Part shown: positions 1-64,000 of the stretch, piece by piece
How the letters are laid out: every line of letters begins with the position of its first letter
Numbering within the stretch: the first letter of the stretch is position 1
Assembly (NCBI RefSeq): GCF_014205275.1
Contig: NZ_JACHND010000001.1
Location: forward strand, 5,518,001 to 5,582,000
Source: Sphaerisporangium siamense
Lineage (GTDB): Bacteria; Actinomycetota; Actinomycetes; Streptosporangiales; Streptosporangiaceae
Reading direction: 5' to 3'
DNA length: 64,000 bases
Notes under the pieces: generated by a model
Seen by the model: only the letters and a program-made list of their open reading frames with translations
Database searches by the model: none
What the model was told of the DNA's origin: nothing
Position numbers and translations under genes: made by a program

Positions 1-54
1 TACGGCCTCCGGGAGGCGCGTAGCATCAAGGCACAAGGAGGGAAGACGACGAAC

Positions 55-1194
55 ATGAGCACCCAGACCCCGCAACGGCCCGAGTCGCCGGGGCTGCGCA
101 TGGGGCGCCCCTTCGGCATCCCCGTCTACGTCTCGCCGACCTGGCTGATCGTCGCGGCGTTCATCACTTACACTTTCCAGCCCCAGGTCGCCGACGGCCT
201 GCCCGGCAGGGGCGCCGTCGTCACCTACCTCGTGGCCTTCGTGTTCGCCGTCTTCCTGTACCTCTCGGTGCTGCTGCACGAGCTGGCGCACTGCGTCGTG
301 GCCCGCTACTTCGGCCTGCCGGTGCGCCGCATCACGCTCTACCTGCTCGGCGGCGTCTCCGAGATCGAGCGCGAACCCGAGACCCCGACGCGCGAGTTCC
401 TGGTCGCCTTCGCCGGCCCGCTGCTGTCCCTCGGGCTGGCCGGGGTGGGCTTCGTCGTGAGCGAGTTCATCCCCCAGGGCACCATCCCCCACGTCCTGGT
501 GTTCCAGCTCTGGGTCTCCAACCTGATCGTCGGCGTCTTCAACCTGCTGCCCGGCCTCCCGCTGGACGGCGGCCGCATGCTCCGCGCCGGTGTGTGGAAG
601 ATCACTCGCAACTCGGGCACGGGCACCATCGCCGCCGCCTGGTTCGGCCGGGCCCTCGCCGTGGCGCTGGTCGCGGTGCCGGTGCTGTCCTCGCTGGTGA
701 CCGGTCAGGAGCCCCCGGGCCTGTGGCTGATGCTCTGGTCGGTGCTGCTGGCCTCGTTCATCTGGATCGGCGCATCCCAGGCGCTGCGCGTGGCCAAGGT
801 CCGCGCCCGCCTGCCGCGGGTCCAGGCCCGCGCGCTGGCCCGCCGGGCGATCGCGGTCACCGCCGAGGTGCCGCTGGCCGAGGCCATGCGCAGGGCCACT
901 CAGGCCGAGGCCGGGGCCATGGTCGTCGTCGACCACGACGGGCACCCGATCGCCATCGTCAACGAGTCGGCGGTCGCGGCCACGCCCGAGCAGCGCCGCC
1001 CCTGGGTGACGGTCGGCTCGCTGGCGCGCAGCCTGGAGCCCTCGCTGGTGCTGCCGGCCGACCTGGCGGGGGAGTCCCTGCTCGACGCCATGCGCGGCGC
1101 GCCCTCCGGCGAGTACCTGCTGGTGGAGCGCGGCGGCGACGTCTACGGCGTGCTGGTGACCGCCGACGTGAACCGCGTCTTCTCCGGCGTCTGA
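55..1194 (+). CDS. M50 site-2 protease with C-terminal CBS domains
   Basis: Intramembrane zinc metalloprotease of the S2P/Rip class (379 aa), probably cleaving membrane-bound anti-sigma factors or other type II membrane segments. Several hydrophobic segments are visible between residues about 28 and 245. The catalytic HELAH lies at 75-79 and the third metal ligand motif LPLDGGR ends around 174 (Asp171). The region from about 255 to the end looks like a degenerate CBS pair, as in the Rip3 subgroup. The ATG at 55 is chosen because AAGGAGGG lies 10 nt upstream. Substrate is unknown; the left neighbour is outside the window. The family assignment is firm, the target is not. Confidence 0.92.
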   Translation: MSTQTPQRPESPGLRMGRPFGIPVYVSPTWLIVAAFITYTFQPQVADGLPGRGAVVTYLVAFVFAVFLYLSVLLHELAHCVVARYFGLPVRRITLYLLGGVSEIEREPETPTREFLVAFAGPLLSLGLAGVGFVVSEFIPQGTIPHVLVFQLWVSNLIVGVFNLLPGLPLDGGRMLRAGVWKITRNSGTGTIAAAWFGRALAVALVAVPVLSSLVTGQEPPGLWLMLWSVLLASFIWIGASQALRVAKVRARLPRVQARALARRAIAVTAEVPLAEAMRRATQAEAGAMVVVDHDGHPIAIVNESAVAATPEQRRPWVTVGSLARSLEPSLVLPADLAGESLLDAMRGAPSGEYLLVERGGDVYGVLVTADVNRVFSGV

Positions 1195-1266
1195 CCTGAC
1201 ACCCGACCCGCGGCCGGCCGGTTTGGTTCGCCGCCCCAGGTGCAGGAAGGAATTCTGCGGTGGTTT

Positions 1267-1296
1267 TTGCTACGGTCCGGTGCCATTGGATATGTG
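1267..1296 (+). promoter_or_regulatory. candidate promoter for the FHA gene
   Basis: TTGCTA (1267-1272), an 18-nt spacer and TATGTG (1291-1296) lie in the 221-nt gap ahead of the FHA gene, about 120 nt before its start. This is a sequence match only; the remainder of the gap shows nothing recognisable. Confidence 0.35.
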
Positions 1297-1415
1297 TTCT
1301 GCCTCGTCCCGCCCGTCGCGCCCCGGACGCACGCTCGTCCCGGCGACGGCCGGCGGCCGACGGTCTGACGCGGGTGCCGTTCGTCCGGTCGTGAAGTCCG
1401 GGGAGGAGAGTTTCT

Positions 1416-2744
1416 GTGACGGAGCAAGGCGTGGGGGTGGTGCGTCCGCTCCCCGGCGACGGGCTGATCGCCCACATGGGCGGCCTGCTGCTGGTGTGCG
1501 ACGCGGCCGACGCCGTCGCCGAGGAGCTGGTGACGGCGCTGCGGGACACCGCGGCGGCGGGAGGTGACGGCCGCGCGCTCGCCCGGCGCGTCGCCCAGGT
1601 CCTCGCGCGCGCGATGACGGCCGAGCCGGTCGCCTGCGCGGTCGCCGGGCGCGCGGGCGGCGGCATCGCGGTGCTGGTCAGCGGCGACGCCCAGGCGTCC
1701 ATCACCGGGCCGGGCACCGACGTCCGCCTGGACGGCAAGGACGCCCTCACCTGGACCGACCGCCTGGTCACCACGCAGGTGAGCACGGTGGAACTGCGGC
1801 TGCCGGGCGCGGGCCGCCCGATCAGGCAGGCCCGGCTGGACGCCGGCGTGGTCCCCGGCGGCGGCCTGGTCTCCGACCTCGCCGAGGCGGACGGCGGGCT
1901 TCCCGCGCCGCGCCCCGAGCCCTCGTCCCGCCCGGCGGCCCACGACCCGCTCCCCGCCGCCGAGCCCGCGCGTCCCGAGCCGGCGCCCGCCGCGTTCGGC
2001 GTCGAGGCGCCGCCGCCGATCTCCTCCCCGCCCGCCGTGAGCGCGCCCCCGCCGCCCGCCGACGTGCCCGGCCCGCTCCGCGAGTACGAGCAGCCGTCCG
2101 TCCCCGCAGGCCCCGAGCCGGCCCGGCAGGCCCCCGGCGGCGGCCATACCGGAGCGCAGGAGTTCGACCCGTTCCCTCCCGCCGGTCCTCCCGCGGGCGA
2201 GCCCGACCACGCCTCAGGGCCGCTCCTGGAGCCCACCGAGATGGGGCCCACGCCCGAGCCGCCGAGCCGTCCCATGGTGTACGGGGTGGACTGCCAGAAC
2301 GACCACTTCAACGACCCGCGGGTGCCCTACTGCGCGGTGTGCGGGGTGGCCCTGGTGCAGCGCAACCTCGTGCCCTACAAGGGGGAGCGGCCCTCGCTCG
2401 GGGTGCTCGCCCTCGACGACGGCATGACGCTGGCCCTCGACGCCGACCACCTGCTCGGCCGCGACCCCGAGCGCGCGCCCGAGGTCACCTCCGGCGAGGC
2501 GCGCCCGGCCCGGGTGACCAGCCCCGACGGCTCGGTCTCCCGCCGCCACCTGCGGGTGCGGCTGGACGGCTGGGACGTCAACCTGGTGGATCTCGGGTCG
2601 GTCAACGGCACCCAGGTGCAGCCGCCGGGGGACCCGAACTTCTACGACATCCCGCCGAACGAGCCGGTGCCGATCCTGCCGGGCACGACCGTGCGCATCG
2701 GCGTCTCGCGCACCATGCGCTACGACGGGCACCGGCAGGGCTGA
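1416..2744 (+). CDS. FHA domain protein with zinc-ribbon-like module
   Basis: A 442-aa cytoplasmic protein with no membrane segment. Residues 1-150 form a conserved-looking N-terminal domain I cannot name, rich in small residues. Residues about 165-280 are a Pro/Ala/Glu-rich linker. Next comes a possible metal site with C293, H297, C306 and C309. The C-terminus is an FHA domain with the phosphothreonine-binding landmarks GR (about 348), SRRHL (375-379) and NGT (397-399). FHA domains bind phosphorylated Thr, so a partner Ser/Thr kinase is expected; one lies at 12076-12951, but a link is inference. The GTG at 1416 follows GGGGAGGAGAG. The zinc-ribbon reading is tentative. Confidence 0.8.
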   Translation: MTEQGVGVVRPLPGDGLIAHMGGLLLVCDAADAVAEELVTALRDTAAAGGDGRALARRVAQVLARAMTAEPVACAVAGRAGGGIAVLVSGDAQASITGPGTDVRLDGKDALTWTDRLVTTQVSTVELRLPGAGRPIRQARLDAGVVPGGGLVSDLAEADGGLPAPRPEPSSRPAAHDPLPAAEPARPEPAPAAFGVEAPPPISSPPAVSAPPPPADVPGPLREYEQPSVPAGPEPARQAPGGGHTGAQEFDPFPPAGPPAGEPDHASGPLLEPTEMGPTPEPPSRPMVYGVDCQNDHFNDPRVPYCAVCGVALVQRNLVPYKGERPSLGVLALDDGMTLALDADHLLGRDPERAPEVTSGEARPARVTSPDGSVSRRHLRVRLDGWDVNLVDLGSVNGTQVQPPGDPNFYDIPPNEPVPILPGTTVRIGVSRTMRYDGHRQG

Positions 2745-2771
2745 CCCGCCGTGCCTCCCCGCCCCGGGCGC

Positions 2772-3425
2772 CTACCGGCCGGCCGGCGGGGAGGCGCCGC
2801 GCGGTCCCTGGGCGGCGCGGCCGATCACGGCCGCCAGTTCCTCCTCGGTGAGCACGCGCGGCTCGCCGATCGCCTTGGCCTGTACGTAGACCGCGCACAG
2901 CCACTCCAGCAGCCGCGCACCCTCCAGGGCGCGGTGGAGGTCGGCGCCGACGGCCACGGCCCCGTGGTTCTGCATCAGGGCCGCCTGCCTGCCCTCCAGC
3001 GCCGCGCGGACGTGGGCGGCCAGCTCGGGGGTGCCGTAGGTCGCGTAGGGGGCCACGCGGACGGTGCCGCCGAGCAGCAGGGTGTTGTAGTGGATCGGCG
3101 GCAGCTCGCGCAGCGTCGTGGAGACCACCACCGCGTAGGTGGAGTGGGTGTGCACGATCGCCGCCGTGCCCGTGCTCTCGTAGATCGCCAGGTGCATGGG
3201 CACCTCGGAGGACGGGTCGCGCGCCCCCTCCACCACCTCGCCGGACAGGTCGAGCACCGGGCAGTCCCCGGGCGTGAGCGCGTCCAGGGCCACCCCGCCG
3301 GGCGTGACCGCGACCAGGTCGCCGCGCCGCACGCTGACGTTGCCGGAGGTGCCGAGCACCAGGCCGTCCCCGACCATGCGCCGGCCGGTCTCGCACAGCA
3401 GCGCGCGCTCCTCCGCCAGCCTCAC
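2772..3425 (-). CDS. class II aldolase (fuculose-phosphate aldolase-like)
   Basis: A 217-aa zinc-dependent aldolase/adducin-family enzyme that should cleave a phosphorylated ketose or aldol to a triose phosphate-type product plus an aldehyde. The expected zinc ligands are present: E74 in SSEVP, H92 and H94 in HTHS, and H154 in QNHG. Length matches L-fuculose-1-phosphate aldolases (about 215 aa). Its start overlaps the stop of the upstream TetR gene by 4 nt (ATGA), so the two are co-transcribed and translationally coupled. With the divergent kinase and aminotransferase it probably forms one catabolic module. The substrate cannot be read from the sequence. Confidence 0.85.
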   Translation of the reverse strand: MRLAEERALLCETGRRMVGDGLVLGTSGNVSVRRGDLVAVTPGGVALDALTPGDCPVLDLSGEVVEGARDPSSEVPMHLAIYESTGTAAIVHTHSTYAVVVSTTLRELPPIHYNTLLLGGTVRVAPYATYGTPELAAHVRAALEGRQAALMQNHGAVAVGADLHRALEGARLLEWLCAVYVQAKAIGEPRVLTEEELAAVIGRAAQGPRGASPPAGR

Positions 3426-4018
3426 GACGCCCCGCCGAGGCGGTCCAGCTCGGCGCTCATCAGCCGCCGCAGGGTCTCGGGGGAGAGGCGGTCGGGGTAG
3501 AGGAGCCGGTGGAGGCTGAGCCCGTCCACCAGCGCGAGCAGCCGCTCGGCGGCGTCGTCCAGATCCTGTCCCGGGGCGATCTCCCCGGCCCCGGCGGCGG
3601 CGTCGAGCAGGGCGCGCACCAGGTGGCGCAGCTCGGCGGCCTCCTCGCGCTGGACCTCCCGCAGCGTCCCCTCGGTCAGGCTCCTGCTCCAGAAGCCGAC
3701 CTCCAGCGCGGTCTCGCGGGCCCGCTCCTCGTCCAGCGGCAGGTTGTCCAGCAGCAGCTCGCGCAGGGCCGCCATGCCGGTGAGCCCGGCCAGCTTGGCG
3801 CGCAGCCGCTCCACGATGCGGCGGTGCGAGGAGCGCAGCGCCGACAGCAGGATGTCGTCCTTGTCGGCGAAGTAGTGGGTGAGCACGCCGTTGGAGTAGC
3901 CCGCCTCCTTGGCGATGGCGCGGGTGGTGGCCGCGTCGATCCCCTCGCGCAGGATGACCCGGCGGGCGGCGTCCACCACCTCCTCGCGGCGCGCGTCGTG
4001 ATCGACGATCTTCGGCAT
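3422..4018 (-). CDS. TetR-family repressor of the aldolase/kinase module
   Basis: A 198-aa regulator. An N-terminal helix-turn-helix of the TetR type (residues about 12-55, containing TTRAIAKEAGYSNGVLTHYF) is followed by a BetI-like C-terminal ligand and dimer domain. The start at 4018 is set by GAGGAGAAGAGG immediately upstream on the minus strand; a longer reading upstream runs into the divergent kinase gene and is rejected. It heads a two-gene unit with the aldolase and faces a divergently transcribed kinase. An 18-bp imperfect palindrome lies between them, so autorepression together with control of the kinase and aminotransferase genes is the likely wiring. The ligand is unknown. Confidence 0.88.
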   Translation of the reverse strand: MPKIVDHDARREEVVDAARRVILREGIDAATTRAIAKEAGYSNGVLTHYFADKDDILLSALRSSHRRIVERLRAKLAGLTGMAALRELLLDNLPLDEERARETALEVGFWSRSLTEGTLREVQREEAAELRHLVRALLDAAAGAGEIAPGQDLDDAAERLLALVDGLSLHRLLYPDRLSPETLRRLMSAELDRLGGAS

Positions 4019-4038
4019 CCTCTTCTCCTCGATCCGGC

Positions 4039-4069
4039 TTGACATTTTAGTCGGACGCCCGTCTATCAT
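4039..4069 (+). promoter_or_regulatory. divergent promoter with TetR operator
   Basis: On the plus strand TTGACA (4039-4044) is a perfect -35, followed by TCTATC (4062-4067, 17-nt spacer) or TATCAT (4064-4069, 19-nt spacer). An imperfect palindrome at 4048-4065 (TAGTCGGAC / GCCCGTCTA, 14 of 18 symmetric positions) fills the spacer and touches the -10. On the minus strand TAAAAT (4049-4044) can serve as the tetR -10, so one bound dimer would block both directions. Confidence 0.65.
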
Positions 4070-4099
4070 CCCGGAATCCGCATCCAAGAAGGTACCGAC

Positions 4100-5041
4100 A
4101 TGACCGTCCTCACGCTCGGTGTCCACATCGTCGACGTGCTCGCCAGACCCGTGGAGTCCATCCCGCGCGGGCAGGACACCCACCTGCTGGATCAGATCCG
4201 CGTCACCGCCGCCGGGGCCGCGGCGGGCACGGCGGTCGCCCTGGCCGAGCTCGGCGTGCCGGTCGCCTCGGCGGGCGCGGTCGGCGGGGACGACCTCGGC
4301 GACCTGCTCCTGATGATCATGTCGAGGCACGGCGTCGACGTGGGCGGCGTGGTCCGCAAGCCGGGGGAGCAGACCGCCGCCTCGATCCTGCCGATCCGCC
4401 CGGACGGAGGCCGCCCCTCCTTCCACGTCCCCGGCGCCAACCTCGCCTACTCCCTGGCCGACCTGGACCCCGGCGCGCTCGCCCGCGCCCGGGTGATCCA
4501 CCTCGGCGGCGTGGACGTGACCTTCGGCCTGCAGGACCCCGCGTTCCTCGCGCTGCTCGCCTCCGCCCGCGAGGCCGGCGCGGTGGTCACCATGGACCTG
4601 CTGTCCAACATGCCCGATCTCATGCCCGGCGCCCGCGCCTTCCTGCCGTACGTCGACTACTTCCTGCCCAACGAGGAGCAGGCGCTGCTGATCAGCGGCG
4701 CCTCCGGCGTGGAGGAGGCCGCCCGGCTGCTGCTGGACGACGGCCCCGCCGGGGTGCTGGTCACGCGCGGCGCCGAGGGCAGCCTGGTCGCCACCTTCGA
4801 CGGCCTCGTGCGCGTGCCCGCCCTCCCCGTGCCCGTCGTGGACACCACCGGCTGCGGCGACGCCTACTGCGCGGGCTTCATCGCCGGCCTGCTGGAGGGC
4901 CGGGACGTCACCGCCGCCGCCCATCTCGGCGCCGCCGTGGCCGCCCGCGTCGCCGGAGGGCTCGGCTCGGACGCCGGGCTGGACGGGGTGACGGTCCGCG
5001 ACCTCACCGAGCGCGTCCTTCCCGGTATCGAAGGGATCTGA
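4100..5041 (+). CDS. PfkB/ribokinase-family carbohydrate kinase
   Basis: A 313-aa ATP-dependent sugar or nucleoside kinase of the ribokinase fold. The N-terminal substrate-side GGDDLGD motif is present (residues 59-65). The C-terminal PfkB signature DTTGCGDAYCAGF begins at D248, with catalytic base D254 and the anion hole GCGD. The ATG at 4100 follows AAGAAGG. It is divergent from the TetR gene and separated by 1 nt from the aminotransferase downstream, so the pair forms one operon. In context it probably phosphorylates the intermediate that the class II aldolase cleaves. The sugar is not identifiable. Confidence 0.87.
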   Translation: MTVLTLGVHIVDVLARPVESIPRGQDTHLLDQIRVTAAGAAAGTAVALAELGVPVASAGAVGGDDLGDLLLMIMSRHGVDVGGVVRKPGEQTAASILPIRPDGGRPSFHVPGANLAYSLADLDPGALARARVIHLGGVDVTFGLQDPAFLALLASAREAGAVVTMDLLSNMPDLMPGARAFLPYVDYFLPNEEQALLISGASGVEEAARLLLDDGPAGVLVTRGAEGSLVATFDGLVRVPALPVPVVDTTGCGDAYCAGFIAGLLEGRDVTAAAHLGAAVAARVAGGLGSDAGLDGVTVRDLTERVLPGIEGI

Positions 5042-5042
5042 C

Positions 5043-6281
5043 ATGTCACACACCACCTCCGGACGGGACGCGTCCCTGCGCGAGCGGGCAGCCAAGGTCG
5101 TCCCCGGCGGCATGTACGGCCACCTCAACGCCGCGATCTTCACCACGGCCTACCCGCAGTTCTTCGCCAGGGGCGAGGGCTGCCGCCAGTGGGACGCCGA
5201 CGGGCGCGAGTACGTCGACCTCATGTGCAGCTGGGGCCCGGTGATCCTCGGCCACCGGCACCCGGCCGTCGAGGAGGCCGCCGCCGCCCAGCGCGCCCAG
5301 GGCGACTGCCTCAACGGGCCGGGCCCGGTCATGGTCGAGCTGGCCGAGCTCATGGTGGACACCATCCCCTCGGCCGACTGGGTCATGTTCTCCAAGAACG
5401 GCACCGACGCCACCACCCAGGCCCTCATGGTCGCCCGCGCCGCCACCGGCCGCGACAAGGTGCTCGTCGCGCACGGCGCCTACCACGGCGCCGACCCCTG
5501 GTGCACGCCGAGCACGGCGGGCACCACCGCCGCCGAGCGCGCCGACCTCGTCGAGTACCCCTACAACGACCTGGCGGGCGCCGAGGCCGCCGCCGGGTAC
5601 GCCGACGGCGAGGTGGCCGCCATCATCGCCACCCCGTTCAAGCACGACTCCTTCGAGGATCAGGAGCCCGTGGACCCCGCCTTCGCCCGCGGCCTGCGCG
5701 CCCTCGCCGACCGGATCGGCGCCGCCCTGGTCCTCGACGACGTCCGCGCCGGGTTCCGGCTGGACCCGCGCGGCTCCTGGGAGCCGCTCGGCGTGCGCCC
5801 CGACCTGACGGCCTGGAGCAAGGCCATGGGCAACGGGTACGCCATCGCCGCCGTCACCGGCGCCGACGCCCTGCGCGGCGCCGCCCAGACGCTCTACTCC
5901 ACCGGCTCGTTCTGGTTCTCGGCGGTGCCGATGGCCGCCGCCAAGGCGACGATCGAGACACTCCGCGACATCGGCGGCGTCGCGCTCATGGAACGCGCGG
6001 GCGCCCGCCTGCGCGAGGGCCTGGCCGCGCAGGCGGCTTCGCACGGCTTCACGGTGCGCCAGACCGGCCCTGTGCAGATCCCCTGGCTGTCCTTCGAGGG
6101 CGACGCGACCCTGGAGAAGGGGATGCACTGGGCCTCCGCCTGCCTGGAGGAGGGCGTCTACCTGCACCCGTGGCACAACTGGTTCCTGTCGGCCGCGCAC
6201 ACCGACGCCGACATCGACCGCGCCCTGGCCGGCACCGACGCCGCCTTCGCCAAGCTGCGGGCGAGGTACGGCGCCGACTGA
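5043..6281 (+). CDS. class III PLP aminotransferase (GSA-aminomutase-like)
   Basis: A 412-aa PLP enzyme of fold type I, in the group annotated as glutamate-1-semialdehyde 2,1-aminomutase-like. The Schiff-base lysine is K260 in the WSKAMGNG motif and the PLP-pyridine aspartate lies in VLDDVRAG. A true hemL is unlikely, because the gene sits in a TetR-regulated operon one nucleotide after a PfkB kinase rather than with heme genes. A role in transamination of an amino-sugar or amino-alcohol intermediate is inference. Length is normal and the start immediately follows the kinase stop. Confidence 0.82.
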   Translation: MSHTTSGRDASLRERAAKVVPGGMYGHLNAAIFTTAYPQFFARGEGCRQWDADGREYVDLMCSWGPVILGHRHPAVEEAAAAQRAQGDCLNGPGPVMVELAELMVDTIPSADWVMFSKNGTDATTQALMVARAATGRDKVLVAHGAYHGADPWCTPSTAGTTAAERADLVEYPYNDLAGAEAAAGYADGEVAAIIATPFKHDSFEDQEPVDPAFARGLRALADRIGAALVLDDVRAGFRLDPRGSWEPLGVRPDLTAWSKAMGNGYAIAAVTGADALRGAAQTLYSTGSFWFSAVPMAAAKATIETLRDIGGVALMERAGARLREGLAAQAASHGFTVRQTGPVQIPWLSFEGDATLEKGMHWASACLEEGVYLHPWHNWFLSAAHTDADIDRALAGTDAAFAKLRARYGAD

Positions 6282-6311
6282 GCGCCCCCGGGCCCGCTCG
6301 GGCCCGTGGCG

Positions 6312-7405
6312 TCAGCCGCGCAGCCGCACCCACTGGACGTCGTCGTGGCGTCCGCCGCCGGGGGCGGGCAGCAGCTCCTTGATCAGGGCCTCCCGGGTGA
6401 ACCCCGCGCGCTCCAGCACCCGCTGGGAGGCGGTGTTGTGCACGGCCGTGCCGGCCACCAGGCGGTGCAGCGGCGTGGCCGCGTACGCCCAGTCGGCCAG
6501 CAGGCGCACCGCCCGCGTCATGAACCCCCGGCCGCGGAACCGGTTGTGCAGGCCGTAGCCGATCATGCCCTGTGCCAGGGGCGGCACGATGTTCATGAGC
6601 TGGATGTGCCCCGCGAACGCGCCCGAGGCGGCGTCCCTGACGCTCAGCTCGGCCCGCTCGCCCGCCACCAGGTGGCGGTGTACCGGCAGCGGTGCTCGGT
6701 GTGCTCGCGCGGCGGGGGCTCGGGCGGCACGCTGTGAACGTAGGAGTCGGGCTCGGCGGCCATCTCCTGGTAGGCGTCCACGTCGTCCATGGTCAGCGGT
6801 GCCAGCCGCACGACGCCGTCGGTCAACTCGCCGCCGGGCAGATCCGGCAGGTAGGAGCGCTGCGGCTCGCCGGGGTCGCCGGCCAGCCGGGCGAAGGCCA
6901 CCAGGTCGGCGTACCGGCCGTCCCTGAGCGGCGAGGCGTCCTTCAGGAGCCCCTCGTGCCGGAACCCCGCCGCCATCGCCACCCGCTGGCTCGCCGGGTT
7001 CTCCACCTCGGCGAAGATCGACACGCGGTGGAGGCCCTGGGCGAACGCCCACTCGGCCAGCGCCCGCACCGCCGCCGACGCCACGCCCCGCCCGCGCGCC
7101 CACGGGGCGACCAGGTAGCCGATCTCGGCGCCGCGGGAGTCCGGCGGCTTCAGCGAGCAGTCGCCGAGCCAGGCGCCGCTCGCCGCGTCGGCGATGGCGA
7201 ACGAGGCGCCGCCGCCGCTCCAGAAGCCCGGCGCCGTCTCGGTGATGTGGGCCGGCGCGTCCTCCCGGGTGTACGGCGCGGGGATCCGGGGTCTGAACCG
7301 CACGATCAGGGGGTCGGCGCAGGCGCGGACGCGGGCCTCGGCGTCCTCGGGGACCGGCTCGCGGAGTACGATCGGCCCTGCGGGGATGGTGGCGCGGGGG
7401 AGCAT
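6312..7405 (-). pseudogene. tandem GNAT acetyltransferase split by a frameshift
   Basis: Two RimJ/RimL-type GNAT domains lie in two reading frames. The first runs from the ATG at 7405 with its acetyl-CoA loop WARGRGVASAAVRAL, and is closed by a stop at 6644. The second continues in the next frame to the stop at 6312, with loop NRFRGRGFMTRAV. The switch falls at about 6660-6680, in a GC-rich stretch around TGGCGGGCGAGCGGG. The total span (1094 nt) is one base short of a multiple of three, and adding a single G there restores a continuous protein of about 364 aa. It may be a sequencing error, a recent mutation or a split gene. The first domain alone (253 aa) is intact. The substrate is unknown. 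Confidence 0.7.
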
Positions 7406-7511
7406 GCCCCAGTGCTACCAGTACCGGGCGCGAAGGTCGAACGGCTTTCCCGCCGGTTCCGGTCCCCCTATCCGGGTTCGCCGGGCTTCACCGGCGGGCC
7501 GTGGTCGCATA

Positions 7512-7517
7512 TAGCCT
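7512..7517 (+). promoter_or_regulatory. -10 box of a leaderless trmI mRNA
   Basis: TAGCCT ends 7 nt before the ATG at 7525 and there is no Shine-Dalgarno sequence, so transcription probably starts at or next to the start codon. Confidence 0.5.
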
Positions 7518-7524
7518 TACGGGC

Positions 7525-8385
7525 ATGGGTTTTCGCAGGCACGGGCCGTTCCAGCCCGGCGATCAGGTTCAGCTCACCGATCCCAAGGACAAGCGGCATA
7601 CGGTGACGCTGCGTGAGGGTGCTCAGTTCCACACGCACAAGGGTTCGATCCCTCATGACGACCTGATCGGCATGCCCGAGGGCTCGGTGGTCCGCTCCTC
7701 CGGCGGCACCTCCTACCTGGCCTTCCGTCACCTGCTGCAGGACTACACCGTCTCCATGCCGCGCGGCGCGGCCGTCATCTACCCCAAGGACTGCGGCCAG
7801 ATCGTCGCCATGGCGGACGTCTTCCCCGGCGCCCGGGTGGTAGAGGCCGGCGTCGGGTCGGGCGCGCTCACCTGCTTCCTGCTCAGGGCGGTGGGCGAGT
7901 CCGGCAGCGTCACCTCCTACGAGCGCCGCCAGGACTTCGCCGACATCGCGCGCAAGAACGTCGAGAAGTTCTACGGCGGCCCCATGGAGCAGTGGCGGCT
8001 GGTGGTGGGCGATCTGGTGGCCTCGCTGGACGAGACCGACGTCGACCGCGTGATCCTGGACATGCTCGCCCCCTGGGAATGCGTGGACGCGGCGGCCAAG
8101 GCACTGACGCCCGGGGGCGTGATCTGCTGTTATGTGGCCACGACCACCCAGCTTTCGCGCACCGTCGAAACCCTGCGCGATCACGGAAGTTTCACCGAGC
8201 CGCATTCGTGGGAAACCTTGGTCCGCGACTGGCATGTCGAGGGGCTCGCGGTCCGGCCCGACCACCGCATGGTGGGGCACACGGGCTTTCTCATCACGGC
8301 TCGTCGCATGGCGGACGGCGTCACGCCCCCGCCGAGGCGCCGCCGCCCCGCCAAGGGCGCGTATGGGGAGGAGACGGCCATATGA
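7525..8385 (+). CDS. trmI: tRNA (adenine-58-N1)-methyltransferase
   Basis: SAM-dependent enzyme that makes m1A58 in the T-loop of tRNAs; it acts as a homotetramer. An N-terminal beta-rich domain is followed by a Rossmann methyltransferase with motif I VVEAGVGSG at 105-113 and the conserved D179 in LDMLAPW. The 286-aa length fits the Rv2118c type. I start at the ATG at 7525 rather than the in-frame GTG at 7501, because a TAGCCT -10 box ends 7 nt before it. In mycobacteria this gene also lies just upstream of the proteasomal ATPase, so the synteny supports the call. The C-terminal tail is Arg/Pro-rich. Confidence 0.92.
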   Translation: MGFRRHGPFQPGDQVQLTDPKDKRHTVTLREGAQFHTHKGSIPHDDLIGMPEGSVVRSSGGTSYLAFRHLLQDYTVSMPRGAAVIYPKDCGQIVAMADVFPGARVVEAGVGSGALTCFLLRAVGESGSVTSYERRQDFADIARKNVEKFYGGPMEQWRLVVGDLVASLDETDVDRVILDMLAPWECVDAAAKALTPGGVICCYVATTTQLSRTVETLRDHGSFTEPHSWETLVRDWHVEGLAVRPDHRMVGHTGFLITARRMADGVTPPPRRRRPAKGAYGEETAI

Positions 8386-8543
8386 CCTCTGGCATCGGCG
8401 TGTGGCGATTCGGTAAACAATCATGGTTGGGGTCGGCGCTTGGGAACAGAACCGATTGAGTAGCTGCTTACTAGCAATGAGCCGCTAATAGGGCCCTAAA
8501 CGCTGAACACTGGATGTAATGACACGAACACTCCCCGGCCAGG

Positions 8544-8571
8544 TTACGGATGCCCCCGAGATAGGTAGGGT
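8544..8571 (+). promoter_or_regulatory. candidate promoter for arc
   Basis: TTACGG (8544-8549), a 16-nt spacer and TAGGGT (8566-8571) lie 37 nt before the arc start. They sit in a 222-nt gap that is less GC-rich than its flanks. Match by eye only. Confidence 0.4.
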
Positions 8572-8607
8572 CTTGAGTAGTCGCCCTCGACTGGGAAGGA
8601 GGTGACT

Positions 8608-10371
8608 GTGGCAGCTCGCGAGGACGCTGAGGCCAGAGCCGCCCAGCGCGAACGGGAGGTCGCCGACCTCACAACTCAGGTCTCCTTCCTCCAGGAGGAG
8701 ATCACCGCGTTGCGCCGGAAGCTGGCCGAGTCCCCCCGGCAAGCCAGGGTCCTGGAGGAACGTCTCCATGAGGTGCAGGCCAATCTCGCGGCCGTCACCG
8801 GTCAGAACGAAAGGCTGGTGGCCACCCTCAAAGAGGCCAGAGACCAGATCGTCGCCCTGAAGGAGGAGGTCGACCGGCTGGCGCAGCCGCCGTCCGGGTT
8901 CGGCGTCTTCCTGGAGGCCCGTGAGGACGGCACCGTGGAGGTGTTCACCGGCGGGCGCAAGCTCCGGGTGAACCTCAGCCCCGCGGTCGACGTCACGTCT
9001 CTCAAGCGCGGCCAGGAGGTCATGCTCAACGAGGCGCTCAACGTCGTCGAGGCCCTCGGCTACGAGACGGTCGGCGAGATCGTCATGCTGAAGGAGCTCC
9101 TCGAGGACGGGCAGCGCGCGCTCGTCATCTCGCACGCCGACGAGGAGCGCGTCGTGCGCCTGGCCGAGTCCCTGCTCGACCAGCCCATCCGCGCCGGCGA
9201 CTCCCTCCTGCTCGAACCCCGCTCGGGCCACGTCTACGAGCGCATCCCCAAGTCCGAGGTCGAAGAGCTGGTGCTGGAGGAGGTCCCCGACATCTCCTAC
9301 GAGGAGATCGGCGGCCTCTCGCGGCAGATCGAGCAGATCAGGGACGCCATCGAGCTGCCCTACCTGCACGCCGACCTGTTCCGCGAGCACCACCTGCGTC
9401 CCCCCAAGGGCGTGCTGCTCTACGGCCCCCCCGGCTGCGGCAAGACCCTCATCGCCAAGGCGGTCGCCAACTCCCTGGCCAAGCAGGTCGCCGAGAAGAC
9501 CGGGCAGTCCGGCAAGAGCTTCTTCCTCAACATCAAGGGCCCCGAGCTCCTCAACAAGTACGTCGGCGAGACCGAGCGGCACATCCGCCTGGTCTTCCAG
9601 CGGGCCCGCGAGAAGGCCTCCGAGGGCACCCCCGTGATCGTGTTCTTCGACGAGATGGACTCGATCTTCCGCACCCGGGGCTCCGGCGTCTCCTCCGACG
9701 TCGAGAACACCATCGTCCCCCAGCTCCTGTCCGAGATCGACGGCGTCGAGGGCCTGGAGAACGTCATCGTCATCGGCGCCTCCAACCGCGAGGACATGAT
9801 CGATCCCGCGATCCTGCGGCCGGGCCGCCTGGACGTGAAGATCAAGATCGAGCGGCCGGACGCCGAGGCGGCCAAGGACATCTTCTCGAAGTACATCACC
9901 ACGGGCCTGCCCCTCCACGCCGACGACGTGACCGAGCACAGCGGCTCGCGCGAGGCCACCGTCGGCGGCATGATCCAGCGGGTCGTGGAGCGCATGTACA
10001 CCGAGAGCGAGGAGAACCGCTTCCTCGAGGTGACCTACGCCAACGGTGACAAGGAGGTCCTGTACTTCAAGGACTTCAACTCCGGTGCCATGATCCAGAA
10101 CATCGTGGACCGGGGCAAGAAGATGGCCATCAAGGCCTTCCTGGAGACCGGGCAGAAGGGTCTGCGCATCGCCCACCTCATGGCCGCCTGCGTGGACGAG
10201 TTCAGCGAGAACGAGGATCTCCCCAACACCACCAACCCCGACGACTGGGCCCGCATCTCCGGCAAGAAGGGCGAGCGGATCGTCTACATCCGCACGCTCG
10301 TCTCCGGCAAACAGGGCACCGAGGCCGGACGGTCCATCGACACGGTCGCCAACACCGGCCAGTACCTCTGA
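8608..10371 (+). CDS. arc: proteasome-associated AAA ATPase ARC/Mpa
   Basis: Hexameric ring ATPase that recognises Pup on substrates and threads them into the 20S core. An N-terminal coiled coil covers about residues 3-95 (heptad-like, Glu/Lys/Leu-rich). It is followed by tandem OB-fold domains and one AAA module with Walker A GPPGCGKT at 273-280, Walker B FFDEMD around D348/E349 and the arginine-finger region RPGRLD. The C-terminus ends in GQYL, the tail that docks into the alpha-ring pockets. The perfect AAGGAGG at 8596-8602 points to the GTG at 8608; the earlier in-frame GTG at 8602 overlaps that Shine-Dalgarno and is rejected. Length 587 aa is typical. Confidence 0.97.
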
Positions 10372-10385
10372 TTGAGACCGGAAAT

Positions 10386-10421
10386 GCGACGGCGTGGTTC
10401 CCCGGCGGGCCGCGCCGTCGC
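10386..10421 (+). terminator. hairpin after arc
   Basis: Perfect 9-bp arms GCGACGGCG (10386-10394) and CGCCGTCGC (10413-10421) lie 14 nt after the arc stop and are followed by CGTTTA. It could act as an intrinsic or partial terminator before dop. Confidence 0.45.
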
Positions 10422-10565
10422 CGTTTACGGAGAGGTCGCGACGTGGGGCGCGCGGGCGGCGGACCGGGCGGTCCCCCCGGCCGCGCGACGGTCTAGGCTC
10501 GTGGTTACGGGTCGCGCGACAGCGGCGGTCCGGGTGCGAGGGAGCACAGACGAAGGGCTGGCAGC

Positions 10566-12086
10566 GTGACGGTACGGCGGGTGATGGGCATCGAGACCGA
10601 GTACGGCATTTCCGTACCCGGTCAGCCGGGCGCGAACGCGATGGTGACCTCCTCACAGGTGGTCAACGCCTACCTGGCGGCCTCGGCCGCGCGGGCGCGG
10701 CGCGCCCGATGGGACTTCGAGGAGGAGAATCCGCTTCGCGACGCCCGGGGCTTCGACCTGGCCCGCGAGATCGCCGACCCCACCCAGCTCACCGACGAGG
10801 ATCTCGGGCTCGCCAACGTCATCCTGACCAACGGCGCGCGGCTGTACGTCGACCACGCCCACCCCGAATACTCCACCCCCGAGTGCACCAACCCCCGCGC
10901 GGCGGTCATCTGGGACAAGGCGGGCGAGCGGGTCATGCACGACGCCGCGGTCCGCGCGTCCGCCATGCCGGGGAACGCCCCCATCCAGCTCTACAAGAAC
11001 AACACCGACAACAAGGGCGCGTCCTACGGCTGCCACGAGAACTACCTCATGCGCCGGGCCACGCCCTTCGCCGACATCGTCAGGCACCTGACGCCGTTCT
11101 TCGTCTCCCGCCAGGTCGTGTGCGGGGCCGGCCGCGTCGGCATCGGGCAGGACTCCCGGGGCGACGGCTTCCAGATCAGCCAGCGCGCCGACTTCTTCGA
11201 GGTCGAGGTCGGCCTGGAGACCACGCTCAAGCGTCCCATCATCAACACCCGCGACGAGCCGCACGCCGACCCCGAGAAGTACCGCCGGCTGCACGTCATC
11301 ATCGGCGACGCCAACATGTCGGAGATCTCCACCTATCTCAAGCTGGGGTCCACCGCGCTGGTGCTCGCCATGATCGAGGACGGCTTCCTCACCGGCGACC
11401 TGTCGGTCGAGAGCCCCGTGGCCGCGCTGCGCGCCGTCTCCCACGACCCCACCTGCAAGCACGAGGTCACTTTGCGCGACGGCCGCAGGATGACCGCCGT
11501 GCAGCTCCAGATGGAGTACCTGGAGCAGGCCCGCAAGTACGTCGAGGACCGTTTCGGCTCCGCCGTGGACGACATGACCAAGGACGTGCTGAACCGCTGG
11601 GAGTCGGTGCTCACCCGCCTCGCCGAGGACCCCATGCAGCTCTCCCGCGAGCTGGACTGGGTGGCCAAGCTGGAGCTGCTGGAGGGCTACCGCACCCGCG
11701 ACGGCCTCGCCTGGGGCCACCCGCGCCTGCAGCTCGTGGACCTGCAGTACAGCGACATCCGCCCCGACCGCGGCCTGTACAACCGCCTGGTCGCCCGCGA
11801 CCGCATGCAGCGCCTGGTCACCGAGGAGGACGTCCAGCGCGCGATCGAGCTGCCGCCGAGCGACACCCGCGCCTACTTCCGCGGCCGGTGCCTGCGGCAG
11901 TACAGCGAGTCGGTCGCCGCCGCCTCCTGGGACTCGGTCATCTTCGACATCCCCGGCCGCGAGTCGCTGCAGCGCGTGCCGACCTTGGAGCCGCTGCGCG
12001 GCACCAAGGCCCACGTCGGCGAGCTGCTCGACCGCTGCCGTACCGCCGCCGAGCTGGTCGCCGCCCTCACGGGATCTACATCGTAA
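10566..12086 (+). CDS. dop: Pup deamidase/depupylase Dop
   Basis: ATP-dependent enzyme of the carboxylate-amine ligase-like superfamily that deamidates Pup-Gln to Pup-Glu and removes Pup from substrates. The N-terminal [10 protein letters not shown] carries the metal-binding Glu pair, followed by HPEYSTPEC and [17 protein letters not shown]. The long segment between residues about 40 and 85 includes the Dop-specific loop that PafA lacks. Length 506 aa matches M. tuberculosis Dop (505). The GTG at 10566 has GAAGGG 8 nt upstream. A TAGGCT box at 10494-10499 could be its -10. Its last 11 nt overlap the convergent kinase gene. It acts with Pup and ARC encoded nearby. Confidence 0.96.
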
Positions 12087-12951
12087 AGGCGCCCGGCGGG
12101 AACAGGCCGCTGCCGGTGAGGCGCATCGGCGGCACCGCGATGCCCTCCTTGCGCAGGATGTCCGACAGCAGCACGGCGGCCTGGTCGCTGGTGAGCCGCT
12201 CGGCCGGGTCCGCGTGCAGCAGGCCCTCCAGCAGGCCGCGCAGGGCCCCGGCGCGGTGGGAGGGCCGTGCCTCGTCCGGGGTGTCGGTCAGGATGTCGCC
12301 GCCGGTGACGGGCGGCCTGCCCTCCACCGAGAAGTAGAGCGTCGCCCCGAACGACCACAGGTCGGCCGCCTGGGTGGCCGGGTGGCCGCGCATGCGCTCG
12401 GGGGCGATGTACCCGGGGGAGCCGACGATCGGCATCGTGTTGTGGTGGGTCGGCTCGCCCTGCAGCACCGCGATCCCGAAGTCGCTGAGCACCACCCGCT
12501 CCCCGGTGAGCAGGACGTTGCCGGGCTTGATGTCCCGGTGCAGCACCCCGGCCGCGTGGGCGTGACGCAGGCCGCTGAGCAGGTGGAAGCCGATCCAGGC
12601 GGTCCAGTGGACGGGCAGGCGCCCGAGGTGCCAGGCCGTGGCCTGGAGGGTCAGCGCCTCCACCAGCTCCATGACGATCCAGAGCCGGCCGTCCTCCTCC
12701 AGCAGGTCGTGCACGGTGACGATCGCGGGATGGCTGAGCCGGGCGGCCGACCGCGCCTCCCGCAACGCGTGCCGCCTGGCCGTCCGGACGTCGAACTCCT
12801 CGTCCTGCCGGGCGGGGCGCAGCTCCTTGATCGCGACGTCGCGGGCGAGCCGGCGGTCGTGCGCCCGCCAGACGATGCCCATGCCCCCCTGTCCCAGCGG
12901 CGAGATCAGCCGGTATCGATCTCCGAGCAGCTGCGCGTGGTCCGCTCTCAT
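12076..12951 (-). CDS. soluble Hanks-type Ser/Thr protein kinase
   Basis: A 291-aa protein kinase without a transmembrane or sensor domain. The glycine loop GQGGMG, catalytic K42, HRD 138-140 (HRDIKPGN), DFG 157-159 and the activation-segment GSPGYIAPE are all intact, so it should be active. Only a short tail of about 20 residues follows the kinase fold. It is convergent with dop and the two reading frames overlap by 11 nt. It sits between dop and pup, where many actinobacteria have nothing, so a role in phosphorylating proteasome components is conceivable but unproven. The FHA protein at 1416-2744 is a possible phospho-reader. Confidence 0.9.
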
Positions 12952-13069
12952 GTCACCCGTTCACTCGGCGTCCTGCTCTGCCCCATAGCCGCTCCATTTT
13001 TCCGTCTGGAGGGGGATGGTCACTCGCGGATCACCGGTAAATGCCGAAAGGGTCAGATAACGATCTGAT

Positions 13070-13474
13070 CTACAGGAGACCGAATCCCAAGATCAGCGTA
13101 CCCGCCGCGAGGCCGGCCCCGCCGAGGCCGGTGAGCCAGATCAGCTTGTTGGGCTTGGTGTCGGACGGCCGCACGACCGACAGGAAGAAGCCGAGCGGCA
13201 TGAGGATCGGGGCCGCGACGATCAGCCAGCGCACGAGCGTCTTGAGGCCGTCGCCGAAGCCGGTGTGGTCGACGTAGAGCATCGCCACCAGGGCGAGGAT
13301 CACCAGGACGCCCGCGTGGGCGTGTCCCGCGCGCCACAGCCCGCGGCGCACCGGGTTGTCGAGGTAGCCGGGGGTGCGCCGGCCGATGAACGTCAGCAGG
13401 GAGGCGCCGCCGATCGCGACGGCCGTGACGGTGATGAGCACCACTCCTGCGGTGGTGAGGGATGCCGGGGACAT
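13070..13474 (-). CDS. small four-helix membrane protein of unknown function
   Basis: A 134-aa protein with four predicted membrane segments at about residues 6-28, 46-64, 73-92 and 107-131. A conserved-looking HAHAGVLVILALVAMLY stretch lies around 44-60. I do not recognise the family. The ATG at 13474 is chosen because AGGAGGAGC precedes it; the longer reading to 13660 would translate through a large inverted repeat. That repeat (13532-13570) lies 58 nt upstream and is probably its operator/promoter. No partner gene is evident; the kinase downstream on the same strand ends 118 nt away. Confidence 0.72.
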   Translation of the reverse strand: MSPASLTTAGVVLITVTAVAIGGASLLTFIGRRTPGYLDNPVRRGLWRAGHAHAGVLVILALVAMLYVDHTGFGDGLKTLVRWLIVAAPILMPLGFFLSVVRPSDTKPNKLIWLTGLGGAGLAAGTLILGFGLL

Positions 13475-13531
13475 CGTTGCTCCTCCTGAGGGGATGGCGG
13501 GGTCGCCCGCCCGGACGCCGGGCGCCCGTTG

Positions 13532-13570
13532 GACAGTGCCCCTATCTAACCATTGGATAGGGGCACTGTC
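13532..13570 (-). promoter_or_regulatory. 39-bp operator-like inverted repeat
   Basis: Perfect 15-bp arms, GACAGTGCCCCTATC (13532-13546) and GATAGGGGCACTGTC (13556-13570), are separated by 9 nt. The symmetry continues inward for two more pairs after one mismatch. On the minus strand TAGACA and TAGATA, 18 nt apart, fall in the two arms and could be the -35 and -10 of the membrane-protein gene. No adjacent regulator gene is seen. Confidence 0.6.
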
Positions 13571-13688
13571 TAGTTGGCTGAATTGAGCGCAATTATGCGG
13601 ATTTGCCGGGCCCAGTACCGGGGAGGCTGTCAGACAGAACGGCCTCCTCCAGCCGGTCACGCGCAGATCAACGGACGATCCGCGCGAA

Positions 13689-13716
13689 TTGTCGTCCGGT
13701 TCGGGGAAGATATGAG
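13689..13716 (+). promoter_or_regulatory. candidate pup promoter
   Basis: TTGTCG (13689-13694), a 16-nt spacer and TATGAG (13711-13716) lie 30 nt ahead of the pup start. This fits pup having its own transcription start, because no plus-strand gene abuts it upstream. Confidence 0.45.
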
Positions 13717-13746
13717 TCAGATGCGTCCCCCAAGCGGAGGTACCAC

Positions 13747-13956
13747 ATGGCGACGAAGGACACCGGCGGCCAGAAGCACACGAGTCGGCAGGAGTCCGAG
13801 GTCGAGGAGACCGAGGCCCAGTCGTCTTCCGACGTTCAGGAGCGTCAGGAGAAGCTCACCGACGACGTCGACGCGATCCTCGACGAGATCGACGAGGTCC
13901 TTGAGGAGAACGCCGAAGAGTTCGTGCGCAGCTACGTGCAGAAGGGTGGCCAGTAG
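13747..13956 (+). CDS. pup: prokaryotic ubiquitin-like protein Pup
   Basis: A 69-aa, largely disordered modifier attached through its C-terminus to substrate lysines. The central acidic helix-forming region (about 20-55, with VDAILDEIDEVLEENAEEFV) binds the ARC coiled coil. The C-terminus is GGQ (67-69), so it must first be deamidated by Dop to GGE before PafA can ligate it. The ATG at 13747 has GGAGG 6 nt upstream. The gene is monocistronic here: a hairpin follows it and a convergent mannosidase gene separates it from prcBA by about 9.4 kb. Confidence 0.97.
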   Translation: MATKDTGGQKHTSRQESEVEETEAQSSSDVQERQEKLTDDVDAILDEIDEVLEENAEEFVRSYVQKGGQ

Positions 13957-14001
13957 GCCCGCGCGGCGGGCGTCCGGTGAGCGTGCCGGCGCCCGGCGGA
14001 A

Positions 14002-14069
14002 CCGCTCCGCCCCCGATGACGCGCTTCGCTCCGCTCCGGCGGGCGTGGCGAACCACGCGGGCGGAGCGG
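14002..14069 (+). terminator. two-tier hairpin after pup; rest of gap empty
   Basis: The 301-nt gap 13957-14257 between pup and the convergent mannosidase holds one clear structure. Outer arms CCGCTCCGCCC (14002-14012) and GGGCGGAGCGG (14059-14069) are perfect, and an inner hairpin GCGTGG-CGAA-CCACGC occupies 14043-14058. It has no U-tract. It may terminate or stabilise the pup mRNA from the + side. I see no gene in the rest of the gap. Confidence 0.5.
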
Positions 14070-14257
14070 CAGGTGACCCGGTCGCGCAGGCGACTGCGGG
14101 TGACCTTGACGGTGTGATCAGCGAAGTACGAGCGGAACCTGACCTCTGAACGCGACCGCCCTCGGGAGGTGACGGCGGACCACCACCCCCGCCGTCACCC
14201 GAGGCGCGCGCCGCGCCCACATATGAACCCCAAGACCAGCACGCCCCGCCCACGCGG

Positions 14258-17140
14258 TCAGCGGACGTGGACCGTGGCGATCTCGAACGGCCTCAGGGGC
14301 AGGCGCAGCACGCCCTCGGTCACCTCCAGCGGCTCCAGCCCGTTGCCCAGGGTGTCCGCGAGCCGCGCGGTGGTGAACGGGCCACGCAGCACCGCCTCCG
14401 TGGGCACGGACCGCAGCGCCGCCAGACGCGCCTCCAGCCATTCCCCGCGCCTCCGCAGCGCACCCAGCACGACCCCATCCCCACCCAACTCCAACGGCCC
14501 CGCCTCGCCCCGCGCCTCCGCTTCGCCGCCTCGCGCCGGTGCCTCTCCGGTCGGCCGCTCCCTCTCCCGCCTGGTGATCGCCGTCTCGTGAGCCAGGGCG
14601 TCCCCCCTTGCCCCAGCCGGATTCCGTGTGGCGGCCCCGGGGACGGCGAGCAGGTCGTGGTGGTACTCCTCGGCCAGGCGCGCGAGCCCCGCCCGGTCCC
14701 AGTCCTCCTCGTGGACCAGGACGGCGAAGCGCGTCGTGATCGGGCCCGGGCACTGCGCGCCCGGCGTGGCGACCTGCGGCCCGGCGGGCTCGTCCCGGAG
14801 GGGGTTGCCGTTGCGCGACAGATACCCCACCGCCCGCAGCAACGTCACGGCCAACTCGGTGGCAGGGGCGGTGGGCGTCGTGTTCAGCGGGGGGTGGAGC
14901 AGTTCGTACTCGACGGTGTGGCCGGGGAGGACGGCGAGCCCGCCCGCGGAGACGAAGCCGGAGGCGGGGAACGTCGGCAGGGGCTCCTCGCCGCCCCCGC
15001 CCTCGGCCGAGGCCCCGCGCCGCACCACCGCGTACTGCCCGCCGGCGAACGACTCGGCGGCCGGGCGGGGCGTGGGCGCGTGCCAGCGCACCCGGTGGTC
15101 ACGGCAGGCGTTGTCGAACGTGACCGCGAGCCGCAGGTACGGCTCCCCGGCCCGCAGCTCGGCCCGGGTGGTCACGGTGACGTCCGCGACCCGCGCCGCC
15201 CGTCCCTCGCCCTCCGCGCCGACCGGCCAGGCGTACGCCCGGGCGATCTCCAGCACCGAGACCAGGGGGCCGGAGCACACCAGGCGCACCTCGACCCGGC
15301 CGGGTGCCGTGACGAGCCGGTCGGCGGCGGGCGGCGCGTGGTTGTAGGTGTCGCCGACGTCGCCCCCGTCGACGATCCGCCCCACGCCCCGCGCGGTGAG
15401 CCCGGAGCGCGCGGTGAGCGTCAGCGTCCCGTCCGTCTCGGCCGCCACCCGCAGCAGCCCGTTGTCCAGCACACCGTCCTCCGGCACCCGAACGGCCGCG
15501 GGGAGGAACGGCGGCGCGTCCGGCACCAGGCGAGCGGTCAGAGGCGGGGTGGTGGTGAGGAACGTGCGGCCGAGCGGGGGGATCTGGACCAGGGCCGCCA
15601 CGGTGACGACGGGCTCGGCGACCGTGCGCACGAGCCAGGGGCCCGGGTGGCGCGCCGCCGCTTCGGCGATGGCGGTCTTCAGATCGGCGTACCGGTAGCC
15701 GCCGGTGGGGTGGCGGCCGACGACCACCGTGAAGACGTCTCCCTCGGCGGACCAGGACACGATCTCCTGGCCGAACAGCTCCCGCTCGTGGACGCGGCCG
15801 AGCAACCGGGTCAGGTCCGCCATGCGGGTCTCGTCCAGCAGCGTCGGCGCGTGGTCCAGCACCTGGACGGGCACCGCGGACCCGTCCTCGGCGGCGAGCC
15901 CGGCCAGGTCGCCGGGCAGGCCGGCGAGCACGAGCCCGGTCCTGCCGACGGGCGAGGGGTTGACCACGGCGAGCCGCCCCCGCCCCGCGGCCTCGGCCAG
16001 CGAGGCGCTCACGAGGTCGGTCACGGCCTGCCCGATCTGCTCCGCCTCGGCGATGCGCGCCGCGACCTGCCCGGCGGTCTCGTCGGCGCCGCACCCGGTG
16101 ATCGAGTCGTGCCCGCTGCAGGCGATCACCTGACGCCAGGCCAGCTCGATCAGCCGCCCGGCCGCCGCCCGCTCGCCGCCGCCGAGCCACAGCGCCGCCA
16201 GCGGCTCGGCGTAGCGGGTGAGGACCCGCTCGGCGCGGCCCATGGCGTGCTTCAGCGGCACGCGGGCCGACAGGACGCCGGGCAGGATGTTGGCCCGCGC
16301 GTGCGAGCGCAGCTCGCCCGCCACGACCGGCGCGTCCTCCGGGACGGCGAGCCCGCCGGGCAGGGCCAGGTACTCGCCCAGGGTGGCCAGGCGCAGCCCG
16401 GAGCCGGTGATCCCGCGCGCGGGCGCCGAGTGGTCGGCGCCGTACATGGCCAGCAGCGGGCCGTCCGCCTGCCAGGGGCGCATGGTCTCGGTGAAGGCGG
16501 CCACCCGGTCGGGCAGGCCCTCCTGCGGGCCGGAGAACAGCGCGACCGCGTTGCCGTACCCGCCCGGCAGGTACTTGACGGGGAGCACCGTCCCGTCGGC
16601 GCCCTCCCAGGCGAAGGTGTCGCGCCGGACCGCGGCCGGCACCCCGCGCCACAGGCAGGCCACCCGCAGCCCCGCCAGGGCGAGGATCTGCGGCATCTGC
16701 GCGCAGTGCCCGAACTGGTCGGGCAGGTAGCCCACCTCCATGGCCCCGCCCAGCTCGCGCGCGCCACGCAGGCCGTACTCCAGGTTGCGGATCAAGGTCT
16801 CGCCCGAGCAGAGGAACTCGTCGGCGAGGATCATCCACGGGCCCGCCGCGAACCGGCCCTCGGCGGTCAGCCGCGCCAGCGCGGCGCGGCGCTCCGGGCG
16901 GATCTCCAGGTAGTCGTGGACGGCGGCGAGCTGCCCGTCCATGGTGAACCGGTAGGCGGGGTCGGCGTCCATGGCGTCCAGCACCTCGTCCAGCATGCGC
17001 ACCAGCCCCATGCGGAACCGCTGGAACGGCAGATACCACTCCCGGTCCCAGTGCGTGTGCGGCACCACGACGACGCGCGCGGCCTCGCCTGCGGGGGAGG
17101 GCACCGGGCTGAGAGGGGTCACCGGTGTGGATGCGGTCAC
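14258..17140 (-). CDS. GH38 alpha-mannosidase
   Basis: A 960-aa retaining, zinc-dependent glycoside hydrolase of family 38, releasing alpha-linked mannose from oligosaccharides. The N-terminal catalytic domain has the metal motif HTHWDREWY (H28, H30) and the nucleophile D141 in LPDQFGHCAQMP. The beta-sandwich domains of the family follow. There is no signal peptide, so it should act in the cytoplasm on imported glycans, in line with the ABC importer upstream. The GTG at 17140 follows GGAGG with a 7-nt spacer. A low-complexity Arg/Gly/Glu insert lies roughly at residues 855-890, near the C-terminus. It is 155 nt downstream of the PHP gene on the same strand. Confidence 0.9.
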   Translation of the reverse strand: MTASTPVTPLSPVPSPAGEAARVVVVPHTHWDREWYLPFQRFRMGLVRMLDEVLDAMDADPAYRFTMDGQLAAVHDYLEIRPERRAALARLTAEGRFAAGPWMILADEFLCSGETLIRNLEYGLRGARELGGAMEVGYLPDQFGHCAQMPQILALAGLRVACLWRGVPAAVRRDTFAWEGADGTVLPVKYLPGGYGNAVALFSGPQEGLPDRVAAFTETMRPWQADGPLLAMYGADHSAPARGITGSGLRLATLGEYLALPGGLAVPEDAPVVAGELRSHARANILPGVLSARVPLKHAMGRAERVLTRYAEPLAALWLGGGERAAAGRLIELAWRQVIACSGHDSITGCGADETAGQVAARIAEAEQIGQAVTDLVSASLAEAAGRGRLAVVNPSPVGRTGLVLAGLPGDLAGLAAEDGSAVPVQVLDHAPTLLDETRMADLTRLLGRVHERELFGQEIVSWSAEGDVFTVVVGRHPTGGYRYADLKTAIAEAAARHPGPWLVRTVAEPVVTVAALVQIPPLGRTFLTTTPPLTARLVPDAPPFLPAAVRVPEDGVLDNGLLRVAAETDGTLTLTARSGLTARGVGRIVDGGDVGDTYNHAPPAADRLVTAPGRVEVRLVCSGPLVSVLEIARAYAWPVGAEGEGRAARVADVTVTTRAELRAGEPYLRLAVTFDNACRDHRVRWHAPTPRPAAESFAGGQYAVVRRGASAEGGGGEEPLPTFPASGFVSAGGLAVLPGHTVEYELLHPPLNTTPTAPATELAVTLLRAVGYLSRNGNPLRDEPAGPQVATPGAQCPGPITTRFAVLVHEEDWDRAGLARLAEEYHHDLLAVPGAATRNPAGARGDALAHETAITRRERERPTGEAPARGGEAEARGEAGPLELGGDGVVLGALRRRGEWLEARLAALRSVPTEAVLRGPFTTARLADTLGNGLEPLEVTEGVLRLPLRPFEIATVHVR

Positions 17141-17295
17141 GACAGGGCCTCCAGGCTCACATAGGGCCGACAGGGATGTAAGGGACGGGAATGCCTGGGC
17201 GGGGGAGCCGGGCGGGTTCCCGCCACTGCCGTCATGGACGTGGATCGCGCGCAGGGATGTACGGGTGGGATCGCCGGGGCAGGGCCGTCGACGGG

Positions 17296-18678
17296 TCACG
17301 TGCACAGGGCCATGACCTCGTTGCGGGGGGTCTCCAGGCGGTGGGGGCCGGGGTGGGCGGGCAGGTGGACGCGGTCGTCGCGGATCAGCGTGCGCAGGTC
17401 CGGCCCCCACAGCACGAGCCCGGCGGCGTCCAGGATGAGGAACTCATCGCCGTGCCGCAGCAGCAGCGGCCCGTCCGGACCGGCGGAGACGGCCGTACGT
17501 CCGGCCCGGACGGCCGCCACGACCGCGCCTGCGCTGGACGAACCTCCCCGGCTGTACGGATCTCGCGGGGGATATGGATCTCCTCCCGCGCTGTGCGAGT
17601 CTCCTGCGGCGTCTGGTCCGAGGGAGGAGGTTGGACCTCCCGTGTCGGGGATGTCCGTGGCCAGGGGCGTGTCAGCTGCGTGCCGCGGATCCTCGGGGCC
17701 GGCGAGTACCCAGGTGCAGGGTGTGCCGGGAAGGTGGCCTTCCGCGGGGTGGTGGTAGTCGCCGCCGCCCACGTACACGAGGGAGGGGCCGAAGGTCTGC
17801 GCCCAGGCGAGCGGCGCCCCCCAGGTGCGGTCCCGCCAGCCCGAATGCCAGACCTCCGCCGTGCGCGGGCGCTCGGCGAGGGGGTGGCGCCACGCGCAGT
17901 CGGCGCCGAGGGGGTGGTTCAGCGACAGCAGCCCGCCCCGCCCGGTCACGGCCCGCAGCCAGGCGTCGGCGGGCTCGCGGAAGTCGATCCAGCCGATGGG
18001 GCCGAAGGCGTTGGCGTGGCCGAGGTCGGTGGTGATCTCCTGGCCGGGCACCAGCGTGATCCCGGCCGCGACGGCGGCCACGGGCAGCTCGGCGTGGTGG
18101 CTGACGGTGTTGTGGTCGGTCACCGCGAGGAAGTCCAGGCCCTGCCCGGCGGCCAGCGCGGCCAGCTCCCACACGGTGAGCGACCCGTCGGAGTGGACGG
18201 TGTGGGCGTGCAGGTCCCCGGCCAGCCACCGCATGCCGGACATCTCCGGCAGACCGCGCCGGGTGCCCGCCGGGACGCGTGCCTCCGGCCGAAATCCGGC
18301 GGGCGGGACGGACGGGGCGGGCGGCGGCGGGGGAGTGGCGTGCGGCGTCACGGTGATCTCGTACGGCAGGCCCTCCAGCGGCACGCGGTGCAGGCCCGCC
18401 AGCACCGACCACACGCCTTCCTCGGGCTCGCCGGGCAGGTAGCCGGGCGTCGCCCACGTGGGCGCGATCGTGAAGCGGTCCCGCGCGCCCCCCGACCAGC
18501 CGCGGAACCCGGCCGGGCCCGCGCAGCCGAGGTCCAGCACGCCCGCGCCCCGGTCGTAGGCCAGCTCGACCGTGAACGCCCGTGTGCCCGGCGGCAGCTC
18601 CACGCGCAGCTCACGCACCGGGCGGTCGAGCCGCTGGCCGAGCGTCCACCGGCCGCCCAGCCGGATCGGCCCCCTCAC
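17296..18678 (-). CDS. PHP-domain metallophosphoesterase (CehA/McbA type)
   Basis: A 460-aa protein with an N-terminal beta-rich domain (about 1-115) and a PHP domain from 150. PHP metal ligands are visible: GDLHAHTVHSDG (H157, H159, D164), VTDHN (D188, H189), E214 in PGQEITT, H255 in LNHPL and GGGDYHH (D307, H309). A low-complexity Ser/Gly/Asp/Pro insert lies at about 335-385. The family includes phosphoesterases and the carbaryl hydrolase-like CehA. In this operon a glycan phosphodiester or phosphate substrate is plausible but not shown. The ATG overlaps the ATPase stop by 4 nt. Confidence 0.82.
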   Translation of the reverse strand: MRGPIRLGGRWTLGQRLDRPVRELRVELPPGTRAFTVELAYDRGAGVLDLGCAGPAGFRGWSGGARDRFTIAPTWATPGYLPGEPEEGVWSVLAGLHRVPLEGLPYEITVTPHATPPPPPAPSVPPAGFRPEARVPAGTRRGLPEMSGMRWLAGDLHAHTVHSDGSLTVWELAALAAGQGLDFLAVTDHNTVSHHAELPVAAVAAGITLVPGQEITTDLGHANAFGPIGWIDFREPADAWLRAVTGRGGLLSLNHPLGADCAWRHPLAERPRTAEVWHSGWRDRTWGAPLAWAQTFGPSLVYVGGGDYHHPAEGHLPGTPCTWVLAGPEDPRHAADTPLATDIPDTGGPTSSLGPDAAGDSHSAGGDPYPPRDPYSRGGSSSAGAVVAAVRAGRTAVSAGPDGPLLLRHGDEFLILDAAGLVLWGPDLRTLIRDDRVHLPAHPGPHRLETPRNEVMALCT

Positions 18679-19829
18679 GGCGACACCAGGACGTCATCGC
18701 GGTACACCAGGGCCCGCGCGTGGCGGGGAACGGCCCAGACCCGGTCCCCGAGAGACGGCTCGCCCCCTTCCGGCACCACGGCCTGCACCAGCGTCCCGCC
18801 CTCGCCCCGCGTCACCTCCGGCGTCCCGCCCTCGCCCTGCGCCACTTCGGGCGTTTCGCCCGCGCTTCGCGCCACTTCCGGTGTCGCTCCTGTGCTCCGC
18901 GTCACCTCCAGCGTCACGAGGGAGGACGTGCCCATGTTCTCCACCACCGAGACCTCTCCCGCGAAGGCGTCCACGCGGGGCGAGCCCGCCAGGTCCATGT
19001 ACTCCGGGCGCACCCCGTACACGATCTCCGCGCCGTCCGGGACCCCCGGCGGGGACGGCAGCACGGCCCCGGCCGCGCGCAGGGCGCCGCCCGCCGCCAC
19101 GCCCGGCAGCAGGTTCATCGGCGTGGACCCGATGAAGGAGGCCACGAACGTGGTGGCCGGCCGGTGGAACACCTCCGACGGGGTGCCGACCTGGGCGATC
19201 CGCCCGGCGGTCATCACCGCGATCCTGTCGGCCATCGCCAGCGCCTCGGCCTGGTCGTGGGTGACGAACACCGTCGTCACCGCCAGCTCCCGCTGCAGCC
19301 GTTTGAGGAAGGTGCGCGCCTCCAGCCGCATCCGCGCGTCCAGGTTGGACAGCGGCTCGTCGAACAGGAACGCCGACGGGCGGCAGGCGATGGCCCGGGC
19401 CAGCGCCACCCGCTGCTGCTGGCCGCCGGACAGCTGTCCGGGCCGCCGCGCGAGCAGCTCCGCCAGGCCCAGCCGGGCCGCGGTCTCCGCCGCCGTGGCC
19501 TCCCGTGCGGCGCGCGGCGTCTTCTTGATCCGCAACGGGTAGGCGATGTTGGCGGTGACGTCCATGTGCGGGAACAGCGCGTAGTCCTGGAAGACCATCG
19601 CCACGTCCCGCCTGCCCGGGGGAAGGGCGGTCACGTCGGACGTCCCGATGACGATCCGCCCCGCGGTGGGCGTCTCCAGGCCGGCGATCGTGCGCAGCAG
19701 GGTGGTCTTGCCGCACCCCGAAGGGCCGAGCAGCGCGAAGAACTCTCCGGCGGCGATCTCCAGGTCCAGGCCGTCCACCGCGCGGACGCCGCCGGGGAAC
19801 TCCTTGGTCAGGCCGTGAAGGGCGATCAC
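18675..19829 (-). CDS. sugar ABC transporter ATPase (MsmK/UgpC type)
   Basis: A 384-aa ATP-binding subunit of a CUT1 carbohydrate importer. Walker A GPSGCGKT is at 35-42, the Q-loop follows VFQDYALFPH, the signature LSGGQQQR begins at 133, Walker B FLFDEP has D157/E158, and the H-loop VTHDQAEA is intact. The C-terminal TOBE-like regulatory domain (about 240-384) carries a four-unit 10-residue tandem repeat (about 307-346) not expected in the family. The GTG at 19829 overlaps the permease stop by 4 nt; longer readings upstream run through the permease gene in the wrong frame. Confidence 0.92.
   Translation of the reverse strand: MIALHGLTKEFPGGVRAVDGLDLEIAAGEFFALLGPSGCGKTTLLRTIAGLETPTAGRIVIGTSDVTALPPGRRDVAMVFQDYALFPHMDVTANIAYPLRIKKTPRAAREATAAETAARLGLAELLARRPGQLSGGQQQRVALARAIACRPSAFLFDEPLSNLDARMRLEARTFLKRLQRELAVTTVFVTHDQAEALAMADRIAVMTAGRIAQVGTPSEVFHRPATTFVASFIGSTPMNLLPGVAAGGALRAAGAVLPSPPGVPDGAEIVYGVRPEYMDLAGSPRVDAFAGEVSVVENMGTSSLVTLEVTRSTGATPEVARSAGETPEVAQGEGGTPEVTRGEGGTLVQAVVPEGGEPSLGDRVWAVPRHARALVYRDDVLVSP
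18791..18910 (-). repeat. four tandem 30-bp units inside the ATPase gene
   Basis: Four contiguous 30-bp units at 18791-18820, 18821-18850, 18851-18880 and 18881-18910 encode four decapeptides of the pattern EVxRxxGxTP on the minus strand. The units are diverged but in register, and being a multiple of three they keep the frame. They lie in the C-terminal regulatory domain. Confidence 0.85.
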
Positions 19830-20668
19830 CGTTTGATCCCTCCGTGGAAGCGGAAGCCGTACCTGCGGCTCACGAAGACGTACATGAGGACGACAGGGAG
19901 GGAGTAGAGCAGCGAGAACGTGGAGATCAGCTCCAGGCGGGGCGAGCCGCCCTCGGTGTACAGGGTGTAGAGGATCACCGCCCCGGGGGCCTTGTCCGGG
20001 TCGCGCAGCAGGATGAACGGCGTCAGGAAGCTTCCCCACACCGAGGCGACCGTCCAGACGGCGATCGTGGCCAGGCCCGGCCTGATCACCGGTACCACGA
20101 TGTGCCGCAGGATCTGCGACGGGCTCGCGCCGAACACCCGGGCCGACTCCTCGTAGGAGGCGGGCGTGCCGTCCATGAAGTCCTTCAGGATGAAGATCGC
20201 CGCGGGGAGCAGGCCGCCCGAGAGCGTGAGCACGACGCCGAGGTGGGTGTCGACGAGGTTCAGGCGGGTGGCCAGCTCGAAGACCGGCACCATGGCGGCG
20301 GTCCCCGTCACCACCGACGACAGCAGCAGGAGCAGGTAGAGCAGGACGTCCCGGCCCGGCACCCGCACCCGCGACAGCGCGTACGCGGCCAGGGCCGCGA
20401 GCACCACCACCAGCACCGTGCTGCCCGCCGCCTGCAGCACCGAGTTGCCGAGCGAGCGCAACGCGTACGGGTGGGCCAGCAGCTCGCGGAAGCCCGCCAG
20501 CGTGAACTCCGGGAGCGACACCGTGATCGTGGGGTGGGCGTCGAACGGGGCGGTGGCCAGCCACAGCATCGGCAGGGCGAAGAACCCCGCGACCACCGCC
20601 AGGAACGTCGCCCGCCCGATCGCCGCCGCCGCGTGCCGCGCCCGCGCCGCCGCCTCCCGCCCTCTCAC
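19826..20668 (-). CDS. sugar ABC permease, MalG-like
   Basis: A 280-aa inner-membrane permease with six predicted helices. The EAA loop is recognisable around YEESARVFGASPSQILRHIV, which couples to the ATPase. The GTG at 20668 overlaps the upstream permease stop by 4 nt (GTGA), and the downstream ATPase start overlaps its stop by 4 nt, so permease-permease-ATPase is translationally coupled. Reading frames extending upstream past 20668 lie over the other permease and are discarded. Confidence 0.9.
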   Translation of the reverse strand: MRGREAAARARHAAAAIGRATFLAVVAGFFALPMLWLATAPFDAHPTITVSLPEFTLAGFRELLAHPYALRSLGNSVLQAAGSTVLVVVLAALAAYALSRVRVPGRDVLLYLLLLLSSVVTGTAAMVPVFELATRLNLVDTHLGVVLTLSGGLLPAAIFILKDFMDGTPASYEESARVFGASPSQILRHIVVPVIRPGLATIAVWTVASVWGSFLTPFILLRDPDKAPGAVILYTLYTEGGSPRLELISTFSLLYSLPVVLMYVFVSRRYGFRFHGGIKR

Positions 20669-21630
20669 GCCGCCACCCCGCCGCGGGAGCGCGCCGTGCG
20701 CAGGTACAGCAGGGCCGCCACCAGGTTGACCAGCAGGACGAGGAACGACACGGCCGCGCCGAAGCCGAGCCGCCCGCCGCGCAGCGCGACGTCGTAGATG
20801 TAGACCGGGACGATCTCCGAGCGTCCTTCGGGGCCGCCCGCCGTGATCTGGAAGCTCGTGAAGTCGTTGAACGTCCACAGGCTGATCAGCAGCATGTTGG
20901 TCAGCACGTGCCCGCGGATCCGCGGCAACACCACGTCCCTGATCTGCTGGAACGTCGAGGCGCCCGCCAGGCGCGCGGTCTCCAGGTGGGACGGCGGCAC
21001 GTTCTCCAGCGCCGCGCCGTACAACATCATCGAGAACGCCGTGCCGCGCCACACGTTGAACACGATGATCGAGGCCATCGGGTGGTCGAGCAGCCAGGCC
21101 GCGCCCGGGGTGTGCAGCAGCGCGTTCAGCGTGCCCGCGTCGCGGTCCAGCAGGGCGATCCACAGGAACGCCACCACCGAGGACGGCAGGATCCAGGCGA
21201 GCAGGATCAGCCCCTCCACGACCCTCTTCACCGGGCCCGGACGGTCGCGCAGCACCCACGCGACCGCGAACCCCAGCCCGGCCTGCCCGATCACCGCCGA
21301 TCCCGCGACGTACTGCGCCGTCAGCCACAGCGAGGCGTGGAACCGCTCGTCCCCGAGCGCCTCGGCGTAGTTGTCCACCCCCACCGTCCGCGGATCCGCG
21401 GCCGAGATCCCCGTCAGCGCGAAGTCCGTGACCCCCAGATAGATCGTCCACAGCGCCGGAAACACCAGGAAAACCCCGACCACCACCACCGCCGGCACCA
21501 CGAACCCGACCGCTCGCCGTATGCCCAACCCCGCCGCGTCTGCGTTAATGGGGCTCGCTCCGCTCGCCCGGGTGCGGGCGCTCTTGAGCCGGTGGTCTTC
21601 CGTCGTCGGGCCGAAGGGCTCGTTCCTCAC
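20665..21630 (-). CDS. sugar ABC permease, MalF-like
   Basis: A 321-aa permease with six membrane segments beginning at about residue 40; the EAA loop is seen in HLETARLAGASTFQQIRDVV. The only usable start I find is the GTG at 21630, preceded by AAAAGGAGGG. Start codon and Shine-Dalgarno both lie inside a nested palindromic repeat (21571-21671), so about the first 20 residues are repeat-encoded. A TTG at about 21523 would give a more conventional N-terminus but lacks a ribosome site. It follows the binding-protein gene by 121 nt on the same strand. Confidence 0.85.
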   Translation of the reverse strand: MRNEPFGPTTEDHRLKSARTRASGASPINADAAGLGIRRAVGFVVPAVVVVGVFLVFPALWTIYLGVTDFALTGISAADPRTVGVDNYAEALGDERFHASLWLTAQYVAGSAVIGQAGLGFAVAWVLRDRPGPVKRVVEGLILLAWILPSSVVAFLWIALLDRDAGTLNALLHTPGAAWLLDHPMASIIVFNVWRGTAFSMMLYGAALENVPPSHLETARLAGASTFQQIRDVVLPRIRGHVLTNMLLISLWTFNDFTSFQITAGGPEGRSEIVPVYIYDVALRGGRLGFGAAVSFLVLLVNLVAALLYLRTARSRGGVAA

Positions 21631-21671
21631 CCTTCGGCCCTCCTTTTCCAGACCACCGGCGCGCCCGCACC
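21571..21671. repeat. nested palindromic element, copy A
   Basis: Three coaxial stems. Outer: 21571-21581 with 21661-21671, 11 bp. Middle: GCCGGTGGTCT (21588-21598) with 21650-21660, 11 bp. Inner: GGGCCGAAGGG (21608-21618) with 21630-21640, 11 bp. The loop is CTCGTTCCTCA. A 6-nt bulge (TCTTGA) sits on the left side only. A second copy is at 27819-27919. A related 21-bp segment (GCGCTC..., 21688-21708) flanks it. Confidence 0.88.
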
Positions 21672-21751
21672 GTGTTCACGGTTCATTGCGCTCCCTTCGG
21701 TCGCGCGGTGGATGGGCGCTCACCCGCACGGCACGGGATCCTTTGGGTGGG

Positions 21752-23134
21752 TCAGCGGGAGATCGCTGAGGGGCCTACCAGGGATTGGAGTTGTCTGTCG
21801 TAGGCGGTGGCGGCCTCGTCCACGGGGGTGCCGGTGGTGACGGCGGCGGTGGCCTGTTGGAGGGCCGTGGAGATCTGGGGGTAGACGGCGAGGCCGGGGC
21901 GGTAGGCGGTGAGGGGGAGGACGCGGTCGGAGACGAAGGAGAGCATGGGGTCGTCTTTCAGGACCTCGTCGTTGACGTCGGTGCGCGAGGTGATCCTGGC
22001 CTCTCCGGCGAGGCCCGCCTTGGTGGCCTCGGCCGAGTGCATGAAGGCCAGCAGCTCCCACGCCAGGGCGGCGTTCTCGGAGCGGGGGTTCAGGACCCGC
22101 ACCGCGCCGCCGGACATGCTCACGAAGTCCTGCCCGCGCACGCCCGCGCCCGGCCGTTCGGCGGGGATCAGCGCGTAGCCGACGGCCCGGTCGCGGTCCT
22201 TCATCGGCGCGACGCCCGCCGTGGGCTCGATGACCGACCGCCAGAAGTAGTCGCCCTCGGCCAGGACGCCGATCCTGCCGTCGGCGAACTCCTGGAAGGA
22301 CTTGTCGCGGCCCTTGGCCTCCTGCTGCAGCCGGGGGTCGCCGAGGCCGGTGGTGTAGATCCGGCGATAGAGGTCGAGCACGTCCTTGAGCGCCTGGGAG
22401 GCGCCCGTCCACTTGCCGTTCGCGTAGATCTCCGCGCCGGCGCCCGCGAGCAGGGGCAGCGCGCCCTGCATGGAGGTGGCCTCGCCCATCGCCGTGCCCG
22501 CGTTGATCTGCAGCGGCGTGGGCACCCCCGCCTTCTTCAGGGCCGCGCCCGCGTCGAGGAGGTCCTGCCAGCTTCGCGGCTGCCAGGCGGCGGGCAGCCC
22601 GGCCCGCGCGAACAGGGTCTTGTTGTAGAACAGCACGCGGCCGTCGGTGCCCTGCGGCAGCCCGTACGTGCGGCCCTCGAAGACGCCGAGGCCCCGCACC
22701 GCCCGCGGGATGCGCGTCCAGCCCTCCCACCGGTCGACGGCGGGGCCGGCGGTGCCGGACAGCGGCTCGATGTACCCGGCCTGGGCGAACTCGCCGACCC
22801 AGATGCCGTCGAGGTCGATGACGTCGGCGCCGGTCCCGGACCTCAGGTCCAGGGCGATCTTGGTCTTGTACTCCTCGTCGTCCACGCCGTTGGGCTGGAA
22901 CACCACCCGGACGTCGCGGCCCGCGGCCTTCTGGGCCTGTTCGAACCTGGGGATCAGCCACTTGGCCGTCCAGTCGGCGGTCGCGGAGTTCTTGCCGCCG
23001 GAGATCGCGTTGGCGGTGACGGTGAGGGTGGTGCCGTCCGTCACGGGGGATGCGCCGGAGCCGCAGGCGGCGAGCAGGACGGTCAAGGAGACGGTGACCG
23101 CGGCCGGCAGGGGGAGCGTACGCGCTGATGTCAC
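21752..23134 (-). CDS. sugar-binding lipoprotein of ABC importer (family 1)
   Basis: A 460-aa extracellular solute-binding protein. The signal peptide ends in the lipobox VLLAAC with C24 lipidated, so it is anchored on the outer face of the membrane. The body matches family 1 (maltose-type) binding proteins, with acidic and aromatic residues expected around the sugar cleft. The GTG at 23134 follows GGGAGGT. It is the first gene of the minus-strand operon binding protein - permease - permease - ATPase - PHP - mannosidase. The linked GH38 suggests mannose-containing oligosaccharides as ligand; that is inference. Confidence 0.9.
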   Translation of the reverse strand: MTSARTLPLPAAVTVSLTVLLAACGSGASPVTDGTTLTVTANAISGGKNSATADWTAKWLIPRFEQAQKAAGRDVRVVFQPNGVDDEEYKTKIALDLRSGTGADVIDLDGIWVGEFAQAGYIEPLSGTAGPAVDRWEGWTRIPRAVRGLGVFEGRTYGLPQGTDGRVLFYNKTLFARAGLPAAWQPRSWQDLLDAGAALKKAGVPTPLQINAGTAMGEATSMQGALPLLAGAGAEIYANGKWTGASQALKDVLDLYRRIYTTGLGDPRLQQEAKGRDKSFQEFADGRIGVLAEGDYFWRSVIEPTAGVAPMKDRDRAVGYALIPAERPGAGVRGQDFVSMSGGAVRVLNPRSENAALAWELLAFMHSAEATKAGLAGEARITSRTDVNDEVLKDDPMLSFVSDRVLPLTAYRPGLAVYPQISTALQQATAAVTTGTPVDEAATAYDRQLQSLVGPSAISR

Positions 23135-23346
23135 GGAGGACCTCCCACGTTGGAGGCGTGCGTGTTTTCATGTCACGACAACTCGACAATCGCATGCCTG
23201 GTCTGAGGCGTAAAGACGATTTTTGTGGAACATGAGGCCCGATGGGCGGAAGCGGTTCGCGTTGAGCTGATCGTGGGAAGTGCAACGAGCACAGCACCAC
23301 GAGTAGGGTCGGCGTTGTAGCCGGAAGGTCCTTTGGAGGGAGTGGC
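23135..23346. promoter_or_regulatory. divergent promoter region, sugar operon / prcBA
   Basis: A 212-nt AT-richer gap. Toward prcB, TAGGGT (23304-23309) is a candidate -10 and GGAGGG (23335-23340) the ribosome site. Toward the sugar operon, on the minus strand, TTTACG and GATTGT 17 nt apart are a weak promoter match, with two direct TTGTCG copies next to it. No strong operator palindrome is seen, and no regulator gene lies in this operon. Confidence 0.4.
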
Positions 23347-24183
23347 GTGGCAGCACAGCCGGGCTGGATGGGCAATCTGTTCCTGGACACTGGGTCGACA
23401 TCGTTCACCGAGTTCGTCGGGTCGTACGCTCCAGGGTTGCTTCCGGGGCGGCTTCAGACGGCGGCGGGCGCGGCGGGCGAGACCATTCCGCACGCGACCA
23501 CGATCGTGGCCGCGACGTTCGCGGGCGGTGTGGTGATGGCGGGCGACCGGCGGGCCACCGCGGGCAACTACATCTCCCAGAAGGACATGGAGAAGGTCTT
23601 CCGCACCGACGACTATTCGTGCATGGGCATCGCCGGCGCGGCCAGCACCGGCATCGAGCTGGCCCGGCTCTACTGCGTCGAGCTGGAGCACTACGAGAAG
23701 CGCGAGGGCCGCACGCTGTCGGTCGTCGGCAAGGCCAACCGGCTGGCCACCATGATCCGCGGCAACCTGCCGATGGCCATGCAGGGCCTGGTGGTGGTGC
23801 CGCTGTTCGCGGCCTACGACGAGGAGCGCGACGCCGGCCGCATCTTCAGCTACGACGTCGGCGGCGGCCCCTACGAGCAGACCAACTACGCCTCGATCGG
23901 CTCCGGCTCCATCTTCGCGCGCGGTTCCCTGAAGAAGCTGTACCGCGAGGGCGCCTCCGCCGAGGACGTCGTCGCCGTCACCCTGAACGCCCTGTACGAC
24001 GCCGCCGACGACGACTCGGCCACCGGCGGCCCCGACGTCGCCCGCAAGATCTGGCCCATGGTGGCCGTGATCGACGACGAGGGGTTCCGGCGCCTGCCCG
24101 ACGAGGAGGTCGAGCGGCACGTCCGCCAGATCCTCGACGTCCGCATGGCCGACCCCGACGGCCCCACGGCCCCGCTGCGCTAA
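23347..24183 (+). CDS. prcB: 20S proteasome beta subunit PrcB
   Basis: Catalytic subunit of the core particle (278 aa). A 50-residue propeptide precedes the N-terminal nucleophile Thr51 in the sequence [11 protein letters not shown]. The conserved [15 protein letters not shown] segment contributes the catalytic Asp, and the downstream lysine environment is typical. The residue before the cleavage point is Ala (codon GCG) rather than the Gly I expect in actinobacterial PrcB. The GTG at 23347 follows GGAGGGAG. prcA follows after 33 nt. The pair is separated from pup by the sugar locus. Confidence 0.96.
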
Positions 24184-24216
24184 TCACAACCCACGGCCAC
24201 GAGAGGATCACCACCG

Positions 24217-25029
24217 GTGTCCATGCCCTTTGGATATGTGTCCCCAGAACAGGAGATGCGGGACAAGGCCGATTTCGCGCGGAAGGGCATCGCGCGCGGC
24301 CGCAGCGTCGTGGTGCTGCAGTACGAGAAAGGCATTCTTTTCGTCGCCCCCAACGCCTCCCGGGCGCTCCACAAGATCAGTGAGATCTACGACCGCATCG
24401 GCTTCGCGGCGGTCGGCAAGTACAACGAGTTCGAGGCCCTGCGCCTCGGCGGCATCCGCTACGCCGACATCAACGGCTACACCTACGACCGCGGCGACGT
24501 CACGGCCCGGGGCCTGGCCAACCTGTACGCGCAGTCGCTCGGCATGGTGTTCACCGAGTCGCGCAAGCCGTACGAGGTCGAGCTCGTCGTGGCCGAGGTG
24601 GGCGACGCCCCCGAGGACGACCAGATCTACCGCCTCACCTTCGACGGCTCGGTCGCCGACGAGCACGGCTTCGTGGTGATGGGCGGCGTGGCCGACGCCG
24701 TCGCCGCCCGCCTGAAGGACCGCTTCCGCCCCGGCCTCTCGCTCACCGAGGCGCTGGACGCGGCGGTGGCCGCGCTCACCGAGCCGGGGGGCGAGCGCCC
24801 GCCGGTCTCCCAGCTCGAGGTCGCGGTCCTGGACCGCACCAGGGAGCACCGCAAGTTCCAGCGGCTGACCGGCCCCCGCCTGGAGCGCCTGCTGGGCTCC
24901 TCCGCCGCGGAGGAGACCCCGCCGCAGGAGACGCCGCCGCAGGGCCCCGCGCCCGAGACCCCCTCCGTGGAGGGGGACTCCCCGGCGACCGCCCCCGAGG
25001 GGGAGATCGACACCGGCTCGGGCGACTAG
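24217..25029 (+). CDS. prcA: 20S proteasome alpha subunit PrcA
   Basis: A 270-aa alpha subunit forming the outer gating rings that ARC docks onto. The N-terminal alpha signature [20 protein letters not shown] is followed by the proteasome fold, and GRSVV leads the first strand. The C-terminal 40 residues are Pro/Glu-rich and disordered (repeated ETPPQ-type pieces), a variable feature of the family. The GTG at 24217 (VSMPFG) has GAGAGGAT about 9 nt upstream; the ATG at 24223 is an alternative. It has no catalytic Thr. It forms one operon with prcB. Confidence 0.95.
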
Positions 25030-25120
25030 CGGTCCGCTCCGGTATCACGATCCGGTCTCACGTCCCGGTCTCCGCCCGCGCGGGGTCCGGGACGCGCCGT
25101 TTCGGGGTACAGATGCGGGT

Positions 25121-25137
25121 GAGGGCCGCCGGCCCTC
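25121..25137 (+). terminator. hairpin after prcBA
   Basis: GAGGGCC-GCC-GGCCCTC is a perfect 7-bp hairpin about 90 nt after the prcA stop, in the 260-nt gap before pafA. It has no U-tract. The rest of the gap is GC-rich with no gene seen. Confidence 0.4.
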
Positions 25138-25277
25138 GCGAGGCGGGACCGCCGGAGCGTCAAGGGGGTGGAGATCCATGCGCCGCAGAGAAGATCCAGC
25201 GTCGCCTTCGCGTGCGGGTGCGGGGTCCTCCCCCCGAAACCCCGGAAAGATCCCTCCCCTCGCGGGCTCGGAGAACA

Positions 25278-25283
25278 TAGTGT
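25278..25283 (+). promoter_or_regulatory. -10 box of a leaderless pafA mRNA
   Basis: TAGTGT followed by 6 nt and the ATG at 25290 places the predicted first transcribed base on the A of the start codon. There is no Shine-Dalgarno within 15 nt. Confidence 0.5.
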
Positions 25284-25289
25284 GATGTG

Positions 25290-26648
25290 ATGGATCGTCG
25301 CATCTTCGGCTTGGAGAACGAATACGGCGTCACCTGCACGTTCAGGGGCCAGCGCAGGCTGTCCCCGGACGAGGTGGCGCGGTACCTGTTCCGCAGAGTC
25401 GTGTCCTGGGGCCGATCGAGCAACGTGTTCCTGCGAAACGGCGCCCGCCTCTACCTCGACGTCGGCAGCCACCCCGAATACGCCACCCCCGAATGTGACA
25501 ACGTCGTGGAGCTCGTCACCCACGACAAGGCCGGCGAGCGCATCCTCGAAGGTCTGCTCGTGGACGCCGAGAAGCGTCTGCGCGAGGAGGGCATCGCCGG
25601 GGACATCTACCTATTCAAGAACAACACCGACTCGGCCGGGAACTCCTACGGCTGTCATGAGAACTATCTGGTCGGCAGGCACGGCGAGTTCGGCCGCCTG
25701 GCCGACGTCCTGATCCCCTTCCTGGTGACCCGGCAGATCATCTGCGGGGCGGGCAAGGTGCTCCAGACGCCGCGCGGCGCGGTCTACTGCGTCTCCCAGC
25801 GCGCCGAGCACATCTGGGAGGGGGTGTCGAGCGCGACGACCCGCTCACGCCCGATCATCAACACCCGGGACGAGCCGCACGCCGACGCCGAGCGCTTCCG
25901 GCGGCTGCACGTCATCGTCGGCGACTCCAACATGAGCGAGACCACGATGCTGCTCAAGGTCGGCGCCACCGACCTGGTGCTGCGCATGGTGGAGGCCGGC
26001 ACGGTCATGCGCGACCTCAGCCTGGAGAACCCGATCCGGGCGATCCGCGAGGTCTCCCACGACATGACCGGCCGCAGGCGCGTGCGGCTGGCCAACGGCC
26101 GCGAGGCGTCGTCGCTGGAGATCCAGCAGGAGTACCTGACCAAGGCGCGCGACTTCGTCGAGCGCCGGGGCGGCGACGCGACCACGCGACGGGTGCTGGA
26201 GCTGTGGGAGCGCACGTTGCGGGCCGTGGAGACCGGCGACCTCGACCTGGTCTCGCGCGAGATCGACTGGGTCACCAAGTACCAGCTCATCGAGCGCTAC
26301 CGCAGCAAGTACGACCTGCCGCTGTCCTCGCCGAGGGTCGCCCAGCTCGACCTGGCCTACCACGACGTCCACCGCAAGCGGGGCCTGTTCTACCTGCTGC
26401 AGCGGCGCGGCGCCGTGGAGCGCGTCGCCTCGGACCTGAAGATCTTCGAGGCCAAGTCGGTCCCGCCGCAGACCACCCGGGCCAGGCTGCGCGGGGAGTT
26501 CATCCGCAAGGCGCAGGAGAAGCGCCGCGACTTCACCGTCGACTGGGTGCACCTCAAGCTCAACGACCAGGCCCAGCGCACGGTCCTCTGCAAGGACCCG
26601 TTCCGCAGCGTGGACGAGCGGGTCGACAAGCTGATCGCCGGCATGTGA
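25290..26648 (+). CDS. pafA: Pup-protein ligase PafA
   Basis: ATP-dependent ligase joining the gamma-carboxylate of Pup-Glu to substrate lysines (452 aa, the family length). The N-terminal [12 protein letters not shown] carries the metal-binding Glu residues, then [11 protein letters not shown] and [19 protein letters not shown]. It lacks the loop found in Dop, which distinguishes the two paralogs. I choose the ATG at 25290 over the GTG at 25287 because it aligns with the usual MDRRIFG start and with a leaderless -10 box. A terminator-like hairpin follows at 26661-26693, so pafA seems monocistronic. Confidence 0.97.
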
Positions 26649-26660
26649 GCCGGCGCTGCC

Positions 26661-26693
26661 GGGCCCGTCCCCGCCGGGGCGCGGGACGGGTCC
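26661..26693 (+). terminator. hairpin after pafA
   Basis: GGGCCCGTCCC (26661-26671) pairs with GGGACGGGTCC (26683-26693) with one G-T wobble and an 11-nt loop, 12 nt after the pafA stop. Confidence 0.55.
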
Positions 26694-26829
26694 GCGGGCG
26701 GCTTTCACGGCCCTGAGCAGGGTTCCTCGAAGGAAAGGTCACGCTTCGGCAAGATCGAGGCGGATGATCCGGGCGCCACCGGGCTTCGGGTAGTGTTACG
26801 CGAACGTGACGTCTCTCCGAGGGAAACCC

Positions 26830-27777
26830 ATGCGCCGACTGGCCCTGCTCGCCGCCCTTCCGCTGTTGTTCGCCGCCGCCTGCGGCACCGACGGCGACGT
26901 CACCGCCAAGACCGACGGCGCGGCGCCCGCCGAGGTCAAGGTGACCGGTGAGGTCGGCAAGAAGCCCCAGGTCGCCTTCCCCTCGGGCAAGCCTCCCGTG
27001 ACCTCCTCGTCCAAGACCATCACCCCGGGTCAGGGCGCGCAGCTCAAGGAAGGCGACTCGGTCGTCGCCAACCTCACGGCCTACAACTGGGACGGCAAGG
27101 CCAACGCGATGTCCGGCTCCACCTACGACGAGGGGGCGCCGCAGCTCATCAAGGTCGACTCCAAGCTGCCCACCGTCGTGCACAAGGCGTTCCAGGCCAA
27201 CAAGGTCGGCGGCCGGTTCCTCGCCGTCGTCGCCAAGGACAGCCTGACCCCCGAGCAGATGGAGCAGGCCAAGTCGCAGGGCGCGGACACCTCGATCGCG
27301 AGCGTCTACGTCGTGGACGTGCTCGGCGTGCCCACCGTCAAGGCCGCCCAGGGCGACGCCAAGGACGCCGACGTCAAGGGCGTCAAGCTGGAGAACCCCG
27401 AGGGAGAGCAGGCGCCCAAGCTGACCACCAAGACCGGTGAGTCCGCGCCCAAGGGCCTGGTCAGCAAGACCGTGATCAAGGGTAGCGGGCCGGAGGTCAA
27501 GGCCGGGCAGAACCTGCTCGTGCAGTACACGGGCAAGATCTGGGGCACCGACACCGAGTTCGACAGCAGCTGGAGCCGGGGCGAGCCGGTCATGTTCCAG
27601 ATCGGCACCGGCAAGGTCATCAAGGGCTGGGACCAGGGCCTGGTCGGCGTGCCGGTGGGCAGCCGCGTGCTGCTGGCCATCCCGCCGGACCTGGGCTACG
27701 GCAAGAACGGCCAGGGGGACAAGATCAAGGGCACGGACACGCTCGTCTTCGTGGTGGACGTGCTCGGCGCGTATTAA
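26830..27777 (+). CDS. FKBP-type peptidyl-prolyl isomerase lipoprotein
   Basis: A 315-aa exported foldase. The signal peptide RRLALLAALPLLFAAAC ends in a lipobox with C18. The C-terminal 110 residues are a canonical FKBP domain (VQYTGKIWGTDTEFDSSW, GKVIKGWDQGLVGVPVGSR, LGYG). The N-terminal half (about 70-185) resembles a degenerate second FKBP fold lacking most active-site residues. I prefer the ATG at 26830 with GAGGGA 5 nt upstream; the GTG at 26806 behind a TAGTGT box is possible. It sits at the PafA end of the proteasome locus. A nested palindromic repeat starts 41 nt after its stop. Confidence 0.88.
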   Translation: MRRLALLAALPLLFAAACGTDGDVTAKTDGAAPAEVKVTGEVGKKPQVAFPSGKPPVTSSSKTITPGQGAQLKEGDSVVANLTAYNWDGKANAMSGSTYDEGAPQLIKVDSKLPTVVHKAFQANKVGGRFLAVVAKDSLTPEQMEQAKSQGADTSIASVYVVDVLGVPTVKAAQGDAKDADVKGVKLENPEGEQAPKLTTKTGESAPKGLVSKTVIKGSGPEVKAGQNLLVQYTGKIWGTDTEFDSSWSRGEPVMFQIGTGKVIKGWDQGLVGVPVGSRVLLAIPPDLGYGKNGQGDKIKGTDTLVFVVDVLGAY

Positions 27778-27818
27778 TGGCGCTCTCTGCGTTTGATGGC
27801 GCTCTCTTCGTTCGCGCG

Positions 27819-27919
27819 GGGCTGGGCGCCTTTTAGCCGGCGGTCTTCCACCCGCGGGCGCAAGGGATCGTTCCTCACCCTTGCGCCCGCGGGCTCCAGA
27901 CCGCCGGCGCGCCCAGCCC
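27819..27919. repeat. nested palindromic element, copy B
   Basis: Outer stem 27819-27829 with 27909-27919 (11 bp). Middle GCCGGCGGTCT (27836-27846) with 27898-27908 (11 bp). Inner 27851-27866 with 27878-27893 (16 bp). The loop is ATCGTTCCTCA. The 6-nt left bulge is CTTTTA. All stems are perfect. Upstream is a 17-bp tandem duplication starting ATGGCGCTCTCT (about 27777 and 27795). Same orientation as copy A at 21571. Confidence 0.88.
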
Positions 27920-28026
27920 GTCATGACTTTTGATCTCGGTTATGGGTTTTTGATCTACGTTGTAAAGCCGTTGGGGTTGTGTTGATCTGGGTGGCTTCGT
28001 GTCCGGAGGGGGATGTGGGGGCGGCC

Positions 28027-28032
28027 TATGCT
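28027..28032 (+). promoter_or_regulatory. -10 box of a leaderless regulator mRNA
   Basis: TATGCT plus 6 nt leads directly to the GTG at 28039. An upstream GGAGGGGG (about 28004) could instead serve a GTG at 28015. Confidence 0.45.
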
Positions 28033-28038
28033 CGTCTG

Positions 28039-28692
28039 GTGAGCGGTGATGACGCTGGTACGCCGGATCCTTTGGGGGCGGTCGGCGCGCTGCGCGACCC
28101 GGTGCGGCGGGCGCTGTACGACTACGTGGCCGGTCGGGGCCACGAGGTGGGGCGGGACGAGGCCGCGAGCGGGGCGGGGGTGGGGCGCACGCTGGCGGCC
28201 TTTCACCTGGACAAGCTCGTCGAGGCCGGGCTGCTGGAGGCGGGCTTTCGCCGGCTGACCGGGCGCACCGGGCCGGGGAGCGGGCGCCCGGCCAAGGTCT
28301 ACCGCCGCTCGCGGCGTGAGCACCAGGTGAGCGTGCCGCCGCGTGACTACCGCACGCTGGCCCTCGTGCTGGCCGAGGCCGTGGAGGAGCTCGGCGGCGA
28401 GGAGGCCGCCGAGGCCGCGGCGCGGCGGGCGGGGGAGCGGGTCAAGGCGTCCGAGCTGCGCGAGGCCCTGCGGGAGCGCGGCTACGAGCCGTATGACGCC
28501 GAGGGGGCGATCCGCCTGCGCAACTGCCCCTTCCACGTGATCGCCGAGGACCGCCCGGTGCTGGTCTGCGCGATGAACCTGGCGCTGTGCGAGGGCTTGG
28601 TGGCCGCGGTGGGCGAGGAGGGCGTCACGCCGCGGCTCGATCCCCGGCCGGGGGAGTGCTGCGTCGCCTTCTCTAAAAACAATGAGGATTGA
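28039..28692 (+). CDS. winged-HTH regulator with C-terminal Cys cluster
   Basis: A 217-aa DNA-binding protein. A winged helix at about 12-90 (DPVRRALYDYV, then AFHLDKLVEAGLLEAGF) resembles DeoR/ArsR/SufR-type domains. The C-terminal half ends in a metal-binding-looking set: C163 and H166 (NCPFH), C177, C184 and C207-C208. The layout resembles SufR-like iron-sulfur sensing repressors, but the spacing is not one I can assign with certainty. The GTG at 28039 is chosen for its leaderless -10 box. It is followed after 32 nt by a DUF3291 gene whose -35 overlaps its last codons. Confidence 0.7.
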   Translation: MSGDDAGTPDPLGAVGALRDPVRRALYDYVAGRGHEVGRDEAASGAGVGRTLAAFHLDKLVEAGLLEAGFRRLTGRTGPGSGRPAKVYRRSRREHQVSVPPRDYRTLALVLAEAVEELGGEEAAEAAARRAGERVKASELREALRERGYEPYDAEGAIRLRNCPFHVIAEDRPVLVCAMNLALCEGLVAAVGEEGVTPRLDPRPGECCVAFSKNNED

Positions 28693-28718
28693 CTAAAGAA
28701 TGATCGCCGTGGTGTCCT
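28689..28718 (+). promoter_or_regulatory. promoter of the DUF3291 gene
   Basis: TTGACT (28689-28694), 18 nt, TGTCCT (28713-28718), then 6 nt to the ATG at 28725. It sits in a local AT-rich patch (CTAAAAACAATGAGGATTGA) at the end of the regulator gene, a natural place for that regulator to bind. Confidence 0.5.
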
Positions 28719-28724
28719 AGGGCC

Positions 28725-29162
28725 ATGCACCTGGCTCAGCTCAACGTCGCCCACCTGCGTGCCCCCGCCCGTTCCCCCGAGATCGCCGAGTTCATCGCGG
28801 CGCTCGGCCCGATCAACGAGATCTCCGACGCGGCCCCCGGCTTCGTCTGGCGGCTCAAGGAGAGCAACGATCCCACCGAGACCGTCAGCCACCCGTACGG
28901 CGACCTGCTACTGATCAACTTCTCGGTGTGGGAGACCCGCGAGTCGCTGTGGAACTTCGTCTACCGCAGCCCGCACCTGGAGTACCTGCGCCGCCGCCGC
29001 GAGTGGTTCACCCGCGCCGCCGAGCCGTACAGCGTCATGTGGTGGATCCCCGAGGGCCACATCCCCTCCCTGGAGGACGGCATGGCCCGCCTGGACCTGC
29101 TGCGCGCCAAGGGACCCGGCCCGGAGGCGTTCACCTTCAAGGACTTCCACGAGCCGGCCTGA
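28725..29162 (+). CDS. DUF3291 protein
   Basis: A 145-aa single-domain protein of the DUF3291 family. The ferredoxin-like dimeric alpha-beta barrel is related in fold to antibiotic-biosynthesis monooxygenases. Family features seen are the N-terminal HLAQLNVAHLRAP, the central VWETRESLWNFVYRSPH and the C-terminal WWIPEGHIPSLEDGMARL. No cofactor motif is visible and no activity is established. It follows the Cys-rich regulator by 32 nt but has its own promoter with a leaderless start. Co-regulation by that protein is inference. Confidence 0.8.
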   Translation: MHLAQLNVAHLRAPARSPEIAEFIAALGPINEISDAAPGFVWRLKESNDPTETVSHPYGDLLLINFSVWETRESLWNFVYRSPHLEYLRRRREWFTRAAEPYSVMWWIPEGHIPSLEDGMARLDLLRAKGPGPEAFTFKDFHEPA

Positions 29163-29197
29163 GGAGCCCCCCGGCCGCTAGAGGTCAGGAAGAGGGG

Positions 29198-30265
29198 TCA
29201 GCCCAGGAGCGTGGCGGTGTGGCGGCCCGCGGCGGCGGAGGCGAGGAAGGCGGGGAGGTCCTCGTCCAGGCCCCGGCCCATCGTGGACAGCCGCACCGGG
29301 CTGCCCTTGAGCAGCTCCTCAAGACCGTCCACGGGCACGGTGACCAGCTCATGGCGATCGGCGAGCCCGGCCGCCTGCGCCGCCACCCGCGCGCCGAAGT
29401 CGCCGGGCAGCCCGGGCACCACGACCTGGGCGCGGGCCAGCGCCACCCGGCCGTAGGCGGTCAGCGAGTGGTGGGACACCCCGACGTGCCGCTCGCGCAG
29501 GTCGCCCTGGCTGACCCGCAGCGCGGCCACCGGGCGCCCGCCCAGCACGGCCGCCGCGTTGACCGCCTCGCCCGCCGAGACCCCGGAGAATCCCCACCGC
29601 GTGCCCGTGCCGAGGTTGCCGGGCCCTTGGGCGACGATCGCCGCGTCGGCCCCGAGCACGTGCCGGGCCGCGAGCAGGCCGGTGTGGACGGTCACGGCCT
29701 CCACGTCGCCGCCGAACGCCTGCCCGGTCGTCACCACCCCGCACAGCCAGCCGGTCTCGCGCAGCCGGGCGGCCGCCATCGAGAACCAGCCCGGCAGCGC
29801 GCCGCCGTCCAGCATGACGTAGGCGACCTTGGCCGAGGGACGCGTGCCGTACAGGCCGCACAGGATCGCGGGCAGCGCCGAGTGCAGGTCGGCGACCACG
29901 ACCGGCATGCCGTCCAGCGAATCGGCCTCGCGCAGGACCTCGTGGTGGGGGGAGTCCTGCTCGTCGGCGCCGAGCACGGTGGCCTGCAGCGGCGTGTACC
30001 GGGCCTTGACCAGGTGGCCCGGACCGTCGGGATCTTCGGGCAAACGGTCCGGTACGGCCACTACCATGGCGTAGCCTCCCGTACCGAGACCCATGGCGAG
30101 CGCGGTCGTGTTGAGCAGCACCGTGTCGCCTGGTTCGGGACGGCCTACCAGCGGGGGGTAGGCCAGCGCCCGGCAATCCCCCTCGGGGAGGCTCACCTGA
30201 AGTTCGACCGCCCCCGGCCATTCGCGCCGGACCGACAGCACCTCACCCTTGCGCCACCTGATCAC
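29198..30265 (-). CDS. DUF3866 family protein
   Basis: A 355-aa actinobacterial protein of unknown function. A short N-terminal beta-rich domain (about 1-75, IRWRKGEVLSV and the GDTVLLNTTA strand) precedes a large alpha/beta domain with Gly-rich loops such as AQGPGNLGTGTRWGFSG (about 220-236). No membrane segments or catalytic motif are recognised. The GTG at 30265 lies back-to-back with pafB, 37 nt away. This divergent pairing suggests shared promoter control, but I infer no function. Confidence 0.75.
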   Translation of the reverse strand: MIRWRKGEVLSVRREWPGAVELQVSLPEGDCRALAYPPLVGRPEPGDTVLLNTTALAMGLGTGGYAMVVAVPDRLPEDPDGPGHLVKARYTPLQATVLGADEQDSPHHEVLREADSLDGMPVVVADLHSALPAILCGLYGTRPSAKVAYVMLDGGALPGWFSMAAARLRETGWLCGVVTTGQAFGGDVEAVTVHTGLLAARHVLGADAAIVAQGPGNLGTGTRWGFSGVSAGEAVNAAAVLGGRPVAALRVSQGDLRERHVGVSHHSLTAYGRVALARAQVVVPGLPGDFGARVAAQAAGLADRHELVTVPVDGLEELLKGSPVRLSTMGRGLDEDLPAFLASAAAGRHTATLLG

Positions 30266-30302
30266 CCGGCAAGGGTAGCGTCATCGTGAGAAGGGAGGCC
30301 CC

Positions 30303-31247
30303 ATGTCCCGGCGGAAGACCGAGCGGCTGCTGAACCTGGTCATCTGCTTGCTCTCCACCCGGCGCCCGCTCAGCGCGGAGCAGATCCGCCACGCCGTGCC
30401 CGGCTACGACGCCGCCAACGACGAGGCCTTCCAGCGCATGTTCGAGCGCGACAAGACCGAGCTGCGCGAGATCGGCATCCCGGTCCAGGTCCACAAGGAC
30501 CCCTGGGAGGACGAGCCCGGCTACCGCATCGAGCGCGAGGCCTACGAGCTGCCCGAGATCACCCTGGAGGCCGACGAGGCCGCCGTGCTCGGCCTGGCCG
30601 CCCAGGTGTGGCAGCGCGCCACGCTGGCCGAGGCCGCGAGCGGCGCCCTGCTCAAGCTCCGCGCGGGCGGCGTGCAGACCGACGAGTCCTCCGCGGGGCC
30701 GCTGGAGCTGCGCGTGGACACCCGCGACCCGGCCTTCCCGGGCCTGTGGGAGGCCGTGCGCGACCGCAGGGTCGTCCGCTTCGACTACCGCGCCGCCGGC
30801 AGCGGGGTCACCCTCACCCGCACCGTGGAGCCCTGGGGCGTGGTCAGCCGCCGCGGCCGCTGGTACCTGGTCGGCCACGACCGCGAGCGGAACGCGCCCC
30901 GCGTCTTCCGCCTCAGCCGCGTCAGCGGACCGGTCACGCCGGTCGGCCGCCCGGGCGCGGTCACCGTGCCCGCCGGCGTCGACATCCGCTCCATGGTCGG
31001 CCACCGCGACAGCCTGGTGCCCGAGCGCGTGGCCACCGTCCGCGTCCGCGAGGGCACCTGCCAGTGGCTGCGCCAGACCGGCGAGGTGACCCCCGGCGAC
31101 GACGGCTGGGACCTGGTCGCCCTCGACTTCGCCGACCCGGAGTGGATCGCCGGGTCGATCGTCGGGTTCGCCGCCGACGCCGAGGTCCTCGATCCGCCCG
31201 ATCTCCGCGACGCGGTCATCCGCAGGCTGAAGGGAGCGCTGGCGTGA
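30303..31247 (+). CDS. pafB: WYL-domain regulator PafB
   Basis: A 314-aa subunit of the PafBC transcriptional activator of the DNA-damage response in actinobacteria. The N-terminal winged HTH (SRRKTERLLNLVICLLSTRR) is followed by a WYL ligand-sensing domain with RRGRWYLVGHDRERN and a C-terminal WCX-type extension. The ATG at 30303 has AAGGGAGG upstream, and TAGCGT (30276-30281) is a candidate -10. Its stop overlaps the pafC start (GTGA), consistent with obligate heterodimer partners. The signal sensed is not evident from sequence. Confidence 0.94.
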   Translation: MSRRKTERLLNLVICLLSTRRPLSAEQIRHAVPGYDAANDEAFQRMFERDKTELREIGIPVQVHKDPWEDEPGYRIEREAYELPEITLEADEAAVLGLAAQVWQRATLAEAASGALLKLRAGGVQTDESSAGPLELRVDTRDPAFPGLWEAVRDRRVVRFDYRAAGSGVTLTRTVEPWGVVSRRGRWYLVGHDRERNAPRVFRLSRVSGPVTPVGRPGAVTVPAGVDIRSMVGHRDSLVPERVATVRVREGTCQWLRQTGEVTPGDDGWDLVALDFADPEWIAGSIVGFAADAEVLDPPDLRDAVIRRLKGALA

Positions 31248-32200
31248 GCACCGCCGACCGCCTGCCCCGGCTCCTCGCCCTCGTCCCCTACCTGATGTCC
31301 CACCCGGGCGCCCAGGTCCCCGAGGTGGCGAGGCTGTTCGGGCTCACCGAGAAGCAGCTCATCGACGACCTGCAGCTCGTGTGGATGTGCGGGCTGCCCG
31401 GGCACACCCCCGGCGACCTCATCGACGTCTCCTGGGACGGCGGCGAGATCCTCATCGACAACGCCGAGACCATCGCCCGGCCGCTGCGCCTGGGCGTGGA
31501 CGAGGCCAGCGCGCTGCTGGTGGCGCTGCGCATGCTCGCCGAGCTGCCCGAGTTCGAGGACAGCGAGGCGCTGGCCCGCGTGGTCGCCAAGCTCGAGAGC
31601 GCGGCGGGCGAGGGGGCCGCGCAGGTCAGCAGCCAGGTCGCCTTCGAGCTGGACGCCGCGCCCGACGCCATGGCCACCGTGACCGACGCGCTGCGCAGGC
31701 GGCGCAGGCTGTCGCTGCGCTACTACGTGCCGGGCCGCGACGAGATCACCCCGCGCGAGGTGGACCCGACGCGGCTGGTCATGGTGGACGGCCGCTCCTA
31801 CCTGGAGGGCTGGTGCTACCGCGCGGACGGCATGCGCCTGTTCCGCCTGGACCGCATGGTCGGCGTGGAGGTGCTGGACGTCCCCGCCGAGCCCCCGGCC
31901 GAGGCCGAGCCCATCGACATCACCGAGGGGGTGTTCCGGCCCTCGCCCTCCGACGAGCTGGTGGAGCTGGAGCTCACCCCCTCCGGCCGCTGGGTCGCCG
32001 AGCACTACCCCTGCGAGGAGGTCACCGAGCTGGGGGAGGGCCGCCTGCGGGTCACGCTGCGGGCCCGCGACCAGGGCTGGGTCGTGCGGCTGGCGCTGCG
32101 CCTCGGCGACGGCGGCCGGGTGCTGGCCCCGGAGTCGCTGGCGCGGCGGGTCCACGAGGTGGCGTCCCGCACCCTCGCCCTGTACGAGTCGGCGCGCTGA
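31244..32200 (+). CDS. pafC: WYL-domain regulator PafC
   Basis: A 318-aa partner of PafB. The HTH region (STADRLPRLLALVPYLMSHP, then VARLFGLTEKQLIDDLQLVW) and a WYL domain (SYLEGWCYRADGMRLFRLDR) are clear, followed by a C-terminal extension. The GTG at 31244 overlaps the pafB stop by 4 nt. In mycobacteria PafBC controls LexA-independent damage genes rather than the proteasome itself. The downstream tat genes are separated by 72 nt and a small membrane-protein gene. Confidence 0.94.
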   Translation: MSTADRLPRLLALVPYLMSHPGAQVPEVARLFGLTEKQLIDDLQLVWMCGLPGHTPGDLIDVSWDGGEILIDNAETIARPLRLGVDEASALLVALRMLAELPEFEDSEALARVVAKLESAAGEGAAQVSSQVAFELDAAPDAMATVTDALRRRRRLSLRYYVPGRDEITPREVDPTRLVMVDGRSYLEGWCYRADGMRLFRLDRMVGVEVLDVPAEPPAEAEPIDITEGVFRPSPSDELVELELTPSGRWVAEHYPCEEVTELGEGRLRVTLRARDQGWVVRLALRLGDGGRVLAPESLARRVHEVASRTLALYESAR

Positions 32201-32272
32201 CCGGGCACCGAACACCCCGAAAAGGGGCAACCCCGATATTTCGGCCTCTCGCTTTCGGTAAAGTTCGGCGTC

Positions 32273-32467
32273 ATGACGTGGATCTACCTCGCGGTCGGCC
32301 TCGCGGTCGCCGGCCTGGTGCCGGTCGCGCTGCTGACCGCGCGGGTGCTGGTGGCCGTACGGGGTCTGACGCGTGAAATCGAACGGACCACGCGGCGTCT
32401 GGAATCGGTCAGGCCCGCGGCCACCGCCTCCGCGGGACGTATTGAAGGTCCCGGAGGGGTGAAGTAA
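32273..32467 (+). CDS. small single-pass membrane protein
   Basis: A 64-aa protein with one N-terminal membrane helix (about residues 3-30) and a charged cytoplasmic tail (TREIERTTRRLES). Small hypothetical proteins of this kind often occur between pafC and tatA in actinobacteria; their function is unknown. The ATG at 32273 has TAAAGT 8 nt before it and no Shine-Dalgarno, so its mRNA may be leaderless. It ends 61 nt before tatA. Confidence 0.62.
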   Translation: MTWIYLAVGLAVAGLVPVALLTARVLVAVRGLTREIERTTRRLESVRPAATASAGRIEGPGGVK

Positions 32468-32528
32468 CCGACCGGGGCAGCGTACGATCGTGCTTAGATT
32501 GCACGTCTGTCTGCTTTAAGGATGTGAC

Positions 32529-32876
32529 ATGGGTGGATTGGGTGCGCCCGAACTGATCATCATCGGGCTGGTCCTGGTGCTGCTCTTCGGCGCCAAGAAG
32601 CTTCCCGACACCGCAAGGGCGCTCGGCCAGTCCCTGCGGCTGTTCAAGAAGGAGACCACCAAGCTCCACGAGGAGGACGACGCCAGGGCCGCGCAGGCCA
32701 ACACGACCGCCCAGCCCGTGGTCGTCCAGCCGCAGCCCCTGCCGGCCTCGACCCCGTCGGTCGAGGAGCGGCTGCGCCTCCTGGAGGAGGAGAACGCCAA
32801 GCTGCGGACCACCTCGCAGGCCCGTCCCACCGACGCGACGGTCAGCGGAGTCCAGAAGGACCAGGGTCACGCCTGA
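32529..32876 (+). CDS. tatA: Tat translocase subunit TatA
   Basis: A 115-aa pore-forming component of the twin-arginine export system. The N-terminal membrane helix ([20 protein letters not shown]) is followed by the FGAKKLPD hinge, an amphipathic helix ([14 protein letters not shown]) and an acidic/Pro-rich tail with a short coiled-coil-like segment ([15 protein letters not shown]). The ATG at 32529 follows AAGGA. tatC follows after 55 nt on the same strand, the usual actinobacterial order. Confidence 0.95.
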
Positions 32877-32931
32877 GCCAGGCTCCCGACCCGACCGCTA
32901 ACCTGACCGCCCGCGAAGACAGGGACGCCGG

Positions 32932-33795
32932 ATGGCACTGCTGAAACGGTCGAGCCCGGCCGGCAAGAGCCAGGCCGAGCCCGATCCCGAGGGGCGCATG
33001 CCGCTCATGGACCACCTCCGTGAGCTGCGCAACCGCCTGGTGAAGGCGATGGCCGGCCTGGTCATCGGCACGATCGTCGGTTTCGTGTTCTTCGACCGGC
33101 TGTGGGTCTTCATGACCGGGCCCTACTGCCGGCTGCCCCAGGCCCACGAGCTCAAGAACGAGTGCACGCTCGTGGTCCAGGGCGTCTTCGAGGGCTTCAT
33201 GGTCAACCTGCAGGTCGCCCTCATGTTCGGCGCCGTGGTCTCCGCGCCGATCTGGCTCTACCAGGTCTGGGCCTTCGTCACGCCGGGCCTGTACCGCAAC
33301 GAGCGGCGTTACTCGATCACGTTCCTCGGGCTGGCCGTGCCGCTGTTCGTGGCGGGAGCCGGCCTCGCCTACATCACGATGGACAAGGGCCTGGCCCTGC
33401 TGCTGGGCTTCGCGCCCAACAACGTGATCCCGATGATCACCATGAGCGAGTACGTCGGGTACCTGATGGCCATGCTGGTCATCTTCGGGCTGTCCTTCGA
33501 GCTGCCGCTGCTCATGGTCTTCCTGAACCTCATCGGCGTGCTGCGCTTCCACATGGTGCGCAAGCACCAGCGCATGGTCGTGTTCCTGATGTTCCTGTTC
33601 GCCGCCGTGGCGACCCCGAGCCAGGACCCGATCACCATGCTGGCGCTCGCGGTGCCCATGGTCGGCATGTTCATGATCGCCGAGGTGTTCATGTACTTCA
33701 ACGACCGCAAGAGGGAACAGCAGGAGGCCCAGCGTCAGCGCGAGCTCGCCGAGGAGCTCGACGGTCCCGGAGCGAGCGTGGACACCCTGGACTGA
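32932..33795 (+). CDS. tatC: Tat translocase subunit TatC
   Basis: A 287-aa six-helix membrane protein that binds twin-arginine signal peptides. Family landmarks: the N-terminal MPLMDHLRELRNRL, the cytoplasmic segment AFVTPGLYRNERR, and FGLSFELPLLMVFLNLIGVL. The C-terminal tail is charged and probably cytoplasmic (DRKREQQEAQRQRELAEELD). It forms an operon with tatA. No tatB is seen in the window, and it lies elsewhere in most actinobacteria. Confidence 0.96.
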   Translation: MALLKRSSPAGKSQAEPDPEGRMPLMDHLRELRNRLVKAMAGLVIGTIVGFVFFDRLWVFMTGPYCRLPQAHELKNECTLVVQGVFEGFMVNLQVALMFGAVVSAPIWLYQVWAFVTPGLYRNERRYSITFLGLAVPLFVAGAGLAYITMDKGLALLLGFAPNNVIPMITMSEYVGYLMAMLVIFGLSFELPLLMVFLNLIGVLRFHMVRKHQRMVVFLMFLFAAVATPSQDPITMLALAVPMVGMFMIAEVFMYFNDRKREQQEAQRQRELAEELDGPGASVDTLD

Positions 33796-33822
33796 CCTCT
33801 AGATCAACGGGCCATGTCCGGA

Positions 33823-33828
33823 TAGGTT
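33823..33828 (+). promoter_or_regulatory. -10 box of a leaderless lipid-kinase mRNA
   Basis: TAGGTT, 6 nt, then the ATG at 33835; no Shine-Dalgarno. Confidence 0.45.
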
Positions 33829-33834
33829 CCGGTA

Positions 33835-34722
33835 ATGGCTGGTGAGCTGGTCCTGCTCGTGAACCCCGCGGCCCGTGGCGGCCGTACCTTGCGCCTGCTC
33901 GACTCCGTGGTGCGCCGCCTGCGGGCCGGCGGCCGCCCGGTGTCGGTCGTCGTGGGCGCCGACGCCGGAGACGCCCGCGAACGCGCCCGCGCGGCGGTCG
34001 CCGCGGGGCCGGAGGCCCTGGTCGCCTTCGGCGGCGACGGTCTGGTCCACCTGGCCGTCCAGGCGGTCGCCGGCACCGGCGTCCCGCTCGGGGTGATCCC
34101 CGCGGGCACCGGCAACGACATCGCCGCCGCCTTCGGCATCCCCCGGGGCGACCTGCTCGCGGCGGCGGACGTCGTCGCGGGCGGCGTGGTCCGGGTGGCC
34201 GACCTGGCGCGCACCGACGGCGGTGAATGGTTCGCCGGGGTGATGGCCTGCGGCTTCGACTCCAAGGTCAACGAGCGGGCCAACCGGATGACCGGGCGGC
34301 CCGGCGCCGCCCGCTACCTGCTGGCCATGCTGCGCGAGCTGCGCTCCTTCGCGCCCATCCCCTTCACGGTCACCCTCGACGGCGAGACCTCCGCGGGGGA
34401 GGCGACGCTGGTCGCCGTCGCCAACACCGGCTCCTACGGCGCCGGCATGCGCGTCTGCCCCCAGGCCGAGCCCGACGACGGCCTGCTCGACGTCCTCACC
34501 GTGGGCCCGATGCCCGCGGCGGCGTTCCTGCGCGTCTTCCCCCGCGTCTACCGGGGCACCCACCTCGGCCACCCGGCGATCACCGCCCGCCGCGCCCGCC
34601 GCGTCACGCTCGACGCCCCCGGCGTGGTCGCCTACGCCGACGGCGAGCGCCTCGGCCCCCTCCCGCTGACCTGCGAGATCGTCCCCGGCGCCCTGCGCGT
34701 TCTCGTCCCGCCCCCGGCCTGA
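33835..34722 (+). CDS. diacylglycerol/lipid kinase (DagK/YegS family)
   Basis: A 295-aa ATP-dependent lipid kinase. The nucleotide-binding GGDG at 66-69 is followed by the characteristic PAGTGNDIAAAFG motif. The C-terminal beta-sandwich domain contains the family's CPQAEPDDGLLDVL stretch. The likely substrate is diacylglycerol or a related lipid for recycling into phosphatidate. The same gene lies between tatC and helY in related genomes. A -10 box sits 6 nt before the start, so it appears to have its own leaderless transcript although tatC ends only 39 nt earlier. Confidence 0.9.
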   Translation: MAGELVLLVNPAARGGRTLRLLDSVVRRLRAGGRPVSVVVGADAGDARERARAAVAAGPEALVAFGGDGLVHLAVQAVAGTGVPLGVIPAGTGNDIAAAFGIPRGDLLAAADVVAGGVVRVADLARTDGGEWFAGVMACGFDSKVNERANRMTGRPGAARYLLAMLRELRSFAPIPFTVTLDGETSAGEATLVAVANTGSYGAGMRVCPQAEPDDGLLDVLTVGPMPAAAFLRVFPRVYRGTHLGHPAITARRARRVTLDAPGVVAYADGERLGPLPLTCEIVPGALRVLVPPPA

Positions 34723-34771
34723 GCGGTGCTGGGCCGGTCCGGACTCGGTCGGGCCGGAAACGTGCTGTCGG

Positions 34772-34777
34772 TAGGCT
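34772..34777 (+). promoter_or_regulatory. -10 box of a leaderless helY mRNA
   Basis: TAGGCT, 7 nt, then the ATG at 34785; no Shine-Dalgarno. Confidence 0.5.
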
Positions 34778-34784
34778 GAAGACC

Positions 34785-37532
34785 ATGACGACCCCAGCGG
34801 AACGCTACGCCGCCTTCCGTGACAAGCACGCCACCAGCGGTCCCGCCTTCACGTCCTTCCAAGGCCTCTACGACTTCCTGCTCGACGAGTTCCAGATCGA
34901 CGCCTGCCGGGCGCTGGAGGCGGGGGACGGCGTGCTGGTGGCGGCGCCGACGGGGTCCGGCAAGACCGTCGTGGGGGAGTTCGCCGTCCACCTCGCCCTC
35001 GAACAGGGCAGCAAGTGCTTCTACACCACGCCGATCAAGGCGCTGTCCAACCAGAAGTACAACGACCTGGCGCGCCGCTACGGCGCCGCCAAGGTCGGCC
35101 TGCTCACCGGCGACAACAGCGTCAACGGCGACGCCCCCATCGTGGTCATGACCACCGAGGTCCTGCGCAACATGCTCTACGCGGGCTCCAGCACGCTCGC
35201 CGGGCTCAGCCACGTGGTCATGGACGAGGTCCACTACCTCGCCGACCGGTTCCGCGGCGCCGTCTGGGAAGAGGTGATCATCCACCTCCCCGAGTCGGTG
35301 CGGGTCGTGGCCCTGTCGGCGACGGTCAGCAACGCCGAGGAGTTCGGCGAGTGGCTGGGCGAGGTGCGCGGCGACACCACGGTGATCGTCGACGAGCACC
35401 GTCCGGTGCCGCTCTGGCAGCACATGCTGGTCGGCGACCGCCTGTACGACCTGTTCGTGGACGAGGACAACCGGCCCCGCATCAACCCCTCGCTGATGCG
35501 CATCTCGCGCGACGAGCAGCGCCTGGCCCAGGCCCGCGGCCGGCGCGGGTACACCCGGCCGCGCCGCGGCGCCGGCATGGTCAGCCGGTCCGACGCGATC
35601 GAGAAGCTCGACTCCGAGGGCCTGCTGCCCGCGATCACCTTCATCTTCTCCCGCGCCGGGTGCGACGCCGCCGTCCTGCAGTGCCTGCACGCCGGGATCC
35701 GCCTCACCACCGACGGCGAGCGCCACGAGATCCGCCAGATCGTGGACGAGCGCACCGCCCACCTGCCCGACGAGGACCTCGCCGTGCTCGGGTACCTGGA
35801 GTGGCGCGACTGCCTGGAGCGCGGCCTGGCCGCCCACCACGCGGGCATGCTCCCCGCCTTCAAGGAGGTCGTCGAGGAGCTGTTCACCCGCGGCCTGGTG
35901 AAGGCGGTGTTCGCCACCGAGACCCTCGCCCTCGGCATCAACATGCCCGCGCGCTCGGTGGTGATCGAGAAGCTCGACAAGTGGAACGGCGAGACCCACG
36001 CCGACCTCACCCCGGGCGAGTACACCCAGCTCACCGGGCGTGCCGGGCGGCGCGGCATCGACGTCGAGGGCCACGCCGTGGTGGCCTGGCAGCCGGGCAT
36101 CGACCCGGTGGCCGTGGCGGGCCTGGCCAGCACCCGCACCTACCCGCTGCGCTCCAGCTTCCGCCCGTCCTACAACATGGCGGTCAACCTGGTCGGCCAG
36201 GTCGGCAGGGAGCGGGCCCGCACCCTGCTGGAGGCGTCCTTCGCCCAGTTCCAGGCCGACCGCGCCGTGGTCGGCATCGCCAAGCAGCTCCGGCGCGCCG
36301 AAGAGGCCCTGGAGGGCTACGCCGAGGCGATGACCTGCCACCTGGGCGACTTCCAGGAGTACGCGGGCATGCGCAGGGAGCTGTCGGACCGCGAGAGCGA
36401 CCTGTCGCGCCAGCGCGGCACGGCGCGGCGCGCCCAGGCCGTCCGCTCGCTGGAGGCGCTGAAGCCCGGCGACGTGATCCGCGTCCCCGGCGGGCGGCGG
36501 GCCGGGCTGGCCGTCATCCTGGACCCGGGCCTGACCATGCGCACCGAGGGGCCCTCGCCGCTGGTGCTGACCATCGGCAAGCAGGTCAAGCGGCTGTCGG
36601 CGGCCGACTTCCCCGTGCCCGTCGAGCCGGTGGAACGGCTGCGCATCCCCAAGGGGTTCAACCCGCGGGCGCCCAAGGACCGCGCCAACCTGGTCGCCAC
36701 CCTGCACGCCAAGATCGGCGACCGCGACCTCGGCCGCCCCGTGCGGGTCCGCGACCACGAGGCCGACACCGCCGCCCGCGGCGCCACCCCCGGCACCCCC
36801 GAGTGGGAGATCGCCGAGCTGCGCCGCAAACTGCGCGCCCACCCCTGCCACGGCTGCGCCGAGCGCGAGGACCACGCCCGCTGGGCCGAGCGCTACCACA
36901 AGCTGCTGCGCGAGACCGACGGGCTGCGGCGGCGCGTGGAGAGCCGCTCCCACGTGATCGCGCGCACCTTCGACCGGGTGTGCGGGGTGCTCGACCAGCT
37001 CGGCTACCTGGACGGCGAGACCGTCACCATCGAGGGCCGCCGCCTGGCCCAGCTCTACACCGAGCTGGACCTGCTCACCGCCGAGTGCCTGCGCGCCGGC
37101 ATCTGGGAGGAGCTGCCCCCCGCGGAGCTGGCCGCGTGCGTGTCCTCGCTGGTGTTCGAGTCGCGGCAGGCCGACGACGCGCGCCCGCCCAAGATCCCCG
37201 CCGGGGCCGCCAAGGAGTCGCTGGCCGCGATGGTCCGCATCTTCGCCGAGCTGGAGGACATCGAGCGCGACCACGGCCTGTCGTTCGTCCGCGAGCCCGA
37301 CCTGGGGTTCGCCTGGGCGGCGTTCCGCTGGGCCAAGGGCCACAGCCTCGACGCCGTGCTCACCGACGGCGAGCTGGCCGCCGGAGACTTCGTGCGCTGG
37401 GTCAAGCAGCTCATCGACCTGCTCGACCAGATCAGCAAGGCCGCCCCCAAGAGCGGCAAGGTGCGGCAGAACGCCTCCAAGGCCATCGACGCGCTGCGCC
37501 GCGGCGTCGTCGCCTACTCCTCGGTGGCCTGA
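34785..37532 (+). CDS. helY: Ski2-like superfamily 2 helicase HelY
   Basis: A 915-aa probable ATP-dependent RNA helicase. Motif I APTGSGKT ends at T61, motif II is DEVH at 147-150, motif III ALSATVSN, and motifs V and VI GLVKAVFATETLALG and QLTGRAGRRG are intact. A Mtr4/Ski2-like insertion and the C-terminal DSHCT helical domain follow (about 720-915). A C-x-G-C pair (HPCHGC, near 688) could bind metal. The ATG at 34785 is chosen because a TAGGCT box precedes it by 7 nt; frames extending to 34227 overlap the lipid kinase. A nuclease gene is convergent, suggesting but not proving RNA-turnover partners. Confidence 0.93.
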   Translation: MTTPAERYAAFRDKHATSGPAFTSFQGLYDFLLDEFQIDACRALEAGDGVLVAAPTGSGKTVVGEFAVHLALEQGSKCFYTTPIKALSNQKYNDLARRYGAAKVGLLTGDNSVNGDAPIVVMTTEVLRNMLYAGSSTLAGLSHVVMDEVHYLADRFRGAVWEEVIIHLPESVRVVALSATVSNAEEFGEWLGEVRGDTTVIVDEHRPVPLWQHMLVGDRLYDLFVDEDNRPRINPSLMRISRDEQRLAQARGRRGYTRPRRGAGMVSRSDAIEKLDSEGLLPAITFIFSRAGCDAAVLQCLHAGIRLTTDGERHEIRQIVDERTAHLPDEDLAVLGYLEWRDCLERGLAAHHAGMLPAFKEVVEELFTRGLVKAVFATETLALGINMPARSVVIEKLDKWNGETHADLTPGEYTQLTGRAGRRGIDVEGHAVVAWQPGIDPVAVAGLASTRTYPLRSSFRPSYNMAVNLVGQVGRERARTLLEASFAQFQADRAVVGIAKQLRRAEEALEGYAEAMTCHLGDFQEYAGMRRELSDRESDLSRQRGTARRAQAVRSLEALKPGDVIRVPGGRRAGLAVILDPGLTMRTEGPSPLVLTIGKQVKRLSAADFPVPVEPVERLRIPKGFNPRAPKDRANLVATLHAKIGDRDLGRPVRVRDHEADTAARGATPGTPEWEIAELRRKLRAHPCHGCAEREDHARWAERYHKLLRETDGLRRRVESRSHVIARTFDRVCGVLDQLGYLDGETVTIEGRRLAQLYTELDLLTAECLRAGIWEELPPAELAACVSSLVFESRQADDARPPKIPAGAAKESLAAMVRIFAELEDIERDHGLSFVREPDLGFAWAAFRWAKGHSLDAVLTDGELAAGDFVRWVKQLIDLLDQISKAAPKSGKVRQNASKAIDALRRGVVAYSSVA

Positions 37533-37541
37533 CCCCCGGGG

Positions 37542-37564
37542 CCGGCGGTTCGCGGCGCCGCCGG
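37542..37564. terminator. shared hairpin between helY and RNB genes
   Basis: CCGGCGG (37542-37548) and CCGCCGG (37558-37564) form a perfect 7-bp stem, with GGG/CCC context, between two convergent stop codons. It can end transcripts from both sides. Confidence 0.55.
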
Positions 37565-39034
37565 TCACGCCACGGTGAAGCGGACCTCCCGGGTCGCCAC
37601 GTCGGCCCGGGTGAGCCGCGCCTCCACCCGCGCGCCGAGACGCAGCCCGTCGCCGTCGCACCGGGCGACCACCGCCGGGTCGGCCACCTGCACCAGGCCC
37701 CCCGGCCTGTCCTCCTCGACGTCCACCACGACCGCGCCGAAGGTCTGCCCGACCCGGTCGCGCAGCACGAACGCCTCCACCAGGTCCACGCACGCCCGGT
37801 CCGCGGCGGCGGCGCGCCGCCCGCCGCCCGCCATGAGCGCGGGCAGCTCGGCCAGCGCCTCCTGAACCGGCTCGGGCACCGGCACGCCCGCCGCGACCGC
37901 CAGGCACACCTCGGTGGCGTACCGGTCGGCCAGGCGGCGCAGCGGCGCGGTGACGTGCGCGTACGGCGCGGCCACCGCGGCGTGCGCGGCGTCCTTCGGC
38001 GGCTCGCCGTTGAAGGCGGTGTAGGCGGCGCCGCGCAGCAGCACGGTGGACTCGTGCAGGAACGCGGCGTTGCGGGGCACCGAGGGGTCCAGCCCGTGGA
38101 CGACCTCGCCGAAGGAGGCCGAGGCCGGCCAGGGCACGCCGAGCGCCTCGGCGATCCTGCGCACCCGGGCGACCGTGTCGGGCGGGGCGGCCGGCAGCGT
38201 GCGCAGCACGCCGATCTCGGCGTCCAGCATCATGGACGCCGCCGCCATGCCCGTCATCAGGGAGATCTGCGCGTTCCACGCCTCGGCGGGCAGCGGGCAG
38301 CGGAACTCCAGGCGGTAGCCGTCCCCGTGCGGGACGACCTCCTGCTCGGGGGTGGGCAGCGTGACCCCGCCGCGGGCCCGTTCCAGCTCCAGGCGCAGCG
38401 AGCCGACCACGGGCAGCAGCCGCAGCGTGCCGTCGGCGGTGCCGGTGTCCACGGCGGCCTGCGCGTAGTCGTAGTCCAGCCGCTCCCGGCTGCGCACCAG
38501 CGCCCTGCTCACGTCCGCGCCCACCACGGCGCCGCCGGAGTCGAGGTCCAGGCACCACAGGGCCGCGGGCCGCGTCACGCCCGGCAGCAGGCTGGCGGCC
38601 CCCTCCGACAGCACGGCCGGGTGCAGGGGGACGCGCCCGTCCGGCAGGTAGACGGTCTCGACGCGCCGCCGGGCCTCGGCGTCGATCACGCCGCCCGGCG
38701 GCACGAACGCGGCGACGTCGGCGATGGCGTACCACACCCGGTAGCCCTCTCCGCGCTGCTCCAGGCACAGCGCCTGGTCCAGGTCCATGGAGCCCGGCGG
38801 GTCGATGGTCAGCAGCGGCAGGTCGGTGCGGTCGGCGGGCTCGGGCGCCTCGGCCAGGCCGCGCCGCGCGCCAGGGTCGGTGTGCGCGGTGTACGGGGCC
38901 GCGCCGGCGACACGGCGGGCCTCCTCCACCACCGGCCCGGGGAACGCGTCCGGCAGCTCCATCTCGGCGCGGATGCGGTCGAAGCCCTCGGCGAGCTTCG
39001 GCGCGCCGGACACGTGAATCGCTTTGGGAGGCAC
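37565..39034 (-). CDS. RNB-domain ribonuclease (RNase II/R family)
   Basis: A 489-aa 3'-5' exoribonuclease-type protein. The catalytic acidic cluster is in TIDPPGSMDLDQAL (D78, D84, D86), and AHVTAPLRRLADRYA is the second family signature. It lacks the N-terminal cold-shock domains and has only a short C-terminal region in place of a full S1 domain, so it is smaller than RNase R. The GTG at 39034 is preceded by a TAGGAT box at the leaderless distance. It is convergent with helY. Confidence 0.88.
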   Translation of the reverse strand: MPPKAIHVSGAPKLAEGFDRIRAEMELPDAFPGPVVEEARRVAGAAPYTAHTDPGARRGLAEAPEPADRTDLPLLTIDPPGSMDLDQALCLEQRGEGYRVWYAIADVAAFVPPGGVIDAEARRRVETVYLPDGRVPLHPAVLSEGAASLLPGVTRPAALWCLDLDSGGAVVGADVSRALVRSRERLDYDYAQAAVDTGTADGTLRLLPVVGSLRLELERARGGVTLPTPEQEVVPHGDGYRLEFRCPLPAEAWNAQISLMTGMAAASMMLDAEIGVLRTLPAAPPDTVARVRRIAEALGVPWPASASFGEVVHGLDPSVPRNAAFLHESTVLLRGAAYTAFNGEPPKDAAHAAVAAPYAHVTAPLRRLADRYATEVCLAVAAGVPVPEPVQEALAELPALMAGGGRRAAAADRACVDLVEAFVLRDRVGQTFGAVVVDVEEDRPGGLVQVADPAVVARCDGDGLRLGARVEARLTRADVATREVRFTVA

Positions 39035-39040
39035 ATCCGG

Positions 39041-39046
39041 ATCCTA
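39041..39046 (-). promoter_or_regulatory. -10 box of a leaderless RNB-gene mRNA
   Basis: On the minus strand TAGGAT, 6 nt, then the GTG at 39034; no Shine-Dalgarno. Confidence 0.45.
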
Positions 39047-39068
39047 GGGGGAGCGGGCGCGCGGGTCG

Positions 39069-39974
39069 TCAGCGGGCGAGCGCGGCCAGCAGGCGGTTCA
39101 GCGGCCCGTTCAGGTCGTAGCGGTCGGCGAGGGCCACCAGCGCCTCCGGGTCGCGCGGCTTCTCCGGCAGGGTCATGTCCACCGGGGGCAGCGGCGCGTC
39201 GTGGGCCACCTTGACCACGGCCGGCGCCACGTCCAGGTAGTCGCGCGCCTTGATGAGCTTGGCGCGGCTGCCGGCGGGGAAGCCGTCGGTGACGCCCTCG
39301 TCCAGCGCGGCCAGCAGGTCCTCCAGGGACCCGAACCGGGTGATCAGCGCGGACGCCGTCTTGTCGCCCACGCCCGGCACGCCCGGCAGGCCGTCGCTGG
39401 GGTCCCCGCGCAGGGTGGCGAAGTCGGCGTAGGCGCGGCCGGGGATGCCGTACTTGGCGGTGACCTCGGCCTCGTCGACGGTCTGCAGGTTGCGGATGCC
39501 CTTGACCGTGTAGAGCACCCGGCAGGGGCGCGCGTCGTCCACGAGCTGGAACAGATCGCGGTCGCCGGTGACGATGTCGACCGCGCCGGCGGCGCCGGCG
39601 GCGTAGGTGCCGATGACGTCGTCGGCCTCGTAGCCGGGCACGCCGACGCGGGCGACGCCGACCGCGTCCAGCACCGCCTCGATGACCGGGACCTGCGGGG
39701 CCAGCGTGTCCGGCACCTGCTCCTCGTCGCCCTCGGCGACCCGGTGCGCCTTGTAGGACGGGATGGCGGCGACCCGGAACGCCGGTCGCCAGTCGGCGTC
39801 CATGCACGCCACCAGCTCGCCGGGGGAATGGCCGCGCACCAGGGTGGCGATCATGTCGATCAGCCCGCGCACGGCGTTGACCGGCATGCCGTCCGGCGCG
39901 GTCATCGACTCCGGGACTCCGTAGAACGCGCGGAAGTACAACGACGGGGTGTCGAGAAGCATCAGCCCAGGCAT
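39069..39974 (-). CDS. 5'-3' exonuclease (FEN/Pol I N-domain type)
   Basis: A 301-aa stand-alone flap/5' nuclease homologous to the N-terminal domain of DNA polymerase I. Metal-site acidic motifs are visible: LLDTPSLYFRAF, GYEADDVIG and VTGDRDLFQLV, with the H3TH helix-hairpin region DGLPGVPGVGDKTA. It is the counterpart of Rv2090 by family and location. The ATG at 39974 follows GGAGGAT; the longer frame to 40052 lacks support. It lies 34 nt before the RNB gene on the same strand, so the two may be co-transcribed, although the latter also has its own -10 box. Confidence 0.9.
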   Translation of the reverse strand: MPGLMLLDTPSLYFRAFYGVPESMTAPDGMPVNAVRGLIDMIATLVRGHSPGELVACMDADWRPAFRVAAIPSYKAHRVAEGDEEQVPDTLAPQVPVIEAVLDAVGVARVGVPGYEADDVIGTYAAGAAGAVDIVTGDRDLFQLVDDARPCRVLYTVKGIRNLQTVDEAEVTAKYGIPGRAYADFATLRGDPSDGLPGVPGVGDKTASALITRFGSLEDLLAALDEGVTDGFPAGSRAKLIKARDYLDVAPAVVKVAHDAPLPPVDMTLPEKPRDPEALVALADRYDLNGPLNRLLAALAR

Positions 39975-40051
39975 GGGCCCATCCTCCCAGCAGCACCGCC
40001 CGGCCCGGGCCGCCGTCCCCGGCGGGTGCGGACAGAGAGATCGGTGTGGCA

Positions 40052-40057
40052 TAGATT
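40052..40057 (+). promoter_or_regulatory. -10 box of a leaderless peptidase mRNA
   Basis: TAGATT, 7 nt, then the GTG at 40065; no Shine-Dalgarno. Confidence 0.45.
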
Positions 40058-40064
40058 GGGTGCC

Positions 40065-41183
40065 GTGACAACGACGTCCTCAGATGACCTTTTCCCGGTG
40101 TCCCGTCTCGCGGCCGTGCGCGAGGCCGCCGGGACGGCCGGGGTCGGCGCCCTGCTGCTCACCCCCGGACCTGACCTGCGCTACGTCACCGGATACGACG
40201 CGCTGCCGCTGGAGCGGCTCACCTGCCTGGTGGTGCCCGCGGACGGCGAGGCGTTCCTCGTGGTGCCGCGGCTGGAGCTGCCCGCCGCCGAGCACTCCCC
40301 GGCCGCGCGCCTTGGGCTTGAGTTCGTCGCCTGGGACGAGACCGACGACCCGTACGCGCTGGTCGCCCGCCGCCTCGGCTCCCCGTCCGTCGTCGCCCTC
40401 GCCGACCGCATGTGGGCCATGCAGTCCCTGCGGTTCCGCGCGGCCCTGCCGGGCGCCGAGCAGGTGCTCGCCGGGTCGGTGCTCGGGCGGCTGCGCGTGC
40501 GCAAGAGCCCCGCCGAGGTCGCGGCCCTGCGCGAGGCGGGCGCCGCCATCGACGCCGTCCACGCGCAGGTGCCCGGGTTCCTGCGGGCCGGGCGCACCGA
40601 GCGCGAGGTCGGCAGGGACATCGCCGAGGCGATCCTCGCCGCCGGCCACTCCACCGTCGACTTCGTCATCGTCGGCTCCGGCCCCAACGGCGCCAGCCCG
40701 CACCACGAGCTGTCCGACCGGGTGATTCAGCCCGGCGACCCCGTGGTGGTGGACATCGGCGGGCAGATGCCGAGCGGGTACTGCTCGGACTCCACCCGCG
40801 TCTACTGCGTGGGCGAGCCGCCCGCCGGGTTCGCCGAGTACTACGAGGTGCTGCGCCGCGCCCAGGACGCCGCGTGCGCCGCCGTGCGCCCCGGCGTGCC
40901 GTGCGAGTCCGTCGACGCCGCCGCGCGCGAGATCATCGCCGAGGCCGGCCACGGCGAGCACTTCATCCACCGCACCGGCCACGGCATCGGCCTGGAGACC
41001 CACGAGGACCCCTACATCGTCAGCGGCAACACCGCGCCGCTGGCCCCCGGGTTCGCCTTCTCGGTCGAGCCCGGCATCTACCTGCCCTCCCGGCACGGCG
41101 CCCGCATCGAGGACATCGTCGTGTGCACCGAAACCGGCGGCGAGCGTCTCAACGACCGGCCGCGCGAGCTCGTCGTAGTCTGA
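40065..41183 (+). CDS. M24 metallopeptidase (Xaa-Pro dipeptidase type)
   Basis: A 372-aa cytoplasmic peptidase with a creatinase-like N-domain and a C-terminal pita-bread fold. The dinuclear metal ligands are present: D230 in VVDIGG, the second Asp in CSDSTRVY, the His in HRTGHGIGLETHEDP, E335 in SVEPGIYLP and E349 in ARIEDIVV. It corresponds by family and neighbourhood to the mycobacterial pepE next to the Rv2090 exonuclease. The GTG at 40065 is divergent from the exonuclease and has a -10 box 7 nt upstream. Confidence 0.9.
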   Translation: MTTTSSDDLFPVSRLAAVREAAGTAGVGALLLTPGPDLRYVTGYDALPLERLTCLVVPADGEAFLVVPRLELPAAEHSPAARLGLEFVAWDETDDPYALVARRLGSPSVVALADRMWAMQSLRFRAALPGAEQVLAGSVLGRLRVRKSPAEVAALREAGAAIDAVHAQVPGFLRAGRTEREVGRDIAEAILAAGHSTVDFVIVGSGPNGASPHHELSDRVIQPGDPVVVDIGGQMPSGYCSDSTRVYCVGEPPAGFAEYYEVLRRAQDAACAAVRPGVPCESVDAAAREIIAEAGHGEHFIHRTGHGIGLETHEDPYIVSGNTAPLAPGFAFSVEPGIYLPSRHGARIEDIVVCTETGGERLNDRPRELVVV

Positions 41184-41280
41184 TCCCATGGCCGTGCGCG
41201 CCACGCGGGGCGATCCCTTCGCGCGGCGCGTCCCCGGCCACCACCCCCCAGGCCAGACCTCTGCGATCCGGAGTGACTAG

Positions 41281-42438
41281 ATGGCGGTCGACCGCGCCCT
41301 GCCCACCCCCGAGGCCCACGATCTGCTCGACCTGGTGCGAGACCTCATCGCCAAGGAGGTCGCCCCGCGGGCGGCCGGTGACGAGGCCGAGGGCCGCTTC
41401 CCCCGCGAGGTGTTCGCCACGCTCGGCCGCAGCGGCCTGCTCGGCCTGCCCTACCCCGAGGAGTACGGCGGCGCCGCCCAGCCCCAGGAGGTCTACCTCC
41501 AGGTCGTCGAGGAACTGGCCGCGGCCTTCCTCGCCGTCGGCCTCGGCCTGTCGGTGCACACCCTGTCGTGCTTCCCCGTGGCCTCCTACGCCCGCGAGGA
41601 GGTCAGGGCCGCCCTGCTGCCCGGCATGCTCGGCGGCGAGCTGCTCGGCGCGTACTGCCTGTCGGAGCCGCAGTCGGGCTCGGACGCCGCCGCGCTCGCC
41701 ACCCGGGCCGGCCGCGCGCCCGAGGGCGGCTACGAGCTGAACGGCGTCAAGGCGTGGACCACCCACGGCGGCGCGGCCGACTTCTACACCCTGATGGCCC
41801 GCACCTCCGACGGCGGGGCGCGCGGCATCTCCTGCTTCCACGTGCCCGCCACCGCGCCGGGGCTGTCGTTCGGCCGCCCGGAGCGCAAGATGGGCATGCG
41901 CTCCTCGCCGACCGCGCAGGTCCGCCTGGACGGGGTGCGGCTGGGCGAGGACGCGCTGATCGGCGCCGAGGGGGAGGGCTTCCGCATCGCCATGGCCGCC
42001 CTGGACGGCGGCCGGCTCGGCATCGCCGCCTGCGCGGTCGGCGTCGCCCAGGCCGCCCTGGACGCCGCCTCCTCCTACGCCCGCGAGCGCCGCCAGTTCG
42101 GCTCGCGCATCGCCGACTTCCAGGGCGTCGGCTTCATGCTCGCCGACATGGCCACCCAGGTCGCCGCCGCCCGCTCCCTGTACCTCGACGCCGCGCGGCT
42201 GCGCGACGCCGGGCGCCCGTACGGCCCGCGGGCCGCGATGGCCAAGCTCTTCGCCACCGACGCCGCCATGAAGGTCACCACCGACGCGGTGCAGATCTTC
42301 GGCGGGTACGGCTACGTCGAGGACTTCCCGGTCGAGCGGTACATGCGCGAGGCGAAGGTCCTGCAGATCGTCGAGGGCACCAACCAGATCCAGCGCCTGG
42401 TGATCAGCCGCGCCCTCGGCAAGGGCGAACCGGTGTGA
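41281..42438 (+). CDS. acyl-CoA dehydrogenase
   Basis: A 385-aa FAD enzyme catalysing alpha,beta-dehydrogenation of an acyl-CoA. Family signatures: CLSEPQSGSDAAAL in the middle domain and QIFGGYGYVEDFPVERYMRE near the C-terminus. The catalytic base is probably E365 in IVEGTNQIQ, the position used by short- and medium-chain members. The ATG at 41281 follows GGAGTGA. It is 97 nt downstream of the peptidase on the same strand. No electron-transfer flavoprotein genes are nearby, so the pathway is unresolved; a thiolase lies 2 kb away. Confidence 0.92.
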   Translation: MAVDRALPTPEAHDLLDLVRDLIAKEVAPRAAGDEAEGRFPREVFATLGRSGLLGLPYPEEYGGAAQPQEVYLQVVEELAAAFLAVGLGLSVHTLSCFPVASYAREEVRAALLPGMLGGELLGAYCLSEPQSGSDAAALATRAGRAPEGGYELNGVKAWTTHGGAADFYTLMARTSDGGARGISCFHVPATAPGLSFGRPERKMGMRSSPTAQVRLDGVRLGEDALIGAEGEGFRIAMAALDGGRLGIAACAVGVAQAALDAASSYARERRQFGSRIADFQGVGFMLADMATQVAAARSLYLDAARLRDAGRPYGPRAAMAKLFATDAAMKVTTDAVQIFGGYGYVEDFPVERYMREAKVLQIVEGTNQIQRLVISRALGKGEPV

Positions 42439-42457
42439 CGCGGTCGGGCGCGGCTGG

Positions 42458-42988
42458 CTAGCCGTTGAGCAGCTTCTCCAGGCGCTTGATCACCGGGCGC
42501 CACGTGACGGGGAGGGTGTAGCGGACCACGCTCTTGCCGTGGTAGGTGAGCGTGTACTTGTACAGGTCGGCCCCCGGCGGCTGGGTCTGGGAGCGTCCCA
42601 GCTTGAGCCGCTTCAGGTCGGCGCGGAGCTTGCGCAGGTCCGTCCCGGTCAGGCAGCGCTTGACGGCCGGGGCGGACCGGTGGGTGAGCCGGGTGCAGCC
42701 GTCGGTGTAGACGACCACCAGGTCGTCCACGCCGATGAAGCCGCCCTGCCGCCGCAGCTTCACCAGGGTCTTCACCCGCGGCTTGACCAGGGACGCGGCG
42801 GTCGCGGCGGACGTCGTCGTGGACGCGGACGCCGTGGACCGAGTGGACACAGGGGACGCGGGGAGCGCCGCGGTCGCGGAGGCGGCCGTGGGCGTCCCGC
42901 CGGGCGGGGTCTCCGCCAGGGACGGGGTCGCGCCCGTGACCGCCACCGGGACGAGCGCCGAGATCAACGCGATACGCCAGATTCTCAT
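42458..42988 (-). CDS. secreted emfourin-like protein
   Basis: A 176-aa exported protein. The signal peptide covers about residues 1-28 (RIWRIALISALVPVAVTGATP), followed by a Ser/Thr/Ala-rich linker to about 72. The C-terminal 100 residues carry the pattern of emfourin-type protease inhibitors: a GGF-G strand (RRQGGFIGVDDLVV), the LRADLKRLKL helix, a DLYKYTLTYHG strand and a final IKRLEKLL helix. Two cysteines (TDGCTRL, KRCLTG) may form a disulfide. The ATG at 42988 follows AAAAGGG. Inhibitor function is inferred from the pattern only; no protease gene is adjacent. It is convergent with the acyl-CoA dehydrogenase. Confidence 0.6.
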   Translation of the reverse strand: MRIWRIALISALVPVAVTGATPSLAETPPGGTPTAASATAALPASPVSTRSTASASTTTSAATAASLVKPRVKTLVKLRRQGGFIGVDDLVVVYTDGCTRLTHRSAPAVKRCLTGTDLRKLRADLKRLKLGRSQTQPPGADLYKYTLTYHGKSVVRYTLPVTWRPVIKRLEKLLNG

Positions 42989-43140
42989 GACCCTTTTAAC
43001 GTACTCCGGGCCCGGACGGCTCACCGGTGTTTCGCGCGACCCGTCCGGGGACGGACACCGGACGGGCGCCGGGGCGCGGGGGAGACCGGTGGGTAGGGTG
43101 GGGGCGTAGCGTGAGATGCCCAGGCGACGGAGGTACGGCG

Positions 43141-43530
43141 ATGGGTGACAGGCCGGTCAGGATTCCCGGGCCCGACCACCCGATCACGGTCGAGCGGAAC
43201 CCCGCCCGCGTCGTGGTGACGCTCGGCGGGCGCGTGCTCGCCGACACCAAGGACGCGCTGACGCTGCGCGAGGCGAGCTACCCGCCCGTGCAGTACATCC
43301 CGCGCAAGGACGTCGACATGGGGCGGCTCGAACCCACCGACCACCACACGTACTGCCCCTACAAGGGCGACGCCTCCTACTTCAGCCTTCCCGAGGGCGG
43401 CGAGCGCGGGGCCAACGCCGTCTGGAGCTACCAGACGCCGTACGAGGCGGTCGGCGAGATCGAGGGGCACCTCGCCTTCTACCCCGACCGCGTGGACGCG
43501 ATCGAGGAACGGGACGCCCCTCCGGCATAG
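43141..43530 (+). CDS. DUF427 protein
   Basis: A 129-aa single-domain protein of the DUF427 family, a compact beta barrel of unknown function. Typical elements are the N-terminal PDHPITVERNPARVVVTLGG, the central TYCPYKGDASYFSL and the end VGEIEGHLAFYPDRVD. The ATG at 43141 has GGAGGT upstream. The flanking gaps (152 and 153 nt) show no gene. No neighbour suggests a role. Confidence 0.88.
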   Translation: MGDRPVRIPGPDHPITVERNPARVVVTLGGRVLADTKDALTLREASYPPVQYIPRKDVDMGRLEPTDHHTYCPYKGDASYFSLPEGGERGANAVWSYQTPYEAVGEIEGHLAFYPDRVDAIEERDAPPA

Positions 43531-43683
43531 TTCCCGGCGAACCCCGGCCCCAAGGCGCGCGGGCTCCAGTCGCGGGGGACGAAGGCGCGGTCCCGAGATG
43601 AGCGGTTCCGGGGGGTGCGCGCTCTCTTCCTGGGCCTACGGGTCCGTGGCGCACGGTCTCTGGGATGCCGGGACCCGCGGTGG

Positions 43684-44856
43684 TCAGTGGACGGCCTCCA
43701 GGATGGTCGCGTTGGCCAGGCCGCCGGCCTCGCACATCGTCTGCAGGCCGTAGCGGGCGCCGCGGCGGCGCATGGCGTGGACCAGCGTGGTCATGATGCG
43801 CGCGCCGCTGGCGCCGAGCGGGTGGCCGAGGGCGATCGCGCCGCCGTCGGCGTTGACCTTCGCCGGGTCGGCGCCGGTCTCCTGCTCCCAGGCCAGCACG
43901 ACCGAGGCGAAGGCCTCGTTGACCTCGAACAGGTCGATGTCGCCGAGCCGCAGCCCGGCCCGGCGCAGGACCTTCTCGGTGGCCGGGATCACGCCGGTCA
44001 GCATCAGCAGCGGGTCGGAGCCGGTGACGGCGAAGGAGTGCAGGCGCGCCAGCGGGCGCAGCCCGAGGCGGGCGGCGGTGTCGGTGGTCGTGATCAGCAG
44101 GGCGGCGGCGCCGTCGTTGATCGGGCTGCTGTTGCCCGCGGTCACCGACCACTCGATCTGCGGGAACCGCTCGGCGTATCCGGGCTCGGCGAAGGCGGGC
44201 CGCAGCGCGGCCAGGGCCGCCATGCCGGTGCCGGGCCGCACCGACTCGTCGCCGCGCACGCCGCCGATCGGCGCGATCTCCTCGTCGAAGAGCCCGGCCG
44301 CGTGCGCGGCGGCGGCCCGGGTGTGCGATTCGAGCGCGAAGGCGTCCATGCGCTCGCGGCTCAGCGACCACTTGGCGGCGATCAGCTCGGCGCTGACTCC
44401 CTGCGGGACCAGGCCGTCGGGGAAGCGCGCGGCCACGCCGGGGCCGAACGGGTCGGAGCCCGGCGGGACGTTGGACCACATGGGCACCCGGCTCATCGAC
44501 TCCACCCCGCACGCCACGACCAGGTCGTAGGCGCCGGAGATCACGCCCTGGGCGGCGAAGTGGACGGCCTGCTGGGAGGACCCGCACTGGCGGTCCACGG
44601 TGACGGCGGGCACCGTGTCGGGGAACCCGGCGGAGAGCCAGGCGTACCGGGTGGTGTTCATGGCCTGCTCGGCGACCTGGTCGACGCAGCCGCCGATCAC
44701 GTCGTCGATCAGGGCGGGGTCGACGCCCGCGCGGTCGATCAGGGCCTTGAGGGTGTGGGCGAGCAGGTCGACGGGGTGGATCCCGGCGAGCGCGCCGCCG
44801 GGCTTGCCCTTGCCGATGGGGGTGCGCACGGCCTGCACGATCACGGCGTCACGCAT
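43684..44856 (-). CDS. thiolase (acetyl-CoA C-acyltransferase)
   Basis: A 390-aa thiolase of beta-oxidation or related condensation and cleavage pathways. The nucleophile is C91 in VDRQCGSSQQA. The C-terminal motifs NEAFAS, ALGHPLGASG (catalytic His) and MCEAGG (second Cys) are intact. The ATG at 44856 is favoured over the GTG at 44868 because GGAGG is ideally placed for it and overlaps the GTG. It is divergent from an HxlR regulator, 83 nt apart, with palindromic sites in between, so it is probably that regulator's target. Confidence 0.93.
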   Translation of the reverse strand: MRDAVIVQAVRTPIGKGKPGGALAGIHPVDLLAHTLKALIDRAGVDPALIDDVIGGCVDQVAEQAMNTTRYAWLSAGFPDTVPAVTVDRQCGSSQQAVHFAAQGVISGAYDLVVACGVESMSRVPMWSNVPPGSDPFGPGVAARFPDGLVPQGVSAELIAAKWSLSRERMDAFALESHTRAAAAHAAGLFDEEIAPIGGVRGDESVRPGTGMAALAALRPAFAEPGYAERFPQIEWSVTAGNSSPINDGAAALLITTTDTAARLGLRPLARLHSFAVTGSDPLLMLTGVIPATEKVLRRAGLRLGDIDLFEVNEAFASVVLAWEQETGADPAKVNADGGAIALGHPLGASGARIMTTLVHAMRRRGARYGLQTMCEAGGLANATILEAVH

Positions 44857-44888
44857 CGCGGCCTCCACTAGGTTGGAAAACTGGACCC

Positions 44889-44919
44889 ACTGTAACCCTG
44901 GTAAGTTGGATATTCCAAC
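44889..44919 (-). promoter_or_regulatory. thiolase promoter with HxlR operator
   Basis: On the minus strand TTGGAA (44918-44913), 18 nt, TACAGT (44894-44889). A palindrome GTTGGA-TAT-TCCAAC (44905-44919) covers the -35, and a further half-site GGTTGGAA lies at 44871-44878 beyond the start point. It sits between divergent thiolase and HxlR genes. Confidence 0.6.
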
Positions 44920-44939
44920 CCACTAGGGGAGGTGTGACC

Positions 44940-45455
44940 GTGCCCACACCCGCGCCGTCCCGGCCGCCGGACGGCCCGCGGCCCGCCGTCCGGGCCGACT
45001 CGCGCCCCTGCTCGATCGCCGACGCCCTGAGCGTGGTCGGCGAGAAGTACTCCCTGCTCGTGCTGCGCGAGGTGTTCCTCGGCGTGCGCCGCTTCGACGC
45101 CATCGCGCGCAACGTCGGCGCCCCGCGCGACGTCCTGGCCGCCCGCCTGCGCCGCCTCACCGAGGGCGGCGTGCTGAAGAAGGTCCTCTACAGCGAGCGC
45201 CCCGCGCGCCACGAGTACCGCCTCACCGCGGCGGGCCGCGAGCTGGAACCGGTCCTGCTGCTGCTGCGCCAGTGGGGCGACCGGCACCTGACCGACCGCC
45301 CCCCGGTGGTCGTGGAGCACTCCTGCGGCGCCGACCTGGACCCCGTCGTGCTCTGCCGCGTGTGCGGCGCCGCCGCGGCCGGTTCCTCGCGCGTGCATGT
45401 CACGATCCCCGGCTGGACCGTCACCGGCCCGGTGGAGGAGCCGCCGGCGGGCTGA
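44940..45455 (+). CDS. HxlR-family transcriptional regulator
   Basis: A 171-aa winged-HTH protein. The HxlR core CSIADALSVVGEKYSLLVLREVFLGVRRF and the recognition-helix region DVLAARLRRLTEGGVL are clear. The C-terminus adds a CxxC-type metal-binding-looking piece (HSCGADLDPVVLCRVCG), and an N-terminal Cys sits at the HTH edge, so it may sense redox state or metal. The GTG at 44940 is preferred over 44934 because GGGGAGG is correctly spaced only for the former. It probably controls itself and the divergent thiolase. Confidence 0.88.
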   Translation: MPTPAPSRPPDGPRPAVRADSRPCSIADALSVVGEKYSLLVLREVFLGVRRFDAIARNVGAPRDVLAARLRRLTEGGVLKKVLYSERPARHEYRLTAAGRELEPVLLLLRQWGDRHLTDRPPVVVEHSCGADLDPVVLCRVCGAAAAGSSRVHVTIPGWTVTGPVEEPPAG

Positions 45456-45501
45456 CCCGGCCCGGAAGGCCCGCCGCCGCGCCGGCGACGGGCCTCGGTC
45501 G

Positions 45502-46209
45502 TCAGTCGGCGTCGCCGATCTCGATCATCACCTGGTCCAGGGACTTGCGGGTCAGGTCGGGCACCTCGCAGTCGGGGGCGGGGTAGCCGACCGGGATGAC
45601 GGCGAAGGCCTTCTCGTTGACCGGGCGCTCCAGGAGCTCTCCGAGGAAGCGCATCGGGCTCGGGGTGTGGATCAGGGCCGCCAGGCCCGACAGGTGCAGC
45701 GCGGTCAGCAGCATGCCCACCGCGATGCCGACCGACTCGTTGACGTAGTAGTGCTTGCGGGTCGAGCCGTCGGGGGCCAGGTAGTAGCGCTGCTGGAACA
45801 CCACGATCAGGTGGGGGGCCTCGGTGAGGTGGGTCTTGACCTCGTCGGTGCCGAGCGGGCGCAGGGCCTCCAGCCACTCGTCGCCGAGCCGCCCCGCGTA
45901 GGCCTCGCGCTCCTCCTCCTCGGCGGCCTCCCGGATGCGCCGGCGCGCATCCGGGTCGGTGACGTGCACGAACGTCCAGGGCTGCTGGTGGGCGCCGGAC
46001 GGCGCGGTGGCGGCGACGGCGATGGCGTCGCGCACCGCCTGCGCGGGCACGGGGTCGGGGGAGAACTGGCGGACGGTGCGCCGCTCCTCCATGCGGCGGC
46101 GCAGCGTGGCGGCGGTGGTCAGCGTCTCCTGCTCGGGCAGCCGGGGTGGCCGGTAGCCGACGGAGCGGTAGGGCTTGCCATGGATGGGTTCCCAGGCCGT
46201 CGTAGTCAT
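45502..46209 (-). CDS. iodotyrosine deiodinase-like nitroreductase
   Basis: A 235-aa FMN flavoprotein of the nitroreductase fold, closest in pattern to iodotyrosine deiodinase (IYD), which reductively removes halogen from halotyrosines. The core TAPSGAHQQPWTFV and the C-terminal PDLTRKSLDQV both match IYD. The IYD substrate triad Glu-Tyr-Lys is present as E100, Y104 and K125, with the same spacing (4 and 21) as human E157, Y161 and K182. There is no membrane anchor. The ATG at 46209 has TACGAT at the leaderless distance. It is divergent from an Lrp regulator, compatible with an aromatic amino acid substrate. Confidence 0.8.
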   Translation of the reverse strand: MTTTAWEPIHGKPYRSVGYRPPRLPEQETLTTAATLRRRMEERRTVRQFSPDPVPAQAVRDAIAVAATAPSGAHQQPWTFVHVTDPDARRRIREAAEEEEREAYAGRLGDEWLEALRPLGTDEVKTHLTEAPHLIVVFQQRYYLAPDGSTRKHYYVNESVGIAVGMLLTALHLSGLAALIHTPSPMRFLGELLERPVNEKAFAVIPVGYPAPDCEVPDLTRKSLDQVMIEIGDAD

Positions 46210-46215
46210 ACGGTG

Positions 46216-46221
46216 ATCGTA
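46216..46221 (-). promoter_or_regulatory. -10 box of a leaderless deiodinase mRNA
   Basis: On the minus strand TACGAT, 6 nt, then the ATG at 46209; no Shine-Dalgarno. Confidence 0.45.
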
Positions 46222-46389
46222 AGGACGCCGGTCGGCAGATCGCCAGATATGCCCATACAGCGGAAAATCGGGCCTTGGACGCGCGGTGCGGCCCCCCATG
46301 CGGACGGCGGGCGCGGCGGCCGGACGGGCGGCGCCGGCCGCGACCATGCCGTGACCGCGGGGGCGTGACGAAACCGCCGGAAAGGGCGC

Positions 46390-46395
46390 TACCGT
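46390..46395 (+). promoter_or_regulatory. -10 box of a leaderless lrp-type mRNA
   Basis: TACCGT, 7 nt, then the GTG at 46403. The 193-nt gap to the divergent deiodinase gene shows no other clear site. Confidence 0.45.
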
Positions 46396-46402
46396 TTACG
46401 GA

Positions 46403-46858
46403 GTGGAGGACATCGATCGCCGGATCGTGACGCTGCTGGCCCGGGACGGCCGCATGAGCTTCACCGATCTCGCCAGAGAGACCGGCCTGTCGGTCTCGGC
46501 CGTTCACCAGCGGGTGCGCAGGCTCGAGAAGCGCGGCGTGATCAGGAGCTACGCGGCGCTGATCGATCACGACGCGGTCGGTCTCCCGCTCACGGCGTTC
46601 GTCTCGATCAAGCCGATCGACCCCTCGGCCCCCGACGACGCCCCCGAGCGGCTGGAGCACCTCACCGCGATCGAGGCCTGCCACAGCGTCGCGGGGGACG
46701 AGAGCTACATCCTGAAGGTGCGGGTGCCCTCGCCGAACGCGCTCGAACTGCTGCTCCAGCAGATCCGCGCCGCGGCCAACGTGGCCACCCGCACCACGAT
46801 CGTGCTCAGCACCCCGTACGAGTACCGCACCCCGGACCTCACGGGGGACGCCTCCTAG
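46403..46858 (+). CDS. Lrp/AsnC-family regulator
   Basis: A 151-aa feast/famine regulator. The N-terminal HTH (DIDRRIVTLLARDGRMSFTD, then LARETGLSVSAVHQRVRRLE) is followed by a RAM ligand-binding and oligomerisation domain (about 65-145) with the acidic GDESYILKV strand. Members respond to amino acids. It is divergent from the deiodinase-like gene, so that gene is its most likely target. The GTG at 46403 is supported by the HTH position and a -10 box 7 nt upstream. Confidence 0.92.
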   Translation: MEDIDRRIVTLLARDGRMSFTDLARETGLSVSAVHQRVRRLEKRGVIRSYAALIDHDAVGLPLTAFVSIKPIDPSAPDDAPERLEHLTAIEACHSVAGDESYILKVRVPSPNALELLLQQIRAAANVATRTTIVLSTPYEYRTPDLTGDAS

Positions 46859-46887
46859 AAGGCGCCCCCCGGGGCGTCAGCGGCCCG

Positions 46888-47865
46888 CTACGAGACCGGC
46901 GCGGGCTCGGCGAAGCCCTCCCGCAGCCGTGCCGCCGCGCCCGGCTCTGCGCCGAGGCGTTCCAGGCCGAGCAGCGCGGCGCCCACGATCGGCGGCAGGT
47001 CGGTCACCAGCAGCCTCGCCGCCGGGGCCTGCGCGGCGTACCGCTCCTCGATCATCCCGTGCAACAGCGGGTGGCGGGCGGTGAGCACGCCGCCGCCGAG
47101 CACGACCTCGCAGGGCCGCTCCAGCAGGCCGAGCCTGCGCATCGCGACCACGCCCAGGACCGCGACCTCGTCGGCCTGCCGCTCCACCACCGCACGGGCG
47201 ACGGCGTCCCCCGTGGCGGCCTCCAGCAGCGGCGGCACCAGGCCGTGCAGCACCTCGTGAGCGAGCTCGCCGAAGTGGATGGCCAGCACGACCTCCTCGG
47301 CCCGCCGCACCCCGAAGTGCCCGCGGACCGTCTCCAGCAGCAGCGTGGCGGGCCCGCGGCCGTCCTCGGCGCGCACCGCGTGCCACAGCGCCTCCTCGCC
47401 GAGGCCGTACCCGCCGCCCCAGTCGCCGCTGAGCCGGCCGAGCGCGGGGAAGCGGGCGATCTCGCCGCCGGGCGACACCCCGACCGCGTTGATCCCCGCG
47501 CCGCACACCACCGCCACGCCCCACGGCCGCGTGGCCCCGGCGCGCAGCAGCGCGAAGGTGTCGTTGCCCACCACGACGTCGGCGCCGTACCCGCGCGAGG
47601 AGATCTCCTCGCGCAGCGACTCCTCCTCGACGGGCAGGTCGGCCCCGGCCACGTACGCCGACACCAGGTCGGCGTACGGCGTCGCGGCATCCTCGCCCAG
47701 AATGCGCCGCGCGGTGTCGCCGAGCACGTCGATGGCCGCGGGCACGCCCGAGCTCTGCGGGGTGAACCCGGCGCCCCTGCCGCGGGCCAGGACCGTGCCG
47801 TCCTCCGCCACCAGCGCGACGTCGGTCTTGCTGTTGCCGCCGTCGACCGCGAGAACGGTCCTCAC
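46888..47865 (-). CDS. BadF/BadG-type sugar kinase (GlcNAc kinase-like)
   Basis: A 325-aa ASKHA-fold ATPase of the group containing N-acetylglucosamine kinases. Phosphate-1 motif LAVDGGNSKTDVALV, the adenosine and phosphate loop VVCGAGINAVG, and GDWGGGYGLGEEAL are visible. It would phosphorylate the sugar entering via the adjacent importer, although a GH4 partner often handles 6-phosphosugars, so the order of steps is open. The GTG at 47865 overlaps the GH4 stop by 4 nt. It is the last gene of the ROK-led operon. Confidence 0.82.
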   Translation of the reverse strand: MRTVLAVDGGNSKTDVALVAEDGTVLARGRGAGFTPQSSGVPAAIDVLGDTARRILGEDAATPYADLVSAYVAGADLPVEEESLREEISSRGYGADVVVGNDTFALLRAGATRPWGVAVVCGAGINAVGVSPGGEIARFPALGRLSGDWGGGYGLGEEALWHAVRAEDGRGPATLLLETVRGHFGVRRAEEVVLAIHFGELAHEVLHGLVPPLLEAATGDAVARAVVERQADEVAVLGVVAMRRLGLLERPCEVVLGGGVLTARHPLLHGMIEERYAAQAPAARLLVTDLPPIVGAALLGLERLGAEPGAAARLREGFAEPAPVS

Positions 47866-49124
47866 GCGCGCACCGCCCAGGGCAGGAAGGCGCGGTTGGC
47901 CGCGACCAGCTGTTCGGCCAGGTCCCGCGACACCGACGCCTGGCCGATCAGCGGGTGGGCCAGCAGCGCGTCGGCGACCCGGTCGGCGCCGCCGTGCAGC
48001 GCGGCCTCCAGGGCCAGCGCCTCGTAGGCGGTGACGTGGGCGATCAGCCCGGCGTACAGCGGCTCCACCGGGTCGACCGGCAGGGCCGTGGCCCCGCCCG
48101 CGCCGATGCGCGCGGGCACCTCGATCACCGCGTCGTCGGCCAGGAACGGCAGCGTGCCGTCGTTGCGCAGGTTGACGACCTGCGTGTCGCCCCGGTCGTT
48201 GACCAGCGAGGAGATCAGCGCGACCGCCGACTCCGAGTAGAAGGCGCCGCCGCGCTTCTCCAGCAGCTCGGGCTTGGTGTCCACGGCCGGGTCGGCGTAC
48301 AGGGCGAGCAGCCGCTCCTCCATCGCGGCGACCTCGGCGGCCCGCGACGGTTTGGTGCGCTGCTCGGCCACCACCGCGTCGTGCTCGTAGAAGTACCGCA
48401 GGTAGTACGACGGCACGACGCCGAGCCTGCGGATCAGCTCCACGGGCAGGCCGACCGAGGTAGCGATCTCCTCGCCGTGGTCGGCGAGCAGCCGCGGCAG
48501 CACGTCGGCCCCGTCCACGCGCACGGAACGTTCCCAGCTGAGGTGGTTGAGGCCGACGTGGCCGAGCGAGACCCGCTCGGGGGTGACGCCGAGGGCGGCG
48601 GCGAAGCGCCGCTGGAAGCCGATGGCCACGTTGCACAGGCCGATCGCCCGGTGCCCGGCCTGGAGCAGCGCCCGGGTGACGATGCCGACCGGGTTGGTGA
48701 AGTCGACGATCCACGCCTCGGGGGCGGCCTTGGCCACCCGCTCGGCGATGTCCAGCACCACTGGGACGGTGCGCAGGGCCTTGGCCAGGCCCCCCGCCCC
48801 GGTGGTCTCCTGCCCGACGCAGCCGCACTCCAGCGGCAGCGTCTCGTCCACGTTGCGCGCGGCCTGCCCGCCGATCCGCAACTGGATGAGGACGGCCTGG
48901 GCTCCCGCCACGCCCTCCTCCACGGTGGTGGCCGTGCTCACGGTGGCCGGGTGTCCGGCCCGCGCGAGCATCCGCGACGCCATCCCCGACACCGGGGCGA
49001 GCCGCCGCTCGTCGGGATCGACGAGCACGATCTCCGACAGCGGCAGCTCCTCACGCAACCGGGCGAACCCGTCGATGAGTTCTGGTGTGTAGGTGGAGCC
49101 GCCCCCGACAACGGCCAGTTTCAT
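47862..49124 (-). CDS. GH4 glycosidase (6-phospho-beta-glucosidase type)
   Basis: A 420-aa NAD- and Mn-dependent glycosidase that works by a redox elimination mechanism. The dinucleotide loop GGGSTYTPEL is at 7-16, C164 in GLCNVAIG and H194 in HVGLNHLSW are the metal ligands, and the DFTNPVGIVT segment is conserved. Members act on alpha- or beta-linked 6-phospho-sugars or, in some branches, unphosphorylated ones; no phosphotransferase system is nearby, so the latter is possible. The ATG shares one base with the permease stop (TAATG). Confidence 0.9.
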   Translation of the reverse strand: MKLAVVGGGSTYTPELIDGFARLREELPLSEIVLVDPDERRLAPVSGMASRMLARAGHPATVSTATTVEEGVAGAQAVLIQLRIGGQAARNVDETLPLECGCVGQETTGAGGLAKALRTVPVVLDIAERVAKAAPEAWIVDFTNPVGIVTRALLQAGHRAIGLCNVAIGFQRRFAAALGVTPERVSLGHVGLNHLSWERSVRVDGADVLPRLLADHGEEIATSVGLPVELIRRLGVVPSYYLRYFYEHDAVVAEQRTKPSRAAEVAAMEERLLALYADPAVDTKPELLEKRGGAFYSESAVALISSLVNDRGDTQVVNLRNDGTLPFLADDAVIEVPARIGAGGATALPVDPVEPLYAGLIAHVTAYEALALEAALHGGADRVADALLAHPLIGQASVSRDLAEQLVAANRAFLPWAVRA

Positions 49125-50002
49125 TACTTGACTCCCGTCAGCTTGACGCCTTCGATGAACGCCTTCTGGGCGAAGAAGAACACTATGATCACCGGGGCCA
49201 TGGCGAGAAGGGTGGCCGCCATGGTCAGGTTCCACTGGACGCGGTGCACGGCTCTGAAGGATGCCAGGCCGATCGACAGCGTCCAGTGGGAGGTGTCGGT
49301 CCCCGCGTACAGCAGCGGGCCGTAGTAGTCGTTCCAGCAGTAGAAGAACTGGAACAGGGCGACGGCCGCGATCGCGGGCCGCGCCATGGGCAGGATGACC
49401 CGGACCAGCGTGCCGAACTCCCCGTACCCGTCCACGCGGGCCGCGTCGGAGTACTCCTTGGGGATCGTCACCAGGAACTGCCGCAGCAGGAAGATGGAGA
49501 AGGCGTCCCCGAGCAGCATGGGCAGGATCAGCGGCCACAGCGTGCCGGTCAGGTGGAACCGCGCCCACAGGATGTAGACGGGCACGGCGACGACCTGCGG
49601 CGGCAGCATCATCGTGGTGATGACCAGCAGGGTCGCCACCTTGCGCCCGGGGAAGCGGAACCGCGCCAGCGCGTACGCCACCGGGATCGAGGAGACGAGC
49701 ATGAACACGGTGGCCAGCACCGCGTACATGAGCGTGTTGAGTATCCAGGTGAGCAGCGGGGCCTTCTGAAAGATCTCGGCGAAGTTGCCCCACTCCCAGT
49801 GCTCGGGCCACAGCCGCGAGGTGAGCGCCTGGTGGTCGGTCATGACGGCGGTCAGCGCGATGAACGCCAGTGGCGCGAGGAACATGATGGCCAGGGCCAG
49901 CGCGAGCGCGTGGGTGGCGATCCAGGTCAGCGCGGCGCGCCTGCGGTGCCCGCGCGCCCGGCCGGCCGCGCGGCGGGAGGCGGGCGCCAGGGTGAGGGTC
50001 AT
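49124..50002 (-). CDS. sugar ABC permease, MalG-like
   Basis: A 292-aa permease with six membrane helices. The EAA loop is in PKEYSDAARVDGYGEFGTLVRVILP. The ATG at 50002 overlaps the stop of the other permease by 4 nt (ATGA). No ATPase gene is in this operon, so the ATP-binding subunit must come from elsewhere, for example an MsmK-type shared ATPase such as that at 18675-19829; this sharing is inference. Confidence 0.91.
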   Translation of the reverse strand: MTLTLAPASRRAAGRARGHRRRAALTWIATHALALALAIMFLAPLAFIALTAVMTDHQALTSRLWPEHWEWGNFAEIFQKAPLLTWILNTLMYAVLATVFMLVSSIPVAYALARFRFPGRKVATLLVITTMMLPPQVVAVPVYILWARFHLTGTLWPLILPMLLGDAFSIFLLRQFLVTIPKEYSDAARVDGYGEFGTLVRVILPMARPAIAAVALFQFFYCWNDYYGPLLYAGTDTSHWTLSIGLASFRAVHRVQWNLTMAATLLAMAPVIIVFFFAQKAFIEGVKLTGVK

Positions 50003-50958
50003 GCGTCCTCCTCGGCCAGGCCGCGGAACTGCCGCAGCAGGAACAGGGTGAACACCATCGACACCGCGAACAGGATGAGCGCGAGAACGCAGGCGTAACC
50101 CATGGCGAAGTCCCGGAATCCCTGGTGGAACAGCCATTCGGGGAACGTCAGCGTGGACTGGGCGGGGTAGCCGGGGGTGAACACCGAGCCGGCGGAGTCG
50201 GTGGAGCCGGAGGCCACGCGCGCGGCCACCATGGCCTGCGTGAAGTACTGCAGGGTCTGGATGACGCCGGTGACGGCGGCGAACATCAGCACCGGGCGGA
50301 TCACCGGCAGGGTGACGTGGAAGAACTGCTGCCAGGGGCCGGCGCCGTCCAGGGCGGCGGCCTCGTAGAGCTGCTTCGGCACGTCCAGCAGCGCGGCCAG
50401 GAAGATCACCATCAGGTCGCCGACGGACCACAGCCCGAGCAGGGTGAGCCCGGGTTTGGCCCAGCCGGGGTCGCCGAACCAGTCCGGCGAGGGCAGGCCG
50501 ACCGCCGAAAGGATCGTCGGGACCGGGCCGGTGCCGGGGTTGAGCAGGTAGACGAAGCCGAGCGTCCCGGCGACCAGCGGCACCAGGGACGGCAGGTAGA
50601 ACACCGTCCGGTAGAACCCGGCGCCGGCCTTGAGCTTGGTGACGAGCTGGGCGACGCCGAGCCCGAACAGCAGCCGCGCCGGCACCATCACCACGACCAG
50701 CCACAGCGTGTTGCGGATGGCGGTCCAGGCGGCCTCGTCCTGGAGGAAGTACCGGTAGTTGAGCAGGCCGACCGGCTCCAGCGTGAACAGGTCGTAGCGC
50801 TGGAAGGAGAAGTAGACGGTGGCGATCAGCGGATAGGCGAAGAAGACGGAGAACCCGGCCAGCCACGGGGACAGGTAGAGCAGCGCCCTGAGGGCGGGGC
50901 GGTGCCGGCCGCCGACCGGCACCGCCCTCCCGCGACGCCCGAGCGTCGTCGTGGCCAC
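49999..50958 (-). CDS. sugar ABC permease, MalF-like
   Basis: A 319-aa CUT1 permease with six membrane helices starting at about residue 26 (LLYLSPWLAGFSVFFAYPLI). The EAA loop is PKQLYEAAALDGAGPWQQFFHVTLP. The GTG at 50958 lies 5 nt after the binding-protein stop; the ribosome site is weak, which suggests translational coupling. Frames extending further upstream overlap the binding protein and are rejected. Confidence 0.9.
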   Translation of the reverse strand: MATTTLGRRGRAVPVGGRHRPALRALLYLSPWLAGFSVFFAYPLIATVYFSFQRYDLFTLEPVGLLNYRYFLQDEAAWTAIRNTLWLVVVMVPARLLFGLGVAQLVTKLKAGAGFYRTVFYLPSLVPLVAGTLGFVYLLNPGTGPVPTILSAVGLPSPDWFGDPGWAKPGLTLLGLWSVGDLMVIFLAALLDVPKQLYEAAALDGAGPWQQFFHVTLPVIRPVLMFAAVTGVIQTLQYFTQAMVAARVASGSTDSAGSVFTPGYPAQSTLTFPEWLFHQGFRDFAMGYACVLALILFAVSMVFTLFLLRQFRGLAEEDA

Positions 50959-50963
50959 GCGGA

Positions 50964-52295
50964 TCAGCCGCCCGCCGTCAGCTTGAGCTTGTCGTTGATC
51001 TTCTTGTCGACGCCGGCGAGCAGGGCGTCCAGGTCGGTGGCGCGGCCCGACTCCCAGGCCTCCTGGGCCTCCTGCAGCGTCTGCTGGTTGAACGCCGAGT
51101 TGATGTGGGCGGGCAGCGTCGTGCTGGCGGGGTTGGCGAAGATGTCGAGGAAGGTCTGGAAGTTCGGGTCCTTGTCCAGCTTCGGCGACTGGAGGGCGGG
51201 CAGGGTGCTCGGCACGTTGCGGATCGCGTTGGACAGCGTCACCAGCGCGTCGGTGTCGGTGGTGAGGTACTTCACGAGCTCCCAGGCGGCCGTGTTGTGC
51301 TGGGCGCCGCGCGGGATGCCGATCACGGTGCCGGCGATGAAGCCGCCGCCGTAGAGCTGGGGCTTGTCGTCGGCCACCGGCAGCGGCGCGGTGCCGTACT
51401 CCAGGCCGGGGGCGTCGGCGGCGAGCATGGCGTTGCGCCACTCGCCGTCGATCGCCATGGCGACCCTCCCCTTCATGAAGGGGTTGTCGGCGGAGAACTC
51501 GTCGCCGAAGGTCTTGCGGAACTTCTCCAGGTTGTCGTAGCCGAACCAGTCGACCAGGTCCTTCTGCCAGGTCATGAACTGCTTCCACGCCGGGTCGCCG
51601 CCGATGGCGGAGGTGCCGTCGGGGTTGGTCCACTTGGCGCCGGTCATGGGAGCGGTGTGGATCGGGACGTTCTCGTACATCTGCGCGCTGGGGTTGAAGC
51701 CGGCGACCTTGATGGCGCCGTCCTTGTCGCGGACGGTGAGCTTCTTGGCCAGGTCGGCCAGCTCCGACAGGGTCTTGGGCGGCGGGGCGCCCTTCATCAG
51801 CTTCTTGTTGTAGTAGAGGCCGTAGGTGTCGGCGAGCATGGGCATCACGCACCGTTTGCCCTGGTACTCGGTGTAGTCGGCGATCACCTTCGGGAAGATG
51901 GCGGTGTCGATCCTGCTCCCGGACAGGTAGGGCGCGAGGTCCTGGAACAGGCCGGTCTTGCAGAAGGTCGCCACGCTGTCGGTGGTGAACGACAGCGCCA
52001 CGTCCGGCGGGTTCCCGCCGCGCACGGACTGGATGATCTGGTCGTCCTGGACGGCCTTGGTGGTCTTGACGGTGATCCACGGGTACTTGGCCCGGAACCC
52101 GGCCAGCGCGTCGTCGAAGGCCTTGAGCTCGTTGTCGGCGGAGAATCCGTGCCACATGGTGATGGTCACGGGCTCGCGGTTCGGGGTGCTCCCCGCCGAC
52201 GGCACGCCAGGGGCGGTCTCGTTCCCCGCGGTGCAGGCGGCGGACGCCAGCACGGCGAGGCCCGCCGCCGCGGCGAGCAGCAGAGATGATCTCAC
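50964..52295 (-). CDS. sugar-binding lipoprotein of ABC importer (family 1)
   Basis: A 443-aa extracellular binding protein. The signal peptide ends in the lipobox VLASAAC with C21 as the lipidation site. The mature protein shows the family 1 pattern (TITMWHGFSADNELKAF at the start, FMKGRVAMAIDGEWR, YGGGFIAGTVIGIPRGAQH). The GTG at 52295 has AGGAGG at 7 nt. It follows the ROK gene by 69 nt on the same strand. The ligand is probably a beta-glucoside or amino-sugar oligomer judging from the GH4 and BadF neighbours; this is inference. Confidence 0.91.
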   Translation of the reverse strand: MRSSLLLAAAAGLAVLASAACTAGNETAPGVPSAGSTPNREPVTITMWHGFSADNELKAFDDALAGFRAKYPWITVKTTKAVQDDQIIQSVRGGNPPDVALSFTTDSVATFCKTGLFQDLAPYLSGSRIDTAIFPKVIADYTEYQGKRCVMPMLADTYGLYYNKKLMKGAPPPKTLSELADLAKKLTVRDKDGAIKVAGFNPSAQMYENVPIHTAPMTGAKWTNPDGTSAIGGDPAWKQFMTWQKDLVDWFGYDNLEKFRKTFGDEFSADNPFMKGRVAMAIDGEWRNAMLAADAPGLEYGTAPLPVADDKPQLYGGGFIAGTVIGIPRGAQHNTAAWELVKYLTTDTDALVTLSNAIRNVPSTLPALQSPKLDKDPNFQTFLDIFANPASTTLPAHINSAFNQQTLQEAQEAWESGRATDLDALLAGVDKKINDKLKLTAGG

Positions 52296-52364
52296 GGAAT
52301 TCCTCCTACGGAAGGTCGGGGGGTCAGGAGGGACGTACGGGGGGTGGGAGCCGTGCGGGGCGGC

Positions 52365-53582
52365 TCACGCGGGGACCGTCGAGCCGAAGACCTCGTCGCG
52401 GGCCAGGGACAGGGCGAGCCTGGTCGCGCCGGTGAGCACGGGGTTGCCCTCGACGCTGGAGACCCGGACCGGCGGGCGGGGGAAGGTGAGGGTGTGCAGT
52501 TCCTCCTCCACCAGCTCGGCCAGGACGTCGCCGCCGGCGAGCAGCACGCCGCCGGTCAGCACGACGATCTCGGGGTCCACGACCGCGGTGATGGGCGCGA
52601 GGCCCATGGCCAGGCGGGCGGCGACCTCACGCAGCGCCCCCTTGGCCCGCTCGGCGCGGCTCCCGCCCACGGCGGCGTCGCGCACGGCGTTGCGGACGGC
52701 CTGCGCGGGGTCGCCGCCGCGCACGCCGTGCGAGCGCAGCAGCCGCAGCACGGCGGGGCCGCCGGCCAGGGCCTGGAAGCCGTGGTCGCCGCGCTTGCCG
52801 GTCTCGCGTGCGGTCGGCGCGCCGACGGTCGGCATGTACCCGACCTCGCCGGCGCCGCCGGTGGCGCCGCGGTGCAGCCGGCCGCCGAGCACGAGGGCCG
52901 CGCCGATGCCCGAGTCGACCCACAGGAGCACGAAGTCGGAGTGGCCGCGGGCGATGCCGTGGGCCTGCTCGGCGAGCGCGACGAGGTTGACGTCGTTCTC
53001 GACGCCGACGGGGACGCCGAGCGCCCGGTGGAAGGTGCCGACCAGGTCGGGCAGGTGCCAGCCGGGGATGTGGGCGGCGTAGCCGAGGCGGGCGGTGGCG
53101 GGGTTGACGGCCCCCTGGATGCCGATGACGACGCGGCGCAGCGTCGCGCGGTCGAAGCCGGCCCGCTCACGGGCGGTCTCGACGGCGTCGCGCACCCGGC
53201 CCACGACGTCGCCCGCGCTCCTGCCGGGCGTGGCCACGCGGTGCTCCGCCAGCACGGCGCCGGACAGGTCGGCGGCGCGGACCTCGATCCTGGCCGGGGT
53301 CACGTCCAGCGCGACGACGTGGGCGGCGGCGGGGTTGATCCGGTACATCTCGGCCGTGCGCCCGGGCAGGCCCTCGCGGACGCCGTCCAGCACGACCAGG
53401 CCGGCGTCCTGGAGCCGGGCGAGGAGCTGGGAGGCGGTGGGCTTGGACAGTCCGGTGAGGGCGCCGAGCTGGGGCCGGCTGAGCGGGCCCCGCTCCAGCA
53501 GGACGCGCAGGGCGGCCCGGTCGTTGATCGCGCGCAGCAGGCTGGGCGTCCCGGGCTGCGAGTTCGTCTCCATGCCGCCCAT
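52365..53582 (-). CDS. ROK-family transcriptional repressor
   Basis: A 405-aa regulator: an N-terminal MarR-like winged HTH (LERGPLSRPQLGALTGLSKP, then TASQLLARLQDAG) fused to a ROK sugar-kinase-like domain with VDSGIGAALVLGGRLHRGATG. The CxCGxxGC zinc motif of ROK kinases is absent (the segment reads TVGAPTARETGKRG), so it is probably non-catalytic. The starts at 53582 and 53573 are both possible; GAGGAG lies 2 nt from the first and 11 nt from the second. It heads the operon it should regulate, behind a perfect palindrome at 53612-53634. Confidence 0.9.
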   Translation of the reverse strand: MGGMETNSQPGTPSLLRAINDRAALRVLLERGPLSRPQLGALTGLSKPTASQLLARLQDAGLVVLDGVREGLPGRTAEMYRINPAAAHVVALDVTPARIEVRAADLSGAVLAEHRVATPGRSAGDVVGRVRDAVETARERAGFDRATLRRVVIGIQGAVNPATARLGYAAHIPGWHLPDLVGTFHRALGVPVGVENDVNLVALAEQAHGIARGHSDFVLLWVDSGIGAALVLGGRLHRGATGGAGEVGYMPTVGAPTARETGKRGDHGFQALAGGPAVLRLLRSHGVRGGDPAQAVRNAVRDAAVGGSRAERAKGALREVAARLAMGLAPITAVVDPEIVVLTGGVLLAGGDVLAELVEEELHTLTFPRPPVRVSSVEGNPVLTGATRLALSLARDEVFGSTVPA

Positions 53583-53611
53583 TGCTCCTCGTCGCGCGGG
53601 CCGTCCTGTCG

Positions 53612-53634
53612 GAGTTAGGAAAGGTTCCTAACTC
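53612..53634. promoter_or_regulatory. ROK operator palindrome
   Basis: GAGTTAGGAA (53612-53621) and TTCCTAACTC (53625-53634) are perfect 10-bp arms around AGG, about 30 nt before the ROK start. AT-rich symmetric sites of this kind are typical of ROK repressors, so the whole operon is probably autoregulated from here. Confidence 0.7.
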
Positions 53635-53799
53635 AGTAGGGACGGTACCCTCACGCACCCGAGCAGGGTCAATAGGCTCTACCAAGCTGTGACCCGGAGG
53701 GAGTCGGGGATCACCGCGCGTGACGGGCGGCCGCGGCCGCCCCCGGAAACGCGAAAGCCGTCGCGGACGGCGACGGCGACGGGCATGCGAAGGGCGATC

Positions 53800-53808
53800 T
53801 GCTATCCT
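53800..53808 (+). promoter_or_regulatory. extended -10 promoter of helD
   Basis: TGCTATCCT combines a TGn extension with the TATCCT hexamer, placing transcription start near 53815. No clear -35 is seen. Confidence 0.45.
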
Positions 53809-53861
53809 GAGCCCTTGTCATCACATACAGCCCAAATGGCAAAGCAGGCGCGGAGTTTCAC

Positions 53862-56156
53862 ATTACTATCAATGATAACGAAGCCCCAACAGTCCGTCAA
53901 ACCGAACTCGCCAAGGAGCAGCGGTACGTCGCGGGCCTGTACGAACGCCTCGACGTGCTCCGGGCGCGCACCCGCGCGCAGCTCGACAAGGTCCTGGCCC
54001 AGGGCGGCGGGGGCACCCACCAGAACCGCTCCGAGCGCGACTCCTTCGCCGGCATGTACGCCGAGCGCCTGGCGCGCCTGTGGGCGGTGGAGAACGGCCT
54101 GTGCTTCGGGCGGCTCGACCTGGCGGAGGAGAAGCCGCTGTACATAGGCCGGCTCGGCATCTCCGACGACGACCAGCGGCGCCTGCTCATCGACTGGCGC
54201 GCCCCGGTCGCCCAGCCCTTCTACCGGGCGACGCCCGCCGCGCCCATGGGGGTGACCCGGCGTCGCCACCTGCAGACCCGGGGGCGCCGCGTCATCGGCG
54301 TCGACGACGACCTGTTCGACCTCGACCGGCTCAGCGACGAGGACCGCGCCACCCTCAACGGCGAGGCCGCCCTGCTGGCCTCCCTCGGCGAGAAGCGCAC
54401 CGGGCGCATGCGCGACATCGTCGCCACGATCCAGGCCGAGCAGGACCGCGTCATCCGCTCCGACCTGAACGGCGTGCTGGTGGTGCAGGGCGGCCCCGGC
54501 ACCGGCAAGACCGTCGTCGCCCTGCACCGCGCGGCCTACCTGCTCTACACCCACCGCGAGCGGCTGGCCCGCCGCGGCGTGCTCATCGTCGGGCCGAACC
54601 TGACCTTCCTGCGCTACATCGAGCAGGTCCTGCCCTCCCTCGGCGAGACCGACGTGCTGCTGTCCACGGTCGGGGAGCTCTACCCGGGGGTCACCGCCTC
54701 GGCCGCCGAGCCGGACGCGATCGCCGCCGTCAAGGGCGACGCCCGCATGGTGCAGGTGATCGCCCGCGCCGTCCAGGGCCACCAGCGGATGCCGCGGCGG
54801 CCCCTCGACATCGACCTCGGCCGGTACACCCTGCGCCTGGACCAGCGCACGCTGGAGGCCGCGCGCGCCCGCGCGCTCCGCAGCAGGCGCCCGCACAACC
54901 AGGCCAGGTCCGTCTTCGTGCGGCACATCCTGAACGTCCTGGCCAAGCAGGCGGCCAAGGCGCTCGGCCGCGGCATGCTGGACGAGGGCGACCTCGCCGA
55001 CCTGCGCGAGGACCTGCGCACCGAGCCCGCCGTCAAGACCGCGCTCAACCGGCTGTGGCCCTACCTCACCCCCCAGCGGCTCCTGCACGGCCTGTACGGC
55101 TCCCACGAGCGCATGGAGTACGCGGGCCTGGCCGGGCCCGAGCGCGAGCTGCTGTTCCGCACGCCGCCGCGCGGCGGGCGCGACCAGTGGACCGAGGCCG
55201 ACGTCCCCCTGCTGGACGAGGCCGCCGAGCTGCTCGGCGACATCGACCCGCAGGTCCTGCGCGCCGCCGCCCTGCACGCCGAGGAGGAGCTGGCCGCGGC
55301 GCGCCGCGCCGAGGAGGCCGAGCGCGCCGCCGAGCTGACCTACGCCCGCGAGGTGCTGGAACTGACCGGCATGTCCGACATCTTGGACGCCGAGCGGTTC
55401 GCCGCCCGGCACCGCGACGACGACGTCCACCTGACCACCGCCGAACGCGCCGCCGCCGACCGCACCTGGGCCTACGGGCACATCATCGTGGACGAGGCCC
55501 AGGAGCTGTCGGCCATGGCCTGGCGCATGCTGATGCGCCGCAGCCCCAACCGCTCCATGACCATCGTCGGCGACATCGCCCAGACCGGCGCGGCCGCGGG
55601 CGCCGCCTCCTGGAAGCAGGTCCTCGACCCCTACGTCGCCGGCCGGTGGCGCGAGGAGACGCTGACCGTCAACTACCGCACGCCCGTCGAGCTGATGGCC
55701 GTCGCGGCCGACGTGCTCACCCTCGTCGGGCCGTCCCTGCGCGCCCCGGAGTCGGTCCGCGAGACCGGCACCCGGCCGTGGTCGCGCCAGATCGACGGCC
55801 ACGGCGAGCTCGGCCCGGTCATCACGGGGGAGATCGTCGAGGGCGGGCGGCTGGCCGTCATCGTCCCGGCGGGCGGGGCCGCCGAGCTCGGCGCGGCCAT
55901 CACCTCGGCGGTGCCCGGCGCGGTCGCGGGGCAGGGCGCCGACGCGCTGGAGGCCCCGGTCGCCGTGCTCACCGTGGCCCAGGCCAAGGGCCTGGAGTTC
56001 GACGCGGTGATCGTCGTGGAACCCGCCCGGATCCTCGCCGAGTCCCGGCGTGGCGCGGGCGACCTGTACGTGGCGCTCACCCGCGCCACCCAGCGGCTCG
56101 GCGTGCTGCACAGCGGCGAGTTGCCCGCGGTCCTGTCCCGCTGCGCGCCCCTATGA
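53862..56156 (+). CDS. helD: UvrD-like ATPase HelD (RNA polymerase recycling)
   Basis: A superfamily 1 ATPase of the HelD group, which pries stalled RNA polymerase from DNA. The N-terminal coiled-coil arm begins TELAKEQRYVAGLYERLDVL. Walker A GGPGTGKT ends near T217, the Walker B region is HIIVDEAQELS, and motif IV-VI pieces (ETLTVNYRTPVEL, VLTVAQAKGLEFDAV, LYVALTRATQRL) are intact. No ATG, GTG or TTG is in frame between the upstream stop (53808) and GTG 53955, which would cut off the arm. The best start is an ATT at 53862 with GGAG 6 nt upstream (764 aa); a base error turning ATG into ATT is the alternative. Confidence 0.85.
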   Translation: MTINDNEAPTVRQTELAKEQRYVAGLYERLDVLRARTRAQLDKVLAQGGGGTHQNRSERDSFAGMYAERLARLWAVENGLCFGRLDLAEEKPLYIGRLGISDDDQRRLLIDWRAPVAQPFYRATPAAPMGVTRRRHLQTRGRRVIGVDDDLFDLDRLSDEDRATLNGEAALLASLGEKRTGRMRDIVATIQAEQDRVIRSDLNGVLVVQGGPGTGKTVVALHRAAYLLYTHRERLARRGVLIVGPNLTFLRYIEQVLPSLGETDVLLSTVGELYPGVTASAAEPDAIAAVKGDARMVQVIARAVQGHQRMPRRPLDIDLGRYTLRLDQRTLEAARARALRSRRPHNQARSVFVRHILNVLAKQAAKALGRGMLDEGDLADLREDLRTEPAVKTALNRLWPYLTPQRLLHGLYGSHERMEYAGLAGPERELLFRTPPRGGRDQWTEADVPLLDEAAELLGDIDPQVLRAAALHAEEELAAARRAEEAERAAELTYAREVLELTGMSDILDAERFAARHRDDDVHLTTAERAAADRTWAYGHIIVDEAQELSAMAWRMLMRRSPNRSMTIVGDIAQTGAAAGAASWKQVLDPYVAGRWREETLTVNYRTPVELMAVAADVLTLVGPSLRAPESVRETGTRPWSRQIDGHGELGPVITGEIVEGGRLAVIVPAGGAAELGAAITSAVPGAVAGQGADALEAPVAVLTVAQAKGLEFDAVIVVEPARILAESRRGAGDLYVALTRATQRLGVLHSGELPAVLSRCAPL

Positions 56157-56226
56157 CGGCATTGGCGGCACTCACGTCTCCTGTCCTAGCTGCGAAAACT
56201 TGGTGTTTCCCCTGATCGGGACACGG

Positions 56227-56269
56227 TTGACATCTGAGCTGAGGTCGGTAGTTTGCTGGACAGTCCAGC
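56227..56269 (+). promoter_or_regulatory. strong promoter followed by palindrome, no gene behind it
   Basis: TTGACA (56227-56232, perfect), a 16-nt spacer and TAGTTT (56249-56254) are followed at once by GCTGGAC-A-GTCCAGC (56255-56269), a perfect 7-bp palindrome covering the expected start point. The next plus-strand gene is about 380 nt away and has its own promoter. Confidence 0.55.
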
Positions 56270-56576
56270 ACGGGACTGCCGGTTGGCCGTCTTCAGGCGT
56301 CGCCGGACTCTGCGTCATGACGGAGCACGGCTCCGTTAGCCCAGCCAGGCGCAGATCCGGCGCCAGGTCGAGTCGGGGCACCCCAGCCGGATGGGGGGTT
56401 GGACCCGGGAGGGGCCCGGACACCCAGTAGACAACGGAACTCCGCGCTCGCCGCCGACGGGACGGGTCCGGTCCGAAGGGTCGTCCGGGCCCCCTTTCCT
56501 TCCCGTGACGCGACGCGCCGTGGTTCCCGGATTCGGCTCGCGGGCCCGGGAATCACCCGCCTCACGCCGTCTGTTG

Positions 56577-56605
56577 TTGGACCCGCGCCCGGCGGGCGGT
56601 AGCGT
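56577..56605 (+). promoter_or_regulatory. lnt promoter
   Basis: TTGGAC (56577-56582), 17 nt, TAGCGT (56600-56605), about 40 nt before the GTG at 56646. Confidence 0.55.
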
Positions 56606-56645
56606 TCGGAGGTCACGAACCCTCCGCGAGAAGAGACGCGCATCC

Positions 56646-58253
56646 GTGGCCCAGCGAACGGCCGAGAAGAACGACAGCGACGAGCGGGCGCCCGGCCTCC
56701 CCGGCCGCCCGCCCGCCGCGCGCGCCCTGCCGCGGGCCGTCGCCTGCGTCGCCGGGGGCGTCCTCCTTTACCTGGCCTTTCCCCCCGTCGGCCTGTGGTT
56801 CCTCGCGCCGGTGGGCGTCGCGGCGCTCACCCTGGCCGTCCACCGCCTCCCGGCGCGCCGCGCCGCCTGGGGCGGCTACCTCGGGGGCCTGGCCTTCCTG
56901 CTGCCGGCGCTGGCGTGGGTGCGGCCCATCGGTGAGGACGCCTGGCTGGCCCTGGTCGCCATCGAGAGCCTGTACTTCGCCGTCATGGCCGTCGGCACCG
57001 GCCTGGTGACGCGGCTGCGCGGCTGGCCGGTGTGGGCCGCCGCCCTGTGGGTCGTCCAGGAATGGGCGCGCGGCGCGTTCCCCTTCGGCGGCTTCCCCTG
57101 GGTGCGCCTGGCCTTCAGCCAGGGGCACACCCTCTTCACCCCCTACGCCGCGTTCGGCGGCGCCCCGCTGGTCACCTTCGCGGTCGCGCTGTGCGGCACG
57201 CTCCTGGCCGCCCTCGCCCTCCGCCTGGCCGGCCGGCGCGTGCTCCCGCCCGCCGCCCCGCTGCTCGCCGGGGTGCTGGCCGTGCCCCTGCTCGCCTACG
57301 CCGTGCCCGGTCCCGGCGGGGCGGCGGCGGGTACCGTGCGGGTCGGGGTGATCCAGGGCGACGTGCCCGGCGAGGGCATGGGCTTCCTCGGCGACGAGCC
57401 CGCCGTCGTGCTCCGCAACCACGCCGACAAGACCCACGACCTGGCCCGCGCGGTGCGCGCCGGCCGGGTGGCGCGGCCCGACATCGTGGTCTGGCCGGAG
57501 AACTCCACCGACATCGACCCCTACAACAGCTCCTACGCCTACGGGGTCATCGACGCGGCCGTGCGCGACATCGGCGTCCCCGTGCTGGTCGGCGCCGTCG
57601 TCCGCGCCCCCGACGGGCGGCACCGCTACACCCGCGGCCTCGTCTGGGACCCGCGCACCGGCCCCGGCGCCTACTACGACAAGCAGAAGCTCGTGCCGTT
57701 CGGCGAGTTCGTGCCCTACCGCGAGATCCTCGCCAAGATCGTGCCCCGCGTCGGCCTCGTCGGCCTGCAGTCGCTGCCCGGCACCCGCGACGGCGCCCTG
57801 AGGATGGGCCCGGTCACGGTGGGCGCGGTCTCGTGCTATGAGGTCGCCTTCGACGGTGTCGTCCGCGCCACCGTGCGCGCCGGCGGCGACCCGCTCGTCG
57901 TGCAGACCAACAACGCCACCTACTCCCTGACCGGCCAGCCGCCCCAGCAGCTCGCCATGTCCCAGCTGCGGGCCGTCGAGCACGGCCGCGCGGTGATCAC
58001 CGCGGCCACCACCGGCATCTCCGCCTCCATCGACCCCTCCGGCGAGATCCGCTGGCGCGCGCCCGAGCGCGTCGCGGACATGGCCGTGGTCACCGTCCCG
58101 CTGCGCACGGGGCAGACGCTCGCCACCCGCGCGGGCGGCCTTCCCGAGCTCGGCCTCTGCCTCGCCGGCCTGGCCGCCGTCGCCCTGGCCCTCGCCGGCC
58201 GGCGGCGCCGCGGTCCCGCGCAGGAGGAGCCGGACGGGAACCAACCGGGCTGA
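56646..58253 (+). CDS. lnt: apolipoprotein N-acyltransferase
   Basis: A 535-aa membrane enzyme that N-acylates the lipid-modified cysteine of lipoproteins, the third step of lipoprotein maturation. N-terminal membrane helices (about 30-225) precede a nitrilase domain with the catalytic triad E285 (WPENS), K346 (YYDKQKLVPFGEF) and C397 (VSCYEVAF). A further helix lies near the C-terminus (about 495-525). The GTG at 56646 is the first start behind a good promoter; the in-frame extension to 56391 is Arg/Pro/Gly-rich and unlike protein. Substrates include the lipoproteins encoded at 21752, 26830 and 50964. Confidence 0.93.
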   Translation: MAQRTAEKNDSDERAPGLPGRPPAARALPRAVACVAGGVLLYLAFPPVGLWFLAPVGVAALTLAVHRLPARRAAWGGYLGGLAFLLPALAWVRPIGEDAWLALVAIESLYFAVMAVGTGLVTRLRGWPVWAAALWVVQEWARGAFPFGGFPWVRLAFSQGHTLFTPYAAFGGAPLVTFAVALCGTLLAALALRLAGRRVLPPAAPLLAGVLAVPLLAYAVPGPGGAAAGTVRVGVIQGDVPGEGMGFLGDEPAVVLRNHADKTHDLARAVRAGRVARPDIVVWPENSTDIDPYNSSYAYGVIDAAVRDIGVPVLVGAVVRAPDGRHRYTRGLVWDPRTGPGAYYDKQKLVPFGEFVPYREILAKIVPRVGLVGLQSLPGTRDGALRMGPVTVGAVSCYEVAFDGVVRATVRAGGDPLVVQTNNATYSLTGQPPQQLAMSQLRAVEHGRAVITAATTGISASIDPSGEIRWRAPERVADMAVVTVPLRTGQTLATRAGGLPELGLCLAGLAAVALALAGRRRRGPAQEEPDGNQPG

Positions 58254-58289
58254 TCCCCGCGTTGTACCAGCCGAGGTGAGGGAGGGGTA

Positions 58290-58817
58290 ATGCTGCGTGT
58301 CGCGCTGTTCGTCGCGTTCCTGGTCGTCCCGGTGCTGGAGATCTGGGCGCTCATCCAGGTCGGCCAGGTCATCGGCGGCTGGCAGACCGTCGGCCTGCTC
58401 ATCCTCGACAGCCTGATCGGCGCCTGGCTGGTCCGGCGCGAGGGCCGCCGCGCGTGGCGGGCGCTGAGCGAGGCCCTGCAGTCCGGGCGCATGCCCGACC
58501 GCGAGCTCGCCGACGGAGCCCTGGTGGTCGCGGGCGGCACGTTGCTGCTCACGCCGGGCTTCCTCACCGACGTGTTCGGCTTCGCCCTGATCCTGCCGTT
58601 CACCCGGCCGTTCGCGCGCCGCGCGCTGTCCTGGTTCCTCGGCCGCCGGGTGCGGGCCATGGCCGCCCGGTCGCCCTACGGCGTGATGTTCGGCGCCCAG
58701 GGCCCCGGCGGGCCGGGCGCGCCCGGATCGTCGAGGGTCGTCCCCGGTCAGGTCGTCGAGGACGAGGCGCCCCGCGAGCCGGGGCCGCCGCGCGCGGGAG
58801 GCGCGCTGCGCCCGTGA
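58290..58817 (+). CDS. fxsA: FxsA family membrane protein
   Basis: A 175-aa protein with the FxsA domain in residues 1-130: N-terminal helices (LFVAFLVVPVLEIWALIQVG and GWQTVGLLILDSLIGAWLVR), the GGTLLLTPGFLTDVFGFALI hallmark and the RRALSWFLGRR tail, then a Gly/Pro-rich C-terminus. In E. coli FxsA relieves phage T7 exclusion when overproduced; its normal role is unknown. It is 36 nt downstream of lnt and probably co-transcribed. Confidence 0.92.
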   Translation: MLRVALFVAFLVVPVLEIWALIQVGQVIGGWQTVGLLILDSLIGAWLVRREGRRAWRALSEALQSGRMPDRELADGALVVAGGTLLLTPGFLTDVFGFALILPFTRPFARRALSWFLGRRVRAMAARSPYGVMFGAQGPGGPGAPGSSRVVPGQVVEDEAPREPGPPRAGGALRP

Positions 58818-58821
58818 CCGG

Positions 58822-58839
58822 GCCCGCCGGCCGGCGGGC
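58822..58839. terminator. palindromic hairpin between fxsA and rbpA
   Basis: GCCCGCCGG-CCGGCGGGC is an 18-bp perfect palindrome starting 4 nt after the fxsA stop, with a further GGGCCC repeat on each side. It lies between convergent genes. The rest of the 129-nt gap holds nothing else visible. Confidence 0.5.
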
Positions 58840-58946
58840 GCCGGGCCCGTAGAGGGGGAGCACGGGATGAGAGATCAGATGACGGGCATGAAGAACGGCG
58901 CCCCTGGACCACCCGGGCGGATGGTCCGGAGACGCCGTGACGTGCC

Positions 58947-59291
58947 TCAGGCGCTCTTGCGCCGCTGTGCCCGAAGGATCGCCAGGCGCTCGTTGAGCAC
59001 CTCTTCGAGATCTTCGATCGTGCGCCGTTCCAGCAGCATGTCCCAGTGGGTCCGCGGCGGCTTGGCCTTCTTCTGCGTAGGCTGTTCAGCGTCGACTCTC
59101 AGGGCCGTCGCTCCGCAGTTGCGGCACTCCCAGGTCGCCGGGATCTCCGCCTCGGCGGCAAGGGGCACGTCGAAGTGATGGCCCTTCGGGCAGGTGTAAG
59201 GCACCTCCTGACGCGGGGCCAGATCGGTGTTGCGGTCGTTCTCGTAGCTGGTGGCTCCGAGCCGGGTACCGCGAAGTGCACGCTCGCCCAT
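58947..59291 (-). CDS. rbpA: RNA polymerase-binding protein RbpA
   Basis: A 114-aa actinobacterial transcription factor that binds the principal sigma factor and stabilises open complexes. The N-terminal tail and RbpA core domain carry a zinc-site region (YTCPKGHHF and WECRNCGA), then the basic linker KKAKPPRTHWDMLLERR and the sigma-interacting helix TIEDLEEVLNERLAILR. The ATG at 59291 has AGGAGG 9 nt upstream. A SigR-type promoter motif (59345-59371) precedes it, as described for rbpA of Streptomyces. Confidence 0.96.
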   Translation of the reverse strand: MGERALRGTRLGATSYENDRNTDLAPRQEVPYTCPKGHHFDVPLAAEAEIPATWECRNCGATALRVDAEQPTQKKAKPPRTHWDMLLERRTIEDLEEVLNERLAILRAQRRKSA

Positions 59292-59344
59292 GTTTCAATG
59301 CCTCCTGAGGGCCCCGTTTCGAGGGGTGGGTCTCCACGGCTTAC

Positions 59345-59371
59345 AACGCTTGATACCGTGGATGGATTCCC
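59345..59371 (-). promoter_or_regulatory. SigR-type promoter of rbpA
   Basis: On the minus strand GGGAAT (59371-59366), exactly 18 nt, then GTT (59347-59345), the consensus for thiol-oxidative-stress sigma factors SigR/SigH. The predicted leader is about 45 nt with AGGAGG at its end. Confidence 0.7.
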
Positions 59372-59470
59372 ACCCTTGGGGTGATCCAATCGCGCTTTTC
59401 GCCTCCGGCCCGGTCGGCGCGGTTCCGATCTTCATGACCTTCCGGGCGGCGCGGCGCGTCCCCTGGGGCC

Positions 59471-60817
59471 TCAGAGGTGCGTGGGAGGCTCGTTGCCCGC
59501 CTCACGGACCGCCCTCGGCAGGTTGACCACCATGAGCAGCGCGAACCCCACCACGAAGAAGATCATCAGTGACAGGATCGCCGCCCGGTAGCTGTCGGTG
59601 ACCTGCAGCGCGACCGTCAGCGTCAGCGACCCGAGCAGCGCCGACCCCTTGTCGCTCACCTCGAACAGGCTGAAGTACTCCGCCTCGCGCCCCGGGGGGA
59701 TCACCAGCGAGTACAGCGACCGCGACAGCGCCTGCGTGCCGCCGAGCACGATCGCGATGAGGAACGCGATCGCGTAGAACTGGACGGCCGCCCCCTTCTC
59801 CAGGAAGTAGGCGATCCCGACCACGGCCGTCCACACCACCAGGCTCGCCAGCACCGTCCGCTTGGTGCCGAACCGCGCGCCGAGCCACCCGAGCAGCAGC
59901 GCCCCGCCGAACGCGACGAACTGCACCATCAGGATCGCGGTGATCTGCACGTCCTTGCTCAGGCCGAGCTCCTGGTCGGCGTAGGTCGCCGAGAAGGAGA
60001 TCACGGTCTGCACGCCGTCGTTGTAGATCAGGTAGGCCAGCAGGAACAACAGGGTGCGCGGGTAGCGGCGCAGGCCCGCGATCGTGCGGCCGAGCTGGCG
60101 GAAGCTGCCGGCGATCGCGGCGCCGGGCGTGGCGTCGTGGCCGCCGACCGGCCGGTTGCGCAGGCGCAGCATCGGGATCACCGTGAACGCCGCCCACCAC
60201 AGGCCCGCCGAGGCCAGGCTGATGCGCACCGCCAGCCCCTGGTCGATGCCGCTGCCCTGGTAGAGGGCCAGGTTGAGCGCCAGCAGAAGGAAGCCGCCGA
60301 GGTAGCCGAAGCCCCACCCGCGCGAGGAGACCGCGTCGCGCTCCTCCGGGCCGGCGATCTGCGGCAGGAACGAGTTGTAGATGACCATGGCGGCGCCGAA
60401 GGCGACGTTGGCGGTCACGAACAGCGCGCCGCCGAGCGCGTAGGCGTCCCCGGCGACGAAGTAGAACCCCAGCGTCGCCGCCGCGCCCAGGTAGGCGAAG
60501 AGGGCGAGCAGCTCCTTCTTGCGGCCGGTGTGGTCGGCGAGCGCCCCCGCGATCGGCATCACCACGATCTGCAGCACGACCGAGATCGTGACGATCGCGG
60601 AGAAGTACGCCTTCGCCCGCATGTCGAAGCCGAGGAAGGCGACGAACCCGTCGGCGCGGCCCGCGGCCTTCTCGGCCAGCGCGGTGAGGTACGGGCCGAG
60701 GAAGACGGTGATCACCGTGGTCTGGAAGCCCGAGTTGGCGAAGTCGTACCAGTACCAGCCCCGCTGCTCGCGCTTGCGCGCCTTCGGGAGGTCCTCGGCG
60801 ACGATGGAGGTGGTCAT
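59471..60817 (-). CDS. MFS transporter (UMF1/Atg22-like)
   Basis: A 448-aa, 12-helix major facilitator of the UMF1 family, related to the yeast vacuolar effluxer Atg22. The N-terminal signature REQRGWYWYDFANSGFQTTV and the MFS loop ADHTGRKKELLALF are clear. A cytoplasmic loop at about 205-235 separates the halves. The substrate is unknown; amino acid export is one suggestion for the family. The ATG at 60817 follows AGGAGAG. It lies 58 nt downstream of the phosphodiesterase on the same strand. Confidence 0.88.
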   Translation of the reverse strand: MTTSIVAEDLPKARKREQRGWYWYDFANSGFQTTVITVFLGPYLTALAEKAAGRADGFVAFLGFDMRAKAYFSAIVTISVVLQIVVMPIAGALADHTGRKKELLALFAYLGAAATLGFYFVAGDAYALGGALFVTANVAFGAAMVIYNSFLPQIAGPEERDAVSSRGWGFGYLGGFLLLALNLALYQGSGIDQGLAVRISLASAGLWWAAFTVIPMLRLRNRPVGGHDATPGAAIAGSFRQLGRTIAGLRRYPRTLLFLLAYLIYNDGVQTVISFSATYADQELGLSKDVQITAILMVQFVAFGGALLLGWLGARFGTKRTVLASLVVWTAVVGIAYFLEKGAAVQFYAIAFLIAIVLGGTQALSRSLYSLVIPPGREAEYFSLFEVSDKGSALLGSLTLTVALQVTDSYRAAILSLMIFFVVGFALLMVVNLPRAVREAGNEPPTHL

Positions 60818-60875
60818 CGGCTCTCCTGGCCTGGCGGGGGGCGGGGGCGGGGTCACGGCGCCGGCGCGCGGCGGG

Positions 60876-61679
60876 TCAGGCGCAGGCGACGGGCTGCCGG
60901 GGATGCCACTGGCCCCGGGCGCTGAGGACGTCCCTCAGCCCCGAGATGTTGTCGGTCATGATGCCGTCCACCCCGAGGTCCAGCAGGTGCTCCATATGGC
61001 GCGGGGAGTCCACCGTCCACACGTGGACCTGCATGCCGAGGGCGTGGGCGGTGCGGACCAGGGCGCGGGTGGTCACCCGCATGCCCCGGAACCCCAGCGG
61101 GACCTGCGCGCACGGGACGCCGAGCCGGGCGAGCCCGCCGAGCAGGCGGCCGTACCCCGAGCCCATGGCGGCGGCGCGCAGCCGGGCGACGCCGCGCGGG
61201 CCGAGCGCCGAGCAGACCGGGCGGCCGATCGCCATGCGCGCCCGGGCCAGCCGCACGTCGGAGAAGGAGGTCAGGCAGACGCGGTCGAAGGCGTTGGTGC
61301 GCCTGATCGCCTCGGCCAGCGGCTCGATCGCCGGGGACTCCTTCACATCGACGTTGACCCGGACGTCGGGCCAGGTGCCGAGCACGTCCTCCAGCAGCGG
61401 GATCTCCTCGACCCCGCCGATGCGCGCCCGCCGCACCTCACGGTAGGGGAGCGCCGCCAGTCGGCCGTGCCGGTCGGTGACCCGGTCGAGCGTGTGGTCG
61501 TGGAAGGCGAGCAGCACACCGTCCGCCGTGGCGTGGGCGTCGGTCTCCAGATAGGAGTACCCCATCTCGACCGCCCGCGAGAAGGCGGCCATGGTGTTCT
61601 CACGGCCCTCGGCGGCCCCGCCCCGATGGGCGAAGGCGAGCGGGCCGGGATGATCCAGGAACGGGTAGCGGAGCTGCAC
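60876..61679 (-). CDS. glycerophosphodiester phosphodiesterase
   Basis: A 267-aa TIM-barrel enzyme hydrolysing glycerophosphodiesters to glycerol-3-phosphate and an alcohol. The catalytic His pair and metal ligands are seen in AFAHRGGAAEGRENTM (HRG, E-N), SYLETDAHATADGV and FHDHTLDRVTD. There is no signal peptide, so it is cytoplasmic. The GTG at 61679 (VQLRYPFLDHPGP) is preferred over the ATG at 61742, because the family N-terminus starts near LRYPFLDHP and a TACTCC box lies 5 nt upstream. It is probably co-transcribed with the MFS gene. Confidence 0.9.
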   Translation of the reverse strand: MQLRYPFLDHPGPLAFAHRGGAAEGRENTMAAFSRAVEMGYSYLETDAHATADGVLLAFHDHTLDRVTDRHGRLAALPYREVRRARIGGVEEIPLLEDVLGTWPDVRVNVDVKESPAIEPLAEAIRRTNAFDRVCLTSFSDVRLARARMAIGRPVCSALGPRGVARLRAAAMGSGYGRLLGGLARLGVPCAQVPLGFRGMRVTTRALVRTAHALGMQVHVWTVDSPRHMEHLLDLGVDGIMTDNISGLRDVLSARGQWHPRQPVACA

Positions 61680-61742
61680 GACCAGGAGTATCCCTTGTGG
61701 CGAGCCTGTCAGGTCACCGTGCCGAGTGAACATTTGGGTCAC

Positions 61743-61967
61743 GAATCAGAGCCGATCCTACCCGAATCCGGACGTCCCCCGACGCGATGAACCCGTCCTT
61801 TGTCAAGATTGCCCATTTTTCAAATGGTGTGATTAGCATCACTCTTGTTCATGACTTTTTGTCAAGTTAGCGTTTAGTCGCTTTTGCCGGTGGCTGTGTG
61901 CCTACCCCTGGCAGGAAAATCCTGGTTATGTCCTGTACCAATATGTGACATTCGGAGGTAGCGGGTC
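61743..61967 (+). promoter_or_regulatory. AT-rich leader region of the RHS gene
   Basis: A stretch visibly poorer in GC than the rest of the window. It contains direct repeats TTTGTCAAG (61799-61807 and 61858-61866), a palindrome CCATTT-TTC-AAATGG (61813-61827) and the ribosome site GGAGGT (61954-61959). Binding sites for a regulator or a nucleoid silencer are plausible; the promoter hexamers are not clear. Confidence 0.5.
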
Positions 61968-64000
61968 GTGCCGGTCTTACGAAGCACCCCCAATTTGGTA
62001 CGTCGGTTTATATGGTTAACGGTAGCCATATTCGCGGTGACATTTCCAGGATTGATGCAGGTGGCGGTTCCCCCACCCGCTGCCGCCGCCGCACGGACGG
62101 TCGCCCCTGTCACGCCGGACCAGTTGTCCGGGTCGCCGGCCGGACTGCCCCACCTGGTCGACTCCAAGGCGACACAGATCGCCGGGCCCGCGACCGTCGA
62201 CTCCGACGACTCCGAGGACGAGTCCTCCGCGGCGGAGCGGCGGAAGGACGAGGTTCCCAATGGAGCCCTGTCCCGCGACGTCCGAACCTACGGCGTGGTC
62301 TCGGCGCGGCCGGATGAACGGGCCGCCCAGCGTGCGCCACCACGGTCCGCGGACGGCGATGGGACACGAGGAAAGAGAGATGCGGACGCCTCGGCTCGGG
62401 TCGCGGCTCGGGATTGCTACAACCCCAAGTACAGCATCACCGCCACCTACAGGCCTGGCATGACGGTCGCTGAGAATGACCACGACTGGGAGGCGTTGAA
62501 GACTTTCGTGGGTGTCCGTCCAGGGACGGATGCCACGTATTGGAGAGATCTGGGGCTCTGCTACGTCAAGCCACCGGCGGCTCCAGAGATCATTGACATG
62601 TTCCCGCTGGACCAGGGCCTGGTCGGGGTCACGCCCGTGTTGTCCGCCTACGCTCGCAGCACCGGAGGCCCCTACGGCATCGACTACACCTTCCAGGTCT
62701 GCGGCGAGGGAATCTCTTGCTTCTCCTCAGGGGTGATCGGTGACCGCGGCGCGTGGCGGGTACCGGCGGGCAAACTGGCCTGGGGCAAGTCGTACTCCTG
62801 GACGGTCACCGCGAACGACCGCGGCACCGGCGGAGTGACCTCCAAGACCCGGGTGTTCCTCACCGGGGTGCGCCAGCCGGCCGTCACCTCGCAACTCGCG
62901 GCGAACGGGGCCAACGGCCAGGAGTTCCACCAGCTCACCGGCAACTACACCACCTCGTTCACCGACGCGGAGGTCGCCACGGTGGGGCCGCCGCTGACGG
63001 TCTCCCGTTCCTACAACAGCCTGGACCCGCGCACTGACGGCATGTTCGGCGCGAGCTGGTCTTCTCGCTGGGATATGAAGATCGTCGAGGAGTCTGCGGG
63101 CGAGGACCCGACGGCCGTGGTGACATATCCCGACGGCCGGCGGGTGCGGTTCGCGGGAAATACCGGCGGGTCCTATCAGCCGCCTCCCGGCGTGTTCGCC
63201 ACGCTGGCCAAGACCTCGAGCGGTGGCTCCTCCGGTTGGCGGCTGATGGACAAGTCCGCCACGGTGTACGCATTCGACGCGCAGGGCCGTCTGACGGGCA
63301 TCACCGACAACCGCGGCCGGGCGCAGACGCTGACCTATGGTGCCGACGCGAAGCTGGCCAAGGTCACCGCGACCGGCGGGCGTTCGCTGACGTTCACCTG
63401 GACCGGGGATCACGTGACCGCCGTGTCGACCGATCCGGTCGGCGGTGCGACGCCGACCTGGACCTACCGGTATGACGGGGATCGGCTGACGCAGGTCTGC
63501 ACTCCGGGGGCCGCGCCCAACTGCACCGCCTATGACCACGACACCGGGTCGCAGTACCGCAGCCGGGTACTGGACTCCGATCCGGCCGGGTACTGGCGGC
63601 TCGGCGAGGCGAGCGGGACGGTGGCCGCCGACCTCGCGCAGGAGACGGGTGACGCCACCTACTCCGGCGCCGGCCTGGGGCAGCCGGGCGCGCTGGCGGG
63701 CACGCAGGACACCGCCGTTCAGGGAAACGTCGCGCTGCCGGAGAACACGGTCGCCCGGCTGGGCGGGCGGATGTCGGTGGAGGTGTGGTTCAAGACCTCC
63801 AGGAGCGGCACCATACTCTCGGCCGGGGACTCCGGCGACAGCGTCGGCGCCAACCGTCCGGTGCTGTACGTGGGCACGGACGGTAAGGTGCGCGGCCAGT
63901 TGTGGGACGACCCTCAGGCGCCCGCGGTGACACCGATCACCTCGGCCGTCGCGGTCAACGACGGCCAGTGGCACCACCTCGTGCTCACCGCGCAGAACGA
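61968..64000 (+). CDS. secreted RHS/YD-repeat protein with LamG domain (partial)
   Basis: An N-terminal part of at least 677 residues, cut by the window edge. The signal peptide (about 1-38, LVRRFIWLTVAIFAVTFPGL) is followed by a charged low-complexity segment (about 55-140) and then domains typical of large exported RHS proteins. One is a conserved N-terminal RHS-associated module with PPLTVSRSYNSLDPRTDGMF and GASWSSRW. Others are YD-type repeats (LTGITDNRGRAQTLTY, YRYDGDRLTQVC) and a LamG/concanavalin-like fold starting near DPAGYWRLGEASG. The GTG at 61968 has GGAGGT 8 nt upstream. Such proteins can be contact toxins or wall-associated adhesins; the deciding C-terminus is outside the window. 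Confidence 0.85.
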   Translation, partial: MPVLRSTPNLVRRFIWLTVAIFAVTFPGLMQVAVPPPAAAAARTVAPVTPDQLSGSPAGLPHLVDSKATQIAGPATVDSDDSEDESSAAERRKDEVPNGALSRDVRTYGVVSARPDERAAQRAPPRSADGDGTRGKRDADASARVAARDCYNPKYSITATYRPGMTVAENDHDWEALKTFVGVRPGTDATYWRDLGLCYVKPPAAPEIIDMFPLDQGLVGVTPVLSAYARSTGGPYGIDYTFQVCGEGISCFSSGVIGDRGAWRVPAGKLAWGKSYSWTVTANDRGTGGVTSKTRVFLTGVRQPAVTSQLAANGANGQEFHQLTGNYTTSFTDAEVATVGPPLTVSRSYNSLDPRTDGMFGASWSSRWDMKIVEESAGEDPTAVVTYPDGRRVRFAGNTGGSYQPPPGVFATLAKTSSGGSSGWRLMDKSATVYAFDAQGRLTGITDNRGRAQTLTYGADAKLAKVTATGGRSLTFTWTGDHVTAVSTDPVGGATPTWTYRYDGDRLTQVCTPGAAPNCTAYDHDTGSQYRSRVLDSDPAGYWRLGEASGTVAADLAQETGDATYSGAGLGQPGALAGTQDTAVQGNVALPENTVARLGGRMSVEVWFKTSRSGTILSAGDSGDSVGANRPVLYVGTDGKVRGQLWDDPQAPAVTPITSAVAVNDGQWHHLVLTAQN

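Follow-up and report, generated by a model that had tools for sequence, protein, structure and literature searches.

What are the two nested palindromes that lie in the window, the whole analysed stretch of 64,000 nucleotides from the genome of Sphaerisporangium siamense, and what keeps their arms complementary? Both belong to a repeat unit of about 130 bp, in which a conserved left end is followed by a small hairpin and then by the nested hairpin. The individual parts are located as follows:

21541..21570, + strand: left module of copy 1, a GCGTTAATGG end plus a small hairpin GGGC-TCGCTCCGCTC-GCCC with stems 21551-21554/21566-21569 (sequence)
21571..21671, + strand: core of copy 1, with outer stem 21571-21581/21661-21671, bulge 21582-21587, middle stem 21588-21598/21650-21660, inner stem 21608-21618/21630-21640 and loop 21619-21629 (sequence, fold, match of the covariance model R1 at contig positions 5539568-5539673)
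21672..21720, + strand: truncated second unit, made up of a left module and the 5' arm of the outer stem, directly behind copy 1 (sequence)
27774..27790, + strand: truncated left-module fragment ahead of copy 2 (by eye from the sequence)
27789..27818, + strand: left module of copy 2, small hairpin GCGC-TCTCTTCGTTC-GCGC with stems 27799-27802/27814-27817
27819..27919, + strand: core of copy 2, with outer stem 27819-27829/27909-27919, bulge 27830-27835, middle stem 27836-27846/27898-27908, inner stem 27851-27866/27878-27893 and loop 27867-27877 (sequence, fold, inverted-repeat list, R1 match at contig positions 5545816-5545921)

The architecture described in the earlier note, with an 11-bp outer stem, a 6-nt bulge on one side only, an 11-bp middle stem, an internal loop, an inner stem of 11 or 16 bp and an 11-nt loop, is borne out by sequence and folds. 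The same holds on the sequence for its six differences in the 33 shared pairs (three outer, one middle, two inner), all of them compensated, and for the agreement of the two loops at 10 of 11 positions. Measured against dinucleotide shuffles on either strand, both copies fold with z-scores of -6.6 to -10.0, and 0 of 200 shuffles was as good in each of the four folds; copy 2 ranks first among the 25 longest of the 78 inverted repeats listed for the window. Each copy follows a left module of 30 nt that contains a small hairpin, the short stem of which is also compensated between the copies (GGGC/GCCC versus GCGC/GCGC), and left modules similar to that of copy 1 stand in front of the other family copies inspected for them. 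Behind copy 1, the second unit matches the left module at 21685-21707 with 3 mismatches (0 expected from shuffles).

Further copies, which the earlier note had proposed to look for, are present in S. siamense as well as in the Streptosporangiaceae. The covariance model matches 13 places in the S. siamense genome (G000), corresponding to 23 matches since several places were matched on both strands; an exact seed search yielded 14 matches, three of which (L003, L006, L010) are not copies. Twelve of the 13 cores are situated between predicted genes and one overlaps the last 20 nt of a gene. The model also matches 7 of 11 same-genus genomes, and within the Streptosporangiaceae 41 of 250 genomes and 17 of 68 genera. 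A scan of named genomes recovered the element in 23 of 31 stretches, one from Microtetraspora and 22 from Sphaerisporangium, all 22 of which carry a model match; the eight other stretches (Streptomyces, two of Promicromonospora, Cellulosimicrobium and four MAGs) were dropped, as none was better than E 0.02. A viral origin was discarded, the exact pattern being absent from the viral contigs searched. Where units stand in tandem, neighbouring ones lie 109-131 bp apart in all but two of the 17 pairs (15 of 17). Searching the S. siamense genome for the left end gave nine matches, compared with two for the control; five are at known copies, and the other four lack a hairpin unit and look like chance.

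The occurrence of the repeat differs even between close relatives. In the neighbour genome G007, which is about 95% identical to S. siamense where aligned, six of the 19 places compared are shared and 13 are occupied in one genome only, with no model match at E<=1 at the 13 empty loci. Copy 2 at 27819 is missing from all eight aligned relatives, and no model match below E 0.6 was detected at its locus in those eight, in G001 or in G015. S. rufum carries three identical 104-nt cores on three contigs with different left flanks, and at site 1 there is a tandem gain, with two units in G007 and one in S. siamense. A left-unit remnant is kept at 5 of the 13 "empty" sites, so that some of the presence/absence differences are losses; loss of the hairpin by slippage may account for the short left unit at such sites. 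No target-site duplication was recognised by eye at the aligned empty sites, where the element boundaries are blurred because the intergenic sequence has diverged, and no transposase or recombinase partner was found. An insertion of about 3 kb at site 2 in G001 was set aside as an ordinary enzyme-like gene (by eye) without a model match. We also considered IS1272-type stem-loop replacement, in the form outlined in PMC5678879, as a source of palindrome footprints. Given its patchy presence and the identical S. rufum cores with different left flanks, the repeat behaves like a small non-autonomous mobile element, and the mobile-element reading of the two hairpins is well supported. Among the three options of the earlier note (folded RNA, DNA cruciform, hairpin-borne mobile element), the last is thus favoured by the variable occupancy of sites, the dispersal of identical cores and the gain of a tandem unit; a DNA hairpin or cruciform stays a candidate, whereas folded RNA as the main cause of the covariation is not supported.

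This last point rests on how the arms change. In 11 copies of S. siamense, 18 of 39 pairs are compensated, a number reached by 0 of 500 shuffles. The earlier note would have given way to many uncompensated stem changes; we found 44 cells changed on both sides versus 2 on one side, although non-standard pairs, mostly towards the outer end of the inner stem, occupy 39 of 417 cells. The aligned set comprises 100 distinct rows (137 model matches minus 36 second-strand or overlapping ones and one duplicate row), which were fitted to the model so that the alignment leans towards the model's bulge and pairs, and contains 336 two-sided Watson-Crick cells versus a shuffle mean of 78.6 and a maximum of 102 (1000 shuffles). 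Over 21 pairs, leaving out the C-A mismatch column, 24 of 2062 cells are G-T and 34 A-C; including it, 24 and 100 of 2161. RNase P RNA from the same family, taken as a control with a structure predicted by a program for which G-T counts as a pair and A-C does not, has 205 G-T and 23 A-C in 2503 cells. One-sided and two-sided changes number 17 and 343 in the repeat versus 88 and 153 in RNase P RNA. Hence, the covariation is overwhelming yet without the wobble signature of RNA, and the match between the arms looks as if it were maintained in the DNA itself and not via selection on RNA. Among recent changes, two orthologous copies differ by a compensated double change (T-A/G-C and G-C/C-G), and five orthologous copies together show four one-sided changes versus two compensated pairs; the site 1 ortholog pair L021/L117 (4 two-sided, 5 one-sided) was omitted from this count because its units do not correspond. 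When every adjacent tandem pair in the aligned set is counted (17 pairs), 35 one-sided changes compare with 16 compensated ones, both figures stemming in part from truncated unit junctions. As recent one-sided changes outnumber the compensated ones, the arms do not heal at once, and simple selection for pairing may also be at work.

The unpaired parts are conserved as well. Within the model-fitted rows, the bulge is on the 5' side in 99 of 100, the loop motif is in the forward sense in 97 of 100 and inverted in 1 of 100, and one middle-stem pair is C-A in 66 of 99, suggesting that something reads the shape. One S. siamense copy has lost exactly the 6-nt bulge that G007 keeps there; this loss and the loop inversion suggest DNA-level events.

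Conservation of the loop could also be a sign of an RNA role, and a structured RNA element (3' UTR stabiliser, attenuator or small RNA) with helices kept by base-pairing selection would fit the very strong folding and covariation, the conserved bulge, and the frequent one-sided changes in recent copies, which pairing selection would also give. Moreover, 7 of the 13 S. siamense copies read in the same direction as both neighbouring genes, and the conserved C-A mismatch corresponds to a U-G wobble on the minus strand. However, that one column aside, a G-T excess is absent on either strand, 4 of the 13 copies run opposite to both neighbouring genes, one copy has an inverted loop and the presence is patchy. 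Rfam returned no match above the gathering score in the window and seven sub-threshold matches in four copies (L004, L009, L012, L014), the best being mir-614 with 40.2 bits versus a cut-off of 90. Rho-independent terminators were called three times in 21300-28200 versus 2.3 times in shuffles, the nearest call (27789-27802) being inside the left module of copy 2; with a count near chance and no site at either hairpin core, the terminator reading was rejected. Because the G-T excess is missing, both gene orientations occur and one loop is inverted, RNA selection is unsupported as the main cause of the covariation, and we regard a structured RNA as unlikely. A passive palindrome, which spread long ago or by recombination and now undergoes only quasipalindrome correction, slippage and deletion without dedicated mobility, would explain the tandem gain, the remnant left units at empty sites, the double changes and the exact bulge loss. 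It is nevertheless rather improbable in view of the three loci whose cores are identical but whose left flanks differ, of lineage-specific copies such as that at 27819, and of unpaired features that correction alone would wipe out but that persist in 97-99 of 100 rows.

Mobilisation by a REP-associated tyrosine transposase (RAYT), as for REPINs, draws on the compensatory arm changes and clusters that PMC3116915 describes for these hairpin repeats, and on Y1_Tnp matches, which, counted at any length, are present in 7 of the 9 genomes that bear the element and in 7 of the 32 that do not (genomes searched with both queries; Fisher p 0.004, ignoring phylogeny). Matches over at least 100 positions, however, occur in 3 of 9 versus 5 of 32; S. 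siamense has a partial match only (positions 43-120 of 121), G010, with its 27 element matches, and G016 have none, and the 17 Y1 loci examined, of 20 returned, contain 0 R1 matches at E<=1. With weak co-occurrence and no proximity, we rejected the link and consider this route very improbable. Instead, both structures are probably, at somewhat better than even confidence, copies of a non-coding, non-autonomous mobile repeat of about 130 bp of the Streptosporangiaceae, in which the DNA level would be the main one at which the arms stay complementary. One arm may be copied onto the other by template switching (quasipalindrome correction), a DNA hairpin may be selected for, or both may apply, and the unpaired features, which such copying would erase, would be kept because they are read, in the folded strand, by a putative recombinase or transposase. 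A bolder version, which we put forward tentatively and think doubtful, is that a shape-reading recombinase, of a type so far unconnected with repeats like these, moves the family in the form of one folded strand of DNA. The one-sided 6-nt bulge, the fixed C-A mismatch, the unpaired spacer and the apical loop could serve as its cues; under such recognition the arm sequences would be free and would therefore be continually rewritten by template switching.

If this is true, shape-read movement of a single strand would follow an attC-like logic without an integron. An actinomycete family gains a mobile repeat for which no name was found in Rfam or in the open-licence papers searched, and RNA discovery a warning, since covariation far above shuffles arose here although the wobble pairs that RNA selection leaves behind are lacking. 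Its roughly 100 copies, the empty sites and the existence of a close neighbour make the repeat a natural system to measure template-switch correction and to find a DNA-shape-reading enzyme.

Among known systems, ERIC/IRU repeats are intergenic and lie near gene ends. The account in PMC2229807 gives them 100-200 bp, long stem-loops and transcription with adjacent genes, treats their movement by a transposase as hypothesised, not shown, and lists ERIC with 7-bp terminal inverted repeats, TA ends and a target-site duplication. The Sphaerisporangium repeat agrees with ERIC, an intergenic hairpin repeat of about 127 bp, in its mostly intergenic location and its unit spacing; at the sequence level the comparison was that with Rfam. 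These ends and the duplication were not recognised in it, its boundaries being blurred by divergence; its left end forms a hairpin module of its own, and its units can stand in tandem. REPINs, as portrayed in PMC3116915, share with it hairpins with common compensatory changes, clusters and dispersed extragenic copies. A REPIN consists of two inverted REPs, whereas our unit is built as one hairpin nested in another, in which a single bulge is conserved. attC sites are marked by box motifs. They are palindromic and read as a folded strand, and one-sided extrahelical bases are important for their recognition according to the part of PMC3053210 devoted to them; no cassette arrangement was seen around the repeat described here. 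Finally, the template-switch cases presented in PMC8794818, one of them in Actinobacteria, combine compensatory changes arising in one event with loop inversions, and compensated double changes and an inverted loop also occur here; those hairpins belong to rRNA and microRNA genes, whereas ours form a dispersed repeat family that varies in presence and absence.

Both nested hairpins in the window have the positions and the architecture that the earlier note had ascribed to them. From the base inwards, each comprises an outer stem of 11 bp, a 6-nt bulge confined to the 5' side, a middle stem of 11 bp, an internal loop, an inner stem (11 or 16 bp) and an apical loop of 11 nt. The six differences among their 33 shared pairs are indeed all compensated, and on either strand the folding of both copies lies far below that of shuffles (z -6.6 to -10.0). 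Inverted repeats in the window include:

21571-21671, core of copy 1, between a transporter permease gene and a solute-binding protein gene
27819-27919, core of copy 2, between a gene for an FKBP-type isomerase and one whose helix-turn-helix match falls below the cut-off
13532-13570, inverted repeat of 18 bp (94%) with a 3-nt spacer (GACAGTGCCCCTATCTAA / TTGGATAGGGGCACTGTC), unlike the element in sequence
53601-53645, inverted repeat of 21 bp (81%) with a 3-nt spacer

Beside copy 1 (region 21541-21630, minus strand), the permease gene has ATT at the left end of the element where the compared genomes G003, G004, G007 and G010 have ATG and G002 and G008 have GTG. Since an in-frame GTG also lies at the edge of the loop, the start of this gene may have been altered.

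The two copies belong to a larger family, as both the seed search and the covariance model R1 found the further genomic copies that the earlier note had proposed to look for. The exact seed TCGTTCCTCACCC matches 14 times in the 8.5-Mb S. siamense genome versus once for the reversed control, with the same nested structure at 11 of the 14 matches. R1, made from 11 seed-found copies of S. siamense, matched 13 places in this genome and 10 of 60 genomes including S. siamense (same genus 7/11, rest of the family 3/26, outside the family 0/23). Among 250 genomes of the Streptosporangiaceae it matched 41, and the 11 new loci listed by this search (L255-L265) all carry the nested hairpin with a 5' bulge of 5 or 6 nt, eight of them with at most one letter of the loop motif changed. 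A scan of named genomes, in which 23 of 31 matching stretches are the element, ties the family to Microtetraspora and Sphaerisporangium (S. perillae, S. rufum, S. album, S. melleum, S. fuscum).

A full unit starts with a conserved left end, CTGTGYYYATGGC or a near variant. Next comes a small hairpin, with either a loop resembling TCGCTCCGCTC or a longer GC stem, and then the nested hairpin. The spacing of adjacent tandem units fits this layout, at 109-131 bp for 15 of the 17 pairs. When 100 distinct rows were fitted to the model, 99 had a 5' bulge, exactly 6 nt long in 77 (mostly CYTTGA), and 97 had the loop motif in the forward direction; the motif is inverted in one row and absent from two. 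At one pair of the middle stem, 66 of 99 rows have C-A. In another genus (L263:1501-1601), a different small palindrome (GGGCGTTGAACGCCC) takes the place of the apical loop.

According to a simple GC-frame gene caller, 12 of the 13 S. siamense cores are intergenic and one overlaps the final 20 nt of a gene. Seven copies are oriented with both neighbours, four against both, one lies between convergent genes and one is ambiguous. We located all 13 copies by their flanks in G007, a close neighbour (~95% identical where aligned), and the six unshared G007 copies in S. siamense: of these 19 places, six are common, seven occupied only in S. siamense and six only in G007. None of the 13 empty loci gave an R1 match at E<=1. 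Eight are without a recognisable remnant, two of them (L025, L178) poorly aligned, and five retain a left unit, a left half or a piece of one (L017, L018, L175, L176, L177). As G003 too has a copy at the L017 place, G007 has probably lost this hairpin. One place holds two tandem units in G007 versus one in S. siamense. Copy 2 is missing from all eight aligned relatives; copy 1 has counterparts in the equivalent gap of G003, G004, G007 and G010, and the gap in G002, G008 and G015 gave no R1 match. Near the place of copy 2, between the FKBP gene and the gene that follows, S. melleum (L125) carries an insertion of ~3 kb with one long minus-strand ORF that by eye resembles a secreted glycosidase. 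In S. rufum, three identical 104-nt cores lie on three contigs with differing left flanks, and their right flanks have a degenerate repeat in common. A degenerate, minisatellite-like repeat, GGGGTGG...GCGGCGGGGTGACC, follows the core at the S. rufum loci L179, L180, L181 and L184.

Covariation in the element far exceeds that of shuffles, but a helix selected as RNA passes through G-U and avoids A-C. The RNase P RNA control, taken from 21 Streptosporangiaceae genomes and with a structure from RNAalifold, which permits G-T, has 205 G-T and 23 A-C among 2503 cells, and 88 one-sided versus 153 two-sided changes. For the outer and middle stems of the element, whose rows, largely paralogous, had been fitted to a structural model, the counts are 24 G-T and 34 A-C among 2062 cells and 17 one-sided versus 343 two-sided changes with the conserved-mismatch column left out; with this column, A-C rises to 100 of 2161 cells. 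Recent changes in the arms are mixed. Five orthologous copies show two compensated double changes (T-A/G-C, G-C/C-G) versus four one-sided changes, and one bulge exactly missing. The 17 adjacent tandem pairs show 16 two-sided versus 35 one-sided differences in model columns, part of both kinds being caused by truncated unit junctions; in S. album, the clearest case, three compensated pairs are among eight differences. Mismatches thus arise and healing comes later, which could proceed by copying between the arms or by selection on pairing. The DNA level is favoured only by three observations: no excess of G-T, an inverted loop and the exact loss of a bulge. One report describes template switching as a source of such patterns, loop inversion included (PMC8794818).

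Pure arm-to-arm correction would erase the bulge and the mismatch too. Their retention therefore calls for a putative reader that recognises them.

Regarding known systems, no Rfam family matched the element above its gathering score, viral contigs gave no hit to the exact pattern, no terminators were found at the hairpin cores and no RAYT near the element at the loci examined. ERIC, REPIN and attC each resemble its workings in a different respect. The element lacks the tested features of REPINs, and it is like ERIC in size and location.
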